Source: a marine gamma proteobacterium HTCC2080
GTDB taxonomy: Bacteria; Pseudomonadota; Gammaproteobacteria; Pseudomonadales; Halieaceae
Length of the DNA stretch: 64,000 nt
NCBI GenBank assembly: GCA_000169115.1
Contig: AAVV01000008.1
Span: 124,001 to 188,000 of the forward strand
Direction of reading: 5' to 3'
The notes under the pieces were generated by a model that searched no databases, had not been told where the DNA came from, and was given only the letters and a program-made list of their open reading frames with translations. Every line of letters starts with the position of its first letter. The stretch's first letter is position 1. Shown here piece after piece: positions 1 to 64,000 of this stretch. The position numbers and the translations under genes are program-made.

Positions 1-1258
1 GGAATAACGCTTTAGTCGGTTTCACTTCACCGATGCGCCTGATGCTGCAATCTTTATCGTAATCTGGGGCCCCTTGCAGGCCGATGATCCCTGACATTTG
101 GCGAATCATGAACGTGTAGTTGTTGTACTGTTGGCACTCGGTCATACCCCCGTTTAGGAAGGGAGGCTCTGAATAAAAGAGCGAGGCTTCAAAGTGGGCG
201 CTGGTGAGCATAATGGTGCCCCCCGCATTTGTGTCGATACTTTTCATGGCCCAGAGGCTGCCTTCGTGAGGAAAATATAGATCATCGTTATCCTGGGAGT
301 CATCAACAAAGTGCGCGCGTTCTTCGGTCGTTGCATTTTCATTGTTTGCTTCAGTATAAATATAGCTTTCAGTGACCCCGCCCCAATAAATAGCTCTTAA
401 AGGAGGGGTGCCATCAACCTCTGTTTCGTTCACTCCAGATATTCGGTGGGAGTCATAGGGTGGATTAGGATCGCTTTCAGCGCGCCATGGCCCCGCAATT
501 TCCTCAATCGGGCCCTCCAAATATGTGGCCGCTAAGGGGCCGTATCCCAGCAGGTTACTGTGATAAGAAACGCCATCCCATTCTTGGCGAGTGAAATCTT
601 GTGTATTGCTATCGAAGGAATACGTGCCGTTTATACCGTAGCGACAAAACTTATCTTTACAATTTTCAACGGGAACTCCGTCGTCACCTTTCCAGTAGTA
701 CCCCGCTGTTGCATAGTAAGCACCGGCACAAATACCTACATAGTTACCGCCTTGATCTAGATAAGCGGTCAGCTTAGATTTGCCAGTGGCACCTAAATTG
801 CGCTGCATTTCGTAAGCATCACCCCCCGGCATCAGGAACAGGGAAGCTTGAGCAAGGCCCACATCGCTACAGTTGTTAAAGTCATCAAGGGTAAGCAAGA
901 CATAATTCAAACTGGGTTCGCCTGTCCAGGTTGTTCTTGTGCTGTTTAGAAGGGTGGCCTCACTGAGTTGGCGTCGTCCTGTTTTCCAAAAATGGACGAG
1001 TGCCTCTGCCCAAATCTGAGTAGTGCTTGTTGTCCCGTGGCCAATATAAATAGCGATATCGGTGTCTCTCGTCAGTTTGCACTGGCTTGCAGGGTTACCT
1101 TTGATGACGCTTTGATCGGAGCCACGTAGATCGACGATAACCCTGAGGAGCTCTGAGAATTGCGTTTGTGGATTGCTGTGAACCGACGTTGTTGCGCTAC
1201 AGATGACGCCTAGGAACAGGGCGAAGGCTGGCTTGAATGTTCTAAGTTTTAAATGCAC
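1..1258 (-). CDS. Secreted BPL_N (class I glutamine-amidotransferase-fold) domain protein, 3' end off the window
   Basis: An open minus-strand frame runs from a GTG at 1258 past the left edge (at least 419 codons). It starts with a Sec-type signal peptide (MHLKLRTFKPAFALFLGVI, then a small-residue cleavage region). The next part reads like the biotin-protein-ligase N-terminal (BPL_N) family: IAIYIGHGTTS, then FLMPGGDAYEMQRNLG, then the nucleophile-elbow motif YVGICAGAYY with a central Cys. The sequence GGAAAG lies just before the GTG; TTG codons at 1276 and 1270 are alternative starts. The fold is that of class I glutamine amidotransferases, but no ligase domain is seen and the export signal argues against a role in biotin transfer. 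Substrate and reaction are unknown. The C-terminus cannot be assessed. Confidence 0.75.
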   Translation of the reverse strand, partial: MHLKLRTFKPAFALFLGVICSATTSVHSNPQTQFSELLRVIVDLRGSDQSVIKGNPASQCKLTRDTDIAIYIGHGTTSTTQIWAEALVHFWKTGRRQLSEATLLNSTRTTWTGEPSLNYVLLTLDDFNNCSDVGLAQASLFLMPGGDAYEMQRNLGATGKSKLTAYLDQGGNYVGICAGAYYATAGYYWKGDDGVPVENCKDKFCRYGINGTYSFDSNTQDFTRQEWDGVSYHSNLLGYGPLAATYLEGPIEEIAGPWRAESDPNPPYDSHRISGVNETEVDGTPPLRAIYWGGVTESYIYTEANNENATTEERAHFVDDSQDNDDLYFPHEGSLWAMKSIDTNAGGTIMLTSAHFEASLFYSEPPFLNGGMTECQQYNNYTFMIRQMSGIIGLQGAPDYDKDCSIRRIGEVKPTKALF

Positions 1259-1660
1259 GTCGCTTTCCAATCTCAATAAGATGCTGTTAGGTGCCTCATA
1301 GATGATGTGTTCTAAATTGAAGCGACTAACCAATAATTATCCGTAAAGCGCTGCGGCATTGGTTGCTTGGACTATCGCATCGGCGGTCTCATAATAAAAA
1401 CTCTTTATAGGGTTATCTATAGCCTGCTTTGAGCATCTGCCGCAAATAAAACAACTGCAACTTGGGCCGCAGTTTTTTATACGACCAAACGCATTACTTA
1501 TAACCTCAGCTCTTGGACAGTCGCATGAGAGGCAAACTTTACACAGTGTGGATGACCAGATGTCACCCGTTTTCCCGGCATGGCCGAGCGATCTAAGGAG
1601 TTATGAGCCCAGTGTCAGGATAAGTCTTCAGTTTAACCCGTCCGTGGTGGATGGCCGCAC
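1259..1660. other. Intergenic region without a recognisable gene
   Basis: About 400 bases lie between the 5' end of the BPL_N gene and the 3' end of the dioxygenase-like gene, both on the minus strand. It should hold the promoter of the left-hand gene. The short open frames on the plus strand here lack a convincing ribosome binding site and resemble nothing I recognise. No tRNA or strong terminator hairpin was seen. Confidence 0.5.
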
Positions 1661-2560
1661 TCAGTCTGACGGTGTGCTAATTTCCGTCTGCAGCGCATCC
1701 AATTCATCTGAAGTGCCCAGCATGCTGCCCTCAACTTTATGCCCAAGCGCATATTGCGGAGGCACGATTTCAGGGTGTTCACCCGGTTGACCCGGGGGGG
1801 TGAAGTAGCCCAAGGCATATTGGCCCATCGAGTAACCGATTAACTCTTGAAGCGGTTTTTCCAGATCCTTAGCGATCTCAGGAGGGCAGGTGAGGTATTG
1901 ATTTTCCTCCTGCCGCAACCAACCTAACGTATAGGTAATATTGATGCCAATACGATCGTGGTTGCTGCGGTTTTCGCCACCACCATGAAAAACTGAACCT
2001 GAATAAAGAAGTACAGAGCCGGCTTTCATTTCTGCCGATGTGATCTGTTCCGGGCTAATGTGCGCATCGTCAGGCCATTGGGTGCTGCCCGGCACAACCT
2101 GAGTTGCACCGTTCTCAGCGGTAAAGTCAGTCATCGCCCAGATGGTATTAAACTGCGGTTCGACGTGCGCAAGGTGCTTGCCCCACGCCCAACGATCTCG
2201 ATGGATCATTTGCGCGGTTTCACCAGGGCTGATCCGGATTATCTGTGTCAGATGCAGTTGCACCCTATGGCAATAGGGCTTCAAAAAAAGTTCACATGCC
2301 GTCAGGATGTCTTGGTGTGCAATCAGCTCTCGGCATTTTTCTGAGCGCACCATCAGGCCGCCGGTACGCGTCGTTTTAAAGCCGGCAAAGTCGTCAAAGC
2401 CGAGATTTGACCCTTCCATGTAAGAGTCCGTCTCCTCCCTAAGAGCGGCAATGAATTCCGCGCTGACTACGTTGTCGAGAATGATTGCTCCATCTTCTTT
2501 AACGGCATCCGCAATGGTTTGAGCGTCGGTGCCCATAGCAAAGTGTCTGATTTCAGGCAT
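1661..2560 (-). CDS. Phytanoyl-CoA dioxygenase (PhyH) family protein
   Basis: The 299-residue protein is of the Fe(II)/2-oxoglutarate-dependent PhyH family, which hydroxylates acyl-CoAs and a wide range of small metabolites. The iron-binding triad is visible: H120-R-D122 in MIHRDRWAWG and H192 in SVFHGGGENRS, with R203 a good candidate for the 2-oxoglutarate carboxylate. There is no signal peptide, so it is cytoplasmic. An AGGAA box precedes the ATG. It starts 15 bases after the RidA-like gene, on the same strand, and the two probably form one transcript. The substrate cannot be told from sequence; bacterial family members are diverse. Confidence 0.85.
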   Translation of the reverse strand: MPEIRHFAMGTDAQTIADAVKEDGAIILDNVVSAEFIAALREETDSYMEGSNLGFDDFAGFKTTRTGGLMVRSEKCRELIAHQDILTACELFLKPYCHRVQLHLTQIIRISPGETAQMIHRDRWAWGKHLAHVEPQFNTIWAMTDFTAENGATQVVPGSTQWPDDAHISPEQITSAEMKAGSVLLYSGSVFHGGGENRSNHDRIGINITYTLGWLRQEENQYLTCPPEIAKDLEKPLQELIGYSMGQYALGYFTPPGQPGEHPEIVPPQYALGHKVEGSMLGTSDELDALQTEISTPSD

Positions 2561-2575
2561 GTAGGTTATTCCTGT

Positions 2576-2968
2576 TTAACCGAGTACCGCGATGCATTTT
2601 ATTTCGATTTTTAACGCCGGATCCACTAGCGCCCCTATTTGTACAAGGGTCTGGCTGACCTCAGGCGCCTTGCCGTAGATCATATGTCGCTGTGTAAACA
2701 ATGCTTCGACCTGAGCCATACAGTCATTGACGTCGGTTACGAACCAGGTTTCATCGACGATGTTATCCATACCAGCCCCGAATTCTGCAAGTACAGACGC
2801 CACGTTTTGATACGCGAGTGTCATTTGTGATAACAGATCGTCAGGGATTGAGCCGCTGTCATCCATGCCTACCTGGCCGGCTAGATAGAGGGTGTTATCC
2901 ACTTGAACGCCCTGACTGAAGAGATCGGCATAGGGTCCGCTTCGGTGAAGTTTCTTTTGTAGAGTCAT
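2576..2968 (-). CDS. RidA/YjgF-family protein lacking the catalytic arginine
   Basis: The 130-residue protein has the YjgF/YER057c/UK114 fold over its whole length (LYLAGQVG near the start, a KIEIKCIAVL strand at the end). True RidA enamine/imine deaminases carry an Arg just before the last strands (PARSCVEV in E. coli). Here the matching stretch is PEVSQTLVQIGAL, without Arg, so 2-iminopropanoate deaminase activity is unlikely and it belongs to another Rid subgroup. It is the first gene of a probable two-gene unit with the PhyH-type dioxygenase, which suggests a role in the same, unknown, catabolic step. Confidence 0.85.
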   Translation of the reverse strand: MTLQKKLHRSGPYADLFSQGVQVDNTLYLAGQVGMDDSGSIPDDLLSQMTLAYQNVASVLAEFGAGMDNIVDETWFVTDVNDCMAQVEALFTQRHMIYGKAPEVSQTLVQIGALVDPALKIEIKCIAVLG

Positions 2969-3369
2969 GGGGATTTGTTCCTATGCTTGATCTTTATATT
3001 GGCATGGCAGGTTTGTTGTTTTGACTCACGGTCCCTTGCTTTAGTTCTGCCTTTACAACCTAAAGTACCACGGCTGTTTGATATTTTTGATGCAAAAAGC
3101 GACAAAGCCAACAAATGTTGGCTAATGAGCTGCGACAGTAAGCAGTATCGATACAGGAGAGTATGTTCGCGGTGATGTGTGTGCAGGGGCGCCTCGCACC
3201 GATCACATGATGTGCTCTAAGGACTGATAAGCCTTTGAAGCCTTCGAAAATGTTAGGCCCAGTAGGGTGAGGTGGGGTTTCGAGAAGCGTGGCTTCGAGC
3301 CAGCGAACGCCCAGGTGCTTTGCGCGCGGGCTGAAAAAAGCCTACTGGTTCAGCACGAACGCAGTGACG
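2969..3369. other. Non-coding region next to the tRNA-fragment scar
   Basis: About 400 bases without a convincing gene; a 66-codon plus-strand frame at 2975-3175 has no family resemblance. It contains the promoter region of the RidA-like gene on the minus strand. Near 3330-3354 an imperfect hairpin (GCTGAA/TTCAGC, 13-base loop) with an A-run lies just downstream, on the minus strand, of the tRNA-like fragment; it could be part of an old tRNA terminator, but the evidence is weak. Confidence 0.4.
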
Positions 3370-3417
3370 TGGTGGGCCCAGCAGGACTTGAACCTACGAC
3401 CAATCGACTATGGGTAG
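3370..3417 (-). other. Displaced 3' end of a tRNA gene (probable attachment-site scar)
   Basis: Read on the minus strand, this stretch ends as a tRNA gene does: variable loop TGGTC, T arm GTAGG-TTCAAGT-CCTGC with pairing stem, acceptor strand TGGGCCC, discriminator A and encoded CCA at 3372-3370. The homology extends upstream as TCGAT and CCATAG, reminiscent of the 3' half of a CAU anticodon loop (elongator Met or Ile2); the T arm and variable loop also resemble tRNA-Lys. No D arm or 5' acceptor strand GGGCCCA precedes it, so no intact tRNA can form. Such 3'-end copies are the usual product of integration into a tRNA gene. No integrase is seen nearby. Confidence 0.7.
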
Positions 3418-3535
3418 GCTAGTTAAGACCCTGATTGGCTTGTCTGGCAGATTAAAGCGCGGTGACTGAGGGCGTCTGCCTGAACGACTATGTGTGCCAA
3501 TGGAGCCCATAATTTGCGTAGTCAGGTCCTAGCGG

Positions 3536-3733
3536 CTAGGCAACACGCATACGCAGTGAATCAGTGCTGCGAAACAGACCTGCAAGCTTGTAGTTAGTCG
3601 TGCTGTCAAAGTTGTTGAACTTTTCGTGGCGAATTGCCGCTTGAACCGTCAGGCGATCAGTGATGTCAGTCTCAATATCCACGTAGGCGGCTGTGTTGTA
3701 TTGCTTTGCCAAAGTGTCATTGGGAAAGCCGCC
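3536..3733 (-). pseudogene. TonB-dependent receptor fragment
   Basis: A minus-strand frame of about 65 codons ending at a TAG (3538-3536) reads as an internal piece of a TonB-dependent outer-membrane receptor barrel: YVDIETDITDRLTVQAAIRH, then FNNFDSTTNYKLAGLFR, then SLRMRVA. In intact receptors this segment is followed by a GAVSTGFRAP-like strand and a further barrel of several hundred residues; here it stops instead. The plug domain and most of the barrel are missing on both sides. It abuts the stop codon of the SDR gene and lies about 120 bases from the tRNA-end fragment, so the two look like debris of one rearrangement. Confidence 0.75.
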
Positions 3734-3734
3734 C

Positions 3735-4523
3735 CTAACCTCCCGCCAGAGACTGATGAAAACGGTTCATTCCTTTGATCCAGCGGTCATAGTCTGCTGT
3801 TTTTCGCTGCATATACTCTGTGACCTCGGGGTGAGGCAGAATCAAGAAAGACTCTTGTTGGAGTCCTTGCGCCACGATATCGGCCACCACGTTGGCTTCG
3901 AGCATGCCATCTCCAGCAGCGGCTTGCAGTCCTTCAGTGCCCAATTGATCTGGATCCGCTGCGGTCATAGCGGTACGAACTGCTTGCGGGCAGAGTAGCG
4001 ACACTTTAATGCCCTGATGGCCGTAGGTAAGAGCTAACCATTCGCCAAAGCCAACAGCTGCATGCTTGGTAACACCATAGGCTGCACCTCCGATCTGGTT
4101 AAGGAGCCCTGCGGCTGAGGCTGTGTTAAGGAGATAACCGCCCCCCCGCTTGATCATTCGCGGCACCAAGTGGCGAGCGGCGTAAACGTGCGCCATGACG
4201 TTAACATCCCAGCTGATCTGCCACTCCTGATCGGGAGATTGCTCACTCGGTCCTGCCGCCAATCCGGCGTTGCTACAGAATAAATCAATAGGGCCTACCT
4301 GAGCCTCAACTTCATCGATAACTCGAATCATATCGGCTTCACATGCGACGTCAGCGGTCATTGCGAGACAGGCGTTTGCACTTGCGGTTTCTGAAGCATT
4401 TGCTGCGTCGATATCGACAGCAATGACCTGTTTCGCGCCTTCGGCCACAAATTTTTCAACGAGTGCTCTGCCGATACCACTCCCGGCACCTGTGACTACA
4501 ATAATTTTTTGATTGATTTCCAC
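3735..4523 (-). CDS. Short-chain dehydrogenase/reductase (SDR)
   Basis: A classical NAD(P)-dependent SDR of about 262 residues. The nucleotide-binding motif VVTGAGSGIG lies near residue 10, followed by CSNAG and the catalytic YGVTK. I place the start at a GTG (4523) because the frame upstream has no family resemblance and GGAGA sits seven bases before it; a longer version could begin at 4589. SDRs of this type oxidise or reduce hydroxy/keto groups on lipids, sterols and other alcohols; the substrate is not deducible. It is transcribed away from the GST-like gene, and its stop codon abuts a receptor-gene remnant. Confidence 0.88.
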   Translation of the reverse strand: MEINQKIIVVTGAGSGIGRALVEKFVAEGAKQVIAVDIDAANASETASANACLAMTADVACEADMIRVIDEVEAQVGPIDLFCSNAGLAAGPSEQSPDQEWQISWDVNVMAHVYAARHLVPRMIKRGGGYLLNTASAAGLLNQIGGAAYGVTKHAAVGFGEWLALTYGHQGIKVSLLCPQAVRTAMTAADPDQLGTEGLQAAAGDGMLEANVVADIVAQGLQQESFLILPHPEVTEYMQRKTADYDRWIKGMNRFHQSLAGG

Positions 4524-4878
4524 AAAAACGGTCTCCAATAACTGATTTGATGCAACAAGGGTGTTTTGAACGATAGCTGGCTTAACCAATAGGTTGCGGT
4601 TGAGCCCTGCATAAATAAGCTGGTACTTTTGAATCCCAATTACGTTTGTTCGTTCCCCTTAGGCTCTGATTTTGCAGCTTTTCTTTGCAGCGCGGGTAAC
4701 AATAAACACAATAGCTTGCGCTTGCCATACTGTGAAATTAATTGACATTAATAATGCCAATTATTAGGGTATTGACGTTCCGACGTTTTTACTGAAAGCG
4801 CGAATACAAAAGGGTTGCGGTCTGTGATGCGACAATCGTGAAAGAAATTAGCTAGTGCTGACTGGACAGGATGAGCCC
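4524..4878. other. Divergent promoter region
   Basis: About 355 bases between the SDR (minus) and the GST-like gene (plus). It is AT-rich in its right half and contains a perfect 7-base inverted repeat (listed separately). A TTGACA at 4742-4747 could be a -35 element for the rightward gene, but the matching -10 (TAGGGT at 4765) is poor. No gene or structural RNA was recognised. Confidence 0.45.
4742..4770 (+). promoter_or_regulatory. Candidate promoter with embedded operator palindrome
   Basis: TTGACA at 4742-4747 is followed after 17 bases by a weak -10 candidate. Between them lies the perfect inverted repeat TAATAAT-GCCA-ATTATTA (4749-4766), in the position where a repressor operator would block RNA polymerase. 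No regulator gene is adjacent, so the link is an inference from the layout only. Confidence 0.35.
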
Positions 4879-5976
4879 GTGACTAGCCAGCAGGCGCTCA
4901 TGCTTTATGGCTCCAATATTTCTTATTTCACTGGGAAGATGGAAAATTATTTTCGCATCCGAGGCATTCCCTATCGCTTTAAGTCCATGCAGTTTCCGCG
5001 CATGGAGCGGCAGTTAAAGCGTGAGATTGGCGTGTCGCAGATGCCTGCCGTACAGCTCTCAGATGGACGTTGGCTCACAGATACCACGAAAATGATCGAG
5101 TGGTTTGAGGCAGGGTTCTCTGATAACGCCCTGATACCATCTGACCCAGCCCAAGCTTTTATTGCTCATCTTATCGAGGATTGGGCTGACGAGTGGTGGT
5201 GGCGCCCAGCGATGCATTATCGTTGGCACTATACCGAGGGTGCTCGCTTTGCATCATGGCACCTCGCCACTGAGGTGATGGGCTCGATTTGGTTACCTGT
5301 CTGGTTGAAGCGGCGTTTGCTTAGCCAGCGCCAGCGTCGGGGCTACACAGTCGGTGATGGCCTCACGCCAACTAATATTCCGGCCGTGGAGGCGGGTGTA
5401 AGGCGTTTGTTCGGTCAACTGCAGGAGATTTTTAGCGCTAGGCCCTACTTACTGGGTCTAAGACCGTCATTGGCTGATATTGGCCTAGCGGGCCCCTTTT
5501 TCCGTCATTTCGCTCTGGACCCCGTGCCCTTGGAAATTTTGCGCCAAACGGCTCCCGCAGTACTCGAGTGGGTTGCACGCTTGTGGAATACCACTCAAGA
5601 AGATCTTCAAGGTGATTGGCTCGCTACGTTGCCTGATGACATAAAGCCGTTATTACGCGATATCGGCGCCGGCTATCTGCCTTACCTCACCGCTAATGCT
5701 GAGGCAGTGCGCGATGGCCGCCAGCGCTTCGACATTCAGATCGATGGCATCGAGTTTAAGAATGCACGGTACTCGCGGTATCGGGTGTGGTGTTTGAATG
5801 AGTTGCGAGAGCGTTGGCTAGGCCTTACTGATGAGGCTCAAAAAACGACGCAGGATTTGCTTGCGGGGCAAGGAGCTTGGGACGCGATGTGGCAGCCAAG
5901 GGAGCTGCCTTTGCTGCCTAATCAAGAGGGAGATTTGCCGTTTCGCGCAACAACGAAAATGATCGGCGTGTATTAA
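4879..5976 (+). CDS. Glutathione S-transferase N-terminal domain protein
   Basis: The protein has a thioredoxin-fold GST N-terminal domain (LYGSNISYFTGKMENYFRI, then VSQMPAVQL with the cis-Pro, then the DTTKMIEWFE segment that would contact glutathione) and an all-helical C-terminal part; at about 365 residues it is much longer than a usual GST (about 200-220). I prefer the GTG at 4879, which has AGGA seven bases upstream, over the GTG at 4855. Similar long GST-like proteins occur in catabolic clusters; whether it conjugates glutathione is unknown. It starts a plus-strand run that goes on with a DUF2147-like protein and an acyl-CoA synthetase. Confidence 0.75.
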   Translation: MTSQQALMLYGSNISYFTGKMENYFRIRGIPYRFKSMQFPRMERQLKREIGVSQMPAVQLSDGRWLTDTTKMIEWFEAGFSDNALIPSDPAQAFIAHLIEDWADEWWWRPAMHYRWHYTEGARFASWHLATEVMGSIWLPVWLKRRLLSQRQRRGYTVGDGLTPTNIPAVEAGVRRLFGQLQEIFSARPYLLGLRPSLADIGLAGPFFRHFALDPVPLEILRQTAPAVLEWVARLWNTTQEDLQGDWLATLPDDIKPLLRDIGAGYLPYLTANAEAVRDGRQRFDIQIDGIEFKNARYSRYRVWCLNELRERWLGLTDEAQKTTQDLLAGQGAWDAMWQPRELPLLPNQEGDLPFRATTKMIGVY

Positions 5977-6026
5977 CAGGAATGGTTGGTAAGATTAATC
6001 GAAAAGTGAAAGTAGAGAGGTTTGTG

Positions 6027-6398
6027 ATGTTTCGCAATAGCTTGTTTGTTCTGATGCTGGTTTTTTCTTCTGAGCTTTTGGCGGGCACCCTTGAGGGGCT
6101 TTGGAAGCGGGAAGGCGAGGCGGTCTGGATTCAATTCGATGCCAACAGCAATACAGGCGTTATTGTTCGCAATGACAAAAATCCTGATGCCGTTGGTTTC
6201 GTGGTGGCACGAGATCTTAAAGCCAAAAATGCCGAAAAAAACACCTGGAAAGGTGAAGTTTTTGCTGCGCCTCTAGGAGAGTATAAGCCTGCAGACATTA
6301 TGTTGCTCGAGAATGGCATGATGCGTTTTAAGGTAAAGGTGGGTTTTATGAGCCGTTCTGTAGATTGGCAGCCGGTAGTGGATTTACCCAAAGAGTAG
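6027..6398 (+). CDS. Secreted DUF2147-like protein
   Basis: A 123-residue protein with a signal peptide (MFRNSLFVLMLVFSSELLAG) followed by GLWKREGEAVWIQF and a short beta-rich domain, the pattern of DUF2147 family proteins, which are periplasmic and of unknown function. The start at 6027 is set by AGAGAGG seven bases upstream and by the signal peptide. It lies between the GST-like and acyl-CoA synthetase genes with gaps of about 50 bases, so co-transcription is likely. Confidence 0.6.
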   Translation: MFRNSLFVLMLVFSSELLAGTLEGLWKREGEAVWIQFDANSNTGVIVRNDKNPDAVGFVVARDLKAKNAEKNTWKGEVFAAPLGEYKPADIMLLENGMMRFKVKVGFMSRSVDWQPVVDLPKE

Positions 6399-6453
6399 AA
6401 TATCGGTGGGTTGGCTGTATACGATTGATTGGGTTTAGCCTCGGGGCAAAATT

Positions 6454-8274
6454 ATGTTGGAAAAAATTCGAAAGATTAAAGAGATTGCTCGAGTTTTTGG
6501 CGAGATGCGTCATTTATTGCCGGCTTTAAATTTTAAAATGCCTTCACACGAGGAAGCGATTTCGGTGGGGAGCGCCTTCGAAGATGCCGTCGCCGCCCAC
6601 CCTGACCGAACCATGCTGTTTTTTGAAGGGCGCGAGTGGACTTATAGTGAGTTCAATCAATGGGTCAATCGTTTCGCTCGAGTTCTGCAGGCGCGCGGTG
6701 TAACGCGGGGCGACAGTGTTGCGTTACTGATGGAGAACCGAGCTGAATTTATTCTTAGTTTGCTAGCGACACTCAAGCTAGGTGCAAGTTGCGCGTTGAT
6801 CAATAACAGCCTAACCGGAACAGGTTTGGTGCATTGTGTGCAAGCAGCCGGAGCTAAGCACATCATCGTTGGCGATGAGCGTACCTCGGTCATTGAGGCA
6901 AGTCGCGAGGCCTTAGCCCTGAGCGATTTTGGCGCCTATCTTTGGTGCTCTGACTCTGGCACCTCGACCTGTCCTGATTGGTGTGTAGATCTCAAGGCTG
7001 AAATGGCTGATCAACGTGTTGAAAACATTCCCATCACTCGAGAAATCACGGCCGGAGAGGTGGCGTTCTATATTTATACCTCGGGTACCACTGGCCTCCC
7101 TAAGGCGGCGATTATGCTGCATCGAAAAGCGTTGGCGGCTAGCACCGTGTTGGGTCGGCTGGGCTTTCGAGTAAAACCCTCTGATCGTCTGTACCTGTGT
7201 TTGCCCATTTACCATATCACCGGCCTAGGACCTGGCTTGTTGGCGTTTATATTGTCGGGCGGTTCGGTATTTTTGCGTCGCCAATTTTCAGCCTCAAAAT
7301 TTTGGTCTGAAGTTCAGCAGTTTAAAACGAACAGCTTTATCTACGTCGGTGAGTTGTGCCGATACTTAAATCAGCAGCCCGAACATCCCCAAGAGAAAAA
7401 TAACCCATTGGAAAAAATGCTGGGGAACGGTTTAAGGCCCGATGTCTGGGATGCTTTTAAAACACGTTTCGAAGTCGCGCGAATTTGTGAGATCTATGGC
7501 AGCAGCGAGGGCAATGTGTCCTTTGCAAATTTCTTTAATAAAGATAAAACGATTGGTGCAACATTTGCCAAGGTGGCACTGGTTGCTTACGACCAGGAAA
7601 ATGATGAAATCCTCCGCAATGAGGAGGGTCACTGTACTGAGGTGCCTGCGGGTACGCCAGGGCTGTTACTAGGCGAAATAACAAGCGACTACGCCTTCGA
7701 CGGTTATACCAACAAGGACGCGACAGGGAAGAAAGTTGTTCATGACGTGTTGAAAGCCGGCGATCAGTGGTTTGATACTGGCGATCTTATTCGAGAAATC
7801 GATGTGGGTTTCGCATTTGGAATTCGCCACTTTCAGTTCGTCGACAGAACGGGGGATACTTTCCGATGGCGGTCAGAAAACGTGTCGACCAATGAAGTTG
7901 CTGAGGTGCTCAATCAACACCCCCAGGTTCATCTCTCTAATGTGTACGGCGTCGAGGTGCCTGGTTGTGAGGGTAAAGCGGGAATGGTTGCACTGGCCGT
8001 CGATTCACCGGACACTTTCGATATGACAGGGTTCAGCAGGTTGGTTGATGCAGAGCTGCCTGTATATGCGCGCCCCTTGTTTATCCGCTTACAGGCTTCC
8101 CTGGAGACGACGGGTACCTTTAAACTGGTAAAAACTGAGTTAAGAGCGCAAAGCTTTCACTTAGATCAAGTAGGTCAAGACGCCATTTATGTGCGGCCCC
8201 CCAAGGCAGAAAGTTATCAGCGCCTTGATGACAATTTTTATCAAAGCCTTTGTTCCGGCACCGCAGGGTACTAA
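6454..8274 (+). CDS. Long-chain/very-long-chain acyl-CoA synthetase (FadD6/FATP type)
   Basis: A 606-residue ANL-superfamily enzyme that activates a fatty or other carboxylic acid to its CoA thioester with ATP. The P-loop-like motif YTSGTTGLPK lies near residue 207, an EIYGSSEGN adenine-binding segment near 345, and GDLIREID marks the hinge region. The start (MLEKIRKIKEIARVFGEMRH) and the motif FRWRSENVSTNEVA match the FATP/very-long-chain branch rather than E. coli FadD. The neighbours (GST-like, ABM, DsbA-fold, acyl-CoA dehydrogenase) suggest a catabolic route that begins with this activation. Natural substrate unknown. Confidence 0.88.
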   Translation: MLEKIRKIKEIARVFGEMRHLLPALNFKMPSHEEAISVGSAFEDAVAAHPDRTMLFFEGREWTYSEFNQWVNRFARVLQARGVTRGDSVALLMENRAEFILSLLATLKLGASCALINNSLTGTGLVHCVQAAGAKHIIVGDERTSVIEASREALALSDFGAYLWCSDSGTSTCPDWCVDLKAEMADQRVENIPITREITAGEVAFYIYTSGTTGLPKAAIMLHRKALAASTVLGRLGFRVKPSDRLYLCLPIYHITGLGPGLLAFILSGGSVFLRRQFSASKFWSEVQQFKTNSFIYVGELCRYLNQQPEHPQEKNNPLEKMLGNGLRPDVWDAFKTRFEVARICEIYGSSEGNVSFANFFNKDKTIGATFAKVALVAYDQENDEILRNEEGHCTEVPAGTPGLLLGEITSDYAFDGYTNKDATGKKVVHDVLKAGDQWFDTGDLIREIDVGFAFGIRHFQFVDRTGDTFRWRSENVSTNEVAEVLNQHPQVHLSNVYGVEVPGCEGKAGMVALAVDSPDTFDMTGFSRLVDAELPVYARPLFIRLQASLETTGTFKLVKTELRAQSFHLDQVGQDAIYVRPPKAESYQRLDDNFYQSLCSGTAGY

Positions 8275-8308
8275 ATTTTTTCAACCGTAAATTTAAGGGA
8301 AACAAGTG

Positions 8309-8602
8309 ATGGCGATAGGACTAATTGCAACGATAAAAGTGCAAGAAGGAAAAAACGAAGCCTTCGAGACGGCTTTTTTGGAACTTGCACAGCGCGTGCG
8401 TGAAGATGAACCCGGTAATATGCTCTATGCGCTGCACAGAAGCACAACAGATGCTCAGACGTACAAAGTAATGGAGCAGTATGTCGATGCTGCAGCGCTC
8501 AAGGCTCATGGTGAAACCCCACATTTTGCGGCGGCTTTTCAACAGGTAGGTGCTCTTCTTGCCGGTGCCCCTGAGGTCGAGCAGTTAGATGTCATTGGGT
8601 AG
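8309..8602 (+). CDS. Antibiotic biosynthesis monooxygenase (ABM) domain protein
   Basis: A 97-residue single-domain protein of the dimeric alpha+beta barrel ABM family (IGLIATIKVQEGKNEAFE at the start, EQYVDAAALKAHGETPHF later). The His in AHGETPHF is the residue usually conserved in the YgiN/LsrG-like members. ABM proteins include quinol monooxygenases and many of unknown role. The start is the ATG at 8309, with AAGGGA upstream; the GTG directly before it is a less likely start. It follows the acyl-CoA synthetase by 34 bases and is probably in the same transcript. Confidence 0.82.
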   Translation: MAIGLIATIKVQEGKNEAFETAFLELAQRVREDEPGNMLYALHRSTTDAQTYKVMEQYVDAAALKAHGETPHFAAAFQQVGALLAGAPEVEQLDVIG

Positions 8603-8979
8603 GAAAATTTGACGTTATCCCCTTCGATGTTTGCTGAATGGGCCGTCAAAAAGCACGTTGGTAGTCTGGGCATCACTCTGGGCCCATTTAAGCTGGAATG
8701 ATGGCGAGTGGAAGTTGCGTCCCTGTGAGCGGCGCAGGGGCGGTTTTAGCGGCAATTTTTTACTAGTCAATTTGGCCGATCTTTGGAGAGCATTACGGCT
8801 CTGCGAAGATTAGAAGGGTGCCTCGGAAACTCGCTTCAGGCGGTTAAAATTTATCGCCGTTTTGTTCGGCGCCGATTAAGCAGGTGATAGTCAGCGGGAC
8901 AGAATCTTTGCGGCACTTTGTTCTGTGCTTTTTGACAGGAGATGTGTTTAGTTTAAAGCTCTACCGTTAGGTACATATT
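8603..8979. other. Intergenic region without a recognisable gene
   Basis: About 375 bases between the ABM and the DsbA-fold genes. A 60-codon plus-strand frame at 8631 has neither a good ribosome binding site nor a family resemblance and other frames are broken. It probably contains the promoter of the downstream gene; AGGAG occurs at 8938-8942, about 38 bases before its ATG. Confidence 0.4.
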
Positions 8980-10353
8980 ATGACTGAACAGTTTGAAGAT
9001 CAGGGGGGGTTAGCAACGTCTGATCCTAATCGCTTAGTCCGCTGGATTTCCTCCCAGGTGATGTCTCGGTTGTTTACGATAAAGGCCGTCAATAAACGTC
9101 GAGCGGCCGCAGAGCGCGCCAGGTGTAAAAAAAAGCAACCGCACATAATCGAGTACTTCCATCAGCTTGATGACGGCTACAGCCATTTGGCTGCCCAGTT
9201 GCTTGTTAAAATGGCAGATCGCTACGATATTGAATTAGTTTGTCACCTAGTGAGTACATCGGTCAGTAAAAACGTTGCTGAGCCCGAAATGCTTGCTCGA
9301 TTGTCCCGTTACGATGCACATCAGATAGCGCCAGATTACGGGCTCGAATTTGCGGAGCAAAATGATGCGCTTGATCCTGCGCAGATTAAAAAGGCACAGG
9401 GGATCTTGACGGCGGTTACTGGTGCAAAGCGGGTGTCAGCGGTTGAGCCGGTGAGTCGCGCGCTTTGGTCCAATGATATTTCTGAGCTGGATCGCTTAGC
9501 ATCTGAATTCGGGTGTGCCTCAGAGACAGAAGTTGACGCAACGTTGGCCTCTGGAAACGCCCGCAGGGGCGCGCTGAAGCATTATTCAGGTGCCATGTTT
9601 TATTACGGCGGTGAGTGGTATTGGGGCGTCGATCGCCTGTACCACCTAGAGCATCGTTTGGGTGAGCTAGGGCTTGATGGCGATCATGGCGCGCCAATGT
9701 TAGCGCCACGTCAGGAGCCTAATTGGGGTGCTGTACGCAGTGACGGCTCGTTGATCTTGGAAATATATGTATCGCTACGCAGCCCCTATAGCGCTGTAAT
9801 TTTCGATCGGGCTGTACAACTCGCAAGAGATTCCGGCGTAACCCTCAGGGTGCGGCCGGTGCTACCTATGGTCATGCGTGGCGTACCGGCGACGCCAATT
9901 AAGGGATTGTATATTTTTATGGATGCGGCCCGAGAGGCCCAAGTCCTAGGCATTGACTATGGCAAATTCAGCGATCCAATCGGAGAGCCTGCACGGCGAT
10001 GTTACTCCCTTTACCCTTGGGCTGTAACTCAAGGAAAAGGCACTGAGCTTATCAGCAGTTTTCTGCGGCATGCGTTTGTTCTGGGGGTCAGTACGTTAGC
10101 CGATAAGGGGTTACGAAAGGTCGTCGAGGCGGCGGGTTTAGACTGGCCGATTGCGAAAAACCATCTAGGTGAACCGGGCTGGGAATCGTTACTGGAGGAA
10201 AACCGTCTGGTCATGTACGAAGCTGGATGCTGGGGGGTGCCTAGCTTTCGACTGCTCGACGGCAGCGGAATGTCCATCGTCAACTTATGGGGCCAGGACC
10301 GTCTTTGGGTCATTGCCAGAGAAATACGCAAGCAACTGCAAGATCCCGTCTGA
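8980..10353 (+). CDS. Tandem DsbA/HCCA-isomerase-fold protein
   Basis: The 457-residue protein appears to contain two thioredoxin-fold units of the DsbA / 2-hydroxychromene-2-carboxylate (HCCA) isomerase kind. The second (from about residue 255: LILEIYVSLRSPYSAVIFDR, ending with CWGVPSFRLLDGSGM and a final helix) is clear; the first (from about residue 48: IIEYFHQLDDGYSHLAAQL) is more divergent and has an Asp/Gly where the Ser-Pro of the family stands. No CxxC motif is present, so it is not a thiol oxidase; glutathione-dependent isomerase or transferase chemistry is the family precedent. No signal peptide. The function is inferred only from fold. Confidence 0.65.
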   Translation: MTEQFEDQGGLATSDPNRLVRWISSQVMSRLFTIKAVNKRRAAAERARCKKKQPHIIEYFHQLDDGYSHLAAQLLVKMADRYDIELVCHLVSTSVSKNVAEPEMLARLSRYDAHQIAPDYGLEFAEQNDALDPAQIKKAQGILTAVTGAKRVSAVEPVSRALWSNDISELDRLASEFGCASETEVDATLASGNARRGALKHYSGAMFYYGGEWYWGVDRLYHLEHRLGELGLDGDHGAPMLAPRQEPNWGAVRSDGSLILEIYVSLRSPYSAVIFDRAVQLARDSGVTLRVRPVLPMVMRGVPATPIKGLYIFMDAAREAQVLGIDYGKFSDPIGEPARRCYSLYPWAVTQGKGTELISSFLRHAFVLGVSTLADKGLRKVVEAAGLDWPIAKNHLGEPGWESLLEENRLVMYEAGCWGVPSFRLLDGSGMSIVNLWGQDRLWVIAREIRKQLQDPV

Positions 10354-10420
10354 TAGGACCACAACGCTACTTAAAATACGCTACTCGGGTACTTGAACTA
10401 TTTACGTGCAGGTTAATGGG

Positions 10421-11581
10421 TCACCACGGGGCGTTGCCTACAGGGTCTTGTACCAATTTTCGGGCCACTGTCATTCGATGAACCTCGTCGGGCCCGTCGT
10501 AAATACGAGCGTAACGGGCCTCTCGGTACATAAATTCAAGGGGGGTATCCTCGGTGACGCCTAGGGCGCCGTGGACTTGAATGGCACGGTCTATGACGTT
10601 GTGCAGCATGCGAGCCCCCCAAAATTTGATCAATGCAATTTGTACGCGTGCATCATCGCCGCTGTCCATAACGCGGGCCGCGTCGAGGGTCATAAGGCGC
10701 GCAGCCTGAATCTCCGCAGCAGATTCAGCGATATATCGTTGTATTTCGCCCTTTTCAGACAGCAATGACCCGTGTGCATAGCGTTTTCCAGCATAGTTAC
10801 ACATTAGCTCGAAGGCCCGCTGCGCCTGTCCCAACCAGCGCATGCAGTGAAAGATGCGACCGGGCCCTAGCCGTTTTTGGGCAATCGTAAAACCCTTGCC
10901 GCGCTCGCCAAGTAGATTCCCCGCAGGTACCCGCACATGGTCGAGCTCCAGCTCGCAATGTCCGCCGACGGTATCGCCCATTGTCTTAACCACGCGCTTT
11001 ATCCGGTAGCCTGGTGTATTGGTAGGAACAATGATCGCGGAAAATTTGCCATGCCGTTGCTGCTCAGGCTCAGTCTCACAGAAGACAGTGGTGAAGGCGG
11101 CAACATTAGCGCCGGAGGTGAACCACTTGCGGCCGTTGATTAGCCATTCGTTGCCGTCGAGTTCCCCGCGACTTTGCATGAGCGTTGGATCTGAGCCCGC
11201 AACATCTGGCTCAGTTAAGCCCACAGACGGGTATATGTCTCCTGCAACGAGAGGCTCAAGCCAAGCTTCACGCTGGGCCTCACTTCCGAATTGATGGAGC
11301 ATGATCGAATCTTGCATGGAGATAGAGCCCACGGCCATTTGTCCAAAATAAGAGCGGCCAATGATTTCATTAAGTTGCGCGAAATCTAGAAACGGCAATC
11401 CACCCCCGCCAAGTTCAGCGGGGTGTCCTAGCGCCCACAACCCCTGAGCTTTGGCCTGTGCTTTTAAGTCTTCCATGAGGGCGCTTGCATCCTCTCTGAG
11501 TAGAGCCGGCTCAGCAGGGATGACCGTCTCATCAATAAAATCTTTCATTCGGCCTTTTAGGCTGAGCAAGTTCATGGACAT
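10421..11581 (-). CDS. Acyl-CoA dehydrogenase (ACAD10/11-like branch)
   Basis: A 386-residue flavoprotein with the complete acyl-CoA dehydrogenase arrangement: helical N-terminal domain, the beta-domain motif VGLTEPDVAGSDPT with WLINGRKWFTSGA (FAD contacts), and a helical C-terminal domain. The C-terminal sequence IYDGPDEVHRMTVAR is typical of the branch that includes ACAD10/ACAD11 and many bacterial enzymes of uncertain substrate, rather than short-chain butyryl-CoA dehydrogenases. AGGGAG lies upstream of the ATG. It is convergent with the DsbA-fold gene and is likely a partner of the acyl-CoA synthetase in the same catabolic region. Confidence 0.9.
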   Translation of the reverse strand: MSMNLLSLKGRMKDFIDETVIPAEPALLREDASALMEDLKAQAKAQGLWALGHPAELGGGGLPFLDFAQLNEIIGRSYFGQMAVGSISMQDSIMLHQFGSEAQREAWLEPLVAGDIYPSVGLTEPDVAGSDPTLMQSRGELDGNEWLINGRKWFTSGANVAAFTTVFCETEPEQQRHGKFSAIIVPTNTPGYRIKRVVKTMGDTVGGHCELELDHVRVPAGNLLGERGKGFTIAQKRLGPGRIFHCMRWLGQAQRAFELMCNYAGKRYAHGSLLSEKGEIQRYIAESAAEIQAARLMTLDAARVMDSGDDARVQIALIKFWGARMLHNVIDRAIQVHGALGVTEDTPLEFMYREARYARIYDGPDEVHRMTVARKLVQDPVGNAPW

Positions 11582-11685
11582 GTTCGGGCTCCCTTTAAAA
11601 AGTTTTCAGCGAGGCTCTGCTGGCTATGTAATTGAGACGTCGTCAGTTTAGTGGAGTATCGCAGCTGTGAGTATTTCATTGCGGG

Positions 11686-12978
11686 TCAGGCCTCGTGACG
11701 CGCCCAACGATAGAGCGGCCAACCAGCAATGAGCGCTGCGGCGAATACAGCAACTTGAGTGGGAAATGAAAATGCGGAATAAGCTAGCGTCCAACCTGTA
11801 ATGCCAAGAAAAATAAGAGCAGGAAGCGGATATAGGGGCATTTGGTAGAGTGAGTCATCGGGGGGACGACGAAATTTCCTGCGGCTAATAAATAGAGCTA
11901 TGACGGTGACAAAGGTGTTTGCAGCCATCAGCAAACCCGCAAAAATAAGGATTTGCTCAAAGGTCGATGACCATAAAAAAAGAAGGGCAATTCCTCCCAT
12001 AAATATTACAGCGTTTTTGGGTAAGCCATCGTCGCTCAGGGTGCCAAGCCACTTAAATCGAGGGTAGTCACCGCCCAGCCGCATCAGCGCTCGAGGCCCA
12101 GCCAGCACCATTGCACTTACGGTTGAAATAAGGACGCCTGCCAAGATCACAGCAACAATCGTGGCACCGGTATCTCCCAGTAAGTAGCCTGCCACCACAT
12201 AGCCAATTTCTACTTCCCCCCGCATCGTCTCGACCGGTGCTGAAATCAAGAACACGGCGTTCAACGCTAAATATAGCAACGTCACAAAGCCACAGCCTGC
12301 GAGCAGGACACGCGGTAAATGGCGTCGGGGATCTTCCATTTCACCTAAAACATAGGTGGCTGCATTCCAACCAGAGTAAGCGTAGGTCACGTAGACAAGC
12401 GCAACGGCGGCCTCGTTGCTGAGCATGTCTGCGGTGGAAAGTGGTGTGAAATTAAATAGCTGCCCCACGAATCCCGGGCTATTGAGCAATGCGAGGCCTA
12501 TGAAACCAGTAATTAATAAAAGCTTGAGTACCGTAAGGTACACCTGACCAGCACTGCTCTCGCGGCGGGTCCGTGTATGAACCACCACTAAACCAATAAT
12601 TAAGGCCGTTGCAGACCATTGAGGATCGACCGGGAGAAAGCCCGCCTGTAAATAGCTTCCGAAGGTGAGTGCGGCGAGGGCAATCGGGGCGGCGAATCCG
12701 ACCGTTGCTGACACAAAACCAGAGATGAAACCTGCATAGGGGTGCACCAATTCGGTGAGAAAGTGATACTCCCCCCCTGATTCAGGGTGCCTCACACCAA
12801 GTTCGGCATAACACAAGGCGCCACACAGGGCGCAGATACCACCAATCAGCCAAAGTAATAAAATGACTCGGGTGTCAGAAAGCCCAAGCAGTTGAAAGCC
12901 CAGGCTGGTAAATACGCCAGTGCCCACCATGTTGGCGACAACGACCGCAAATGCGACTTTCGGTGCATACAGCTTCAT
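11686..12978 (-). CDS. APC-family amino acid permease
   Basis: A 430-residue membrane protein with about twelve hydrophobic segments. The first carries the substrate-binding loop of the amino acid-polyamine-organocation superfamily (VVANMVGTGVFTSLGF), followed by CYAELGVRHPESGGEYHFL, the second diagnostic segment. It should import an amino acid or related amine across the inner membrane. The substrate cannot be assigned. The gene stands alone on the minus strand; two 18-base direct repeats lie about 40-70 bases upstream of its start. Confidence 0.88.
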   Translation of the reverse strand: MKLYAPKVAFAVVVANMVGTGVFTSLGFQLLGLSDTRVILLLWLIGGICALCGALCYAELGVRHPESGGEYHFLTELVHPYAGFISGFVSATVGFAAPIALAALTFGSYLQAGFLPVDPQWSATALIIGLVVVHTRTRRESSAGQVYLTVLKLLLITGFIGLALLNSPGFVGQLFNFTPLSTADMLSNEAAVALVYVTYAYSGWNAATYVLGEMEDPRRHLPRVLLAGCGFVTLLYLALNAVFLISAPVETMRGEVEIGYVVAGYLLGDTGATIVAVILAGVLISTVSAMVLAGPRALMRLGGDYPRFKWLGTLSDDGLPKNAVIFMGGIALLFLWSSTFEQILIFAGLLMAANTFVTVIALFISRRKFRRPPDDSLYQMPLYPLPALIFLGITGWTLAYSAFSFPTQVAVFAAALIAGWPLYRWARHEA

Positions 12979-13015
12979 AAAAACAGGGGGAGCCTCAATG
13001 TAAGTTGCCTATGGT

Positions 13016-13051
13016 TAGTAGTGATATCCCAAATAGTAGTGATATCCCAAA
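13016..13051. repeat. Tandem duplication of an 18-base unit
   Basis: The unit TAGTAGTGATATCCCAAA occurs twice head to tail without mismatch. Each copy contains the palindrome GATATC. It lies upstream of the permease gene, where a regulator could bind, but a simple replication-slippage duplication is equally possible. Confidence 0.9.
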
Positions 13052-13314
13052 ATTCTGCGCTTCTTTTAATTTGGGTCTTTGCTTGAAGAGGGCGTACCGC
13101 CTAGGCGCGATTTGAAGACTTAGCATACACTGTGCAACCGCCGGCGGCTGAATTGAAAGCGTTCGAAACCTGCGAGGCGTTTAAAGCGGCATATGAGTAG
13201 TCTGCATAGCATGGCAATTAAATATGGGCCTATAGATGCGGTAGGCCACGTGGGCTGGCGGGGCACTAGTAATCATTGAAGTTTATTGAGAGTTTTATGT
13301 CATTAGTGACTGGA

Positions 13315-13324
13315 GGGGGGGGGG
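13315..13324 (+). repeat. Ten-base G tract in the ribosome-binding region of the PilZ gene
   Basis: A GGAG Shine-Dalgarno core at 13312-13315 merges into ten consecutive G residues that end four bases before the ATG at 13329. Homopolymers of this length change length by slipped-strand mispairing, and here a change would alter the Shine-Dalgarno to start distance. Whether it varies in the population is not visible in one sequence. Confidence 0.85.
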
Positions 13325-13328
13325 AATA

Positions 13329-14084
13329 ATGGGTTGGTTTCGCAGGCTTTTTAATTTAGCGCCCTCAGTCGCGATCACACAAGAGAGCGAAACTGCTGCC
13401 CCTTCTGCAAACAGTGAGCGTCGTAGAGTGATGAGTTTCTTGCGTCTGATGGGTGCTCATTCCCAAAAGGCACTGGTGAGTAGTTCTCAACTGGGCACCT
13501 CTTGGCAGGCTGCTTTTCTTCGTACTGACCGCTCAGAGGTGTTACTGCGATTGCAATCCAGTGATTTTGAGGCGCTACTCGACCCGGGTGATTTCTGCAC
13601 CGTCACGTTCAGTCATGAAGATCACGCCCATGTGTTTTTGACAACTGTTAAGGCGTCAGCCCTAGGAGAGGATGGGCAGATAGAGGCAACGCTTTATTTG
13701 CCGGATGAAATTCACTCTGCAGGTAGGCGCAATCTGTATCGCGTACCGATTCTGCAGGATTTGCCCATGAAAGCTCAAATTATTGGGTGCAGTGGTGATG
13801 AGAGTCCGGCAAGGCCTCGAGATATCAATACCAGTGGTGCTCGGCTCAAGTTAGATGCCGCAAATCTGGACCAATTTAGTATTGGGGAGGAAGTTCAAAT
13901 TACTTTTGAGCTTCGGGATATTCGTGTGACTCATAAAGCTGACATACGCCATGTCGATAAGAATAGCCATACACTGGGAGTGCACTTTCTCAATACGGAA
14001 GATCCACTGGTAACCCAGAATATAAGGTTGTTGGTTCGAGAGGCTGAGCGCTGTTATCTGCGTCGCGTTAACCGGCTAGAGTAA
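13329..14084 (+). CDS. PilZ-domain (YcgR-like) c-di-GMP receptor protein
   Basis: A 251-residue protein. The N-terminal half (about 30-125) resembles the YcgR N-terminal barrel; the C-terminal half is a PilZ domain. The c-di-GMP motifs are R134-x3-R138 (RNLYR) and D165-INTS-G170, in which the usual Ser of DxSxxG is Asn. Proteins of this layout bind cyclic-di-GMP and act on motility, polysaccharide or biofilm machinery. The neighbourhood holds no flagellar or pilus gene, so the target is open. Expression may be affected by the G10 tract in its ribosome binding region. Confidence 0.82.
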   Translation: MGWFRRLFNLAPSVAITQESETAAPSANSERRRVMSFLRLMGAHSQKALVSSSQLGTSWQAAFLRTDRSEVLLRLQSSDFEALLDPGDFCTVTFSHEDHAHVFLTTVKASALGEDGQIEATLYLPDEIHSAGRRNLYRVPILQDLPMKAQIIGCSGDESPARPRDINTSGARLKLDAANLDQFSIGEEVQITFELRDIRVTHKADIRHVDKNSHTLGVHFLNTEDPLVTQNIRLLVREAERCYLRRVNRLE

Positions 14085-14301
14085 TTGAGCCCCGGGCATA
14101 AATTTTTGAATGTATTCATTGGCGTGAATTTGAGCGGTCGGGTTTAGGTGGACGTTTGCGCATCTTGACTCTAAACCGTATACAGCTGCTACGGCTGGTG
14201 TCTTCGCTCAAGCCTTGCGGGAGACGGCATATTCAATTAGCTGCGTGGACAGTAACCCCTGTGACCAATCGCTTGATCTATGGGGCGAGCGCTGGGGCAG
14301 C

Positions 14302-15579
14302 CTAACGAGCTACCAGAGCAGCAGCGTTTCGAAATTGCTCTCTCACAACCTGCGCAATTTCGGTTAAACCTTTAACCACTGTCTCATCGCTCGCTGCATA
14401 ATTGACCCGAATGCACTCGTCTTGATGTCGCCAGCTTGATTGTGCCGGCGGATAAAATGGACGGCTGGGCAGAACAAAAACGCCCTTAGCCATCAGCTGT
14501 TGATATAAGTTTTCAGAAGTCACCGGTAGCCCCTCGAACCACAGCCACAGAAATAGAGCGCCTTCAGGCTTATGGATTCGAACTGGCAGGTCGCTCATTA
14601 CCTCCTCAATAACTGACAGTGCGTGGTCCCGTTTTTTCTCGTAGTGAGGGCGGATGAGTTGCTCACAAATGTTTTGCAGCTGCCCGCGTTGCAAGAGCGG
14701 TGTCAAAAGCGTTGGACCAAGTCGAGAAGGGGCGAGGCTATTGATGGCATTGTTATTTTGGATAAGTTGAATGACTTCGGGAGCGGCGACCACAATGCCT
14801 GTGCGGATACCAGGCAACCCCAGCTTGGATAAACTCAGCAGTAAGATCGTGTTGTCATCCCATACAGGTGTTGCAGGTGTAAAAATCATTCCGGGGAAGG
14901 GCAAGCCGTAAGCACCATCAACAATGAGCGGAATGTTTTTTTCGCGGCACGCAGCCCGTAACTCCGCCATCTCCTCGTCTGTGATGACATTTCCTGTCGG
15001 ATTGGTGGGCCGTGATACACAGACAGCGCCATGGTTGTCATTTAACTGCAGGCCGTCGAAGTTCACTCGATATTTGAACTGGCGGTTTGGGAGTAAATCT
15101 ATTTCAGCGCGCCGCCCTTCAAAAATAGGTTGTTCTGCTAAACCAACATCAAAATAGCCTACGTACTCGGGTGTTAAAGGCAAGAGAATGCGTTTATGGC
15201 TATCATCGGGAAACGAGCCGGCAAAGCTGTTAAAAAGCAGCCCGAAGCTGCTCTGGCTACCGTTTGTAATGGCAATATTGTTTTGCGTCAGAGCCCAGCC
15301 AAATTGTTCGGTCAGTAAATTTGCGAGGGTCTCCCTGAAGGCGACATTACCCCCCGGGGCATCGTATTCACCGATCATTTTGCCAAAGGCTTGAGTATCG
15401 GCGGTCAAATCTGCCATAGCCTCGCGCAGTAAGGCTTCTACTTCGGGTATGTGTGCAGGATTACCGCCGCCCAGTTGGCAAATGGAGCCGGTTGCCGAGG
15501 TTGCTGCCCCCAAGTCTTCCATTAATCGCACGGTGCCCGTGCTTTTTTGATAACGAGTGGCAAAATTTGAGAAATGCAT
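14302..15579 (-). CDS. avtA: Valine-pyruvate aminotransferase
   Basis: The 425-residue fold type I PLP enzyme begins like E. coli AvtA (MHFSNFATRY, then VRLMEDLG and GGGNPAHIPE). The PLP Schiff-base lysine is K252 in SLSKLGLPGIRTG, with N193 (RPTNPTGN), D221 (LIVDGAYG) and R259 in their usual places. It transfers an amino group between valine (or alanine) and the 2-oxoacids in the cytoplasm. Its 5' end is divergent from the thiolase-like gene with only about 60 bases between the starts, so the two promoters must overlap. Confidence 0.9.
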   Translation of the reverse strand: MHFSNFATRYQKSTGTVRLMEDLGAATSATGSICQLGGGNPAHIPEVEALLREAMADLTADTQAFGKMIGEYDAPGGNVAFRETLANLLTEQFGWALTQNNIAITNGSQSSFGLLFNSFAGSFPDDSHKRILLPLTPEYVGYFDVGLAEQPIFEGRRAEIDLLPNRQFKYRVNFDGLQLNDNHGAVCVSRPTNPTGNVITDEEMAELRAACREKNIPLIVDGAYGLPFPGMIFTPATPVWDDNTILLLSLSKLGLPGIRTGIVVAAPEVIQLIQNNNAINSLAPSRLGPTLLTPLLQRGQLQNICEQLIRPHYEKKRDHALSVIEEVMSDLPVRIHKPEGALFLWLWFEGLPVTSENLYQQLMAKGVFVLPSRPFYPPAQSSWRHQDECIRVNYAASDETVVKGLTEIAQVVREQFRNAAALVAR

Positions 15580-15640
15580 GTGTCACTACCTACGGTCAGC
15601 AGGTAAGCTTGCCAGCAATTTTATCAATAGAGAACAGTCA

Positions 15641-17200
15641 ATGCCGTTCGTTGCTGCAAATACTCCAGTCATCGTTGGTGCGAGCCAGTTTACTGAGCGT
15701 ATTAATGATCCCGACTATGCGATGTTGTCGCCAGTCGCAATTACCGCTCGAGCCGCCGAATTGGCCCTCGCCGATGCGGGGATGGCCGATTGCCGAGCGC
15801 ACATTGATACGCTGATGACCACCCGAATTTTCGAAGATTCAGCACCTCACCTAGAAGGTCCTTTTGGACGTTCAAACAACTTCCCGCGCTCAGTCTGCCA
15901 GCGACTGGGAATGACTCCTGAGACGGCCATTTGGGCAACCAGTGGTGGTGATACCCCGCAGAAGCTAGTAACAGAAGCATGTGATCGAATTTGGCAAGGG
16001 GATTCCAAGGCGGTGCTAGTCAGTGGGGGTGAGGCGCTTTCAACGACCCGTTTCCTTCAAAAGCAAGGCAGTGATGTGGACTGGTCGGAGGGTTCCAATG
16101 AATCTGTGGTTGATCGCAAGCCGACCTTGGATTACGCGACTCACGATGAACTCATGCATGGCTTGGTCTCTCCACCATTGTTTTATGGGATTATGGAGAA
16201 CGCTAGGCGGATCGCTGCTGGAGTCGATGTTAAGACCTGGGCCGATCAGATGGGGGCATTGTTTGCCCCGTTCGCGGCGGTGGCTTCCAAAAATCCCTTG
16301 GCTGCTCAGCGTGATAGAGCGTTTAGCCCGGCTGACCTCGTCACAATAGAAACGGGTAACCGTCGGGTTGTCGATGCCTATCCTCAACGGTTAGTGGCAC
16401 GTGATCAGGTGAATCAAAGTGCGGCATTAGTGGTGATTTCAACCGCATTGGCTGACGAGTTGAATATTCCCACCGAAAATCGCGTCTATCTTCACGGTCA
16501 GGCGACAGCAGGGGAGTTGCCAATCACACTGCGTCCAGAATTGGGTCAGGCGCCTTCAGCAGGTCTAGCGCTGCGACGCGCACTGGAGCGCGCGAACTGC
16601 AACACCGACGACATCAGCTATTTTGATTTTTACAGCTGCTTCCCAATAGCGGTAAGCAACGCGATTGACGCGATAGGTTTATCAGGGGATGACCCCAGAG
16701 GCCTGACCGTGACCGGTGGGTTGCCCTTTTTTGGTGGGCCGGGAAACAGTTACTCAATGCATGCTCTCGCAGAGATGGTGACGTGTCTGCGGGTGAACCC
16801 TGGGAAGTTCGGTTTGGTGGCGGCGAACGGGGGGCTTCTATCGAAGTATGCCGCAGGTATTTATGCGACAACGCCGGCGGCCTATGAGCCCTATGATAGC
16901 GCTGACCTTCAGGAAGAAATGTCCAAGCAGACAGCCCCTGACTTTGAGAAGAATCCAAGCGGTGAGGGTAGGCTGGAGGCCTATACGGTGGCCTATGATC
17001 GAGATGGTCAGCCGAAGGCTGCAACGATTGTCGGGCGATTATTAGCGAGTGACGCCCGGTTTATAGCCAAAGTAGGGCGCGATGCGCCGACCGTATTAGA
17101 TGTTTTTAGCCGTGACGAAGCTGACGATAGGTCTGTCATGGTGACGCCGAGTGAGCTGGGCAATAGCTTCATTTTTTGTGACGCTGTTACCCATGAATAA
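15641..17200 (+). CDS. Thiolase-like protein type 1 (TLP1), probably without the nucleophilic Cys
   Basis: A 519-residue thiolase-superfamily protein (TPVIVGASQF start) with an extra C-terminal domain (LEAYTVAYDRDGQPKAATI) that is the mark of the TLP1 group, often labelled acetyl-CoA acetyltransferase. At the place of the catalytic CxS loop the sequence is WATSGGDTPQKL, with no Cys, so true thiolysis is doubtful. I use the ATG at 15641, since the longer frame would run into the avtA 5' end. It is followed by a crotonase 70 bases on and an SDR further on, which points to a CoA-thioester pathway. Confidence 0.78.
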   Translation: MPFVAANTPVIVGASQFTERINDPDYAMLSPVAITARAAELALADAGMADCRAHIDTLMTTRIFEDSAPHLEGPFGRSNNFPRSVCQRLGMTPETAIWATSGGDTPQKLVTEACDRIWQGDSKAVLVSGGEALSTTRFLQKQGSDVDWSEGSNESVVDRKPTLDYATHDELMHGLVSPPLFYGIMENARRIAAGVDVKTWADQMGALFAPFAAVASKNPLAAQRDRAFSPADLVTIETGNRRVVDAYPQRLVARDQVNQSAALVVISTALADELNIPTENRVYLHGQATAGELPITLRPELGQAPSAGLALRRALERANCNTDDISYFDFYSCFPIAVSNAIDAIGLSGDDPRGLTVTGGLPFFGGPGNSYSMHALAEMVTCLRVNPGKFGLVAANGGLLSKYAAGIYATTPAAYEPYDSADLQEEMSKQTAPDFEKNPSGEGRLEAYTVAYDRDGQPKAATIVGRLLASDARFIAKVGRDAPTVLDVFSRDEADDRSVMVTPSELGNSFIFCDAVTHE

Positions 17201-17270
17201 ACACAACTGAAACGGCCCGTAAGCGCGACTACGGGACCTTCGAATGCGATGAGAAAAAGAGGATAGAAAA

Positions 17271-18035
17271 ATGAGTGACGTAGTTATTACTGAGGTAAAC
17301 GATGGCGTAATGACCATCACGCTTAATCGACCTGAGGCGAAAAATGCCGTAAATCTGGCCATGGCGGAAGGCGTCGCTGCAGCCATTGATGAACTCGATA
17401 GCAACGACGAGATTCGTGTGGCAATTCTCACGGGTTCTAACAATACGTTTTGTTCCGGGATGGACCTCAAGGCGTTCGTCAGTGGTGAGGTGCCTTACAT
17501 CAAGGGAAGAGGCTTTGCTGGTTTGACCGAATCGCCACCTGCGAAGCCGTTAATTGCCGCCGTTGAAGGATATGCATTGGCGGGTGGGTGTGAGCTGGCG
17601 ATGGTTTGCGATCTGATCATAGCGGCAGACACAGCAAAGTTTGGTGTCCCTGAAGTGAAGCGCGGCTTGGCTGCTGCAGCCGGAGGTTTGTTGCGCTTCC
17701 CACGACAGTTGCCCTATCGGGTGGCCATGGAGTTGGCGCTGACTGGCGACTTTATGGATGCAGGTCGAGCTCGAGATTTGGGTTTCATAAACGAAACCGT
17801 GCCTGCAGGTGAGGCTGTTTCTGCCGCGCAGGCGCTGGCAGCAAAGATAGCAGGTAACGGACCTCTGGCAGTTAAGCTCAGCAAACAGGTAGTCAGAGAC
17901 TCGCAGGACTGGAGCACTGATGAAATGTTTGGTCGCCAGCAGGACATCCTTCAGCCAGTATTTGTCAGTGAAGATGCTATGGAAGGGGCGATAGCTTTTG
18001 CTGAGAAGCGAGCGCCTAATTGGAAGGGCCGTTGA
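17271..18035 (+). CDS. Enoyl-CoA hydratase/isomerase family (crotonase) protein
   Basis: A 254-residue crotonase. The oxyanion-hole segments CSGMDLKAF (residues 61-69) and GYALAGGCELAM are intact, and both catalytic Glu residues of hydratases are present (E108 in GGCELA, E128 in GVPEVKRG). The expected reaction is addition of water to a trans-2-enoyl-CoA, although the family also contains isomerases and hydrolases. AAAGAGG precedes the ATG. A good intrinsic terminator directly after the gene separates it from the next SDR. Confidence 0.9.
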   Translation: MSDVVITEVNDGVMTITLNRPEAKNAVNLAMAEGVAAAIDELDSNDEIRVAILTGSNNTFCSGMDLKAFVSGEVPYIKGRGFAGLTESPPAKPLIAAVEGYALAGGCELAMVCDLIIAADTAKFGVPEVKRGLAAAAGGLLRFPRQLPYRVAMELALTGDFMDAGRARDLGFINETVPAGEAVSAAQALAAKIAGNGPLAVKLSKQVVRDSQDWSTDEMFGRQQDILQPVFVSEDAMEGAIAFAEKRAPNWKGR

Positions 18036-18062
18036 GTCGCTAGACCCATGGGTTTTTGCTGC

Positions 18063-18096
18063 TCGGGGGGCTATGCCCCCGACAATTTTTTTATTT
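18063..18096 (+). terminator. Rho-independent terminator
   Basis: A 7-base-pair stem TCGGGGG / CCCCCGA with loop GCTATG (18063-18082) is followed after three bases by a run of seven T. It lies 28 bases after the crotonase stop and 12 bases before the SDR start, so the SDR needs either readthrough or its own promoter. Confidence 0.8.
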
Positions 18097-18107
18097 AGGA
18101 GTGTCAT

Positions 18108-18875
18108 ATGTCTCGGTGGGATGTTTTTTGCGATCAGGTTATTTGTATTACTGGGGCTGCTAGTGGTTTTGGTAAACTTATGGCTGAAAATTTGCATGCG
18201 GCAGGGGCACGCTTGGTGATTAGTGATATCAACCCTGAGCCGCTGCAGGCAGTTGCGGCTGCCCTTGCAGATGAAACCCGAGTTGTTGCGATGACCTGTG
18301 ACGTCGCCAACGAGGCAGATGTTCAGGCCATTGTAGTGGCCGCTAAAGAACGTTTTGGCCGACTCGATATCATGGTAAACAATGCAGGCCTGGGTTCCGA
18401 GCCAAAGCTGTTGACTGAAGTGACCGAGGAGGAACTGGACCTCAACTATAACGTCAACACGAAGGGCGTTTTCTTTGGCATCAAGCATGCTGTGCGGCAA
18501 ATGCTGGCACAAGACTCTCCCGGCGGCACCGTGCTCAACGTGGCTTCAATGGCGGGTATAGGCGCTGCTCCTTTGCTGGGTGCCTATGCGGCTGCCAAGC
18601 ATGGTGTGGTTGGACTTACAAAAACAGCCGCCTATGAGTTTGGCCGGCAAGGCGTTCGCGTTAATGCTATCTGCCCGTTTTTCTCACCGACGCCTTTGGT
18701 AACTCAGGAAGGTGGCCTGGCAGATAGAATGGACACGCTTAAAAAAAGCTCACCTATGAATCGCATGGGTGACCCCGAAGAAATGGTAGAAGTGATGCTC
18801 ATGCTTATGTCCCCTACAAACAGCTTTATGAACGGACAGGCCGTAGCTGTTGATGGTGGCATGTCTGCCATTTAA
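18108..18875 (+). CDS. Short-chain dehydrogenase/reductase (SDR)
   Basis: A 255-residue classical SDR: ITGAASGFG cofactor loop, MVNNAGLG, the active-site Ser in NVASMAG and the catalytic YAAAKHG, ending with AVDGGMSAI, as in FabG-like enzymes. It is likely to oxidise a hydroxyacyl or alcohol group with NAD(P). Context (TLP1 thiolase-like, crotonase) suggests a 3-hydroxyacyl-CoA or related step. TTTAGGAG lies nine bases before the ATG. A terminator hairpin just upstream suggests it can be expressed apart from the crotonase. Confidence 0.9.
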   Translation: MSRWDVFCDQVICITGAASGFGKLMAENLHAAGARLVISDINPEPLQAVAAALADETRVVAMTCDVANEADVQAIVVAAKERFGRLDIMVNNAGLGSEPKLLTEVTEEELDLNYNVNTKGVFFGIKHAVRQMLAQDSPGGTVLNVASMAGIGAAPLLGAYAAAKHGVVGLTKTAAYEFGRQGVRVNAICPFFSPTPLVTQEGGLADRMDTLKKSSPMNRMGDPEEMVEVMLMLMSPTNSFMNGQAVAVDGGMSAI

Positions 18876-18935
18876 GCCCGGGGGTATTGCCAAGGGCTAG
18901 GGTGGGCTTGCCTGTCCCATTACTATGATGTGACT

Positions 18936-18960
18936 AGGGATGTGCAGGCAGCACATCCCT
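18936..18960. other. Perfect 10-bp hairpin between convergent genes
   Basis: AGGGATGTGC and its exact complement GCACATCCCT are separated by AGGCA. No T-run follows on either strand, so it is not a standard intrinsic terminator, but it lies between the 3' ends of two convergent genes, where such hairpins often stabilise or end transcripts. Confidence 0.7.
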
Positions 18961-19019
18961 CCCCGCAAGGAGACTTGTAGTCAGTGGCCACTAGGCTATT
19001 GCCACCCCAGGAAGACCCG

Positions 19020-21233
19020 CTATTTTTTGGCAGGCCCTGTCATGATCTTTTGCATTAAAAAGACGTAGAGCATGGCGTCACGGCGAGCATATTCGCTGAG
19101 ATTTGCTGCTGCGGCGTGCCCGCCGTCGATATTTTCAAAATATAAATAGTCGTGTCCCAACGTTTCAAGTAGGTGGGACATCTTTCGCGCATGGCCGGGG
19201 TGAACGCGGTCGTCCTTGGTTGAGGTGTACAGGAAAATCTCGGGATAATCCTGCGTTGCGCTAACGTTGTGATAGGGCGAGATGCTGCGGAGAAAGGCAC
19301 CTTCCTCGGGGTCATCGGGGTTCCCGTACTCTCCCATCCATGAGGCACCCGCCAGTAGTTTGTGGTAGCGCAGCATATCGAGCAGGGGCACGGCTGAGAC
19401 CACGGCTTGCCAGAGATCGGGTCGCTGGGTGTACATAACGCCGGTCAGTAGTCCGCCGTTGGAGCCTCCATAGACTGCCAGGTGCTCAGCACTGCTAAGA
19501 CCTTGGGCTGAAAGATCTTCCGCGACAGCGATAAGGTCATCGTATATGCGCTGTCGCTGTGTCTTGAGTCCGGCCTGATGCCAAGCCGGACCGAATTCAC
19601 CACCACCGCGAATATTCGCCAAGACATAAGCGCCACCGTTCTCTAACCAAAGCTTGCCAAGGCTGCCCGAGTAGCGGGGGCGCATTGAAACTTGAAAACC
19701 GCCGTAGGCATACAAGAGGGTGGGTGTGGATCCATCCAGAGGCGTATTTTCGTGTCGAACGACGAAGTAGGGGATGACTGTGCCGTCAGGAGACCGCGTC
19801 TCGATTTGCTCCACGATGAGGCCGGAGCTATCAAAGCGTTCGGGGATAGCTTTAATAGAGCGCGTCGTCATATCGGCGGTATTGGCCAGCAGTAAAGTGT
19901 CAGGGGTTAGGAAGCCCTCGGCATTGATAAAAGCGACATCCGCTTCACGGCTAGCGCTGCTCAAACTTATCGTCAAGTTGTCAGGTGCGGGAATGGTCTC
20001 TTTTGACCATTCACCAGCGTCTACGTGAAATGCCATTAAACCGCCAATAACGTTATTGTCCACGGTGACCAGCAGCGCGCTTTTAGTGGCCGCAACGCTT
20101 CCAATCGATTCGGTTGGCGAGGGCAGATACAGTGTATTCACGGCGGAAATATCCCCCGTATCGATAAAGTCAGGCAGGTTAATCGAAACTAAAGCGCCAG
20201 CGGGATGACTGGCTGCCGTGTTCGCTGTTTTCCAGTTTTCGGCCAGAGAAAAAACGAGCTCTCCCTTATAGAGCGTCTCAATCGATGTTTTAGCCGGTAT
20301 AGGAAGGATTTTAGGCTCGCCGATAGAGGGTAAATACCAGTAGGTGGATTCATAAAATGTTTGTGCCTGGGCCGCCATCATGTGCACCGTCCCACCATGG
20401 TCTTCCAAACGTACCGGCCATAAACCGACGTCTGTTGAGTTTCCTTCCAACACAACCTCGGCGCTGTCGAGCTTGGAGCCTCGTGACCAGCGGTAAATGA
20501 TGGACGGATAGCCAGAGTCAGTGGTGTTGGCAGGTTCTGTTGCGAGGGCTACCAACACGGTGTTTTCATCTACCCACGCGATACTGCCCTTGGCTTCGGG
20601 TGTTTCAAAGCCATCTGCCACAAACTGCCGGTCAGACAGCGAAAACTCTCGTCGCACCGCAGCGTCACTGCCGCCTTTAGATAGCGTGATTAGGCAGCGG
20701 TCATACTTTGGAGTCAGACAGTCGGCACCACGCCAGACCCAGTTGATAGCCTCCCTGTCTGCGAGAGCGTCCAGATCAATAATGACCTCCCATTCGGGTG
20801 CGTCGGTTAGGTAGCTCGTTAGTGTTGTTCGGCGCCATAGGCCGTGGGTAAACGTACTGTCTTGCCAAAAATTCCAGACGAACCCGCCGTAATAACTGCC
20901 GTAAGGGATACGGTCGTCACTTTCATACAGCGTCTGGGCCGCGGCCATTAGTGATTCATAACGAGCGTCGCCCTGCAGTCGGACCGACGTTCGGGCGTTT
21001 TGTTTTCTCACCCAATCGAGAGCTTGCTCGCCTTCTACATCTTCAAGCCACAGCCGTGAATCTGGAGCAGGTGATTCTGGAGCTAAGGCTGAGTTTGCTG
21101 CCGGGGTAATGGTGCCCGCAGTGGTTGCAAGAGCAGATGAGCGAGGCTCAGTTTGAGATTTTGCAGTCTCGCTCCAGCATATCGAGGTCGCAACGAGGAT
21201 TAATAGGGTCGAAATCGCTCTTAAGAAGTGCAT
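19020..21233 (-). CDS. Secreted prolyl oligopeptidase (S9A family)
   Basis: A protein of about 737 residues with a signal peptide (MHFLRAISTLLILVATSICW), an N-terminal beta-propeller and a C-terminal alpha/beta-hydrolase domain. The nucleophile is in YGGSNGGLL, the Asp in TSTKDDRVHP and the His in DGGHAAAA. It should cut short proline-containing peptides in the periplasm. I start at 21233 because CAGGAG lies seven bases upstream and the signal peptide begins there; the frame itself is open to 21284. It is convergent with the SDR and is followed upstream by the molybdenum hydroxylase genes on the same strand. Confidence 0.9.
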   Translation of the reverse strand: MHFLRAISTLLILVATSICWSETAKSQTEPRSSALATTAGTITPAANSALAPESPAPDSRLWLEDVEGEQALDWVRKQNARTSVRLQGDARYESLMAAAQTLYESDDRIPYGSYYGGFVWNFWQDSTFTHGLWRRTTLTSYLTDAPEWEVIIDLDALADREAINWVWRGADCLTPKYDRCLITLSKGGSDAAVRREFSLSDRQFVADGFETPEAKGSIAWVDENTVLVALATEPANTTDSGYPSIIYRWSRGSKLDSAEVVLEGNSTDVGLWPVRLEDHGGTVHMMAAQAQTFYESTYWYLPSIGEPKILPIPAKTSIETLYKGELVFSLAENWKTANTAASHPAGALVSINLPDFIDTGDISAVNTLYLPSPTESIGSVAATKSALLVTVDNNVIGGLMAFHVDAGEWSKETIPAPDNLTISLSSASREADVAFINAEGFLTPDTLLLANTADMTTRSIKAIPERFDSSGLIVEQIETRSPDGTVIPYFVVRHENTPLDGSTPTLLYAYGGFQVSMRPRYSGSLGKLWLENGGAYVLANIRGGGEFGPAWHQAGLKTQRQRIYDDLIAVAEDLSAQGLSSAEHLAVYGGSNGGLLTGVMYTQRPDLWQAVVSAVPLLDMLRYHKLLAGASWMGEYGNPDDPEEGAFLRSISPYHNVSATQDYPEIFLYTSTKDDRVHPGHARKMSHLLETLGHDYLYFENIDGGHAAAANLSEYARRDAMLYVFLMQKIMTGPAKK

Positions 21234-21393
21234 CCAATGCTCCTGAAAATTAACTATTTGAGGGCGTGGTCCCCGCTTCCACAAGGATTACGGTCGTGTC
21301 CCTTCCGGGCTGCCTAAACGGCTCAGGCGAGGATCATAAATTGTTTCTGTTGAACCGTGGTTTCTGCACGACGGGTCGGTACCCAATTGTCAA

Positions 21394-23595
21394 TCAAGCA
21401 AGTTTAAGGGGCAAGTCACGAAGGCGCTGTCCGGTTGCGCGATACACCGCATTAGCGACGGCAGGCGCAAGGGGTGGCACCCCAGGTTCACCTATTCCCG
21501 TCGGAGGTGTCTGGCTGTTTATGATGACAACATCAACCGCCGGAGATTCGTTCATGCGCAAAATGGGGTAGTTGTGGAAGTTACTTTGGACCACCGCGCC
21601 ATCGTCAAGATCTATTTGGCCGTAAAGTGTTGCGGTTAGCGCAAACATAACCGCGCCCTCGAGCTGTGCTCTCACAATGTCGGGGTTAACCGCCAAGCCA
21701 CAATCGACAACGCAGGTGACTTTATGTACGCGAATATTGCCATCCGTCACCGACACCTGGGCAATTTGGGCCACGTCAGTGCCAAAGGACGAATGCGCAG
21801 CAAATCCCAAATGATGATTTTCCGGTACGGTCATTGCCGCCATTAGCCTGCCCGCCTGGGCCACTACATTTTTCATCCGAGGCTTGTCTTCTAAATTTTT
21901 CAGGCGCAGCGCTACAGGATCTATCTGCCTCGCCTCTGCGAGCTCGTCCATCATCGATTCTACGGCAAAGCTGGTGTAGGAGTGTCCCACCGAACGCCAA
22001 AATGTGGTGGGCAATCCGTGATCCACTGATGCGTGGGAGACTCTGTAGCTGGGCAACGAATAGGTTTCATGAAGTCCTTCAACGCTTGAGGCGTCGACGG
22101 CCCAGTTGTCAAAGACATAATCCATGGCACCTACAAGACCGTTAAGCAGACCGGTGGGCAGGCTAGGGAGCACACCGGGTAGGGCATTCTTCATAGTTTG
22201 CGCGGTGATATTGGCCCCAGAGCGGCGGGCCTGCCACGCAGTAATACGGCCCTCATTATTTGCAGCTGCCTTTATTTTCATCATCGCCGCGGGTCTGTAG
22301 AAGCCATGGCGCAAGTCATCTTCCCGGGACCACAGCAGTTGCACGGGCTTATCAATGCTCATAGCAATCTCTGCCACCTCAACAATGTGTGACAGCGTGG
22401 CGCGGCGACCAAAGCCGCCGCCCAAAAACTGATTGTGGATTTTAATATCGCCTCTGGGCAGACCAGTCAGGCGTTCCAAAACGCCTTGAGCCGCGCCAAC
22501 AAATTGCACACCAGTCCACAGATCGGCACCGTTTTCAGTGATTCGCAGGGTCGCGTTTAGCGGCTCCATGGGTGCATGGGCAAGAAAGGGCGCGTAATAG
22601 TCCGTTTCCAAAATTCTGTCGGCCTCGGCAAAGGCTTTTTCTGGATCTCCTACATGGCTCGATTCAGTATCGTCGTTGGCCTCGAGCGCCGCCGATAGAT
22701 CTTGTCGCACCTGCGTTGACGTTACGCTTGAAAGCGGGCGTTTTTCCCAATCAACCGTGATCTTTTTAGCGGCCTGATAGGCCTGCCAGTAGCGCTCGGC
22801 CACCACAGCAATACCGCTAGACACAGCCACTATGTCCAGTACTCCCGGGGCTATCCTTGCGGCGCTGTCATCAAACTTCAACGCTTTCGATCCTGCAACT
22901 GGGGGGCGAACCACAACGGCGTAGACCATGCCGGGGAGGTCGGTATCGATGCCAAAGCTTGCTGTACCTGTGGCCTTCGCTAAAGCATCGACTCTTGGAG
23001 CATCGGCACCAATGTATTGAAAGTTAGAGGGCGCTTTTAGTGAGGTCGCGACAGGCATTTCTAGCGATGAAGCGGTGTCGACAAAGTCACCGTAGGGGTA
23101 GCGTCGGTCACCGGCCACAATAAATCCGTCGTCGGTGAGCAGTTGCTCCGAGGGTATTCCAAGGTCTAGAGCGGCCGCATTGAGTAGTAGTGCTCGGGTG
23201 TCGGCGCCAACCTGCCTGAGCGGCTGGTAAAAAACACGAACGGCATTAGAGCCTCCGGTTCCTTGAACACGAAACTCAGGGTTGTTGTAGTCTTCGTGGG
23301 ATCCTGCGGCCTGTACCAGCATGTTGGCCGGATCAACGTCAAGTTCTTCACCGATAATCGTTGCCAGACCGGTTCTGATGCCTTGTCCCATTTCATCACT
23401 GGGACAATAGAAGGTGATTTTGTTGTCTGGGGCAATTTGCAAGAAAGCGTTGGGAATAAAGCCGGCGTCAGTAACCTCAATGGGGTGCGGGCCATTAAAT
23501 GCGCAGCCAGGTAGGGCAACCGCGACGACAATGCCGCCCCCGACCATGCCAGAAGTTTTTAAAAAGTGTCTTCTGCTGAGGCTTTGACCGCTCAT
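21394..23595 (-). CDS. Molybdenum hydroxylase large subunit (IorB/isoquinoline 1-oxidoreductase beta type)
   Basis: A 733-residue xanthine-dehydrogenase-family subunit. It begins with a twin-arginine signal SRRHFLK followed by a hydrophobic stretch ending LPGC (C31), so it is exported folded with its cofactor and may be lipid-anchored. Molybdopterin-binding segments GGGFGRR and GEPGVPPLAPAVANAV, the latter with the active-site Glu, are present. Members oxidise aldehydes or N-heterocycles with water as the oxygen donor. It overlaps the iron-sulfur subunit gene by four bases. An XdhC chaperone gene lies about 3 kb away. Confidence 0.87.
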   Translation of the reverse strand: MSGQSLSRRHFLKTSGMVGGGIVVAVALPGCAFNGPHPIEVTDAGFIPNAFLQIAPDNKITFYCPSDEMGQGIRTGLATIIGEELDVDPANMLVQAAGSHEDYNNPEFRVQGTGGSNAVRVFYQPLRQVGADTRALLLNAAALDLGIPSEQLLTDDGFIVAGDRRYPYGDFVDTASSLEMPVATSLKAPSNFQYIGADAPRVDALAKATGTASFGIDTDLPGMVYAVVVRPPVAGSKALKFDDSAARIAPGVLDIVAVSSGIAVVAERYWQAYQAAKKITVDWEKRPLSSVTSTQVRQDLSAALEANDDTESSHVGDPEKAFAEADRILETDYYAPFLAHAPMEPLNATLRITENGADLWTGVQFVGAAQGVLERLTGLPRGDIKIHNQFLGGGFGRRATLSHIVEVAEIAMSIDKPVQLLWSREDDLRHGFYRPAAMMKIKAAANNEGRITAWQARRSGANITAQTMKNALPGVLPSLPTGLLNGLVGAMDYVFDNWAVDASSVEGLHETYSLPSYRVSHASVDHGLPTTFWRSVGHSYTSFAVESMMDELAEARQIDPVALRLKNLEDKPRMKNVVAQAGRLMAAMTVPENHHLGFAAHSSFGTDVAQIAQVSVTDGNIRVHKVTCVVDCGLAVNPDIVRAQLEGAVMFALTATLYGQIDLDDGAVVQSNFHNYPILRMNESPAVDVVIINSQTPPTGIGEPGVPPLAPAVANAVYRATGQRLRDLPLKLA

Positions 23596-24083
23596 GAAGT
23601 CGCCTCCACTGCAGTGGCATCGTAGCTTTGAGAGTTACCGGCCACTGATGCGATGGCGGCCTTAATTCTGGGGTAGCAGCCACAGCGGCAAATATTGCCC
23701 GACATGGCCTGGTCTATGTCGTCACTGGATGCATCGGGTTTGTCTGCTATTAGCGCCGCTGCAGCCATAATTTGCCCGCTTTGGCAGTAGCCGCATTGCG
23801 GTACGTTATGTTTTACCCAAGCGGCTTGTAGTGGATGCAGCGCCTCCGGATTGCCCAACCCTTCTATTGTCGTTACCTTTTTGTTCGCCGCGGCGGCGAC
23901 AGGGAGGACGCAGGTTTTGATAGCTGCTCCGTCGAGGTGCATGGTGCAAGCACCGCACAAACCCGCCCCACAGCCAAACTTGGAACCCTTAAGTTTAAAG
24001 TCATCGCGTATGACCCAAAGCAGTGGCGTATTCGGGTCGCCTTTGAAGCTTACAGAGTCGCCATTGAGAGAGAAGGTAATCAC
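23592..24083 (-). CDS. Molybdenum hydroxylase [2Fe-2S] subunit (IorA type)
   Basis: A 163-residue protein with two iron-sulfur clusters: plant-ferredoxin Cys 38, 43, 46 and 58 (FGCGAGLCGAC) and the helical-domain Cys 97, 100, 132 and 134 (CGYCQSG, ICRCGCYP). It passes electrons from the molybdenum centre in IorB to an external acceptor. It has no export signal and is presumably carried out by the Tat signal of its partner. Its ATGA overlaps the start of the large-subunit gene, so the two are translationally coupled. No FAD-subunit gene is present, as is normal for the IorAB type. Confidence 0.92.
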   Translation of the reverse strand: MITFSLNGDSVSFKGDPNTPLLWVIRDDFKLKGSKFGCGAGLCGACTMHLDGAAIKTCVLPVAAAANKKVTTIEGLGNPEALHPLQAAWVKHNVPQCGYCQSGQIMAAAALIADKPDASSDDIDQAMSGNICRCGCYPRIKAAIASVAGNSQSYDATAVEATS

Positions 24084-24358
24084 GGTTAAACATCCTTGTA
24101 GTAATAAGTGAGTGCCTATCCGGCTAAGTGCTTGGCTGCGTGAGCTTTCACGCTGCAGCCTTTATACGGTGTCAGAGGCGCTGTCGACACGACTTTATCC
24201 CAGCGCTTCGAAAGACTGTCGCATGTCATCTGACATGTTAAGTGCTAGAGGGGCCCAAAACAACACTGCCATCATTGACTGCTGTTACTGTACTCTAGCA
24301 ATGTATTAGCGCATGTTACGTGTGTACAAGAGCGACGGTTCAATTGGAGTAGATAAGC
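24084..24358. other. Divergent intergenic region
   Basis: About 275 bases between the molybdenum hydroxylase operon (minus) and an SDR gene (plus). Both promoters should lie here. Short frames in it show no family resemblance, and no clear operator palindrome was seen. Confidence 0.4.
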
Positions 24359-25138
24359 TTGAATATGGGAATAAAAGGCCGGCGGGCTCTGATCTGTGCT
24401 GGCTCGAAGGGGCTGGGTAGAGGTTGCGCAGAAGCCTTGGCTGCTGAAGGTGTGCACCTGGTACTCAATGCTCGGGGTAGTGATGTCCTAGAAGCTACGG
24501 CTTCAGCCATTCGGGATGCACATGGCGTTGAAGTATCAACGGTAGCGGCTGATGTGACGACACCGACCGGACGGGAGGAGATTTTAGCCGTAAGTGGCGA
24601 CTTAGATATTTTGATCAACAACGCTGGGGGCCCGCCACCGGGTAACTGGCGCGACTGGGATCGCGACGCGTTTATCGCCGCCTTTGATGCCAATGCCTAT
24701 GCTGCAATAGCCCTTATGCAAGCCACCGTGCCGGGAATGTGCGATCGTGGCTGGGGTCGGGTCGTTAACATCACAAGCGTTTCAGTTAAGCAGCCTATAG
24801 GGGTGCTGGGGTTGTCTAATACAGCCAGAGCAGCGCTCACGGGTTTTGTCGCCGGTATCGCCCGTGACGTCGTGCATCAGGGAGTCACGATCAATAACTT
24901 ATTGCCGGGTTTGCACGCCACCGATCGAACTATAGGGCTCGATACCTATGAGGCGAACATGACTGGAGAAACAAAAGAGGCTGTCGCAGCACGTCGCTGT
25001 GCGACTATCCCCGCTGGCAGGTATGGAACTTCTGCAGAATTTGGTACCACATGTGCCTTTATGTGCTCTGAGCATGTGGGGTTCATGGTGGGACAAAATA
25101 TTTTGTTGGACGGCGGTGCCTTCAACAGTACGCTTTGA
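24359..25138 (+). CDS. Atypical SDR without the catalytic Tyr-x3-Lys
   Basis: A 259-residue protein with the SDR Rossmann fold (AGSKGLGRG at 14-22, INNAGGPPPG at 86-95) and the active-site Ser 140 (NITSVSV), but at the place of YxxxK it reads S153-N-T-A-R157. This SNxxR form recurs in a group of FabG-like proteins whose chemistry is unclear. The TTG at 24359 has GGAG nine bases upstream, better placed than for the ATG two codons on. It is divergent from the molybdenum hydroxylase and upstream of a cytochrome c gene. Confidence 0.82.
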   Translation: MNMGIKGRRALICAGSKGLGRGCAEALAAEGVHLVLNARGSDVLEATASAIRDAHGVEVSTVAADVTTPTGREEILAVSGDLDILINNAGGPPPGNWRDWDRDAFIAAFDANAYAAIALMQATVPGMCDRGWGRVVNITSVSVKQPIGVLGLSNTARAALTGFVAGIARDVVHQGVTINNLLPGLHATDRTIGLDTYEANMTGETKEAVAARRCATIPAGRYGTSAEFGTTCAFMCSEHVGFMVGQNILLDGGAFNSTL

Positions 25139-25244
25139 TGGGTATAGTCATGGCAAATTGTTTGCGGGTCCGGCTGCGGCAGGTCATGATAGACGCAGCA
25201 AATAGTACCAGGTGAATTTACAGATACTTTTAGAGGAATCGATC

Positions 25245-25712
25245 ATGAAATTACTCAATCGTCTTGCCATCGTGGCTATCACTATCACCGTGGCTATTCC
25301 TACGGTTGCACACATAGAAAAGGCCGAGCCGCTACAGTCGCTTCGTCAGTCTTATTTCGCTCTGCTGGGCATGACCTTTGGACCCATGGCGGACATGGTG
25401 AAAGGAAAGATTGAGTGGAATGACGAGACTTTTCAGACTTGGGCTAACGATCTGGCCGGCGTATCTGGGTATCAAGTAGAGCGCGGTTTCGCACCGGGTT
25501 CCGATACAGGTAAGACGCGCGCTAAACCTGAAATTTGGCTCAACAGTGAAGATTTCAACTCTAAGCTGGCCGATTTTCGACGTGAGGCCGCGAAACTGGC
25601 TGAGGTGGCGGCTCAGGGTGATCGCGCGGCGATTCAAGGACAATTTGGCGCCACGGGTAAAACGTGCAAAGCCTGCCATGATGAATATAAAGCCAAGGAT
25701 TATCTCTACTAG
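25245..25712 (+). CDS. Cytochrome c'/c556-like monoheme protein
   Basis: A 155-residue protein with a signal peptide (MKLLNRLAIVAITITVAIPT) and a four-helix-bundle cytochrome c layout: RQSYFALLGMTFGPM near the start, which would supply the axial Met of c556 types, and the heme motif CKACH near the C-terminus, followed by a short tail. It is an electron carrier of the periplasm. The start is the ATG with AGAGG about eight bases upstream. It could accept electrons from the IorAB hydroxylase encoded divergently nearby, but that is an inference from position. Confidence 0.88.
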   Translation: MKLLNRLAIVAITITVAIPTVAHIEKAEPLQSLRQSYFALLGMTFGPMADMVKGKIEWNDETFQTWANDLAGVSGYQVERGFAPGSDTGKTRAKPEIWLNSEDFNSKLADFRREAAKLAEVAAQGDRAAIQGQFGATGKTCKACHDEYKAKDYLY

Positions 25713-25760
25713 GGGTTAATCTCTCTTCCGAACAGGAAGTACTTAGGCGGTTTGGCTGAG

Positions 25761-25800
25761 ACAGGCGGTTGACTCAAATAACAGGCGGTTGACTCAAGTA
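25761..25800. repeat. Tandem duplication of a 20-base unit
   Basis: ACAGGCGGTTGACTCAAATA is followed directly by a second copy with one mismatch (AAGTA at its end). It lies in the short gap upstream of the patatin gene. Each copy contains TTGACT, which resembles a -35 element. Confidence 0.9.
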
Positions 25801-25813
25801 AAGGGAGCAAGCG

Positions 25814-26779
25814 ATGTCCCGTGATAGGACCGTTCTATCAATCGACGGCGGGGGCATTCGCGGAATAATCCCTGCAATGGTGCTCGACCATCTAGAGACA
25901 AGGACGGGGCATCGAGCTGCCGATCTCTTTGACCTAATGGTGGGCACCTCAACGGGTGGCATTCTAGCGCTGGGATTGGCGCAACCTGACACAGAGAAGC
26001 CGGAGAATAGCCGCTTCAGCGCTCGTGACTTGGCCGATCTCTATGCGAATCGAGGTTCACAAATTTTCGGCAAAAATTTGTGGCGCCAGTTTCGATCGGC
26101 GCTGGGCATTTTTGATGAAAGCTATTCAGCCAGCCCCCTTGAGGCAGCACTCGCCGATTATTTTGATAACAATGTTCTGGGGGACTGCCGCTGTCCAACG
26201 ATTGTTACGGCCTACGACCTTGAGGCGAGATCAACCACCTTTTTTAAAAGCTTTAAGCCTGAACATGCTCAGGTTTTGTGTAAGTCAGCGGCGAGAGCTA
26301 CATCGGCCGCTCCCACTTTTTTTGAACCCGCTCAGTTGGAAGTGGCTGGAAGATCGACGTCGCTCATTGATGGTGCAGTATTTCTAAACTCCCCTGTTGT
26401 ATCGGCTTATGCAGAGGCGTTGAAGTTATTTCCGGGGGATAAGATCACGGTCATATCTTTGGGCACGGGTGAGCTCGCTCAGCCCATATCAGGGAAGCAA
26501 GCCGCAAGCTGGGGCAAGATTGGCTGGATGCTGCCGGTACTCGATTGTGTGTTTGATGGTATGTCCAAGGCTGCGGATTATCAAATGAGGTTGTTCCTGG
26601 GTGAGCGCTATCAGCGGTTTCAACTTACCCTCGAGAATGCAACGGATGCGCTCGACGATACTACGCCTGAAAACATTAGAGCGCTTTTTGAGGCTACGTC
26701 AACGTTGATTGACCGTGAGGGCGTGCGCCTAAACCAACTTATCAAGCAGCTACAGGGGTTAAACTCTCAAGAGGTTTGA
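25814..26779 (+). CDS. Patatin-like phospholipase
   Basis: A 321-residue patatin-family lipid acyl hydrolase. The Gly-rich oxyanion loop is DGGGIRGI (residues 11-18), the nucleophile is Ser46 in GTSTGG and the catalytic Asp is D186 in DGAVFLNSP. It lacks a signal peptide and is probably cytoplasmic or membrane-associated. No nucleotide cyclase, ubiquitin-like or other defence partner lies beside it, so a CBASS effector role is not supported. AAGGGAG precedes the ATG. Confidence 0.9.
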   Translation: MSRDRTVLSIDGGGIRGIIPAMVLDHLETRTGHRAADLFDLMVGTSTGGILALGLAQPDTEKPENSRFSARDLADLYANRGSQIFGKNLWRQFRSALGIFDESYSASPLEAALADYFDNNVLGDCRCPTIVTAYDLEARSTTFFKSFKPEHAQVLCKSAARATSAAPTFFEPAQLEVAGRSTSLIDGAVFLNSPVVSAYAEALKLFPGDKITVISLGTGELAQPISGKQAASWGKIGWMLPVLDCVFDGMSKAADYQMRLFLGERYQRFQLTLENATDALDDTTPENIRALFEATSTLIDREGVRLNQLIKQLQGLNSQEV

Positions 26780-26827
26780 TTTCAATCAGTCGCTGCTCAT
26801 TGGCGATTTTTATTTTAGCGGCAGAGT

Positions 26828-27772
26828 TTAGTGCTTGCGGCGCAGCTGGGTGATCTCTGCCATGATCGCCACCGCAATTTCCCAGGGCGTTTTACTGCCA
26901 ATATTCAGGCCTACGGGGGCGTGTAGCCGCTGCAGTTGCGTCTCAGTGATTCCCAGTGCTGCAAGCCGTTCTAGCCGGGCGCGAGTTGTTCTGATTGAAC
27001 CCAACGCTCCTACGTACCAGGCGGGAGTTTCTAGAGCTTCGAGAAGCGCCATATCATCAATGCGGGGATCATGGGTAAGCGTGACAATGATATTTTTTGG
27101 GTCGTTGCTGCGGTTCGCAATGATGTCGTCGGGAAGGCCATGCAACAGTTCTACGTCGGGTCCTTGCCACTGAGCAATAACGTCTTCCCGCGTGTCGGTA
27201 ACGATCACCTCGTAATCCATAGCGAGTGCCAACTGTGCCAAAACCTGAGCGAGTTGTCCTGCACCTACCAGCAGCATTTGCATTTTGGGTCCAAGCCCTT
27301 GCTTCAATGAATTTTGTGTCAGGCTAAGAGGGACATAATCTTCTGCTACCTCTGCGCATGTGACGCCGGTTTTCAGGTCGGTCGTTCTGACCATGGAGCT
27401 CCGTGCTCGCAGAGCGGTCACCACGTCTATCACCCAATCTGCGCTTGCGGGGGAGAGCTGTTGCACCAAAATATGTAGCCGGCCTCCGCAGGGCAATCCT
27501 AAGCGTTCATTTTCCTCTGCGGAAACCCCGTATTCGATGAGTTGCGGGATGGAGGCATCGATCGCATGGGTACGCAGTTTGTCGAGCAGGTCTTCTTCGA
27601 CGCAGCCTCCCGATAGCGTACCAATGCTGTGTTCACCGCAGCATCCCAGCATTGAGCCTACCGGCCTAGGTGAAGACCCTATAGCCTTTACTATAGTGCA
27701 CAAATACGGCGCGCTGCCGTTTTGAAGCCACTCACCGAGTTTTTCAAAAACTTCCTGATCTTGGCTCTGCAT
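26828..27772 (-). CDS. XdhC-family molybdenum cofactor insertion protein
   Basis: A 314-residue XdhC/CoxI family protein. The N-terminal part has the motif GTLSGGCVEEDL and a Gly-Ser-Ser-Pro-Arg loop (GSSPRPVGS); the C-terminal half is a Rossmann-like domain (LLVGAGQLAQVLAQLA) ending near GALGS and an IGSKTPWEIAVAI stretch. XdhC proteins bind, and help sulfurate and insert, the molybdenum cofactor of xanthine-dehydrogenase-type enzymes. Its client is most likely the IorAB hydroxylase about 3 kb away. It is convergent with the patatin gene. Confidence 0.9.
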   Translation of the reverse strand: MQSQDQEVFEKLGEWLQNGSAPYLCTIVKAIGSSPRPVGSMLGCCGEHSIGTLSGGCVEEDLLDKLRTHAIDASIPQLIEYGVSAEENERLGLPCGGRLHILVQQLSPASADWVIDVVTALRARSSMVRTTDLKTGVTCAEVAEDYVPLSLTQNSLKQGLGPKMQMLLVGAGQLAQVLAQLALAMDYEVIVTDTREDVIAQWQGPDVELLHGLPDDIIANRSNDPKNIIVTLTHDPRIDDMALLEALETPAWYVGALGSIRTTRARLERLAALGITETQLQRLHAPVGLNIGSKTPWEIAVAIMAEITQLRRKH

Positions 27773-27843
27773 AACGGCTCGATGACTTCCTTGTTTTTGA
27801 GGGGGTTGTTTGTAGCGTAGGTTTTAAATGCTTACTCTGACGG

Positions 27844-28290
27844 TTAGCGGTCAGTCCAAGCGATGATGTGGTCCTCCAGCTGCTCGGGGTCGATCGTGGT
27901 TTCACAAATGACACGGTGCTTTACGGTGCAGGTGGCTCGGTGAACCAGCGTGGGATCTTCGCTTTTTAAATAATGCCACTCAGGTAGATCCTCACCCGAG
28001 GCAAGCAATCGGTAGGCGCAGGTTGCTGGCAGCCAGTGATAGGACTCAGAGTCCGTTTGACGTAAATCTAGACAGTCAGGAACCCGTGCTAATCGATTTT
28101 TGTAGTCGCTGCATCTGCCCGAAGAGTGATCGAGTAACTGACAGGCAACGCTGGTGTAATAAATTTCTCCCGTGTCCTCATCTTCGAGCTTGTTGAGGCA
28201 GCACTTACCACAGCCATCGCACAAAGATTCCCACTGTCGATCTGAGAGCTCGCTCATTGGCGTTGTTTGCCAAAACTTTAGCGCCGTCAT
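27844..28290 (-). CDS. YcgN/UPF0260 family cysteine-cluster protein
   Basis: A 148-residue protein of the YkgJ/YcgN zinc- or iron-binding cluster group, with Cys in CDGCGKCC, VACQLLD, CSDYKNR, PDCLDLR and later ATCAYRLL. The family is widespread in proteobacteria and its function is not known. The ATG overlaps the stop of the upstream GFA gene by four bases, so the two are co-transcribed. Full length for the family. Confidence 0.85.
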   Translation of the reverse strand: MTALKFWQTTPMSELSDRQWESLCDGCGKCCLNKLEDEDTGEIYYTSVACQLLDHSSGRCSDYKNRLARVPDCLDLRQTDSESYHWLPATCAYRLLASGEDLPEWHYLKSEDPTLVHRATCTVKHRVICETTIDPEQLEDHIIAWTDR

Positions 28291-28700
28291 GCTTTTGATA
28301 GGTGTGCAAGGGAGGCAGCATTTTTCTCCCAGTTTTGTCCGTCAAAGGGTGTGTCTGTGATCGATAAAACAGTCGCTAGATTGAGACATCGCGCATGAAC
28401 GCTGACACCGTCAGGATTTGATCTCGGGACGTAAAAAGATTTAACACCACAACTTTTACAAAAATAGTGTTGTGCCTGACCCGAACCAAACCGGTAGTCG
28501 CTGAGGTCCTCTGAACCCTTAAGGAGATGAAAGCGCTGCTTGGGGACAATCAAATGTTGGTAGTGGTTAATATCGCATATCGAGCAGTTGCAGGTATGTG
28601 TTTGCAAGTGAGCGGGGGCCTGTATTTGCCATTGAACATTACCGCAGTGGCATCCCCCTTCGTGGGTGGTGAACTCTAAAGCGCTGTCACTTTCAGTCAT
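28287..28700 (-). CDS. GFA-family (glutathione-dependent formaldehyde-activating-like) zinc protein
   Basis: A 137-residue protein with the GFA/CENP-V zinc motifs GGCHCGNVQW, CNCSICD and CKSCGVKSF. Such proteins were named after an enzyme that condenses formaldehyde with glutathione, but most members are of unknown function. It overlaps the YcgN-type gene by four bases and follows the small membrane-protein gene by six bases, so the three are likely one transcript. Confidence 0.85.
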   Translation of the reverse strand: MTESDSALEFTTHEGGCHCGNVQWQIQAPAHLQTHTCNCSICDINHYQHLIVPKQRFHLLKGSEDLSDYRFGSGQAQHYFCKSCGVKSFYVPRSNPDGVSVHARCLNLATVLSITDTPFDGQNWEKNAASLAHLSKA

Positions 28701-28706
28701 TGATAT

Positions 28707-29183
28707 TTACTCCCCTTTATCTGGGCGCTCTAATGTGGCGAAGGTACGAAATGCCAGTTCCTCAGCTAAAACCATACAAATGACTGTGGCAATAAAGGGA
28801 AGCGCGCCGTGCATAGCGCCGTAAAAATGTATGGCGTCGCCTAAAACCAAGCCGATAGCCCACAACATAGCGAATTTTGAGCTAAATAAGATCAGCCACG
28901 CAACAAATATCCTTCCAGCACTTGCTTGCAAGGAGTTTTTGTTTTTGAAGGGCTGAGAGGCGGCGTGCTCGATTATTAAGGTGACCTGCAAAAGTAGCTG
29001 TAACAGAATTGCGGCGACCAAGCCCGCCGTGAAACTGCTTATCTGTACTCGGTCCCAAAACTGGGAGAGCAGACCCAACACGATCAAATCTGCGGTAATT
29101 GCTACGTAGTAGCGTACATATAGCCTCTGTCGTGCATTGGGTAATGCGACTGAGGCGGATGCGGCGTGGTGATGTGCTTTCAT
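28707..29183 (-). CDS. Small integral membrane protein of unknown function
   Basis: A 158-residue protein with about four hydrophobic segments (near residues 28-45, 52-72, 88-112 and 122-145), and a His-rich, polar N-terminus (MKAHHHAASAS). I do not recognise a family. It is the first gene of a likely three-gene unit with the GFA-type and YcgN-type proteins, and is divergent from the metallo-beta-lactamase-fold gene. Confidence 0.6.
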   Translation of the reverse strand: MKAHHHAASASVALPNARQRLYVRYYVAITADLIVLGLLSQFWDRVQISSFTAGLVAAILLQLLLQVTLIIEHAASQPFKNKNSLQASAGRIFVAWLILFSSKFAMLWAIGLVLGDAIHFYGAMHGALPFIATVICMVLAEELAFRTFATLERPDKGE

Positions 29184-29284
29184 TGAAATTCTCCGCGGCG
29201 AGACAATGCGTAGGAGGAGTCTACCCGTCTGAGGTAAGGTTGTCGTCGAGACCTGAAATTTTGCGAGAACACAGGAATGTCGTT

Positions 29285-30193
29285 ATGAACCGCGTCGTCA
29301 TCATTAGCGCTAAAGCAATGCTGTTTACCCTGCTGCTGACCTTTAACTGCACCCTTATGGCACAGCCCGATCGCTTTTCTAACGTGGTGATTGAAGCGAC
29401 ACAGCTCACAGACTCGGTATACATGCTGACAGGGGCCGGCGGTAACCTCGCCGTAAGCGTCGGGGCAGATGGACTGCTATTAGTCGACGATCAGTATGCG
29501 GCCATGGCGGAGCGCATAGCTGAGGCCCTTGCTAACGTCTCAGGTACTGCTGAGGCGCACCAATCCCTAAAGTACGTTATCAATACGCATCATCATGGAG
29601 ATCACACGGGTGGGAATGACTTCTTTGCCAAAGCCGGTGCGACTATCGTTGCCAGTGAGGCGGCGCGGGTGCGACTGCTAGCTCGAGTTCCGTCACAAGA
29701 TAACCCTCTACCCGTCATTACCTACCACGAGGGCGTGCACATCTATTTCAACGACGATCGGCTCAATCTTGTTGTCCTTGAAGGGCACACGGACGGTGAT
29801 ACCGCCGTGTATTTCGAAGGTGCCAATGTTCTGCATGCCGGGGATTTATTTTTTAATAAACGCTTTCCATTTATCGACACTGACAGCGGCGGTAGTGTGG
29901 GTGCTTATCTGTCGAGTCAGGAGAAGTTACTCGCCATGATAAACGACGATACTCAGGTTGTACCGGGCCATGGTCCAATCGCTCGCCGCAGTGACCTGAT
30001 GGCGGTTCACGCAATGATTCGAGCGACTCACAAGTCGGTGACTGAAGACATTGGAGCCGGGTTGTCGCTATCAAGTATTCAGGAGAAAGGGCTTGACGAT
30101 ATGTACCAGTCTTTTGCTTGGGCTTTTATTAGTGAGGCCAAATGGATAGAAACGCTCTATTGGGATGTGATTGAAAGTAACGCAGTACATTAA
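29285..30193 (+). CDS. Periplasmic metallo-beta-lactamase-fold hydrolase
   Basis: A 302-residue MBL-fold protein with a signal peptide (MNRVVIISAKAMLFTLLL). The metal motif HHHGDHTGG, a further His in GHTDGDTAVYF, the Asp in LHAGDLFF and the His in VPGHGP are all in place, so a di-zinc (or Fe/Zn) site is complete. The layout is that of the SoxH/quinoprotein-relay and subclass-B-like hydrolases; a beta-lactamase activity should not be assumed. The start is the ATG at 29285, with AGGA nine bases upstream, and not an earlier one in the frame. Confidence 0.88.
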   Translation: MNRVVIISAKAMLFTLLLTFNCTLMAQPDRFSNVVIEATQLTDSVYMLTGAGGNLAVSVGADGLLLVDDQYAAMAERIAEALANVSGTAEAHQSLKYVINTHHHGDHTGGNDFFAKAGATIVASEAARVRLLARVPSQDNPLPVITYHEGVHIYFNDDRLNLVVLEGHTDGDTAVYFEGANVLHAGDLFFNKRFPFIDTDSGGSVGAYLSSQEKLLAMINDDTQVVPGHGPIARRSDLMAVHAMIRATHKSVTEDIGAGLSLSSIQEKGLDDMYQSFAWAFISEAKWIETLYWDVIESNAVH

Positions 30194-30195
30194 AC

Positions 30196-31110
30196 CTATG
30201 CGTTTAGCTTTCGCAGCCTTTCGATGAGACTTGAGGTATCCCATCGGCCCCCACCTAGATTTTGAACGTCACCATAAAATTGGTCGACTAGTGCTGTCAG
30301 GGGTAGGGAAGCTCCCGCCCTGCTAGCGGCATCAAGCACTAGACCTAAATCTTTTCGCATCCAGTCAACCGCGAAGCCAAAATCAAACTGACCTTGAATC
30401 ATTGTTTGAGAGCGGTTATCCATTTGCCAGCTTTGGGCCGCGCCCTGGCTAATAGCCTCGATGACAGCTGCCGTGTCGAGCCCCGCTCGATCGGAAAAAT
30501 GTAACGCTTCAGACAGCCCCTGAAGAACTCCTGCGATACAAATTTGATTAGCCATTTTAGTGAGCTGCCCTGTGCCGCATGGACCCATGAGGCGCACGCT
30601 TTTACCGTAAATAGACATCATGGGTTGGGCACTGTCAAAGGTGCTGGTCTCACCACCCGCCATAATAGTCAGCTGCCCTGACTCAGCGCCGGCTTGCCCA
30701 CCTGAGACGGGAGCATCTAAAAAGCCAATGTTCTTTTTTTGACACGCTGCCTGCAACTCCCGAGCAAGATCAGCAGAGGCTGTAGTGTGATCGATCAGTA
30801 TTGATCCTGGTTTGAGTGTTGCTAACACGCCTTGGTTCCCAAAGGTCACTTCACGGACGTCGTCGTCGTTACCTACACAAACAAAAACAAGGTCAGCGTT
30901 GAGTGCTGCCTCTGCCGGGGTTGGGGCAGTCTTGCCCTGATAGGTTTCATGCCAATGGGAGGCTTTGGTGGGGGACCTGTTGTACACCGTGGTGGGATAA
31001 CCTGCGCGTTGCAAGTGGCCCGCCATGGGGAAACCCATGGCGCCTAAACCTATAAAGGCTGCGCTTCGTTTTTGTTCTGCGGCGCCGTTTTGGGGCATAT
31101 CTTTGTTCAT
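30196..31110 (-). CDS. Beta-hydroxyacid dehydrogenase (3-hydroxyisobutyrate dehydrogenase family)
   Basis: A protein of about 304 residues with the family marks in order: NAD(P) loop IGLGAMGFPMAGHL, DAPVSGGQAGAESG with the substrate loop, and the catalytic Lys in GQLTKMANQI. It oxidises 3-hydroxyisobutyrate, tartronate semialdehyde or related beta-hydroxyacids. I start at 31110 (ATG) because the upstream residues to 31173 precede the fold; a ribosome binding site is weak for either. It is convergent with the MBL-fold gene, three bases apart at the stops. Confidence 0.87.
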   Translation of the reverse strand: MNKDMPQNGAAEQKRSAAFIGLGAMGFPMAGHLQRAGYPTTVYNRSPTKASHWHETYQGKTAPTPAEAALNADLVFVCVGNDDDVREVTFGNQGVLATLKPGSILIDHTTASADLARELQAACQKKNIGFLDAPVSGGQAGAESGQLTIMAGGETSTFDSAQPMMSIYGKSVRLMGPCGTGQLTKMANQICIAGVLQGLSEALHFSDRAGLDTAAVIEAISQGAAQSWQMDNRSQTMIQGQFDFGFAVDWMRKDLGLVLDAASRAGASLPLTALVDQFYGDVQNLGGGRWDTSSLIERLRKLNA

Positions 31111-31233
31111 GGTTGCTCGGTCCTGTGTCAAGCGACTGTCAAGATTACTCAATAGGCATACCTTGAGTCTCATGATGAGTTAACGCAAGCTGCTACAACT
31201 CGTTAGGATTCCAAACTGCTATGAGGTTCAAAT

Positions 31234-33045
31234 ATGACCACTCTATACAAACGTCTGAAGGCCTTAGCCTTGCGGTTTGCGCGTTTAACGACCATCACCT
31301 TGCTGTGGTTTTTATCCTGCTCGATTAATGCACAGTCCTTGGGTCCGGGTGCACGTCCCGTCGGAGCCGACTGGTCACGAAGTCCGGTCTATGGTGCCCA
31401 AGGAATGGCAGCTACGGCACAGCCCTTGGCCTCTCAAATCGCGATTGATATTTTGAAGCAGGGTGGCACGGCAGTCGATGCGGCCATCGCTGCTAACGCG
31501 GCGCTAGGGCTGATGGAGCCTACCGGTAATGGTATCGGTGGAGACTTATTCGCCATCGTGTGGGACCCTAAAACTCAACAACTCTACGGTTATAACGGCT
31601 CAGGGCGCAGCCCTGTAGGTCGCGATTTGGATGCACTGCTGAGCGCTATTGAGGCAATGAAGTCTGGGGGGCAACTGCCAAAGGATTATCGGGGCATACC
31701 GTCTCACGGTTCGCTAGCAGTTACGGTGCCGGGCACTGTCGATGGTTGGTTTGCGCTTCATGAACGATGGGGCGCACTGGATATGGATGAGGTGTTGGCG
31801 CCTGCCGCCGAATATGCCGAGATTGGTTTTCCAATGTCTCCTGTCATTGCGGCTGCGTTTGCAGCCAACCAGCGACGTTTCGAGCAGCGCGAATCCATGA
31901 TTGAAGAGCTGGATAATGCTCGCGCGCTGTATTTTCCTGAAGGAGTTGCCCCCGCTGTCGGAACGATGTTTCGTAACCCCGACCTTGCGAAAACACTGCG
32001 GACACTCGGTGCAGAAGGGCGGGCTAGTTTTTATCAAGGGCGGTTAGCCGAGCAGATGGCTGACTACTTTGAAGCAATTGATGCCGACCTTACCGCCGCC
32101 GATCTTGCAAATCATGTCGGAGAGTGGGTAGAGCCTCGGGGTGTCGACTACCACGGTGCGACGCTTTGGGAGCTCCCTCCCAACGGTCAGGGCTTTGCGG
32201 CGCTGATGATGCTGAATATTATTAAGCAGGCTGATGTGGCCGAAATGGAGCGGGGCTCAGCTGAGCTTTTTCATCTTATGGTCGAGGCTAAGCGTCTGGC
32301 TTTTGAGGCGATGGCGCAAACTTTTGCTGACCCAGTATTTGCTCAGATTCCCGTTGATCAACTGTTATCAGATAAGTTTGCTGAGGCACAGTATGCCCGT
32401 ATCAGCACAGACAAGGTTTTGACCGCTGAAGCCCTCGCAGTGCCCTTGGAGGGTGAGGGTGACACCACCTATTTAACGGTGGCTGATGCATCAGGCATGA
32501 TGGTGTCTTTAATTCAGTCTAATTACCGTGGAATGGGGTCAGGCTTGGTGCCCACAGGTTTGGGTTTTATGTTGCAGGACCGGGGCGAGTTGTTTTCGCT
32601 TGATCCGAAGCACCCCAATGTTTACGCGCCGGGCAAGCGTCCTTTCCATACAATTATTCCAGCTTTTGTGACTCGAGAGGGCAAGCCCTGGATGAGCTTT
32701 GGCTTGATGGGGGGAGGCATGCAGCCACAAGGGCATGTGCAGGTGCTTGTTAACATTGTGGACTTCAATATGAATCTGCAAGAGGCAGGGGATGCTGCAC
32801 GATTTTTACACGACGGTGGCAGTAGTCCCGACGGTGGAGACCCAACGGCCTATGGCACATTGTATGTAGAGCCAGGGGTTCCCGTAGAGACGGTGTCGTC
32901 GCTGCGTGAGCTAGGACATAACGTTGTTTTTGACGATACTGCGGGCCCTTTCGGGGGATATCAAGCGATACAGCGAGACCAACACACGGGGGTGTATTCC
33001 GGCGCTACAGAAATGCGTAAAGATGGCACGGTGGCCGCATGGTGA
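31234..33045 (+). CDS. ggt: Gamma-glutamyltransferase
   Basis: A 603-residue periplasmic Ntn hydrolase with an export signal (hydrophobic ITLLWFLSCSINA). The large subunit contains GGTAVDAAIAANAALG and EPTGNGIGGD. The nucleophile Thr that starts the small subunit after self-cleavage is in GDTTYLTVAD, followed by SLIQSNYRGMGSG and GGMQPQGHVQ. It hydrolyses or transfers the gamma-glutamyl group of glutathione and similar peptides. The length and both subunits are complete. Confidence 0.92.
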   Translation: MTTLYKRLKALALRFARLTTITLLWFLSCSINAQSLGPGARPVGADWSRSPVYGAQGMAATAQPLASQIAIDILKQGGTAVDAAIAANAALGLMEPTGNGIGGDLFAIVWDPKTQQLYGYNGSGRSPVGRDLDALLSAIEAMKSGGQLPKDYRGIPSHGSLAVTVPGTVDGWFALHERWGALDMDEVLAPAAEYAEIGFPMSPVIAAAFAANQRRFEQRESMIEELDNARALYFPEGVAPAVGTMFRNPDLAKTLRTLGAEGRASFYQGRLAEQMADYFEAIDADLTAADLANHVGEWVEPRGVDYHGATLWELPPNGQGFAALMMLNIIKQADVAEMERGSAELFHLMVEAKRLAFEAMAQTFADPVFAQIPVDQLLSDKFAEAQYARISTDKVLTAEALAVPLEGEGDTTYLTVADASGMMVSLIQSNYRGMGSGLVPTGLGFMLQDRGELFSLDPKHPNVYAPGKRPFHTIIPAFVTREGKPWMSFGLMGGGMQPQGHVQVLVNIVDFNMNLQEAGDAARFLHDGGSSPDGGDPTAYGTLYVEPGVPVETVSSLRELGHNVVFDDTAGPFGGYQAIQRDQHTGVYSGATEMRKDGTVAAW

Positions 33046-33159
33046 TCATGATTAAAAGCAACAATGCAAGGGTATGCCAGTCTGTCTCGACTCTATGCCT
33101 TGAGCGGCAGATGATGGTTACCTTGTCCAAAATCTATGCTCTAACCTCGAGGGCAAGCC

Positions 33160-33873
33160 ATGAAGGGTAAAGCTGTCGTGGTTGGAGCCGGAGGTATCGG
33201 TACTGCGGTTGCCAGCGCTTTGGCCGATCAAGGTTACAGTGAGGTTCATGTCGTCAGTAGGGGAGTCGAGACCCATTTATTGTCAAAAGTCTGTACTTGG
33301 TGCAGCGATTACAGTGACCCATCAATTGAGTCGATTGCCCGCGCTATCTCTGAACGCCCAGGCACGCTGGAGCGCCTAGTGATTACCAACGGCATCCTGC
33401 AGGGCGATGGATACCGTCCTGAGCGTGCTCTCAGACAGTTATCTCGGGCAACGATGGCGCAAATTTTTGACGTTAATACAATTTTGCCCATGTTATGGCT
33501 AGGTGCGTTTCATGAAGCGCTGCGCCAAGCCGATAAGCCTAGGATGGCAGTGCTATCAGCGCGTGTCGGAAGTATTGAAGATAATCACTTGGGCGGTTGG
33601 TACAGCTACCGGGCGAGTAAGGCGGCGTTAAACATGATGCTGCAGTGCGCCAGCGTAGAATTTGGGCGCCTTAACAAGTCGGCTCAGCTAGTCGCCTTCC
33701 ACCCCGGAACGGTTGATACAACACTCTCAAAACCATTTCAGCGCGGGGTGCCTGAAAGCAAACTATTCACTCCAAACTTTGTGGCGAAGCGGTTAGTCGC
33801 GCTATTAGACGATGTTCCCACGGCCGAGCGCTTGCTGTACCTAGATTGGGATGGGAAGCCCATCCCGTTTTAG
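33160..33873 (+). CDS. Short SDR (C-factor/CsgA-like)
   Basis: A 237-residue SDR-type protein. The cofactor loop VVGAGGIGTAVASAL departs from the usual TGxxxGIG, but the active site SYRASKAALN (Tyr and Lys) and the upstream Ser are present, and the C-terminus HPGTVDTTLSKPF is as in the CsgA/C-factor group. It is convergent with folE with only two bases between the stops. The role is unknown; similar genes often lie next to folate or pterin genes. Confidence 0.85.
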   Translation: MKGKAVVVGAGGIGTAVASALADQGYSEVHVVSRGVETHLLSKVCTWCSDYSDPSIESIARAISERPGTLERLVITNGILQGDGYRPERALRQLSRATMAQIFDVNTILPMLWLGAFHEALRQADKPRMAVLSARVGSIEDNHLGGWYSYRASKAALNMMLQCASVEFGRLNKSAQLVAFHPGTVDTTLSKPFQRGVPESKLFTPNFVAKRLVALLDDVPTAERLLYLDWDGKPIPF

Positions 33874-33875
33874 CT

Positions 33876-34583
33876 TCAACGAAGGAATTCGCTTCGTGCT
33901 GCGGGATTTTCCTTAAACATTCCCCCTAAGGACGTTGTTCGAGTTCGGGAGCTTGTGTCCATGACGCCTCGTGATTTGACGCAATAATGCACTGCCTCCA
34001 TCGACACAGCTACGTTATCGGTCTCCAGCAAGGTTTGCAGCGCTACCAAAATCTGCTGGGTCAGCCGCTCCTGCACTTGTGGTCGCTGAGCAAAGAACCT
34101 AACGATGCGGTTGATTTTGCTAAGCCCGATAATTTTATTGCGCGGGAGATACGCAACCCGAGCCTGGCCGTCAATCGTCACAAAGTGATGTTCACAAGTA
34201 GACGTCAGATCGATGTCATCAATCATCACCATCTCATCGACCTGCATTTTGTTGTCGATGACCGAAATTTTCGGGAAGTTGCCGTAGTCCAAGCCCGAGA
34301 AAATTTCGTCGATATACATTCGGGAAATGCGATCAGGGGTATCGCAAAGACTGTCGTCGGTTAAATCGAGGCCTAGGGCTTGGGTGATGTCGGTAAAAGC
34401 CTCTTTAACGATAGCCAGCTTCTGTTCCCTGTTCAGACCATTGTCAATTAGCGGCGTTTCCAGCCCGCGCGCGACTAGCGCCTCTCTGACTAACGTAGCC
34501 TCGCGGGAAATCGAAGGACGAAGGTTCACGGTGTTGTCTGCCAATTCTAGTGCCTGTGGCTTTTGGTGAGTAGATGTCAACAT
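33876..34583 (-). CDS. folE: GTP cyclohydrolase I
   Basis: A 235-residue enzyme that opens GTP to 7,8-dihydroneopterin triphosphate, the first step of folate synthesis. The zinc ligands are in STCEHHF and HYCVKSRGV, with the substrate-binding [14 protein letters not shown] and the SSRTRT region near the C-terminus. The first 40 or so residues are an extension as usual for the family. The cofactor site supports the zinc-dependent FolE1, not FolE2. Confidence 0.95.
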
Positions 34584-34812
34584 AGCTAACTCCGGTTGGT
34601 TTATAAGATATCTACGACACGGCTTGCGCGCTGGATTGCAGGTGGATCGGAGTTTTTAAGAACGTCTGCAAAGCGGGGCGTTTTAGATTTTTAGGTATTT
34701 GTGTTGTAGGGGCGACTGTCCTGCGCCCAAGGGTGTTGTTTGGTGTGTGAAAGCGTGTAGTTAATATTACATTTCGCGCTGAGTCACTGAGTATTTTTAT
34801 GGACAATGCGAC
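34584..34812. other. Intergenic region upstream of folE
   Basis: About 230 bases between folE (minus) and the Ysc84-type pseudogene (plus). It would hold both promoters. No clear palindrome or riboswitch-like fold was recognised. Confidence 0.4.
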
Positions 34813-35361
34813 ATGGTAAGAAAATAGTTAGGAATGGTTACTGCATTATTAATGGTCACCTTTGGCGGTAATGCCTTTGCTTAAGACGATAGTGAAGTGA
34901 TCGAGCGCTTTCGCAAAGCTGGTGCGGGTGAATTGATTGATGCTGCTTATGGCAATGCCGTTTTTCCCACGATTGGCAAAGGTGACATTGGTATTGGTGG
35001 TGCGCATGCTTCTGGCCGTGTTTACAACGGCAAGAGCAAGCTAATGGGCGAAACAAAAATGACCCAGATTATCTCCGGATTGCAGCTGGGTGGATAGGCT
35101 TTTAGCCAACTTATCCTGTTCGAAGATGAAAGATCTTTCGATGAGTTTACCGGTGGTAATTTTGAATTCGGCGCTCAGATTACGGCAGTAGCATTAACGG
35201 CGGGGGCTTGAGCCGAGGCGACCACGACGGGTGCGGGTACCAACGCTTCAGGTGGGGAAAATAACGCCAACGTCGGTAGTTCAGGATTTCGCAAGGGTAT
35301 GGCCACCTTTACGATAACCAAAGGCGGACAGAAATTCTCCTACCGGCCCAACAAGGAGTAA
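34813..35361 (+). pseudogene. Ysc84/SYLF-domain secreted protein, broken by four in-frame stops
   Basis: One reading frame from the ATG at 34813 (or 34834, just after GGA) to the TAA at 35361 reads as an exported SYLF (Ysc84) lipid-binding-type protein: signal peptide VTALLMVTFGGNAFA, then ELIDAAYGNAVFPTIGKG, GAHASGRVYNGKSK, FEFGAQITAVALTAGA and GGQKFSYRP. It is interrupted by TAG 34825, TAA 34882, TAG 35095 and TGA 35209, with no frameshift. At 35095 the family normally has Gln (LGG-Q-AFSQ), so CAG to TAG is likely; the first two are also Gln-like positions. A short in-frame deletion near the end joins two Gly-Gly sites. An intact terminator follows. A sequencing artefact is unlikely with so many separate stops, but cannot be ruled out. 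Confidence 0.8.
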
Positions 35362-35375
35362 TGCTTAAGGAAGAC

Positions 35376-35400
35376 GCCCGCAGAAGCGGGCTTTTTTTTT
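35376..35400 (+). terminator. Rho-independent terminator
   Basis: GCCCGC-AGAA-GCGGGC forms a 6-bp GC stem followed by nine T. It lies 14 bases after the end of the Ysc84-type pseudogene and is in good order although the gene is not. Confidence 0.92.
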
Positions 35401-35561
35401 GCCGGATTTTAAGATTTGGTCGGGAATTTTACCGAATTGGTCAAAAAAGATGGCTTAGTCGAGTTAGAACGCTGGGTCACTGGTAGACTTAGCCCGCGCG
35501 AATTTTTGATAGTTTTTATCTTGTTGGATGCGACAAACAACACTTTGGACAGGGAGTCTGC

Positions 35562-36761
35562 ATGCGTAGCCGAGTCAAAAGGGTCTTGGTACCACTTTCA
35601 GTTTTGCTGTCAGGGGTCACAATTGTTGTCCTCCTCGATGCGACCAAGCCCAAGCCTGATATCGCTATCGAGGCACCCAGACCAATTAGGGTCCATATCC
35701 AAGCCGCAGCAGTAGCGACCAACCAATTGACTGTCCAAACTAATGGTGACGTCAGGGCGACGCTGCGATCTGGCCTCGTGGCTCAGGTGGCAGGTCGCAT
35801 TATCGAAGTCTCTGACGAATTTGTTGAGGGCGGTCGTTTTTTGGCCGGCGAAACTCTCCTCAGAATTGAGGATACTGACTACCAGGCAGCGCTCAACGAG
35901 GCTGAGGCCCGGGTGGCTGCTGCAAAGGTGGATTTAGAGACCGCTTACGCAGATGCTGATGTGGCGCGACAGCAGCTGGCGGGCGTAGACAAGCCCTCAC
36001 CCCTGGCGTTAAAAAAACCTCAGGTGACCCGTGCTCAACTGGCCTTGGAGGCTGCTCAATCGGGATTATCCCTAGCGAAAACTAATCTTGAGCGCACTAA
36101 AATAGCGTTGCCTTATGCAGGGCGTTTGCGATCGACTTCTGTAGACTTGGGCGAATACGTGGGTCCGGGCAAGGTGCTCGCCTCAGCCTTTGGCACCGAT
36201 CGCGTGGAAGTTCGCTTGCCCCTTACTGACAATCAGCTAGGTGCCTTAGGTGTACCAATCGGTTATCGCGCACCGAGTGGCGAGGGATTGGCTGTAGACC
36301 TCACTGCCAAGGTGGCGGGAGAGCAGCGTTTATGGACTGGGCGGGTTGAGCGATTAGATGCTGCGATAGACCCAGAAACCCGTGTTATTTATGCCACTGC
36401 CGTCGTTAATAAACCTTACGACCTTACAGAGGCTCCTGCTCAGATGCCCCTAGCGGTGGGCTTGTTTGTCGAAGCGGCCATTGCAGGTCGTATTTTGACC
36501 GACACAATTGCCATCTCATCAGACGGTCTGCGTGCCGGTGATCGAGTATTTATTCTTGATGCTAATGGGCAATTGGAAATAAGAGCCGTCGAGGTGATTC
36601 ATAGCAATACCCGCGAGACATTTTTGGCCGGTGGCATCGCTGAAGGCGAGGCTGTCATTATATCGGCGATTCGTAATCCCATTCCAGGGATGGCTCTAGA
36701 GCCTATTAATGCTGCACCCGAGGCGATCGTCATTGCTTCGGAGCCAGCCGTGGCTGACTGA
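35562..36761 (+). CDS. RND efflux periplasmic adaptor (membrane fusion protein)
   Basis: A 399-residue HlyD/AcrA-type adaptor. It has an N-terminal signal/anchor (VLVPLSVLLSGVTIVVLLDA), a lipoyl half-motif (GRIIEVSDEFVEGGRFLAGE), a helical hairpin (about 110-170) and a second lipoyl half followed by beta-barrel and membrane-proximal domains. It links the inner-membrane pump, encoded 11 bases downstream, to an outer-membrane channel whose gene is not in this window. No transcriptional regulator gene is adjacent. Confidence 0.9.
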   Translation: MRSRVKRVLVPLSVLLSGVTIVVLLDATKPKPDIAIEAPRPIRVHIQAAAVATNQLTVQTNGDVRATLRSGLVAQVAGRIIEVSDEFVEGGRFLAGETLLRIEDTDYQAALNEAEARVAAAKVDLETAYADADVARQQLAGVDKPSPLALKKPQVTRAQLALEAAQSGLSLAKTNLERTKIALPYAGRLRSTSVDLGEYVGPGKVLASAFGTDRVEVRLPLTDNQLGALGVPIGYRAPSGEGLAVDLTAKVAGEQRLWTGRVERLDAAIDPETRVIYATAVVNKPYDLTEAPAQMPLAVGLFVEAAIAGRILTDTIAISSDGLRAGDRVFILDANGQLEIRAVEVIHSNTRETFLAGGIAEGEAVIISAIRNPIPGMALEPINAAPEAIVIASEPAVAD

Positions 36762-36772
36762 GGAGCGTTGAC

Positions 36773-39700
36773 GTGACTGCACTGGTAGGTTGGTGGGTTA
36801 AAAATCCCGTAGCAGCGAATTTGCTGATGCTGGGTATTATTATCTCAGGTTGGTTGGGTCTGCAGAATATTGAAAAAGAGGCCTTTCCTACTGTGAGCCC
36901 TTATCAGGTTCAAGTAGAAGTTATCTGGCCCGGCGCATCCCCTCGAGAGGTGGAGCAACAGGTCATTCAACGTATCGAGGATGCTGTCGAGAACGTTAAC
37001 AATGTCTACAGGGTTTATTCGGAGGCCAGAGAAGGCTTTGGCAATGTAAACGTCGAGACCTATGCCAACGTTGACATCAACGCCTTTATCAATGATGTCA
37101 AAAACGCAGTAGATGCTGTGACCTCGCTACCCAGAGATATTGAAAATCCGAGAGTGCGACGCCTTGAGTGGCGGCAAGAGATGCTGCGAGTTGCCGTTAT
37201 TGGCGATATTGACGAGCGAGCGCTTACGCGACTGGCAGAGGATCTCCGTCAAGATCTTGCCTCTCGACCTTACATCTCAAAGGTAGAGCTCTTTGGCGTT
37301 AGACAGGAAGAGGTCACCATTGAACTTTCGGAGACGGCTCTGCGGCGTTACGGCGTGACTTTTGCCGAGGTGGCGGGCGTCATTCGAGGGAGTTCAATCA
37401 ATTCTTCCTCGGGCCAGGTAAAGGCAGCGACGGGAGACGTTCAGTTGCGGGTGCTCAACCTGGCCGATTCGCAACGTGACTTTGAAAATATCATTATCAG
37501 ACAAACCCGCGAGGGTGGAACCATTCGTGTAGGCGATGTCGCAAAGGTTACTGATGGTTACGAAGAGAGCGAAATTATAGCCACACTGAATGGTAAGCCT
37601 GCCGTTTTGCTGCAGGTGCAGGCCACCGACGATATGCAGGTGGTGAAGTCTAGTGAGGCAGCGAAACGCTGGATCACAGATACGCAGCCTACGCTTCCTC
37701 CCGGCATTGAATTGATGATGTGGTTCGATACCGCCGATATTTATACCTCGCGAATGGATCTCATCACCGAATCATCAGTGTTGGGTTTGCTTCTAGTCTT
37801 CATCGTTTTGGTGCTGACGACCCGACCAGCTGTAGCGCTATGGGTGACTGCGGGTATTGGCGTCGCATTCATGGGCGCCTTTGCTTTTTTGCCGGCCAGT
37901 GACGTTTCGTTAAATGTTATTTCGACCTTCGCTTTCCTGCTGGTACTGGGAATCGTCGTCGATGATGCGATTGTAGTAGGTGAAAGCATTCACCATCACA
38001 ACCATAGTATGGGCCTTAGCGGTGAGGAGTCTGCCGTTGCTGGTGCGGTGAGTGTGGCGCGCCCCGTTATTTTCGCCGTGTTAACGACGATCGTAGCTTT
38101 TGCGCCCTGGCTCTTTGTTTCAGGCATTGATGCGCAGGTGACACGGCAGCTGTCAATTGTTATCACGCTGGCCCTGATCATGTCGCTGATTGAAGCTTTT
38201 TTTATTCTCCCCGTTCATCTGCGACATATTGAGCCTCGTAAAAATTTAAAGGGAATCAAGCGCTGGCAACAAAATATTGCGCACTCGATCGTAGATTTTG
38301 CCCACAATCATTATGGGCCGTTCCTCGAGCGCTGCATCCGTAATCGCTACACGACGACCATGGTTTTTTTGGTCGGCTTTATGATCTCCGTTGGCCTTTT
38401 TTCCTCCGGTTGGGTCAAATTTTTCTTCATGCCCCAAGTAGAAAACGAGCAGATTTATATCAGTGTTGACCTTCCTGTGGGCACTCCTTATGAGCGTGCG
38501 CTGCAAGTTCTAGATCAGCTGCAGGTGGCAGAGAAGGCGCTCATTGTTGAGGTGGAGAATTCTGCGCAGGATTCAGGTGAGGGAACAGGTAAGTTGATTG
38601 AGGGTTGGTACACCCGCGCTCGTCCTGAAAACGTGATTGCCATTGTTAGATTGGCGCCACCTGAAGTAAGAGATCTCAGTGCTCGCGCTGCTGCGGAGCG
38701 ACTAAGAGAGCTGGCAGGCGACTTTCCAGACGCTGAAAAAGTTGAGGTGCGTTATACCCTGAACGAAGGGTCTCCCACGGTAACCTTTCTATTGCAGCAT
38801 CAGGATTTTTCCGCCTTAAAAGCGGCGAGTGAAGATCTACAGCTGCATTTGCAAGGTTACGACGCCGCGTATTATGTCCGCGATGATCAACAGGGTGAGC
38901 TAAGCGAACTACGGTTCTCCTTAAAACCTGGTGCAGAAAAACTGAATGTAGATCTCGCAGAAGTATCGCGGCAAGTTAGGCAAGCTTACTATGGTGAGGA
39001 AGTGCAGCGACTCCCCAGAGAGTTCGGTGACGTGAAGGTCATGGTGCGCTACCCGCGCGATACTCGTAGTCACTTATCGTCTTTAGATGACTTCATGATT
39101 AGACTTTCGGATGGCCGCAGCATTCCGCTGCTGTCCGTTGTTGACGTGACCTTTGGTACCGGCGTCCAACGCATTAATCGCCGCAATGGAGAGCGCTTCG
39201 TTCGTGTTGTCGCTAATGTTGAGCGCGATGCCATGGAGGAAATATCCAGTTCGGTTACTGACACTTATATGCCTACCCTTGAAAGTAAGTTCCCGGGTTT
39301 GAAGGTGCTCAAAGGGGGCACTCAGGAATCGGAGGCGGAGTTTTACAGTGAAATTGCGGCGTTATACACCGTGGCGCTTTTTGCCATTTACGCCCTCATC
39401 GCGGTTGCCTTTAGGTCTTATGCATTACCCCTACTGATCATGACCGCAATTCCCTTCGGTTTTATGGGCGCTATCTTTGGGCACCTTATATTCGATATGC
39501 CGCTGGCACTGTTTTCCTATTTTGGTATTGGCGCGGCGGCGGGGGTGGTGGTCAATGACAACTTGGTACTCGTCGACTACATCCGACGTCGGGAGGATGA
39601 CGGTTTAACCTCGGCAGAAGCAGTTGTCGATGCGGCGATTAATCGCTTTAGACCCATTTTTCTGACGACGGTCACGACGTGTGTCGGTTTGTTGCCGATT

Positions 39701-39925
39701 ATGGCAGAGCGTTCTACGACAGCTGAGTTTCTTAAACCCGCCGTGTTATCGCTGTCTTTCGGTGTTTTGTTTGCACTATTTGTAAGTTTGCTTATGGTTC
39801 CCGCGCTTTACATGATTGGCTGGGACTATCAGCAGCTGATTAGACGCCTGCGCGGTCAAGACCCCGCAGGCGTTGCTGTTAGCGAATCCCGTGCATCAGA
39901 CGCTTCAGAAACGGTGTCGCAATAA
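36773..39925 (+). CDS. RND-family multidrug/metabolite efflux permease
   Basis: A 1050-residue inner-membrane proton antiporter of the RND superfamily, with twelve transmembrane segments and two large periplasmic loops. Landmarks: GLQNIEKEAFPTVSPYQVQV at the start, the transmembrane-4 acidic pair VVDDAIVVGESIHHH, and ATATTCVGLLPIMAERS-like C-terminal helix region. GTG start, coupled to the adaptor gene. It belongs to the AcrB-like hydrophobe/amphiphile group rather than the heavy-metal group. Its 3' end overlaps the convergent POT gene by 47 bases. Confidence 0.92.
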   Translation: MTALVGWWVKNPVAANLLMLGIIISGWLGLQNIEKEAFPTVSPYQVQVEVIWPGASPREVEQQVIQRIEDAVENVNNVYRVYSEAREGFGNVNVETYANVDINAFINDVKNAVDAVTSLPRDIENPRVRRLEWRQEMLRVAVIGDIDERALTRLAEDLRQDLASRPYISKVELFGVRQEEVTIELSETALRRYGVTFAEVAGVIRGSSINSSSGQVKAATGDVQLRVLNLADSQRDFENIIIRQTREGGTIRVGDVAKVTDGYEESEIIATLNGKPAVLLQVQATDDMQVVKSSEAAKRWITDTQPTLPPGIELMMWFDTADIYTSRMDLITESSVLGLLLVFIVLVLTTRPAVALWVTAGIGVAFMGAFAFLPASDVSLNVISTFAFLLVLGIVVDDAIVVGESIHHHNHSMGLSGEESAVAGAVSVARPVIFAVLTTIVAFAPWLFVSGIDAQVTRQLSIVITLALIMSLIEAFFILPVHLRHIEPRKNLKGIKRWQQNIAHSIVDFAHNHYGPFLERCIRNRYTTTMVFLVGFMISVGLFSSGWVKFFFMPQVENEQIYISVDLPVGTPYERALQVLDQLQVAEKALIVEVENSAQDSGEGTGKLIEGWYTRARPENVIAIVRLAPPEVRDLSARAAAERLRELAGDFPDAEKVEVRYTLNEGSPTVTFLLQHQDFSALKAASEDLQLHLQGYDAAYYVRDDQQGELSELRFSLKPGAEKLNVDLAEVSRQVRQAYYGEEVQRLPREFGDVKVMVRYPRDTRSHLSSLDDFMIRLSDGRSIPLLSVVDVTFGTGVQRINRRNGERFVRVVANVERDAMEEISSSVTDTYMPTLESKFPGLKVLKGGTQESEAEFYSEIAALYTVALFAIYALIAVAFRSYALPLLIMTAIPFGFMGAIFGHLIFDMPLALFSYFGIGAAAGVVVNDNLVLVDYIRRREDDGLTSAEAVVDAAINRFRPIFLTTVTTCVGLLPIMAERSTTAEFLKPAVLSLSFGVLFALFVSLLMVPALYMIGWDYQQLIRRLRGQDPAGVAVSESRASDASETVSQ

Positions 39926-41387
39926 GTAGGACAACGCCGGCAATGACCCCAGCCCAGAGCAGCTGGTCGAATAATGTGACAAAGCCATCGGACTCGGAAA
40001 CCATGGTGCCCAACAGTGCTGCTACATAGCCGGAATAAGCTGAGGCAAGAAACCACGCGCCCATCATGACGCCAACAACTCCAGGTACTGAGAGTTTGGT
40101 CACAGCCGATAAGCCCACTGGGCTTAGACATAGCTCCCCGGTGGTGTGCAATAGATAGGCGAGAATCAACCACCAAGCGGAGACAATACCGGCTTCGTTT
40201 GGAAACTGTGCTCCATAGGCGAGCGCGCCGAAACCCAAGCCCGCCTGAATAATCCCCAGAGCGAATTTCACCGGTGTGCCTGGTTCTATATTTCTTCGCC
40301 CTAACCACGTCCAAAGAAATGCGAATAGCGGGGCGAGGGTAAATATGAAGAAGGAGTTGGCGGCGCCAAACTGTGATGCGGTCAAGGTTACCCCGAAGAG
40401 CGATTTGTCAGTGTTGCGGTCTGCAAACAACGTCATAGAACCCGCTGCTTGCTCAAATAGCGCCCAGAAAAAGACTGTTGAGATAATGAGTGCCACCAAT
40501 GCCAGCATGCGATCACGCTGGATACGGTCACAACGGGCAAAGATATACCAGCCTAAACCACCCAAAGTCGCGAGTGACACAACGTTGAGCAGAGTGCCAA
40601 CGACAGCGGTGACCTGAACGATCTGCCAGATGACGACGACGCCGGCGATACCACTGAGATAAATCAGGTGGTCGAGTCTTAGAGGTCCCCGTTTTTCGCT
40701 AAGCGCGGTGGTCGAGGGTGCTTCACCGTGACCTTCTAGTAGCGGCTGTCCCCAAAGAAAGAGAGCGAGTCCCAGTGACATGCCAATACCTGCTGCACCA
40801 AAACCGTAGGCCCAGCCATAAACTTCGCCCAACCAGCCGCAGAGGAGGGTGGCTGTAAATGCTCCCACGTTGATGCCCATGTAAAAGATGGTGAAGCCAG
40901 CATCCCGCCGGGGGTCGTCTTCGGCGTAGAGCTTGCCCACGACCGTAGAGATGTTGGGTTTTAGAAACCCCACCCCCATAATGATCAAGGCAAGTGAAAG
41001 GTAGAAAATCTGTAGGGCCCCGTCGTCTCTGACGACACTACCGTCAAGCATCCGCGCTTGCTCACCTTCAAAGGCCATGCCCAGATGACCAGCGACCAAT
41101 AATAGCCCGCCGTAGACAACCGCTCGACGCATGCCCAAGTATCGATCGGCAATGAGACCCCCCAAGAGCGGCATGGCGTACACCAGTGCGGTATAGCTTC
41201 CCAAGACCGCCAGTCCGGTACTATCGTCGAAAAGGTGGTACTTGGTGAGGTAGAGGAGCAGCAAGTACTTCATGCCATAAAAAGAAAATCGCTCCCAAAG
41301 CTCGGTACCAAAACAAATGTACAGGCCAGCAGGGTGGCCCATGAACTCTCGGCCGTGTTGGGAAGGGCTGTTCGCAGTTGTATTCAT
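39879..41387 (-). CDS. POT/PTR-family proton-dependent oligopeptide transporter
   Basis: A 502-residue MFS transporter with the PTR2 signature ELWERFSFYGMKYLLLLYL in the first helix (ExxERFxYYG proton and peptide site) and twelve or more further hydrophobic segments. It imports di- and tripeptides with protons. It fits with the secreted prolyl oligopeptidase and gamma-glutamyltransferase elsewhere in the window. The 3' end overlaps the RND permease gene tail to tail. Confidence 0.9.
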   Translation of the reverse strand: MNTTANSPSQHGREFMGHPAGLYICFGTELWERFSFYGMKYLLLLYLTKYHLFDDSTGLAVLGSYTALVYAMPLLGGLIADRYLGMRRAVVYGGLLLVAGHLGMAFEGEQARMLDGSVVRDDGALQIFYLSLALIIMGVGFLKPNISTVVGKLYAEDDPRRDAGFTIFYMGINVGAFTATLLCGWLGEVYGWAYGFGAAGIGMSLGLALFLWGQPLLEGHGEAPSTTALSEKRGPLRLDHLIYLSGIAGVVVIWQIVQVTAVVGTLLNVVSLATLGGLGWYIFARCDRIQRDRMLALVALIISTVFFWALFEQAAGSMTLFADRNTDKSLFGVTLTASQFGAANSFFIFTLAPLFAFLWTWLGRRNIEPGTPVKFALGIIQAGLGFGALAYGAQFPNEAGIVSAWWLILAYLLHTTGELCLSPVGLSAVTKLSVPGVVGVMMGAWFLASAYSGYVAALLGTMVSESDGFVTLFDQLLWAGVIAGVVLLIATPFLKRLMHGIR

Positions 41388-41424
41388 AGGGTTAGGGCTT
41401 CCTAGTGGTAATGGATGAGCGTTG

Positions 41425-42429
41425 TTATGCAGCTTCCGAAAGTTTTGGTGCGATAGTTTCTAAAGCCAGATCCATTTCCTCAAAGTCTCTGATGCGCTTG
41501 ACTGACGAAAACAGTGCTCCAGCTTGAGGGAAATAATGCTTAAGGTACACCAACCATTGTTTTAATGGATTGCATGCGTGTCGAGGTTCGTAGGCATGGG
41601 CATTGCTGCGCAGAAAAATTTGCAACAGCGGAAATACTTCAGCCCATGTCATGGCCGGTGTGTTGAGTCCATGCCACGCATGGCGAACAGCACGGGCAAG
41701 ATCCGGGCGGCAAAGCGCACCTCGGGCCAACATGAAGTCTTTGCAGTGGCTCACGGTGCCGCAGCGTATGACGTCCGACGGCGACCAAAGCTCACCGTTA
41801 GCGATAATGGGTAATCTGGCGTCGTTGGCAATTTGGGCCAGTCGTGACCAGTGTGCTGGCGGGCGGTAGCCTTGGCGGCGTGTTTTTGCATGGACAGTGA
41901 GTTCGGAAACACCGCCGTCAACAGCAGCCTTTACAATAGCCTCAAAGCTATCGTCATCTTCAAATCCCAGTCTTATTTTGGCCGTGACGGGTATTTCTGG
42001 TGCCACCGCGGCGCGAACCTCCGCGCAAACGGCACCCAATAAATCAGGTGTTTTGAGCAGCACCGCTCCCCCTTGAGATTTATTCACGGTCTTGGCAGGG
42101 CAGCCAAAATTTAAATCGATACCCGGGGCGCCTAATGCTTCAGCAACCTGTGCATTTCTGGCCATGAGGTCAGGATTATTGCCCAGTAATTGCAAAAATA
42201 CGGGGGTGCCAGCGGGGGTTCGGCCACCAGTCAACAGCTCTGGGCAAAGCCGATGGAAGACTCTTGATGGCAGTATGGTTTGGGAAACTCGAACAAATTC
42301 AGTGACGCAACGATCGTAGCCTCCTATTGTCGTTAGAAGATCACGCATGACGCTATCGATCACGCCTTCCATCGGTGCAAGCACCAAGCGGTGGTCTGCT
42401 GAGGGGTGTTTAGTCGTGTCGGAGTTCAT
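41425..42429 (-). CDS. dusC: tRNA-dihydrouridine synthase
   Basis: A flavoenzyme of about 334 residues that reduces a specific uridine in tRNA. Marks: APMEGVIDSVMRDLL, NFGCPAKTVNKSQGG with the active-site Cys, KIRLGF and HAKTRRQGY. The APMEGV start and overall sequence suit the DusC group (U16 in E. coli). The start is the ATG at 42429; a GTG/ATG frame continues upstream to 42453. It is divergent from accA. Confidence 0.88.
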   Translation of the reverse strand: MNSDTTKHPSADHRLVLAPMEGVIDSVMRDLLTTIGGYDRCVTEFVRVSQTILPSRVFHRLCPELLTGGRTPAGTPVFLQLLGNNPDLMARNAQVAEALGAPGIDLNFGCPAKTVNKSQGGAVLLKTPDLLGAVCAEVRAAVAPEIPVTAKIRLGFEDDDSFEAIVKAAVDGGVSELTVHAKTRRQGYRPPAHWSRLAQIANDARLPIIANGELWSPSDVIRCGTVSHCKDFMLARGALCRPDLARAVRHAWHGLNTPAMTWAEVFPLLQIFLRSNAHAYEPRHACNPLKQWLVYLKHYFPQAGALFSSVKRIRDFEEMDLALETIAPKLSEAA

Positions 42430-42544
42430 CATCGCGCGCCAAGCATACAGCACCCGTTAATGGAGTCCTACGTTGGCATGGCGTGTAAGGCCGGCCTTTT
42501 GTAAACTAGGGCAACAAATTAGGCAGCCGTGACGGTAGGTGTCC

Positions 42545-43492
42545 ATGAATCCCAATTACCTCGACTTTGAACAACCCATTGCCGAGCTCGAGGGCAAGAT
42601 CGAGGAGCTCGGCAATGTTGGCTCCGATGCGGACCTCAATTTAGCGGAGGAAATCGAGCGACTTCGAGAAAAAAGTAAGGGTCTTACTGAGAAAATTTAT
42701 GCCGATCTCAGCCCCTGGGACATCGTACGTGTTGCTCGTCACCCTCAACGACCCTATACATTGGACTATATCGAACATGTTTTTACGGAGTTCGATGAGT
42801 TGCATGGGGATCGACATTTCGGTGATGACAAAGCGATTGTAGGTGGCGTTGCGCGCCTCGAGGGTCGCCCCGTTATGGTAATCGGTCAAGAGAAGGGGCG
42901 GACAGTGAAAGATAAGGTATACCGAAACTTTGGTATGCCGAAGCCTGAGGGGTACCGCAAGGCGCTTAGGCTAATGGAAATGGCTGAGCGCTTTAAAATG
43001 CCGGTCATCACCTTAATTGACACTCCCGGAGCTTATCCCGGTATTGACTCGGAAGAGCGCGGAATTTCTGAGGCCATCGCGCAAAATCTGGCAGTCATGT
43101 CGCGTTTGCGCACCCCCATTGTGTGCACTGTTATTGGTGAAGGGTCTTCAGGGGGCGCGCTGGGCATCGGAGTCGGGGATCATCTTGCGATGTTGCAGTA
43201 CTCTACTTATTTTGTGATCTCTCCCGAAGGGTGTGCCAATATTATTTGGAAGAGCAGTGAATTTGCGCCCCAAGCAGCCTCCGCGATGGGAGTAACGTCA
43301 TCGACACTTGAAGATTTAGATATCGTTGACGCAACAATTCGAGAGCCCATGGGGGGCGCCCATCGAGACCCAGTGGAGATGGCTCGTCGCGTAAAGGCGC
43401 ACTTGGTTGAGCAGGTCGATAGGCTATGTTCGGTGGAGACAGACGATATGCTGGAGGCGCGTTACCAGCGGCTTATGTCCTACGGTAACTGA
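42545..43492 (+). CDS. accA: Acetyl-CoA carboxylase carboxyltransferase subunit alpha
   Basis: A 315-residue protein of the heterotetrameric acetyl-CoA carboxylase, which transfers CO2 from biotin to acetyl-CoA to make malonyl-CoA. It begins [19 protein letters not shown] like its homologues and contains [30 protein letters not shown] and [12 protein letters not shown]. The ATG at 42545 is preferred to the GTG at 42539. The stop TGA (43490-43492) overlaps the first codon of tilS. Confidence 0.97.
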
Positions 43493-44844
43493 CTCTGAAG
43501 GATTCCTCTCTTTTTGACCAGATAGCCTCTGAGTTTGAGCAGGACCTTTCTGCCAGTGCTTGGGTGCTGGGTTTGAGTGGGGGCTGTGACAGCATAGCGC
43601 TGCTTCACTTAGCCCACGCGTGGCTTGATCATGTGGGGCCTGAACGCAGGCCTGCATTGCGTGCAGTTCACATACACCATGGGCTGGCTCCCGAAGCTGA
43701 CGCCTGGGTTGAGGTCTGCCATGACGTTTGCCAGCAGCTATCAATTGCTTTGTCGGTTTACCGTGTTACTCCTGTTACTGACGAGGGTAAAGGCATTGAG
43801 GCTGCAGCTAGAACTGCGCGGTACAGCGTTTACCGACAGGAGTTAAAGTCTGGTGAAGTGCTGTTACTGGCTCATCACGCTGACGATCAAGTTGAAACAG
43901 TTCTGCAGCGGCTATTGCGTGGAACCGGCCCTAAAGGATTCGCCGGTATGCCACGGCGGCGTGAACTGGGGCAAGGGGTTCTGTCTCGCCCTTTGCTGGG
44001 GGTGGCGCGTTCAGTGATCAAACGTTGGGCTGATAACAGAGAGCTCGCTTACGTGATTGATGCGAGTAATCAGGATATGCGCTTCGACCGCGGTTTTCTC
44101 AGGACAGAAATTCTTCCCAAGTTAGAACAGCGCTGGCCGGGTTATCGTGAGTCCATTCGGCGAGCGACTGAGCTTCAGTCAGGGCTTCTACGCCAGCACA
44201 ATGCACAGCCCCTTGCGCTGACTGCGAATGTTATGGGTGAGCCGGCAATGGCTTATCACCTAAAAGACAGCGCTCAAGATAGCAGGGGGGTGTTGGCTTA
44301 TTCACTGCATAGGTGGCTTTCAGAGTTGCTGCTAGATGTCCCTGCGGCTGCGCGTCTGACTGAGTTTGTTCGCCAGTGTTATGAAGCTCGCACTGACCGC
44401 TGCCCTGAGGTTGATGTGGGACGGGGTATGTTACGGGCTTGGCGTGGGCTGATTTGCTTTACTCCTTATTTTGTCGAAGAAGCCCAATTGTCAGCAACCT
44501 TGGTCGCCGGGCAAGTCTATGAAGGTAGTTGGGGCACGGTCACTTGGGCTGTCGCACCTAAAAATAGGGGGTTTTACCGAGGAGAAACAGTCACCGTACG
44601 CTATCGTGCTGCTGGCGAGCGTTTTAGGATGGACGCTGAGCATACTCGTGACTTCGGAACTTTGTGTCAGGCCCATGATATTCCGCCCTGGTGGCGGTCG
44701 AGACTGCCAATATTCGCTCGGGATGGAACCACGTCATATATTCCGGTGATTGGTTCATTATGGGAGCTTAACCAAGGGGCGCCAGCTCATTCGGAGCGGC
44801 TCCTGCCGCAATGGCAACCGATTAAACCTTCACCTTGGAATTGA
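43489..44844 (+). CDS. tilS: tRNA(Ile)-lysidine synthase, apparently with a CTG start
   Basis: TilS makes lysidine at the wobble position of tRNA-Ile2 with ATP. The PP-loop is [16 protein letters not shown], followed by [14 protein letters not shown] start at GTG 43564 would cut off the first strand of the fold. The same frame is open back to a TAA (43486-43488) and contains no ATG, GTG or TTG there, only CTG at 43489 or 43495. The CTG at 43489 overlaps the accA stop (CTGA) and gives the N-terminus [11 protein letters not shown], close to E. coli TilS (MTLTLNRQL). That yields 451 residues, a usual length. The start is an inference. Confidence 0.85.
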
Positions 44845-44906
44845 GTGCAACGCGCCTAGATGGTAGACTAATTTCCCATCTGAGTTCAGGTGACTGGGGG
44901 CCCTAG

Positions 44907-48786
<3,880 letters not shown>

Positions 48787-48787
<1 letters not shown>

Positions 48788-49089
48788 TGCGTATGCGGAT
48801 TTTAGCCGTTGCTCTGCTGGGGCTGATGTCGTTTCTTCAATATCGGCTTTGGTTTGGCGATGGCGGCATTGCTGAAAGCGTGCGACTGCAGGAAAAAATA
48901 GCGATAGAAGAGGCGCGCAATGCTGAACTCAAGGCCCGCAATGACCGCTTAGCGCATCAGGTCATGGAACTTCAAAATGGACATTTGGCGGTGGAGCAGC
49001 ATGCACGAGAGGAATTGGGCTTGGTCAAAGAAGATGAAGCGTACTACCAGTTCGTCGAACCATCGGAGCCGGTGCCACAGCAACCATGA
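48787..49089 (+). CDS. ftsB: Cell division protein FtsB
   Basis: A 100-residue bitopic inner-membrane protein: a short cytoplasmic N-terminus, one membrane segment (ILAVALLGLMSFLQ), and a periplasmic coiled coil (about 30-70, rich in Glu, Arg and Leu) ending in EELGLVKEDEAYYQF, the conserved C-terminal part of the FtsB family. It forms the divisome complex with FtsQ and FtsL. Between eno and ispD, as usual in gammaproteobacteria, with overlaps at both ends. Confidence 0.92.
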
Positions 49090-49790
49090 GTAGCTTGTGG
49101 GCCGTGGTTCCCGCCGCTGGGTCGGGTCAACGTATGGCGGCAGAAATCCCCAAGCAGTATCTGCGGATTGCGGGGACGACGATACTTGAATATGCCTTGC
49201 GTGGCCTTCTGGCTTGCCCTGATATTCGGGGGGTTGTCGTGGTAGTAGATCCTAGCGATCGCCGTGCTGATGAGATTTCGAGTCTCAGTGATCCCAGGGT
49301 TAGCCGTGCTTCTGGGGGCGCAGAACGTGCTGACTCGGTGCTTTCTGGTTTGCGTAGTCTCGCGGGGATTGCAGCGCAGGACGATTGGGTATTAGTGCAT
49401 GATGCGGCCAGGCCCTGCCTACCCTTAGCGGATTTGCAGCGATTTGTTGATTCGATTAAGGCCGGCGGTGTTGGCGGGCTCTTGGCACAGCGGGTCAATG
49501 ACACTATCAAGCGCGTTGGCAGCGATCACCGCGTTGAAGAAACCCTTGATCGTGAAAGCTTGTGGCGCGCTCAAACCCCCCAGATGTTTCGCTGGTCTGA
49601 GCTGTCCTCTGCCCTTGAGCAGTCTTTAGATAAGCGGTTGCCTGTTACTGATGAGGCCAGTGCGATGGAACAAGCGGGGTATGATGTGCAGGTTGTTGAG
49701 GGTCCTTCGTGCAATTTAAAGGTGACTGTGCCTGATGACCTAAGGGTGGCAGAGTACTATTTAAAAACCTGGGCGGTGAAGCGGACATGA
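49086..49790 (+). CDS. ispD: 2-C-methyl-D-erythritol 4-phosphate cytidylyltransferase
   Basis: A 234-residue cytidylyltransferase, the third step of the non-mevalonate (MEP) isoprenoid pathway. CTP-binding loop [19 protein letters not shown], then [11 protein letters not shown], and [11 protein letters not shown]. Four-base overlap with ftsB and with ispF (ATGA type), so the run is translationally coupled. Confidence 0.95.
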
Positions 49791-50278
49791 TGCGTATCGG
49801 ACATGGTTTTGACGTCCATGCTTTTGGTCCTGGAGACCATGTCATTTTGGGCGGCGAAAAAATCGCGCACAGTTCAGGCCTGATTGCCCACTCTGATGGC
49901 GATGTCGTGCTGCACGCCCTCTGCGATGCGCTGCTTGGGGCCGCTGGATTAGGTGATATTGGTGCTCATTTTCCCGATACCGACGCGACTTATGCGGATG
50001 TGGATAGTCGCGTGCTTCTGCGGCGTGTTGTCGCTTTGTTGGACGCTCATCAATGGCAGGTCGTGAACGCCGACATTACAATTATTGCCCAGAGGCCAAA
50101 AATAGCTCCTCACACCGACGCCATGCGCGGCCATATTGCGAGTGATATTGGCGTGACACATCTGGCGGTTAATGTAAAAGCAACGACTACAGAGAGCCTA
50201 GGATACATTGGCCGGGAAGAGGGTATTGCCTGCCATGCTGTCGCTTTGTTGATTGCTCGTGCCGGTACTGAGGTCTGA
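49787..50278 (+). CDS. ispF: 2-C-methyl-D-erythritol 2,4-cyclodiphosphate synthase
   Basis: A 163-residue zinc enzyme, the fifth step of the MEP pathway. It contains [11 protein letters not shown] (zinc Asp and His), [24 protein letters not shown], and the C-terminal [17 protein letters not shown]. Four-base overlap with ispD. In E. coli truD and surE follow; here pcm follows at once. Confidence 0.96.
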
Positions 50279-50281
50279 GTG

Positions 50282-50935
50282 ATGGATCGTGATGGTATAG
50301 GCATGACTTCCATGCGGACGCGCCAGCGGCTGGTGCAGCGTCTGGCTGAGCAAGGTATTTCATCGGTTGAAGTCCTCGAAGCTGTCCGCTCGACACCACG
50401 ACATTTGTTTGTTGATGAAGCCCTTGCGCATCGTGCTTATGAAGATACCGCATTGCCAATAGGGTGGAACCAGACGCTTTCACAACCTTACATTGTGGCT
50501 AAAATGACAGAACTCGCTCTGGCAAACGGCACACCTAAAAAGGTGCTTGAAATCGGTAGTGGCTCGGGCTACCAAACCGCGATACTGGCGCAAGTGTCTA
50601 CAGAGGTCTTCGCGATGGAGCGAATCAAAGGGCTCTCAGATCGTTCTCGCAAGCGTTTTAGAGATTTACGCTTACGTAATGTGCAGCTGCGATTTGGAGA
50701 TGGTCTGGCAGGCTGGCCTGATAAGGGCCCTTTTGATGTGATTTTGTCGGCAGCGGCACCGGACGAGGTGCCCGCAGTGTTGCTTGAGCAGTTAGCCATA
50801 GGGGGACGTTTGATTATGCCAGTGGGTAACCGTGAACAGGATTTGATTGTGGTCTACGCAGGTGAATCGGGCTTTGAGACCGAAGTTGTTGAGCCCGTAA
50901 ACTTTGTACCTATGCTGCCCGGAGTGGAGCGATAA
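50282..50935 (+). CDS. pcm: Protein-L-isoaspartate O-methyltransferase
   Basis: A 217-residue methyltransferase that repairs isoaspartyl residues with S-adenosylmethionine. The SAM loop is VLEIGSGSGYQTAILA, the substrate segment LPIGWNQTLSQPYIVA, and the C-terminus FVPMLPGVER. The ATG at 50282 follows the ispF stop by three bases; a GTG directly before it is possible. Stop TAA overlaps the ATG of the next gene by one base. Confidence 0.94.
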   Translation: MDRDGIGMTSMRTRQRLVQRLAEQGISSVEVLEAVRSTPRHLFVDEALAHRAYEDTALPIGWNQTLSQPYIVAKMTELALANGTPKKVLEIGSGSGYQTAILAQVSTEVFAMERIKGLSDRSRKRFRDLRLRNVQLRFGDGLAGWPDKGPFDVILSAAAPDEVPAVLLEQLAIGGRLIMPVGNREQDLIVVYAGESGFETEVVEPVNFVPMLPGVER

Positions 50936-51882
50936 TGGCCACCTCCAGCTGGGGCATTTTTCTGCGGGGCGCCGCTATGGGAACTGCCGATCTTGTGCCC
51001 GGGGTGTCAGGAGGTACGGTTGCGTTAATTACCGGGATTTACCCTCGACTCTTGGGGGCAGTTACTTCGGTAGATGCGGCTGCGATTCGGTTGTTGTTTC
51101 AGGGGCAGTGGTCAGGTTTATGGCGGCACGTAGACGGGGCATTTTTGTTGCCACTCATGCTGGGCATTGCATCGGCGATTTTTGGTCTGGCAGGTACGCT
51201 TAAAGTTTTGTTGGAGACGCAGCCTCTTTTCGTGTGGTCGTTTTTCTGCGGTTTGGTTTTAGTATCAAGTTTGTCACTTATTCGTACCGAAATTACTCGT
51301 CTAACGCCGACGATAGTCACAATGGTTTTATTAGGAGTCGTCGCTATGCTCGTGCTGGGTTTGGGTCCAGGAGTGAGTTTCCCCCAGCATTCAGCGGGTT
51401 TTTTCGTGGCTGGATTGTTCGGTATATGCGCAATGATTTTACCGGGAATCTCAGGCAGTTTTATCTTGTTGCTGCTTGGTATGTATGGACCAATTATTAC
51501 TGCTGTTGCCGATCGAGAGGCCGTTCCGTTGCTGATTTTTGCGGCGGGTTGTGGCGTTGGATTGCTAAGCTTCAGTCGATTTCTGAGTTTCGTGTTGTCC
51601 CGAGCGCGTTCCGCCACGCTTGCGCTGCTGGTGGGATTTTTACTCGGGTCTTTAGTGATTTTATGGCCATGGCAGGAGGTACTGCAGACGACTATTGATA
51701 GTGAGGGCCAAGCTCGCCCCACACAGACGGCACCAGTTTCACCCATGTATTATGAGGCCATCGAGGGCGACAGCGAATTGCTAGGCTGTCTATTAAGTGC
51801 GTTACTTGGCGCTGGTGTGGTTATTTCCCTTCAGGGGTTGGCGGGTCGATCAGAAAAGATTCGTACTGCCGATGCACCCTAG
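50935..51882 (+). CDS. DUF368 family membrane protein (PopT-like polyprenyl-phosphate transporter candidate)
   Basis: A 315-residue polytopic protein with the DUF368 signature FLRGAAMGTADLVPGVSGGT and GIYPRLL near the start, and eight or so hydrophobic segments. A second GISGSFILLLLGMYGPI-like segment in the middle is an internal repeat of the motif. DUF368 members (PopT) have been reported as undecaprenyl-phosphate flippases in other bacteria; I transfer that only as a likely role. Encoded between pcm and nlpD, and its 3' end overlaps the nlpD start by 11 bases. Confidence 0.85.
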   Translation: MATSSWGIFLRGAAMGTADLVPGVSGGTVALITGIYPRLLGAVTSVDAAAIRLLFQGQWSGLWRHVDGAFLLPLMLGIASAIFGLAGTLKVLLETQPLFVWSFFCGLVLVSSLSLIRTEITRLTPTIVTMVLLGVVAMLVLGLGPGVSFPQHSAGFFVAGLFGICAMILPGISGSFILLLLGMYGPIITAVADREAVPLLIFAAGCGVGLLSFSRFLSFVLSRARSATLALLVGFLLGSLVILWPWQEVLQTTIDSEGQARPTQTAPVSPMYYEAIEGDSELLGCLLSALLGAGVVISLQGLAGRSEKIRTADAP

Positions 51883-52927
51883 TAAACCCAGTGGTGCGGG
51901 ACTGGGATCTTTATGTGTCGTGTCTGCTCTTCTCTTCGGCTGCGCGAATAATCCACCCGCACCCATCGAAAGTCGACAGGGTGTTGTCCTTGATGCGAGC
52001 CGAGGCGCAGTAAAGCCCGAGTTAGCTCACGCACCGCATTATGGCGGCTCACTCGACCACGGTAAGCCTTATACGGTGGAGGAGGGAGATACGTTATACG
52101 CCATTGCATTTCGCCTCGGTGCCGACTATCGACTGCTTGCACGGGCAAATGATATTGCGCCGCCTTATCTCATTTATCCGGGTCAAACCCTCAGTACCAT
52201 CGATCCCGTCGCTGGCTCTGTTGCTGGTCAATCTGCGGAGGTTGCTCTATCGCATCCGCCGGTAACAGCCGTAGTGACGGAAGCAACAGTTGGATCAGCG
52301 GGCACAGCCACAGCGAAATCGACCGTCGAGGTAACGTCTAAGTCCGAGGTGAAGATTGCGCCGCAGCCCCAGTCGAAATCCCAGTCGAAAGCAAAGCCAC
52401 CCTCGACACCTAAGTCATCAGCACAACCAAAGCCGGCATCAAAGACCGCTGCCACAGTCACGGCTGAGTCTCAGGTGGCAACACCGCCAAAGCCTGTTTC
52501 TAAGCCTCCAACAGCTAAGGTCAAGCCCGCGGCTCAGAACAAACAGCAAAATCTGGGCCCTGTGACGCGTTGGTTGTGGCCGGGTAAGGGGCCGGTTGAG
52601 CGCGCTTATTCAGCAGTGCTTCATAAAGGTATCGATATTGCTGGTCAGCGTGGCGACCCAGTTTATGCGACGGCTGCGGGGGTTGTGGTGTATGCGGGGA
52701 CAGGTTTGAAGGGTTACGGCGCGCTCCTAATCGTCAAACACAACGAGCAGTTCCTTAGCGCCTATGGACACAATGAAGTCATGTTAGTGGCTGAAGGTAC
52801 AAATATTAGTGCCGGACAACAAATAGCGCGAATGGGTAGCAGTGGCACTGACACGGTAAAGCTGCATTTCGAGATCCGTAGGAAGGGACAGCCAGTAGAC
52901 CCGCTTCGCCTGCTACCGCGTCGCTAG
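51872..52927 (+). CDS. nlpD: NlpD-type lipoprotein, LysM plus degenerate M23 domain
   Basis: A protein of about 351 residues. The lipobox LLFGC sets the start at the ATG 51872 (MHPSKPSGAGL). A LysM peptidoglycan-binding domain (YTVEEGDTLYAIAFRLG) is followed by a low-complexity Lys/Pro/Ser/Ala linker and a LytM/M23 domain (HKGIDIAGQRGDPVYA, LHFEIRRKGQPVDP). The first His of the usual HxH is Lys (VKLHFE), so the domain is not a hydrolase; as in E. coli NlpD it probably activates an amidase (AmiC) at the septum. rpoS, which usually follows, is missing. Confidence 0.9.
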   Translation: MHPSKPSGAGLGSLCVVSALLFGCANNPPAPIESRQGVVLDASRGAVKPELAHAPHYGGSLDHGKPYTVEEGDTLYAIAFRLGADYRLLARANDIAPPYLIYPGQTLSTIDPVAGSVAGQSAEVALSHPPVTAVVTEATVGSAGTATAKSTVEVTSKSEVKIAPQPQSKSQSKAKPPSTPKSSAQPKPASKTAATVTAESQVATPPKPVSKPPTAKVKPAAQNKQQNLGPVTRWLWPGKGPVERAYSAVLHKGIDIAGQRGDPVYATAAGVVVYAGTGLKGYGALLIVKHNEQFLSAYGHNEVMLVAEGTNISAGQQIARMGSSGTDTVKLHFEIRRKGQPVDPLRLLPRR

Positions 52928-53003
52928 TCCAACGCGCCTCAAGGGGTTGTCGTTGGTATCGTCCACGCCCCCATCTATCGCTCTTGGTGCTGAATAAAAC
53001 CAG

Positions 53004-53327
53004 CTAGCGCTGCAGCAGGGGCAACTTGTCAGATTTGCCGGTCCATGCCTCGGCATCTTCTAACGCAGGCTTTTTCTCTGTGATATTGGGCCAGATGTCT
53101 GCCAGCTCGGTATTCAGGGCGAGAAATTGTTCCTGGCCTGCGGGAAGTTCATCTTCAGAGTAGATAGCATCGATAGGACACTCTGGTTCACATAGTGCAC
53201 AGTCGATGCACTCGTCCGGGTGTATCACTAAGAAATTGGGGCCTTCGTAAAAACAGTCCACCGGGCATACTTCAACACAGTCGGTGTGCTTACAATTGAT
53301 ACAGTCTTCGCCAACTACAAAGGTCAT
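53004..53327 (-). CDS. fdxA: 7Fe ferredoxin FdxA
   Basis: A 107-residue ferredoxin very close to the Azotobacter FdI type. Cysteines 9, 12, 17, 21, 25, 40, 43, 46 and 50 (for example [14 protein letters not shown] and [12 protein letters not shown]) bind one [3Fe-4S] and one [4Fe-4S] cluster. The C-terminal tail [11 protein letters not shown] is as in the family. It is convergent with nlpD and read in the same direction as mutS, which starts upstream of it. Confidence 0.96.
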
Positions 53328-53393
53328 GCTTGCTCATCTCCATTTGGTCCGACGCAAGGATACGGCCTTCTGCGTCGATTTGAAATACGCGAA

Positions 53394-55952
53394 TTACAAC
53401 TGTTTGCGCAGTTCATACAGAATTTCCAGTGCAGCTCTTGGTGAGAGTTCATCGAGGCTCAAATTTTGCAGCTTTTCAATCACTGGGTGTGTCTCAGGAG
53501 TTAAGAAGAAATCGTTTTGAGAGGGTGGTGCAACGGTTTCTACTTGTATTTTTCCGGTTTCCAATTGCTTGAGTTTGTCTCGGGCGAGGGAGAGTACGCT
53601 GTCGGGCACACCGGCGAGTTTAGCAACTTGTAAACCAAAGCTGCGGTTCGCGGGGCCCTCCTGAATGTTGTGCATAAAAACCACATGGTCTTCATGCTCT
53701 GTGGCGTCCAAGTGCACGTTAGCCATGGCGTCGTGCTGCTCGGGCAAATGCGTGAGTTCAAAATAATGAGTGGCGAAGAGCGTAAATGCCCGAACTTGTG
53801 TCGCCAGTGCAACCGCCGCTGCCCAGGCTAAGCTCAACCCATCGTAGGTGCTGGTTCCCCTACCAACCTCATCCATGAGGACTAGGCTTCTTGGTGTTGC
53901 GTTATGCAGAATGTTGGCAGTCTCGGTCATTTCCACCATAAACGTTGAGCGGCCGCTGGCCAGATCGTCTGATGAGCCTATGCGGGTGAAAATACTATCT
54001 ATAGGAGATAACTGAACCTGTTTTGCTGGAACGAAAGCACCGACATGGGCCAACAGTGCAATGAGCGCCGTCTGCCGCATGTAGGTCGATTTTCCGCCCA
54101 TATTGGGGCCTGTAATCAACAGCATGCGCCGTTGGGCATCTAGTCGGGTGCCGTTGGCAATAAAGGGTGTTTCGAGTACCTGCTCGATAACAGGATGGCG
54201 ACCGTCTTCGATGTCGAGCAACAGCGTGTCAGTAAATTCGGGACACACAAGATCTAGTGTCAATGCCCGTTCGGCAAAGCAGGCGAAAACGTCAAGATTG
54301 CAAAGTGCATCAGCCGAAGTTTGTAATGACGCAAGCTGCTGTTGTAATTGCGTGACCAAGGCTTCATAGAGATATTTTTCGCGGGACAGGGCTCGGGACT
54401 TAGCCGAGAGAGCCTTGTCTTCGAAAGCCTTCAGTTCGGGAGTAATAAAGCGCTCTGCGTTTTTGAGTGTTTGCCTTCGCACGTAGCTATCCGGTGCGGC
54501 ATCAGATTGCGCTCGGGAAATTTCGATGTAGTAACCGTGGACGCGGTTATAGCCCACCTTTAATGTGTTGAGCCCTGTAGCCTCCCGTTCGCGCTGTTCA
54601 ATTTCAAGGAGGTACTCGCTTGCATTGCGCGAAATATTTCGTAGTTCGTCGAGCTGCTCGTCATAACCGTCAGCGATGACCCCCCCCTCCCGAATCACAA
54701 CGGGTGGATTTTCGATCAAGGCCGTCGACAACAGTTCCACTAAATCAGGGTAATCGTTCAATTGCTCTGCAATTTCCGCAAGGCGTCGTGATTGATCTGT
54801 ATGAATGCTCGAAAGTTCTACTCGCAGTTGGGGCAGGGCGGCCAGGCTGTCACAAAGACGGGTGAGGTCACGGGGCCGCGCTGAGCCCAAGGCGACCCTC
54901 GCCAAAATCCGCTCAACATCGCCAACTGCTTTGAGTAAAGTTCGTACTGACTCAAAACGGTAATCCTTAATAAGGTCCTGTACTGCGCCTTGTCTGGCGC
55001 TTAACTCGGTAAGAGTACTGATGGGTCGGTGCAGCCATCGGCGCAAGTGTCGGGTACCCATGGCGGTAACAGTGGTTGCAAAAATCGAGAATAGGGTGTG
55101 TTCCTCACCTCCCTGCAGGTTGCGATCGATTTCCAGATTTCTCCGTGTTGCAGCATCTAGCAGCACCGTTTCTGTGAGTTTTTCTTCGCGCATACCTCGG
55201 ATGTGTGGCAAGTTGCCGCGCTGGGTGTCCTTCAAGTAATCGAGAAGGCAGCCGGCAGCCGCAAGGCCTACGTCGAGGTCGTCGCAGCCGAAACCTCGCA
55301 GATCCTGAGTTTGGAATTGAGTATTCAGAGCCCGTCGTGCGGCGGCAGTGTCAAACTGCCAGGGCGGTTGGTATCGCACGCCACTTCGACCCTCGACACC
55401 CGGGTAAAAGCTACCTTCTGCGACTAAAATCTCTGCTGGGGATAGCCGCTCAAGCTCTGCGATAAGCGCTTCAGTGCTGCTGACTTCGGTGATGAGAAAA
55501 CGCCCACTGGAAATGTCGGCCCAAGCGAGCCCTGAGCGCCCATTTTCATGATGAAGTGCGAGTAGCAGTGCGTCATTACGGGCATCGAGTAGTGACTCGT
55601 CTGTCAGCGTACCCGGGGTCACGATGCGGGTTACTTTGCGTTCGACCGGCCCTTTGCTCGTGGCGGGATCGCCAATTTGCTCGGCAATGGCGACGGCGAA
55701 GCCGTGGCGCACTAGGCGCGCTAGATAATTTTCAGCAGCATGATAAGGAACCCCCGCCATTGGAATAGGATGGCCGCCCGATTTGCCTCGGGCAGTCAGG
55801 GTAATATCGAGAGCCTCTGCGGCTACTTTGGCATCGTCGTAAAAAAGCTCGTAAAAATCACCCATGCGATAAAACAGCAGCTCATGAGGGTGGTCGCGTT
55901 TAATGGCCAGGTACTGCTGCATCATCGGTGTATGTGGGGAGGATTCTGACAT
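53394..55952 (-). CDS. mutS: DNA mismatch repair protein MutS
   Basis: An 852-residue ATPase that recognises mismatches. The mismatch-binding domain begins [15 protein letters not shown] with the wedge motif [13 protein letters not shown]; the C-terminal ABC domain has Walker [14 protein letters not shown] (about residue 613) and [14 protein letters not shown]. Length is as in E. coli (853). On the minus strand upstream of fdxA, as in Pseudomonas. Confidence 0.97.
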
Positions 55953-56108
55953 GGTTGTTAAATGGGTCCGATGAGTCGTGAATTTGGTTAATAACGATAT
56001 TCTACGGCCTATGCTCGCAGTAGGCGATCAGAGATACGACTAATCCGCCGGTGCAATGTTACCGATAGGGCTTGTGGGCTTCCGGCTGTCTGAACCGTCG
56101 AGGCGTGC

Positions 56109-56345
56109 TTAGGGTTTTTGAGCCGCGTAATAGCCGGTCTGATTGAGTTGATTTATGAGTGTTGAAGTAGGGATGGCGCGGGCTTGCACTGCACAGCCTT
56201 GGCTGAAACGCGGGGTTGGGGCATTTTGGTCAAGGAACACCGTATCTGACGTCAACCTGTCGCCAATAACGACATGTGTTCCCTGACGATACTTCTTAAC
56301 CGGAGGATAAGCGTTAAAGTAGGTTGCATCTGAACACAAAAACAC
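56109..56345 (-). CDS. Doubtful small open frame, possible gene remnant
   Basis: A 78-codon minus-strand frame (GTG start at 56345, stop at 56109). Its text looks like a real protein segment (YPPVKKYRQGTHVVIGDR, FSQGCAVQARAIPTST), but no family was recognised, its first codon overlaps the recA LexA box, and no ribosome binding site precedes it. It may be a piece of a lost gene or noise. Confidence 0.25.
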   Translation of the reverse strand: MFLCSDATYFNAYPPVKKYRQGTHVVIGDRLTSDTVFLDQNAPTPRFSQGCAVQARAIPTSTLINQLNQTGYYAAQKP

Positions 56346-56352
56346 TGAATAT
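56324..56352 (+). promoter_or_regulatory. Candidate recA promoter
   Basis: TTGCAT (56324-56329) and GAATAT (56347-56352), 17 bases apart, resemble sigma-70 -35 and -10 elements. The -10 overlaps the LexA box, which is the usual arrangement for repression of recA. Confidence 0.6.
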
Positions 56353-56360
56353 ACATACAG
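56345..56360 (+). promoter_or_regulatory. LexA (SOS) box upstream of recA
   Basis: CTG-AATATACATA-CAG fits the gammaproteobacterial LexA consensus CTG-N10-CAG with the AT-rich centre (TATATATA-like). It lies 36 bases upstream of the recA ATG, in the promoter. recA and recX are therefore expected to be DNA-damage induced. Confidence 0.92.
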
Positions 56361-56396
56361 TAGTTTTAATTTAAGTCTTAACCTGAGGATAAACGC

Positions 56397-57440
56397 ATGG
56401 ATCCCAATAAAGCGAAGGCACTTGACGCTGCAATGTCTCAGATTGAACGGCAGTTTGGTAAAGGCACTGTCATGCGAATGGGTGATCAGGAGCGCGTGGC
56501 AATCCCATCTATTTCTACCGGTTCCTTGGGGCTAGATATTGCCCTTGGCATTGGTGGCCTACCCAAAGGGCGCATCTGCGAAATATACGGCCCGGAGTCG
56601 TCGGGTAAAACCACTATGACGCTGCAGGTAATTGCGGAAGCGCAGAAAAAAGGGGGCACGGCAGCCTTTATTGACGCAGAACATGCTCTTGACCCGCAGT
56701 ACGCAGAGCGGTTGGGAGTTCAAGTAGACGATATGATCGTGTCGCAGCCCGACACCGGTGAGCAGGCTCTCGAGGTTGCCGAGATGTTGGTTCGATCGGG
56801 CGCAGTCGACGTCTTGGTGATCGACTCTGTGGCAGCATTGACCCCCAAAGCCGAAATCGAAGGTGAAATGGGACAATCTCATGTGGGCTTGCAGGCCCGG
56901 CTATTGAGTCAGGCGATGCGAAAACTGACGGGTGCCATCAAGCAAACGAACTGTCTCGTTATTTTCATTAACCAGATTCGCATGAAAATCGGCGTTATGT
57001 TTGGAAGCCCTGAGACGACCACCGGTGGTAATGCGCTGAAGTTCTACGCCTCAGTTCGTCTCGATATCCGTCGAACTGGAGCGGTCAAAGACGGCGACGA
57101 GGTTGTCGGTAACGAAACACGAGTCAAAGTGGTTAAAAACAAAGTATCACCGCCCTTTAAGCAGGCTGAATTTCAGATTATGTATGGCGAGGGCATCTAC
57201 CACATGGGCGAGGTAATTGATTGGGGCGTTAAGCTCAATCTGGTGGATAAGAGCGGCGCCTGGTATGCCTATAAGGGCGATAAAATTGGGCAAGGTAAAG
57301 CGAATGCCTCTCGGTTTTTAGAAGAGCACCCCGATATCGCCAATGAAATTGAGAGCCAGATTCGTCATCAAACAATGGGAATGCCTTTGGCTGTCGTAGA
57401 AGCGGCGCCAATTGAGAGTGGAGAGGCTTCTGCCGAGTAA
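56397..57440 (+). CDS. recA: Recombinase RecA
   Basis: A 347-residue strand-exchange ATPase and co-protease. Walker [10 protein letters not shown] lies at about residue 65-73, [12 protein letters not shown] follows, and [18 protein letters not shown] is the L2 DNA-binding loop. A GAGGAT ribosome binding site precedes the ATG by six bases. The C-terminal acidic tail is short. recX follows five bases after the stop. Confidence 0.98.
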
Positions 57441-57445
57441 GCGAC

Positions 57446-57943
57446 TTGGAATCACCTCTGAACCCAACCGATGTGCGCCGGGCCGCTATGGATTTATTGG
57501 CTCGGCGTGAGCATGGTGTCGATGAGTTGAGGTTGAAACTAAAGCGTCGCTTTGGGCGTGAAGAAGACTTTGAAACTATTGCGACGGAACAGTTACAACG
57601 GCTCGTCGACGAAGATTTACTGAGCGATACGCGGTTTGCAGCGGCCATGGTGCGGCAGCTGGTCAATAAGGGAATTGGGCCACGGCGGCTTGATCAAGAG
57701 CTGCGTAGTAAGGGGATCAAAAACTCCTGGCAAGACTGCGCGGCCCTCGCTGACTTAGAGGTCGATTGGTTTCGACAGGCACAACAGGTGTACAGCAAGA
57801 AATTCCCGGGCCCGATCAATGAGCCTAACGCTGACGAGCGGCGTCGCGAATGGGGTAAGCGTGCACGCTTCATGCAGTATCGAGGATTTGAGCCAGATCA
57901 TTTTATGGGGCTGATCAACGACCCCAGCGGCAATTTTGATTAA
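57446..57943 (+). CDS. recX: Regulatory protein RecX
   Basis: A 165-residue helical-repeat protein that limits RecA filaments. It has LARREHGVDELRLKLKRR, then LVNKGIGPRRLDQELRSKGI, and a final RRRWGKRARFMQYRGF-like helix. The start is a TTG at 57446, five bases after the recA stop; a GTG at 57473 is an alternative. It is co-transcribed with recA and so falls under LexA control. Confidence 0.9.
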   Translation: MESPLNPTDVRRAAMDLLARREHGVDELRLKLKRRFGREEDFETIATEQLQRLVDEDLLSDTRFAAAMVRQLVNKGIGPRRLDQELRSKGIKNSWQDCAALADLEVDWFRQAQQVYSKKFPGPINEPNADERRREWGKRARFMQYRGFEPDHFMGLINDPSGNFD

Positions 57944-58026
57944 CCCGGAGAGCCCTTAGCCCTGCAGTTGTATTAACCGACATGTGAAAACCATTGGTAG
58001 AACTAACCCTTAGGGCGAGTGCCGAT

Positions 58027-58899
58027 TTAGGTATTGCGATCAAGAAGCGCCCCGCGAAGCTCGCGAGCTTTGTCCTGAATTTTTTCAGCATTGGCTGGAC
58101 CCATGCGCATAAGTTGTTTTTGCAGGGCGGGTAGGGTTTCTAAGCTATCGTCTTCATAGCGCCAATTCGCTTCGTCTTTGAATAAGCGTGCCTCGAGGTC
58201 TGTGGCGGGTGCGAGCAAAATCATATTGAGGGCACCCAGTGCGGCGTCATCAAACGTGGCGTCACCGTAACCAAGGCCTGCCCATACCTCTTCAAGTACA
58301 ACCGAAAGTAGCCCATAGAGGGTGACTGTTGCCGCTACGTTGATCCCGGCCACAGTTGTGGCGAGACCGTCATAGCGCTCAAACCCCGCAGGATCCAAGG
58401 TCACGGCAAGACCGTCATCTTGAAACGGAAATTTTACACCGGGACGGCCCACGGGTAGCAGCTTGTAGGGCACGCTACCCATGCGAAGGTTGTCAACGAT
58501 GGCAACACCCCGTTCGAGGCCGTTACCGCTCATGGCAAATTGTTGCCCAAGCATGCCACTGTTTAGCTGCGGCAAAAATTCGCTAATGACTGCGTCGCTT
58601 TCCGACAGCGTTACTGTAGGGGCTTCGATTATAGTTTCAACGGCTTCAGCGGGAGCGGCTTCAGGCTCAAGAGCGGGCTCGCTGGTAGGCACCGATGGCT
58701 GCTCAATGACAACGACTTCTGGAGTGACAACCGGTGGAGCGTTTGCCAGCACTGCAGGCTCTTCTGGCGTTGCAGCTGGCTGCTCCTGCATGAACCCCCA
58801 ATATAAAACGCCACACAGAACGACAAAGCCCACCCCTGCGAGAATGATTCCAGCGTAGGGCTTTTGTGAGGGTAAGGATTGGTCGGTTTCTGTCGTCAT
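58027..58899 (-). CDS. DUF3014 domain membrane-anchored protein
   Basis: A 290-residue protein: a single N-terminal membrane anchor (AGIILAGVGFVVLCGVLYWG), a Pro/Ala/Glu-rich linker (about 40-100), then the DUF3014 domain with NLRMGSVPYKLLPVGRPG and LEEVWAGLGYGDATF. It would have its domain in the periplasm. Function unknown. It is convergent with recX and not part of its transcript. Confidence 0.8.
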   Translation of the reverse strand: MTTETDQSLPSQKPYAGIILAGVGFVVLCGVLYWGFMQEQPAATPEEPAVLANAPPVVTPEVVVIEQPSVPTSEPALEPEAAPAEAVETIIEAPTVTLSESDAVISEFLPQLNSGMLGQQFAMSGNGLERGVAIVDNLRMGSVPYKLLPVGRPGVKFPFQDDGLAVTLDPAGFERYDGLATTVAGINVAATVTLYGLLSVVLEEVWAGLGYGDATFDDAALGALNMILLAPATDLEARLFKDEANWRYEDDSLETLPALQKQLMRMGPANAEKIQDKARELRGALLDRNT

Positions 58900-59153
58900 A
58901 GGTTTTCCTGGCTTAATTCGGTCGACGGACTGCAGATGTTACACCACTATGACTCGTCCCCTTTGGGGAAAGTTCCAGAACCCAAAACGCCCTGAAGAGT
59001 CTGTCTGCAGCGATTACGTGCTAAGTTCGAGGCTTGCCACCGTGCCTTGTGATTAAGTCAGTGCATCGTCGCAGATATTGATGACTTTCAGCGAGGGTTT
59101 ACCCTCGAGAATGCCTTTAATTGTTGGCTCTTACAGCTGCTTCGCTGATCGCC
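58900..59153. other. Intergenic region
   Basis: About 255 bases between the start of the DUF3014 gene and the end of the flavin reductase gene, both on the minus strand. It should carry the DUF3014 promoter. No gene was recognised. Confidence 0.4.
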
Positions 59154-59795
59154 TCAGGTTGGGGCCTGTGCGGGCCGGTCGGCTTTCGCGTAGGCGAATC
59201 GACGCCCGTTTTTGACTGCGTGGTAACTGTCCAAACCGCAAACCGTTTGCGTATTGAGGTCGACGAGATTTACCGAGCCATCGTCTCGAATTCCAGAGGC
59301 AGGACATTGCAGCCATTGCACGCCCGCGATCAACAAATGCGTTTGATTCACGGCGAGCACCTGGTGTTCGATGAGTGAGAGCCCGAGCTTCACGGGTGAT
59401 TCTTTAACGGCTGGCGCAGCAAATTCGGGGATCCATTCTTCAGTGAGTTCAGTCGCGTCAAACTCGGAGTCGCTTCGGGGGTAGCGCGCTGAGGTTTGAT
59501 GGGCGGCCGGTATCATGGGCTCGGTAATATGGTTGAGGGTGAATACCTCAGTTGCCAGTATGTTATCGAGGGTATGACGTTCAGTGCCCTCTGGGCAGGG
59601 CCTTACGATTAATCCCAGCACAGGTGGGCTGGCACCAATATGAAAGACGCCAGAGAAAACCGCGAGGTTGCTTTGTCCCTGTCTGTCGGCAGTCCCCACC
59701 AGCAAAGCGGGTTTAAACCCAGCAATACCATTAATCAAATTGCCTCGATACCGGCTGGGTAATGCTCCGAGCTCTTCTGCGGTCCAGTTGCTCAT
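59154..59795 (-). CDS. Flavin-reductase-like domain protein
   Basis: A 213-residue FMN-binding split-barrel protein (NLINGIAGFKPALLVGTADR, VFSGVFHIGASPPVLGLIV, TVEVFTLNHI-like middle and a final SYHAVKNGRRFAYAK). Its family reduces flavins with NAD(P)H or acts as the reductase of two-component monooxygenases. It follows the DCC gene by three bases and probably belongs to one transcript with it. Confidence 0.82.
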   Translation of the reverse strand: MSNWTAEELGALPSRYRGNLINGIAGFKPALLVGTADRQGQSNLAVFSGVFHIGASPPVLGLIVRPCPEGTERHTLDNILATEVFTLNHITEPMIPAAHQTSARYPRSDSEFDATELTEEWIPEFAAPAVKESPVKLGLSLIEHQVLAVNQTHLLIAGVQWLQCPASGIRDDGSVNLVDLNTQTVCGLDSYHAVKNGRRFAYAKADRPAQAPT

Positions 59796-59798
59796 AAG

Positions 59799-60140
59799 TT
59801 ACGGCTCCGCCTTGTAGAGTCGGTCGTAGCGCCAGCGCGCCCATCGATTGTAGGCGAGCTCCACAATGGGACGAATGAGAGGCCAGGTCATCCACCGCCA
59901 AAGCACCCCGTAACGGGTGTGCTGCCAAGCGGCAACGTTGGCCTCAATTCCGGTGACCATTTGCCCATCGCGCTCCAAGTGGAGCACGCGTAGTAACTGG
60001 TCTTTGTCGACCGGGCTGTTCGGCTCACTCAGCCCATGAATATCGACTAACTGTAGCTGTTCATCTTTGATGACGCGCAGTTTATCCATCTCCTTAACGC
60101 AGAGAGGGCACTGGCCGTCGTAATAGAGCGTATCTGGCAT
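59799..60140 (-). CDS. DCC-family thiol-disulfide oxidoreductase (DUF393)
   Basis: A 113-residue protein beginning MPDTLYYDGQCPLCVKEMDKL, the DxxCPxC motif of the DCC (YuxK) family. The Pro-Xaa-Cys active site suggests disulfide chemistry, but no substrate is known. The C-terminal end is Arg-rich with an amphipathic helix. It sits 60 bases downstream of apbE and three bases upstream of the flavin reductase gene. Confidence 0.82.
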   Translation of the reverse strand: MPDTLYYDGQCPLCVKEMDKLRVIKDEQLQLVDIHGLSEPNSPVDKDQLLRVLHLERDGQMVTGIEANVAAWQHTRYGVLWRWMTWPLIRPIVELAYNRWARWRYDRLYKAEP

Positions 60141-60200
60141 GATGGGGAACCAAATGCAGTAATGGATATTCAGTTACGGCCAATGTCGTTGGCTGGATGA

Positions 60201-61118
60201 TCAGGGGGCGAGGGGACCTAAGCATTTCCCCAATGGATCAATGCTCAGCCAGGGCAGCCCAGCCTCATTGAGCCATGCGGTGGCATTGTTGGCAATGTTC
60301 AGGCAGGCAACGGTAGCGACCGCGCCCGCTGTGAGACAACTGTCTGAAATGACACTGACGCTTGCGGCGCCCTCGACTGGCCACCCCGATTGGGGGTTAA
60401 GGAAGTGGCTGTAGCGTCGGCTGTTAATTTCAATAAAGCGTTGGTAGCTGCCGCTGGTGGCCAGGGCACAATTGCTGAGTTCAACCGTGACCAAGGTCTT
60501 CGATGGAGCTTCAGGGTCGCTGATTCCAATATGCCAAGGTGCCCCTGAGGCTTTACTGCCTACGGCCACCACATCCCCGGCAAGTTCCACCAGCGCGTGA
60601 TTGAAACCGTGGTCCCGCAAAGATTGCGCGGCCTTGTCTGCGCCATATTCTTTCACGACACCGCCGAAGTCCAATTCCATCCCAGCATCGCTCAACCCAA
60701 CACCTTTTACGCTTTGTTTCACCTTAGACCAGCCCACTTTCGCTAGCAGATTTGGCAGTTCGCTGACATCGCCTTGCTGTCCCCGAGAAAAATCCCAGAC
60801 TTGCCTCAGAACGCCTGCCGTGGGGTCAAATAAACCATGGCTTTGTTCCCACAAACGCTCACAAAACGTCAGTAATGCCAGGGTCTCTTCATCAACAGGG
60901 GTTAACTTTCCGGTGCCGGCAAGACGGTTAATTTGGCTGATTAAACTGTTTTCGCGATAACGGCTGTACCGCGCTTCGAGATCACGCAACAGCCTCTCGA
61001 TCGTCTGACAAGCCGCTCGCGCACTGACGGTATGGGCCGCTGCGTGTTCTATAACCAGCCGAGCGGGGCCGCCCATCACTTTGAAGGCATGCTCTGTAAC
61101 GGTGAGCGGGTCAGTCAA
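60201..61118 (-). CDS. apbE: FAD:protein FMN transferase (ApbE)
   Basis: An ApbE-family flavin transferase of about 305 residues: LEARYSRYRENSLISQIN, LFDPTAGVL, LDFGGVVKEYGADKAA (metal and FAD site), HFLNPQSGWPVEG and CLTAGAVATVA. It normally attaches FMN to a Thr of a partner protein in the periplasm. I use the TTG at 61118, which lies next to the stop of the DUF3570 gene; a TTG at 61136 is possible. No lipobox or signal peptide is evident from either start, which is unusual for a periplasmic enzyme. Confidence 0.87.
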   Translation of the reverse strand: MTDPLTVTEHAFKVMGGPARLVIEHAAAHTVSARAACQTIERLLRDLEARYSRYRENSLISQINRLAGTGKLTPVDEETLALLTFCERLWEQSHGLFDPTAGVLRQVWDFSRGQQGDVSELPNLLAKVGWSKVKQSVKGVGLSDAGMELDFGGVVKEYGADKAAQSLRDHGFNHALVELAGDVVAVGSKASGAPWHIGISDPEAPSKTLVTVELSNCALATSGSYQRFIEINSRRYSHFLNPQSGWPVEGAASVSVISDSCLTAGAVATVACLNIANNATAWLNEAGLPWLSIDPLGKCLGPLAP

Positions 61119-62301
61119 AGCGCCAGCTGATGCCAATGGTGGCGCGCCAAAAATTCACTAGGGCGGGAGCCGCCTCTCCGTCGTATAACCCCCAATCGTT
61201 ATCACTTTCATAACGCTCGAGCTGTCCTTCCATTTGCCATTCGCCAATTTGAATCGAGCTTCTCAGCCCAACGGTTAAGGCGCCATAGGACGACAGTCTA
61301 AAATCATCGGCATAAAATTCTTCGTCTAAATCAGCGATGACGCTGAAAAAATCCGCCTCTCTTTGGCTGTAATAGCGCAGGTAAGGTGTAAGTGCGAAGC
61401 GTTCAAAATTTTGATGCCAGGCCACCTCGGCAGTATGGGAGTCAGTGCCCCAATCATCAGAGTAATAGCGGTAGTCGATTTGCAGGGCGCCTTGAGCCTC
61501 TGGAAAGAACTTTCGATAACCACCGCTAAGCGCCGTACGGCCGTGTTCATCGGGGCGCGCATCAAACAGCTTGTAAGGGTCAGACAGATAGCCTTCGCTA
61601 AAGGTATAACCCAAGCCAATACGCACAATAGCGGTGCTAGACAGAATCTGGCTGACGCCAAAGTAGACCGAGGCCGTGTCAATGTCTTCACTGTCGATAA
61701 ATACGGGGATGTTGCCGTTTACGGGTTCGACCCTGTCGTTAGAGGTGCTTGCCGAAGCCGACCAGGTTCTTGAATTGTCACTGCTGTTCCAAGCCACGTC
61801 GAATGCGAGGGCCAAGGCTTCGTAGTCGTCTTCCTTGGAGTGCGTCACATTAAACCCGGCGTTGCCATCGGCCCAGAAGTAACGCGTGGTGGCACCCACT
61901 TCAACGCGATTATCGTAAATGCTCGCACCGCTCATTATCACGCCGGGCTGGCCATCGATTTGAGTGCCGACGAACCATGGCGATGCGCCGCTCATCGAGT
62001 CGTTTTGAACATCGACAGCGACAGACCAATTCGAGCCTACGGGCGCCTCGATCCAGAGCTGAGTGACATCAATGTCGTAACGGCCGCGAGCTCCGGCAAT
62101 CAAGTTATCCGTAGACAGGTTATCTTCGCTGTAATGGCTGTAGCGTAATCCTACCTCGGTGAACTCCGGAGGCGCATCGGCGTAGGTGTTTTGGTAGGCG
62201 GGCAGGGCAGCCACAGCGGCGCCGAGGGTTCGCACCAATGGTGACTGCCTAATGGTGGATATGGAATGCGCGCCTTTTACACCGGGCTCAATTACAGCCA
62301 C
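61111..62301 (-). CDS. DUF3570 outer-membrane beta-barrel protein
   Basis: A protein of about 396 residues of the DUF3570 family, rich in alternating strands and aromatic girdle residues throughout, with FVDSEDID-like turns, GLGYTFSEGYLSDPYK and a C-terminal aromatic strand ISWRF. The GTG at 62301 is preferred (VAVIEPGVKG, close to the MAVTE start of homologues), with GGAGG five bases upstream inside the DUF4266 gene. It overlaps both neighbours. It probably forms an outer-membrane channel or receptor; its function is not known. Confidence 0.85.
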   Translation of the reverse strand: MAVIEPGVKGAHSISTIRQSPLVRTLGAAVAALPAYQNTYADAPPEFTEVGLRYSHYSEDNLSTDNLIAGARGRYDIDVTQLWIEAPVGSNWSVAVDVQNDSMSGASPWFVGTQIDGQPGVIMSGASIYDNRVEVGATTRYFWADGNAGFNVTHSKEDDYEALALAFDVAWNSSDNSRTWSASASTSNDRVEPVNGNIPVFIDSEDIDTASVYFGVSQILSSTAIVRIGLGYTFSEGYLSDPYKLFDARPDEHGRTALSGGYRKFFPEAQGALQIDYRYYSDDWGTDSHTAEVAWHQNFERFALTPYLRYYSQREADFFSVIADLDEEFYADDFRLSSYGALTVGLRSSIQIGEWQMEGQLERYESDNDWGLYDGEAAPALVNFWRATIGISWRFD

Positions 62302-62554
62302 AACCACCTCCTGCAGCACCGTTACCCCCAGAGGATGCCTCTTTGCTGGTATAAACGTGACCCTTAAATTTAGCTTCGCGGGTGCTCGATTGCCATTGCA
62401 TAGCCTCCTCAGCGAGGTAGCCGCGCTCCCACGCCGCCACGGGTTCGAGACCCGAACAACCGGTTATTCCAATAAGAACAAAAAGACAAAAAAACCGGTA
62501 GGTTTTTAGAGTTTTATTCTTCCAGAAGCTGCAGAATTTCAGCGCGTAGTGCAT
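62288..62554 (-). CDS. DUF4266 small lipoprotein with C-terminal GGGCGCN tail
   Basis: An 88-residue precursor. A basic N-terminus and hydrophobic segment end in the lipobox GITGC (C33), giving a 56-residue mature lipoprotein: LEPVAAWERGYLAEEAMQW, then the conserved HVYTSKEASSGG and the tail AAGGGCGCN. That end is a DUF4266 hallmark. The ATG at 62554 has AGGAG six bases upstream, within the 3' end of the thioredoxin gene; a second ATG at 62560 is directly against it. The Gly codons near its end also form the ribosome binding site of the next gene. Confidence 0.85.
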   Translation of the reverse strand: MHYALKFCSFWKNKTLKTYRFFCLFVLIGITGCSGLEPVAAWERGYLAEEAMQWQSSTREAKFKGHVYTSKEASSGGNGAAGGGCGCN

Positions 62555-63041
62555 CCTCATCTCCTCGTTTAAACCCGACGTGAACGGCCCTAACGCGTCC
62601 TTCGCGATCGATTAAGTAACCCGACGGCATGCCGTTGACGGCGTAGGCTTTCGGTACGTTGCCCTCGGTGTCAATGGTAACGGGATACGTGACGGGATAC
62701 CGCGCCAAGAAGTCCCACGCATCCTCCTCAACGACATCAACACTGACTGCCATGACTTTGAGCCCCATTGGTGCGAGCTCCTGATAGATTTCGTCAAGTG
62801 CGGGTAGAGACAAACGGCAGGGGCCACACCACGAGGCCCAGAAATCGAGGTAGGTGACGGATCCTTTGTAATTAGCCAGTGAAATAACGCCTTCGGCATT
62901 GGCAATGGCAGGCAGGCTGAATTCCGGCGCCGCTATGGCGTCTTGTTTTGTTGTGGGGTCGCTTTGTACACCAACTGAAAACAGGGCGCAGAGTAAAAAA
63001 GCGACAAACGTTTTCATTGGGTAGGTAGAGAGCTTGCGCAT
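62514..63041 (-). CDS. Periplasmic TlpA/ResA-like thioredoxin
   Basis: A 175-residue thioredoxin-fold protein with an export signal (MKTFVAFLLCALFSVGVQS). The active site is CGPC (residues 72-75 in WASWCGPCRLS) and the cis-Pro is P139 in GMPSG. It should reduce or exchange disulfides in the periplasm. The ATG at 63041 is chosen because GGGGA lies eight bases upstream; the frame opens at 63068. It leads the cassette with DUF4266, DUF3570 and apbE, and its last 41 bases overlap the DUF4266 gene. Confidence 0.9.
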   Translation of the reverse strand: MRKLSTYPMKTFVAFLLCALFSVGVQSDPTTKQDAIAAPEFSLPAIANAEGVISLANYKGSVTYLDFWASWCGPCRLSLPALDEIYQELAPMGLKVMAVSVDVVEEDAWDFLARYPVTYPVTIDTEGNVPKAYAVNGMPSGYLIDREGRVRAVHVGFKRGDEDALRAEILQLLEE

Positions 63042-63519
63042 TTGAGGTCCCCTAGTAGTAAAGCGCACAGTTTACAGCATTGAACACCATGTCCTCTGTA
63101 AATCTCTATACGTTTTTGCCGCGCACAGAGTGAGACTCAACGACAGATATAGGAGCCCATAGCATCGTTACTGTGTATTCCCCGAAATTGTTGTGGGGTT
63201 TGTTTGCAAAGTGTGTTGGCTCCACGACGCTCAACCAGAGGCCCACAACTCTTTCGGGTTGGGTAGTCAATCCGCTCTACTGGTGGTTTAGAGCACTCGC
63301 TATATTTTGTGGCTGACGCTTGGACAGTGGTAGTCTAGGCGCCAAGGTTGAGGGCATTTATGCTGAATTAACCCAGTGGACGTAGTCGGCACGAGGTCTG
63401 CGGGCTCACTCGCTCAGGGCCCGTAGTTAAAGCCACTTCAGTGCAGTACGGCACAGTGGTGTTATGGTCGTGCGGCGTTAGTCGTGCGGCGTTAGTAAAG
63501 GTGTGTGGTGGAGAACTTA
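63042..63519. other. Divergent intergenic region with a 14-base tandem repeat
   Basis: About 480 bases between the thioredoxin cassette (minus) and the pilin gene (plus). It holds the promoters of both. A 14-base tandem duplication lies at 63467-63494. The open frame from 63441 is in another frame to the pilin gene and is not supported. Confidence 0.45.
63467..63494. repeat. Tandem duplication of a 14-base unit
   Basis: GTCGTGCGGCGTTA occurs twice head to tail without mismatch. It ends 26 bases before the probable start of the pilin gene, so it lies in its leader. Confidence 0.9.
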
Positions 63520-64000
63520 TTGAAAACAAGCACCAAAGGTTTCACCTTGGTAGAGTTATTGGTGGCTCTCGTTGTGATGGCGATACTGGTTGCTATTGCG
63601 GCTCCTGCCTTTCAGAACCTAATCAAAGGGCAGCGGCTAAAAGCCGTGGTAGAAACGACACTATCTGATCTTCAGGTTGCCCGCACAGAAGCCCTCACGC
63701 TCGGGCTCAGTGGCACGGTAACCGTCACATTTAATGAAGGTGTGTCTTGGAACTACACTATAGTGAGTTCTGGAAGCACGCCCACGGTAGCCAGGACCTA
63801 TAATGATTACGGTGGCGGTGTAACCGCGGCAGTGACCGGATGGAATAAGGCGGGGGGGACGGCCGCTTTTACGATTACAACTGTGAGAAGCCTAGACGCT
63901 GCTGGGACCGGTTCCATTACCTTCACCCTCGGCAGTCTAAGTGCTAAAATCGAGCGAAATTTGCTAGGCGGAGTTTTTGTGTGTTCACCTAATGGCGACC
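63520..64000 (+). CDS. GspH/FimT-type minor pseudopilin, 3' end off the window
   Basis: A plus-strand frame from a TTG at 63520, open to the right edge (160 codons). It has the class III type IV prepilin leader KTSTKGFTLVELLVALVVM, with Gly-Phe cleavage and Glu5, and a long hydrophobic helix ending PAFQNLIKGQRL. The following SDLQVARTEALTLG is typical of the GspH/FimT minor pilins. GGTGGAG lies six bases before the TTG; in-frame GTG codons at 63505 and 63508 are alternatives. It is probably the first gene of a minor-pilin cluster that lies beyond the window. Confidence 0.85.
   Translation, partial: MKTSTKGFTLVELLVALVVMAILVAIAAPAFQNLIKGQRLKAVVETTLSDLQVARTEALTLGLSGTVTVTFNEGVSWNYTIVSSGSTPTVARTYNDYGGGVTAAVTGWNKAGGTAAFTITTVRSLDAAGTGSITFTLGSLSAKIERNLLGGVFVCSPNGD

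Follow-up and report, generated by a model that had tools for sequence, protein, structure and literature searches.

A predicted DUF3570 barrel with candidate surface flavin sites and a signal-less, altered ApbE in a thioredoxin-DUF4266 cassette of a marine gamma proteobacterium

Six minus-strand ORFs occupy positions 59154..63041 of the window, a 64,000-nt stretch of contig AAVV01000008.1 from the marine gamma proteobacterium HTCC2080, whose genome belongs to the Luminiphilus group. A sequence-only reading had assigned the six genes to families, and the assignment holds: every ORF is in place and scores above the cut-off of its Pfam family (Table 1), ApbE with 231.9 bits against a cut-off of 25.6. 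The N-terminal signal of the thioredoxin was judged by eye; its top NCBIfam match is ResA, with a score under the ResA cut-off. The thioredoxin and DUF4266 genes overlap by 47 bases, and DUF3570 and ApbE by 8 or 26, depending on whether ApbE starts at TTG 61118 or TTG 61136. DUF3570 has no ATG; its candidate GTG/TTG starts are 62319, 62307, 62301, 62238, 62235, and 62214, and it overlaps DUF4266 only with any of the first three. Gaps of 60 bases (ApbE-DCC) and 3 bases (DCC-flavin reductase) follow.

Table 1. Genes and features of the cassette, in window coordinates
Feature	Coordinates	Strand	Profile match or source
TlpA/ResA-like thioredoxin, secreted, 175 aa	62514..63041	-	PF08534 (Redoxin) 1.4e-22
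Thioredoxin CGPC, within WASWCGPC	62817-62828		
DUF4266 lipoprotein	62288..62560	-	PF14086 5.3e-20
DUF4266 mature part, first residue lipobox Cys	62291-62458		
DUF4266 CGC codons	62294-62302		
DUF3570 outer-membrane 16-strand barrel (predicted), start codon uncertain	61111..62319	-	PF12094 3e-53
DUF3570 mature part as modelled	61114-62178	-	AlphaFold
Candidate flavinylation site 1, SGAS in DSMSGAS; D60, acceptor S66 (mature numbering)	61981..61992	-	
Candidate flavinylation site 2, SGAS; acceptor S86 (mature numbering)	61921..61932	-	
ApbE flavin transferase, without signal peptide	60201..61118	-	PF02424 1.2e-68
ApbE KE, end of DFGGVVKE	60648-60671	-	
ApbE Gly replacing catalytic Asp, in CLTAGAVAT	60312-60338	-	
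DCC1-like thiol oxidoreductase, no signal peptide seen	59799..60140	-	PF04134 1.1e-19
Flavin reductase-like protein, no signal peptide seen	59154..59795	-	PF01613 (Flavin_Reduct) 7.7e-15

The proposal that the first four genes form a conserved module was borne out. In the class survey DUF3570 follows the DUF4266 gene in 60 of 62 cases, and a thioredoxin gene lies within 4 kb of DUF4266 in 50 of 62; in a held-out phylum set the counts are 23/23 and 21/23. These neighbourhoods exclude a chance grouping of unrelated genes and leave thioredoxin, DUF4266, and DUF3570 as the constant core. A same-strand ApbE within 5.5 kb of DUF4266 was found in only 21/62, because members of the second DUF3570 branch (branch B) mostly lack an adjacent ApbE gene and, in branch A, part of the ApbE genes are unlinked. 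The DUF4266 neighbourhood survey, which the sequence-only reading had named as its own refuting test, gave a mixed outcome, with thioredoxin mostly close by and ApbE so in the minority of cases. DUF3570 systems occur in 50 of the 184 sampled class genomes, about one quarter. The window cassette contains no DsbD, and the sole DsbD_TM match of the genome lies on another contig; in loci L072 and L077, DsbD is found inside the cassette or directly after it.

The mature DUF4266 protein has 56 residues and ends in GGGCGCN, in agreement with the short lipoprotein with a Gly/Cys tail described earlier. Its +2 residue is Ser, so sorting to the outer membrane is expected. The tail ends in CGC in all DUF4266 proteins found (85/85, then 23/23 held-out), counts that cover profile-found genes and are biased toward intact tails; the alignment comprised 70 of 81 scored rows. 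Modelled alone, DUF4266 gave no confident fold (pLDDT 69.6, pTM 0.35).

The AlphaFold model of DUF3570 is a 16-strand barrel (pLDDT 94.7, pTM 0.89), and outer-membrane barrels are among its fold matches. The even strand number, and the contrast between a side with long loops and a side with short turns, are characteristic of an outer-membrane β-barrel, as had been supposed. No solved structure related by sequence to DUF3570 or DUF4266 was identified at E 0.01. Two SGAS sites, at mature residues 63-66 and 83-86, match the flavinylation motif [S/T]GA[S/T]; site 1 also fits the motif D-x-x-[S/T]-G-A-[S/T] as it appears in the accessible part of a review, and site 2, which has no Asp at -3, lies at the opposite foot of the same loop. 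This single long loop (L2) is predicted to be on the cell-surface side, a side assigned by the usual topology rule for barrels. Of 26 conserved positions, 24 fall within the cell-surface half of the model, and conserved charged residues (D60, R91, E116, D118, R237, D241, R268, and D292) line the barrel mouth.

Two strict flavin sites are present in only 24 of 80 barrels, the set left from 83 DUF3570 ORFs of >300 aa once L018 (undetermined base), L021 (broken frame), and L100 (904-aa frame) were removed. The flavin site is lost in three barrels whose genomes encode no CGC partner, a count made without shorter fragments (including L022, L023, L092, L107, L115, L116, and L120) and without the L121 fragment of G119, a genome that has no DUF4266. 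An initial view that branch B had lost the flavin site was withdrawn; D60, A65, and the acceptor Ser are kept, it is mainly the Gly that has changed (SSAS), and GAS itself is found in L063, L071, L074, and L099 of the class and in L127-L129 of the held-out set. Branches were taken from a DUF3570 tree of 68 rows, with Luminiphilus rows thinned, and for the held-out loci from locus content, with no tree.

A hydrophobicity scan detected no signal or lipoprotein signal in the window ApbE; an in-frame stop limits the leader in front of the ApbE domain to 25 residues at most, and these contain no hydrophobic segment. The ApbEs of the held-out set are likewise signal-less (16/16). One signal-less row, L020, reads 2.22 in the scan because its frame extends back into the DUF3570 gene. 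Compared with Ser257, His273, and Asp301 of Listeria FmnB, the window ApbE has the Ser and the His, and the Asp is replaced by Gly. Among ApbEs of the branch-A type, the catalytic, Mg-binding Asp is Gly in 58/58, the catalytic Ser and His are retained in 58/58, and a Glu has been gained beside the active-site Lys (KE) in 57/58. The signal-bearing comparison group includes the second ApbE of the HTCC2080 genome, a lipoprotein, and L141, placed there by branch with no signal seen; a signal peptide on branch-B ApbE, predicted for the held-out set, was thus not confirmed (0/1, L141).

This ApbE subfamily accompanies branch-A DUF3570 in 25 of 26 genomes and occurs in 3 of 158 others, a co-occurrence whose Fisher test ignores the relatedness of the genomes. 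The tree placed 24 of the 26 genomes in branch A, and operon content placed G080 and G156; the tally becomes 25/27 if G140 is taken as branch A. The barrel of G140 (L110) sits on a long branch next to branch A, and its ApbE has a signal and keeps the Asp. An exclusive pairing is ruled out, since the ApbE is found without a branch-A DUF3570 in G031, G052, and G173, and the branch-A barrel without this ApbE in G048.

The system is not uncharacterised, as the sequence-only reading had it; overall, that interpretation is partly supported. ApbE/DUF3570/thioredoxin/DUF4266 clusters were catalogued by Meheust et al. in 2021 (PMC8238504, represented here, like the other papers cited by PMC number, by the portions of text available), together with flavinylation of a DUF3570 protein on two [S/T]GA[S/T] sites, in Chlorobium by the cognate ApbE. 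Flavinylation of the window barrel by its ApbE is plausible, as is action of the thioredoxin on the lipoprotein cysteines. The window cassette resembles those clusters in its four families, its two [S/T]GA[S/T] sites, and a DUF4266 C-terminal CXC, here CGCN; it differs from the many clusters with DsbD and belongs with the 316 that have none (PMC8238504). In the main text of PMC8238504 the words "barrel" and "porin" are absent and "outer membrane" is used once, of siderophore transporters; its available portions mention neither an ApbE lacking a signal peptide nor the exchange in its active site, and neither a surface position of the flavins nor joint loss of CGC and flavin site. In the literature covered, the surface layout and unusual ApbE of this catalogued cassette type seem not to have been described before. 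Compared with the MtrCAB porin-cytochrome conduit (6r2q), the cassette has a barrel of 16 predicted strands and no haem, with putative flavins and with thiols instead; Mtr chain B is among the fold matches of DUF3570, many other barrels match better, and inspection by eye noticed no multihaem protein adjoining the window cassette. Listeria FmnB is, like the window enzyme, a member of the ApbE family, and it places covalent FMN on an extracytosolic protein, as is proposed here, but it keeps Asp301, works without an outer membrane, and has a substrate of another fold (PMC8906456). The cytosolic ApbE of Klebsiella also has no signal peptide, but its substrate is a soluble fumarate reductase modified in the cytoplasm (PMC12052999), where that of the window ApbE would be an outer-membrane barrel. 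An Azotobacter fitness study was rejected as a source of a cassette phenotype, its ApbE relating to Rnf in the text available, and literature on the HZS-alpha locus yielded nothing relevant.

We tentatively propose, at somewhat less than even probability, that the four-gene core is a haem-free thiol-to-flavin conduit to the cell surface whose barrel is flavinylated before export. ApbE would act in the cytoplasm, linking FMN to the DUF3570 precursor at one or two serines. The precursor would then be secreted and folded as a 16-strand barrel, bringing two flavins close together at the feet of L2, at a conserved polar vestibule in the cell-surface mouth. DUF4266 at the outer membrane would send its flexible Gly-rich arm, with the invariant CGC dithiol, into the barrel; only if the arm enters the lumen is the distance from periplasm to flavin spanned. 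The dithiol would exchange electrons with the flavins, and the secreted CGPC thioredoxin, fed by DsbD, would keep it reduced, so that electrons flow outward to ferric iron, a quinone, or O2. The barrel, the side of its flavin sites, the residue conservation, the co-loss of CGC and flavin site, and the signal-less ApbE with its altered active site are computational results; flavinylation before export, CGC-flavin contact, electron direction, and acceptor we infer.

The fuller joint reading is doubtful: haem-free outer-membrane electron transfer from a dithiol arm to two surface-loop FMNs, with cytoplasmic flavinylation by an ApbE subfamily whose metal-binding acid has moved (Asp replaced by Gly, and a Gly adjoining the active-site Lys replaced by Glu) and Sec export. 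A barrel flavinylated in the cytoplasm would have to pass the Sec channel as a covalent flavoprotein and reach the outer membrane with its cofactor attached; such passage of an FMN-bearing chain was not found established in the literature available. If true, the proposal adds a haem-free kind to the electron conduits of the outer membrane, and a case in which a protein receives its covalent cofactor ahead of export. The predicted surface flavins, the CGC co-loss, and the altered ApbE make DUF3570 function experimentally testable. Observations that run against the mechanism are the missing Asp of site 2 with the scarcity of two-site barrels, the four genomes that break the ApbE/barrel pairing, the frequent absence of thioredoxin beside Luminiphilus modules, and the requirement of Listeria FmnB for the Asp that the window ApbE has lost (PMC8906456).

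The ApbE itself invites two other explanations, both improbable in our estimate. The branch-A enzyme may be inactive or transfer something else, any flavinylation of the barrel being left to another ApbE, such as the lipoprotein encoded in the same genome; the invariant Gly at the Mg-binding position fits this, as do the FmnB mutants in which alanine at metal-binding residues, the Asp included, greatly reduced or abolished activity (PMC8906456). Against it, Ser and His are always kept, the Glu beside the Lys looks like a relocated acid, the enzyme travels with the branch-A barrel, and a DUF3570-linked ApbE, though perhaps of another subfamily, is active (PMC8238504). Alternatively, an unrecognised route might carry ApbE into the periplasm, where it would flavinylate the barrel like canonical ApbEs, given that those of bacteria and archaea seem mostly secreted (PMC12052999); the short, nonhydrophobic leader of the window enzyme and the held-out set speak against this.

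The function may also differ. Surface flavins might reduce Fe(III), or the barrel might move CGC-bound metal, with redox serving import; we regard this as unlikely, and less so than the other alternatives. The VIT1 iron transporter in 25 DUF3570 clusters (PMC8238504) points that way, and the charged mouth residues could bind metal, but no metal transporter was present in 10 scanned representatives of recurrent neighbour clusters, a subset of the clusters, or noticed by eye beside the window cassette. An outer-membrane thiol oxidase, with the same parts and contact but an oxidising purpose, would pass electrons from the CGC dithiol through the flavins to O2 and make envelope disulfides, the thioredoxin being client or partner. 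We think this quite unlikely, if a little less so than either account of ApbE. Sulfhydryl oxidases place a flavin next to a dithiol, an arrangement that the proposed contact would resemble, and the co-loss is compatible with either electron direction; CGPC, however, is the motif typical of reducing thioredoxins. DsbD, the supplier of reductant, in or after the cassettes of L072, L077, and many published clusters (PMC8238504) also argues against an oxidase.

Within Luminiphilus, thioredoxin is absent beside the module in 13 of 22 loci, at least two of which (L014 and L015) have too little upstream sequence to judge. DCC and flavin reductase are rejected as core parts: profiles grown from the window proteins, which very distant relatives could escape, detected neither in 69 class or 24 held-out regions. 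They are a genus-level local add-on: besides the window cassette, 7 of the 22 other Luminiphilus loci have them next to the module, and L006, which stops within ApbE, is uninformative on this point.

The six minus-strand genes of the cassette are as the sequence-only reading described them, and Pfam backed the family of each; its interpretation, an outer-membrane complex with thiols kept reduced by TlpA and flavin added by ApbE, is supported in part. Its proposal that the system is uncharacterised does not stand. The module is already published, and Chlorobium luteolum DUF3570 was shown to be flavinylated by its own ApbE on two [S/T]GA[S/T] sites (text of Meheust et al. 2021, PMC8238504); so the module, to which the window cassette belongs, is not uncharacterised. 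The same text remarks on the CXC tail of DUF4266, and a 2024 follow-up exists (PMC11334425). Within the literature searched, Meheust et al. 2021 was the sole paper found on DUF4266, DUF3570, PF12094 and PF14086. The cassette shows features of the published kind that we did not find described in the text of the open-access papers searched.

The surrounding genome belongs to the Luminiphilus group (Halieaceae): 22 relatives of the barrel gene, 64 to 94% identical in one scan with a reach limited to close relatives, all come from Luminiphilus or Halieaceae assemblies. The window thioredoxin (WASWCGPC) is secreted, its signal being read by eye; DUF4266 is a lipoprotein with a mature part of 56 residues ending in GGGCGCN; DUF3570 carries two SGAS motifs, and ApbE starts almost directly at its domain. 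No signal peptide was seen in the window DCC or flavin reductase. The divergent genes beside the cassette have N-termini of the GFTLVELL/GFSLTELM type and are presumably type IV minor pilins. The CxxCH proteins of two other Luminiphilus loci carry Ig/FN3 or PSD1/PSCyt3-type domains, with PSCyt3 scoring just below the cut-off.

Features in the window and in fetched regions (L-numbers) of surveyed genomes (G-numbers)
Feature	Region	Coordinates	Strand or position
DUF3014 protein	Window	58027-58899	Minus; directly downstream of cassette
Pilin-like minor pilin genes	Window	63500-64000	Divergent run adjoining cassette
Pilin-like minor pilin genes	L124	7506-11650	Divergent run adjoining cassette
CxxCH proteins, Luminiphilus locus without thioredoxin gene	L011	6246-7403	Upstream, opposite strand
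CxxCH proteins, Luminiphilus locus without thioredoxin gene	L016	2333-7506	Upstream, opposite strand
Apparent natural fusion, lipobox and DUF4266-like N-terminus with DUF3570 barrel	L117	6520-7839	
Second ApbE of window genome, lipoprotein type, Asp kept	L125	8822-9871	
DUF1501 protein and unnamed 514-aa lipoprotein-like gene, six branch-A loci	L078, L086, L095, L096, L101, L108		Adjoin module
Signal-less Asp-to-Gly ApbE, genomes without branch-A DUF3570 (G031, G052, G173)	L150, L151, L152		
Branch-B locus of about ten genes	L055-L064, L066, L067, L070, L071, L073-L076, L080, L083, L085, L087, L090, L092, L098, L112, L119		
ApbE with hydrophobic N-terminus, seven branch-B loci	L062, L066, L071, L073, L074, L083, L087		Nearby

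DUF4266 was present in 46 and DUF3570 in 50 of the 184 genomes of a class survey, from which 69 regions around the matches were taken. DUF3570 comes next after DUF4266 in 60 of 62 cases; a thioredoxin gene lies within 4 kb in 50/62, and a same-strand ApbE within 5.5 kb in 21/62. Predictions written beforehand were compared with a held-out set, made up of 24 additional regions drawn from 299 genomes surveyed across the phylum. One region, under the family cut-off, contained no module genes; in the other 23, DUF3570 always followed a DUF4266 with the Cys-Gly-Cys (CGC) tail, and thioredoxin was present in 21. Their barrels had the acceptor-motif pattern of the class-survey barrels (see below) or a strict [S/T]GA[S/T] in 22/23 cases, the exception (L141) reading DAVSNAS. 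The DUF3570 tree divides into branch A, which holds the window barrel and stand-alone operons, and branch B, found in a long conserved locus with an HZS-alpha-domain lipoprotein.

AlphaFold, given an alignment of 80 sequences, predicted a 16-strand barrel for the mature window DUF3570 (pLDDT 94.7, pTM 0.89), and the closest solved structures are outer-membrane barrels. One end of the model has mostly long loops (16, 22, 2, 13, 14, 4, 25 and 16 residues), the opposite end short turns (3, 2, 4, 2, 4, 3 and 2). Barrels of this kind generally have their termini on the periplasmic side, and by this rule, not by measurement, the long-loop end is assigned to the outside. Strand 3 ends in site 1 (D60-S-M-S-G-A-S66), and site 2 (S83-G-A-S86) immediately precedes strand 4; the two sites thereby occupy the feet of loop L2. 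Between them the model places strands 67-72 and 78-82, which we read as a hairpin; judged from this secondary structure, the acceptor serines of the two sites would be close together. Positions conserved at 85% or more fall in outer strand halves or outer loops in 24 of 26 cases, against 222 of all 355 positions; on strands alone, 13 are outer and 2 inner (of 110 and 106), and by the alternation rule 12 of these 15 face the lumen. Outer loops are usually the variable part of such proteins, so the conservation of the outer half here speaks for chemistry at the surface mouth. No cysteine occurs in the window barrel. The barrel is very probably flavinylated, and the flavins are likely to sit at its surface mouth.

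All 85 DUF4266 genes found encode the CGC. The residue after the lipid Cys, which when not Asp directs sorting to the outer membrane, was Asp in none of the 81 scored, and this fits an outer-membrane location. Two helices are predicted, and the final ten residues have pLDDT below 50, which probably places the CGC on a flexible arm. Among 80 barrels compared, the acceptor motif is kept in every one of the 75 whose locus includes a CGC gene. It is also kept in L114 (G086) and L122 (G005), where no CGC gene is nearby and DUF4266 is elsewhere in the genome. It is lost in L117, L118 and L119, from genomes without a DUF4266 match in the class survey; the last two are one genus, so the three losses are two events, and this co-loss is no more than suggestive of a tie between CGC dithiol and barrel flavin. 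The fusion protein of L117 has neither CGC nor flavin site; its N-terminus matches the DUF4266 profile built here (E 9.6e-5), and Pfam detects DUF3570 only. We lean slightly towards electron exchange between CGC and flavin.

An in-frame stop allows at most 25 residues ahead of the window ApbE domain, and the branch-A ApbE leaves no room for a signal peptide. Of the held-out ApbE genes, 16 belong to operons that lack the HZS-alpha locus, and none of these has a hydrophobic N-terminus; the single held-out ApbE near such a locus lacked the signal peptide that had been predicted for it. According to the published text consulted, both Mg ions of Listeria FmnB are bound by Asp301 (Asp285 in Vibrio), and activity fell or was lost when this and other metal-binding residues were replaced by Ala. 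The equivalent of Asp301 is Gly in 58/58 branch-A ApbEs, all of which retain the catalytic Ser and His; the residue after the active-site Lys is Glu, not Gly, in 57/58. Ten comparison ApbEs (nine from branch B or L110, plus the second ApbE of the window genome) kept the Asp in 9/10 and the Gly in 10/10. Aligned to PDB 7esa, which we take to be FmnB, the branch-A ApbE of L079 places Gly on Asp301 and Glu right after Lys190 (our own numbering). The two substitutions may be read as a metal-binding acid that has moved. A subfamily search of the 184 genomes gave 28 strong matches in 28 genomes (at least 322 bits; next, 219), in 25 of 26 branch-A genomes versus 3 of 158 others. Seven copies remote from any DUF3570 gene have Lys-Glu in 7/7 and, by pattern, Gly in 6/7. 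The second ApbE of the window genome is adjoined by genes that look as if they encode Nqr subunits.

We propose that FMN would be attached to DUF3570 in the cytoplasm and the flavinylated protein then exported, to form a barrel with flavins at the surface; the CGC arm of DUF4266 would be the electron donor, with thioredoxin and DsbD as suppliers. Flavinylation before export is moderately favoured, and outward electron flow is an even call. In L072 and L077 the DsbD gene is part of the cassette or its immediate successor, and the window genome has one DsbD_TM match, away from the cassette.

The branch-B locus runs HZS-alpha-domain lipoprotein (27 loci; mostly two CxxCH), SH3/OMP (29), OMP (31), thioredoxin, DUF4266 and DUF3570, after which come a pair of unnamed genes and one for a TPR protein; a divergent one-CxxCH gene is often present (17). 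The locus has the look of an independent outer-membrane redox system and merits separate study. Site 1 in branch B is mostly SSAS.
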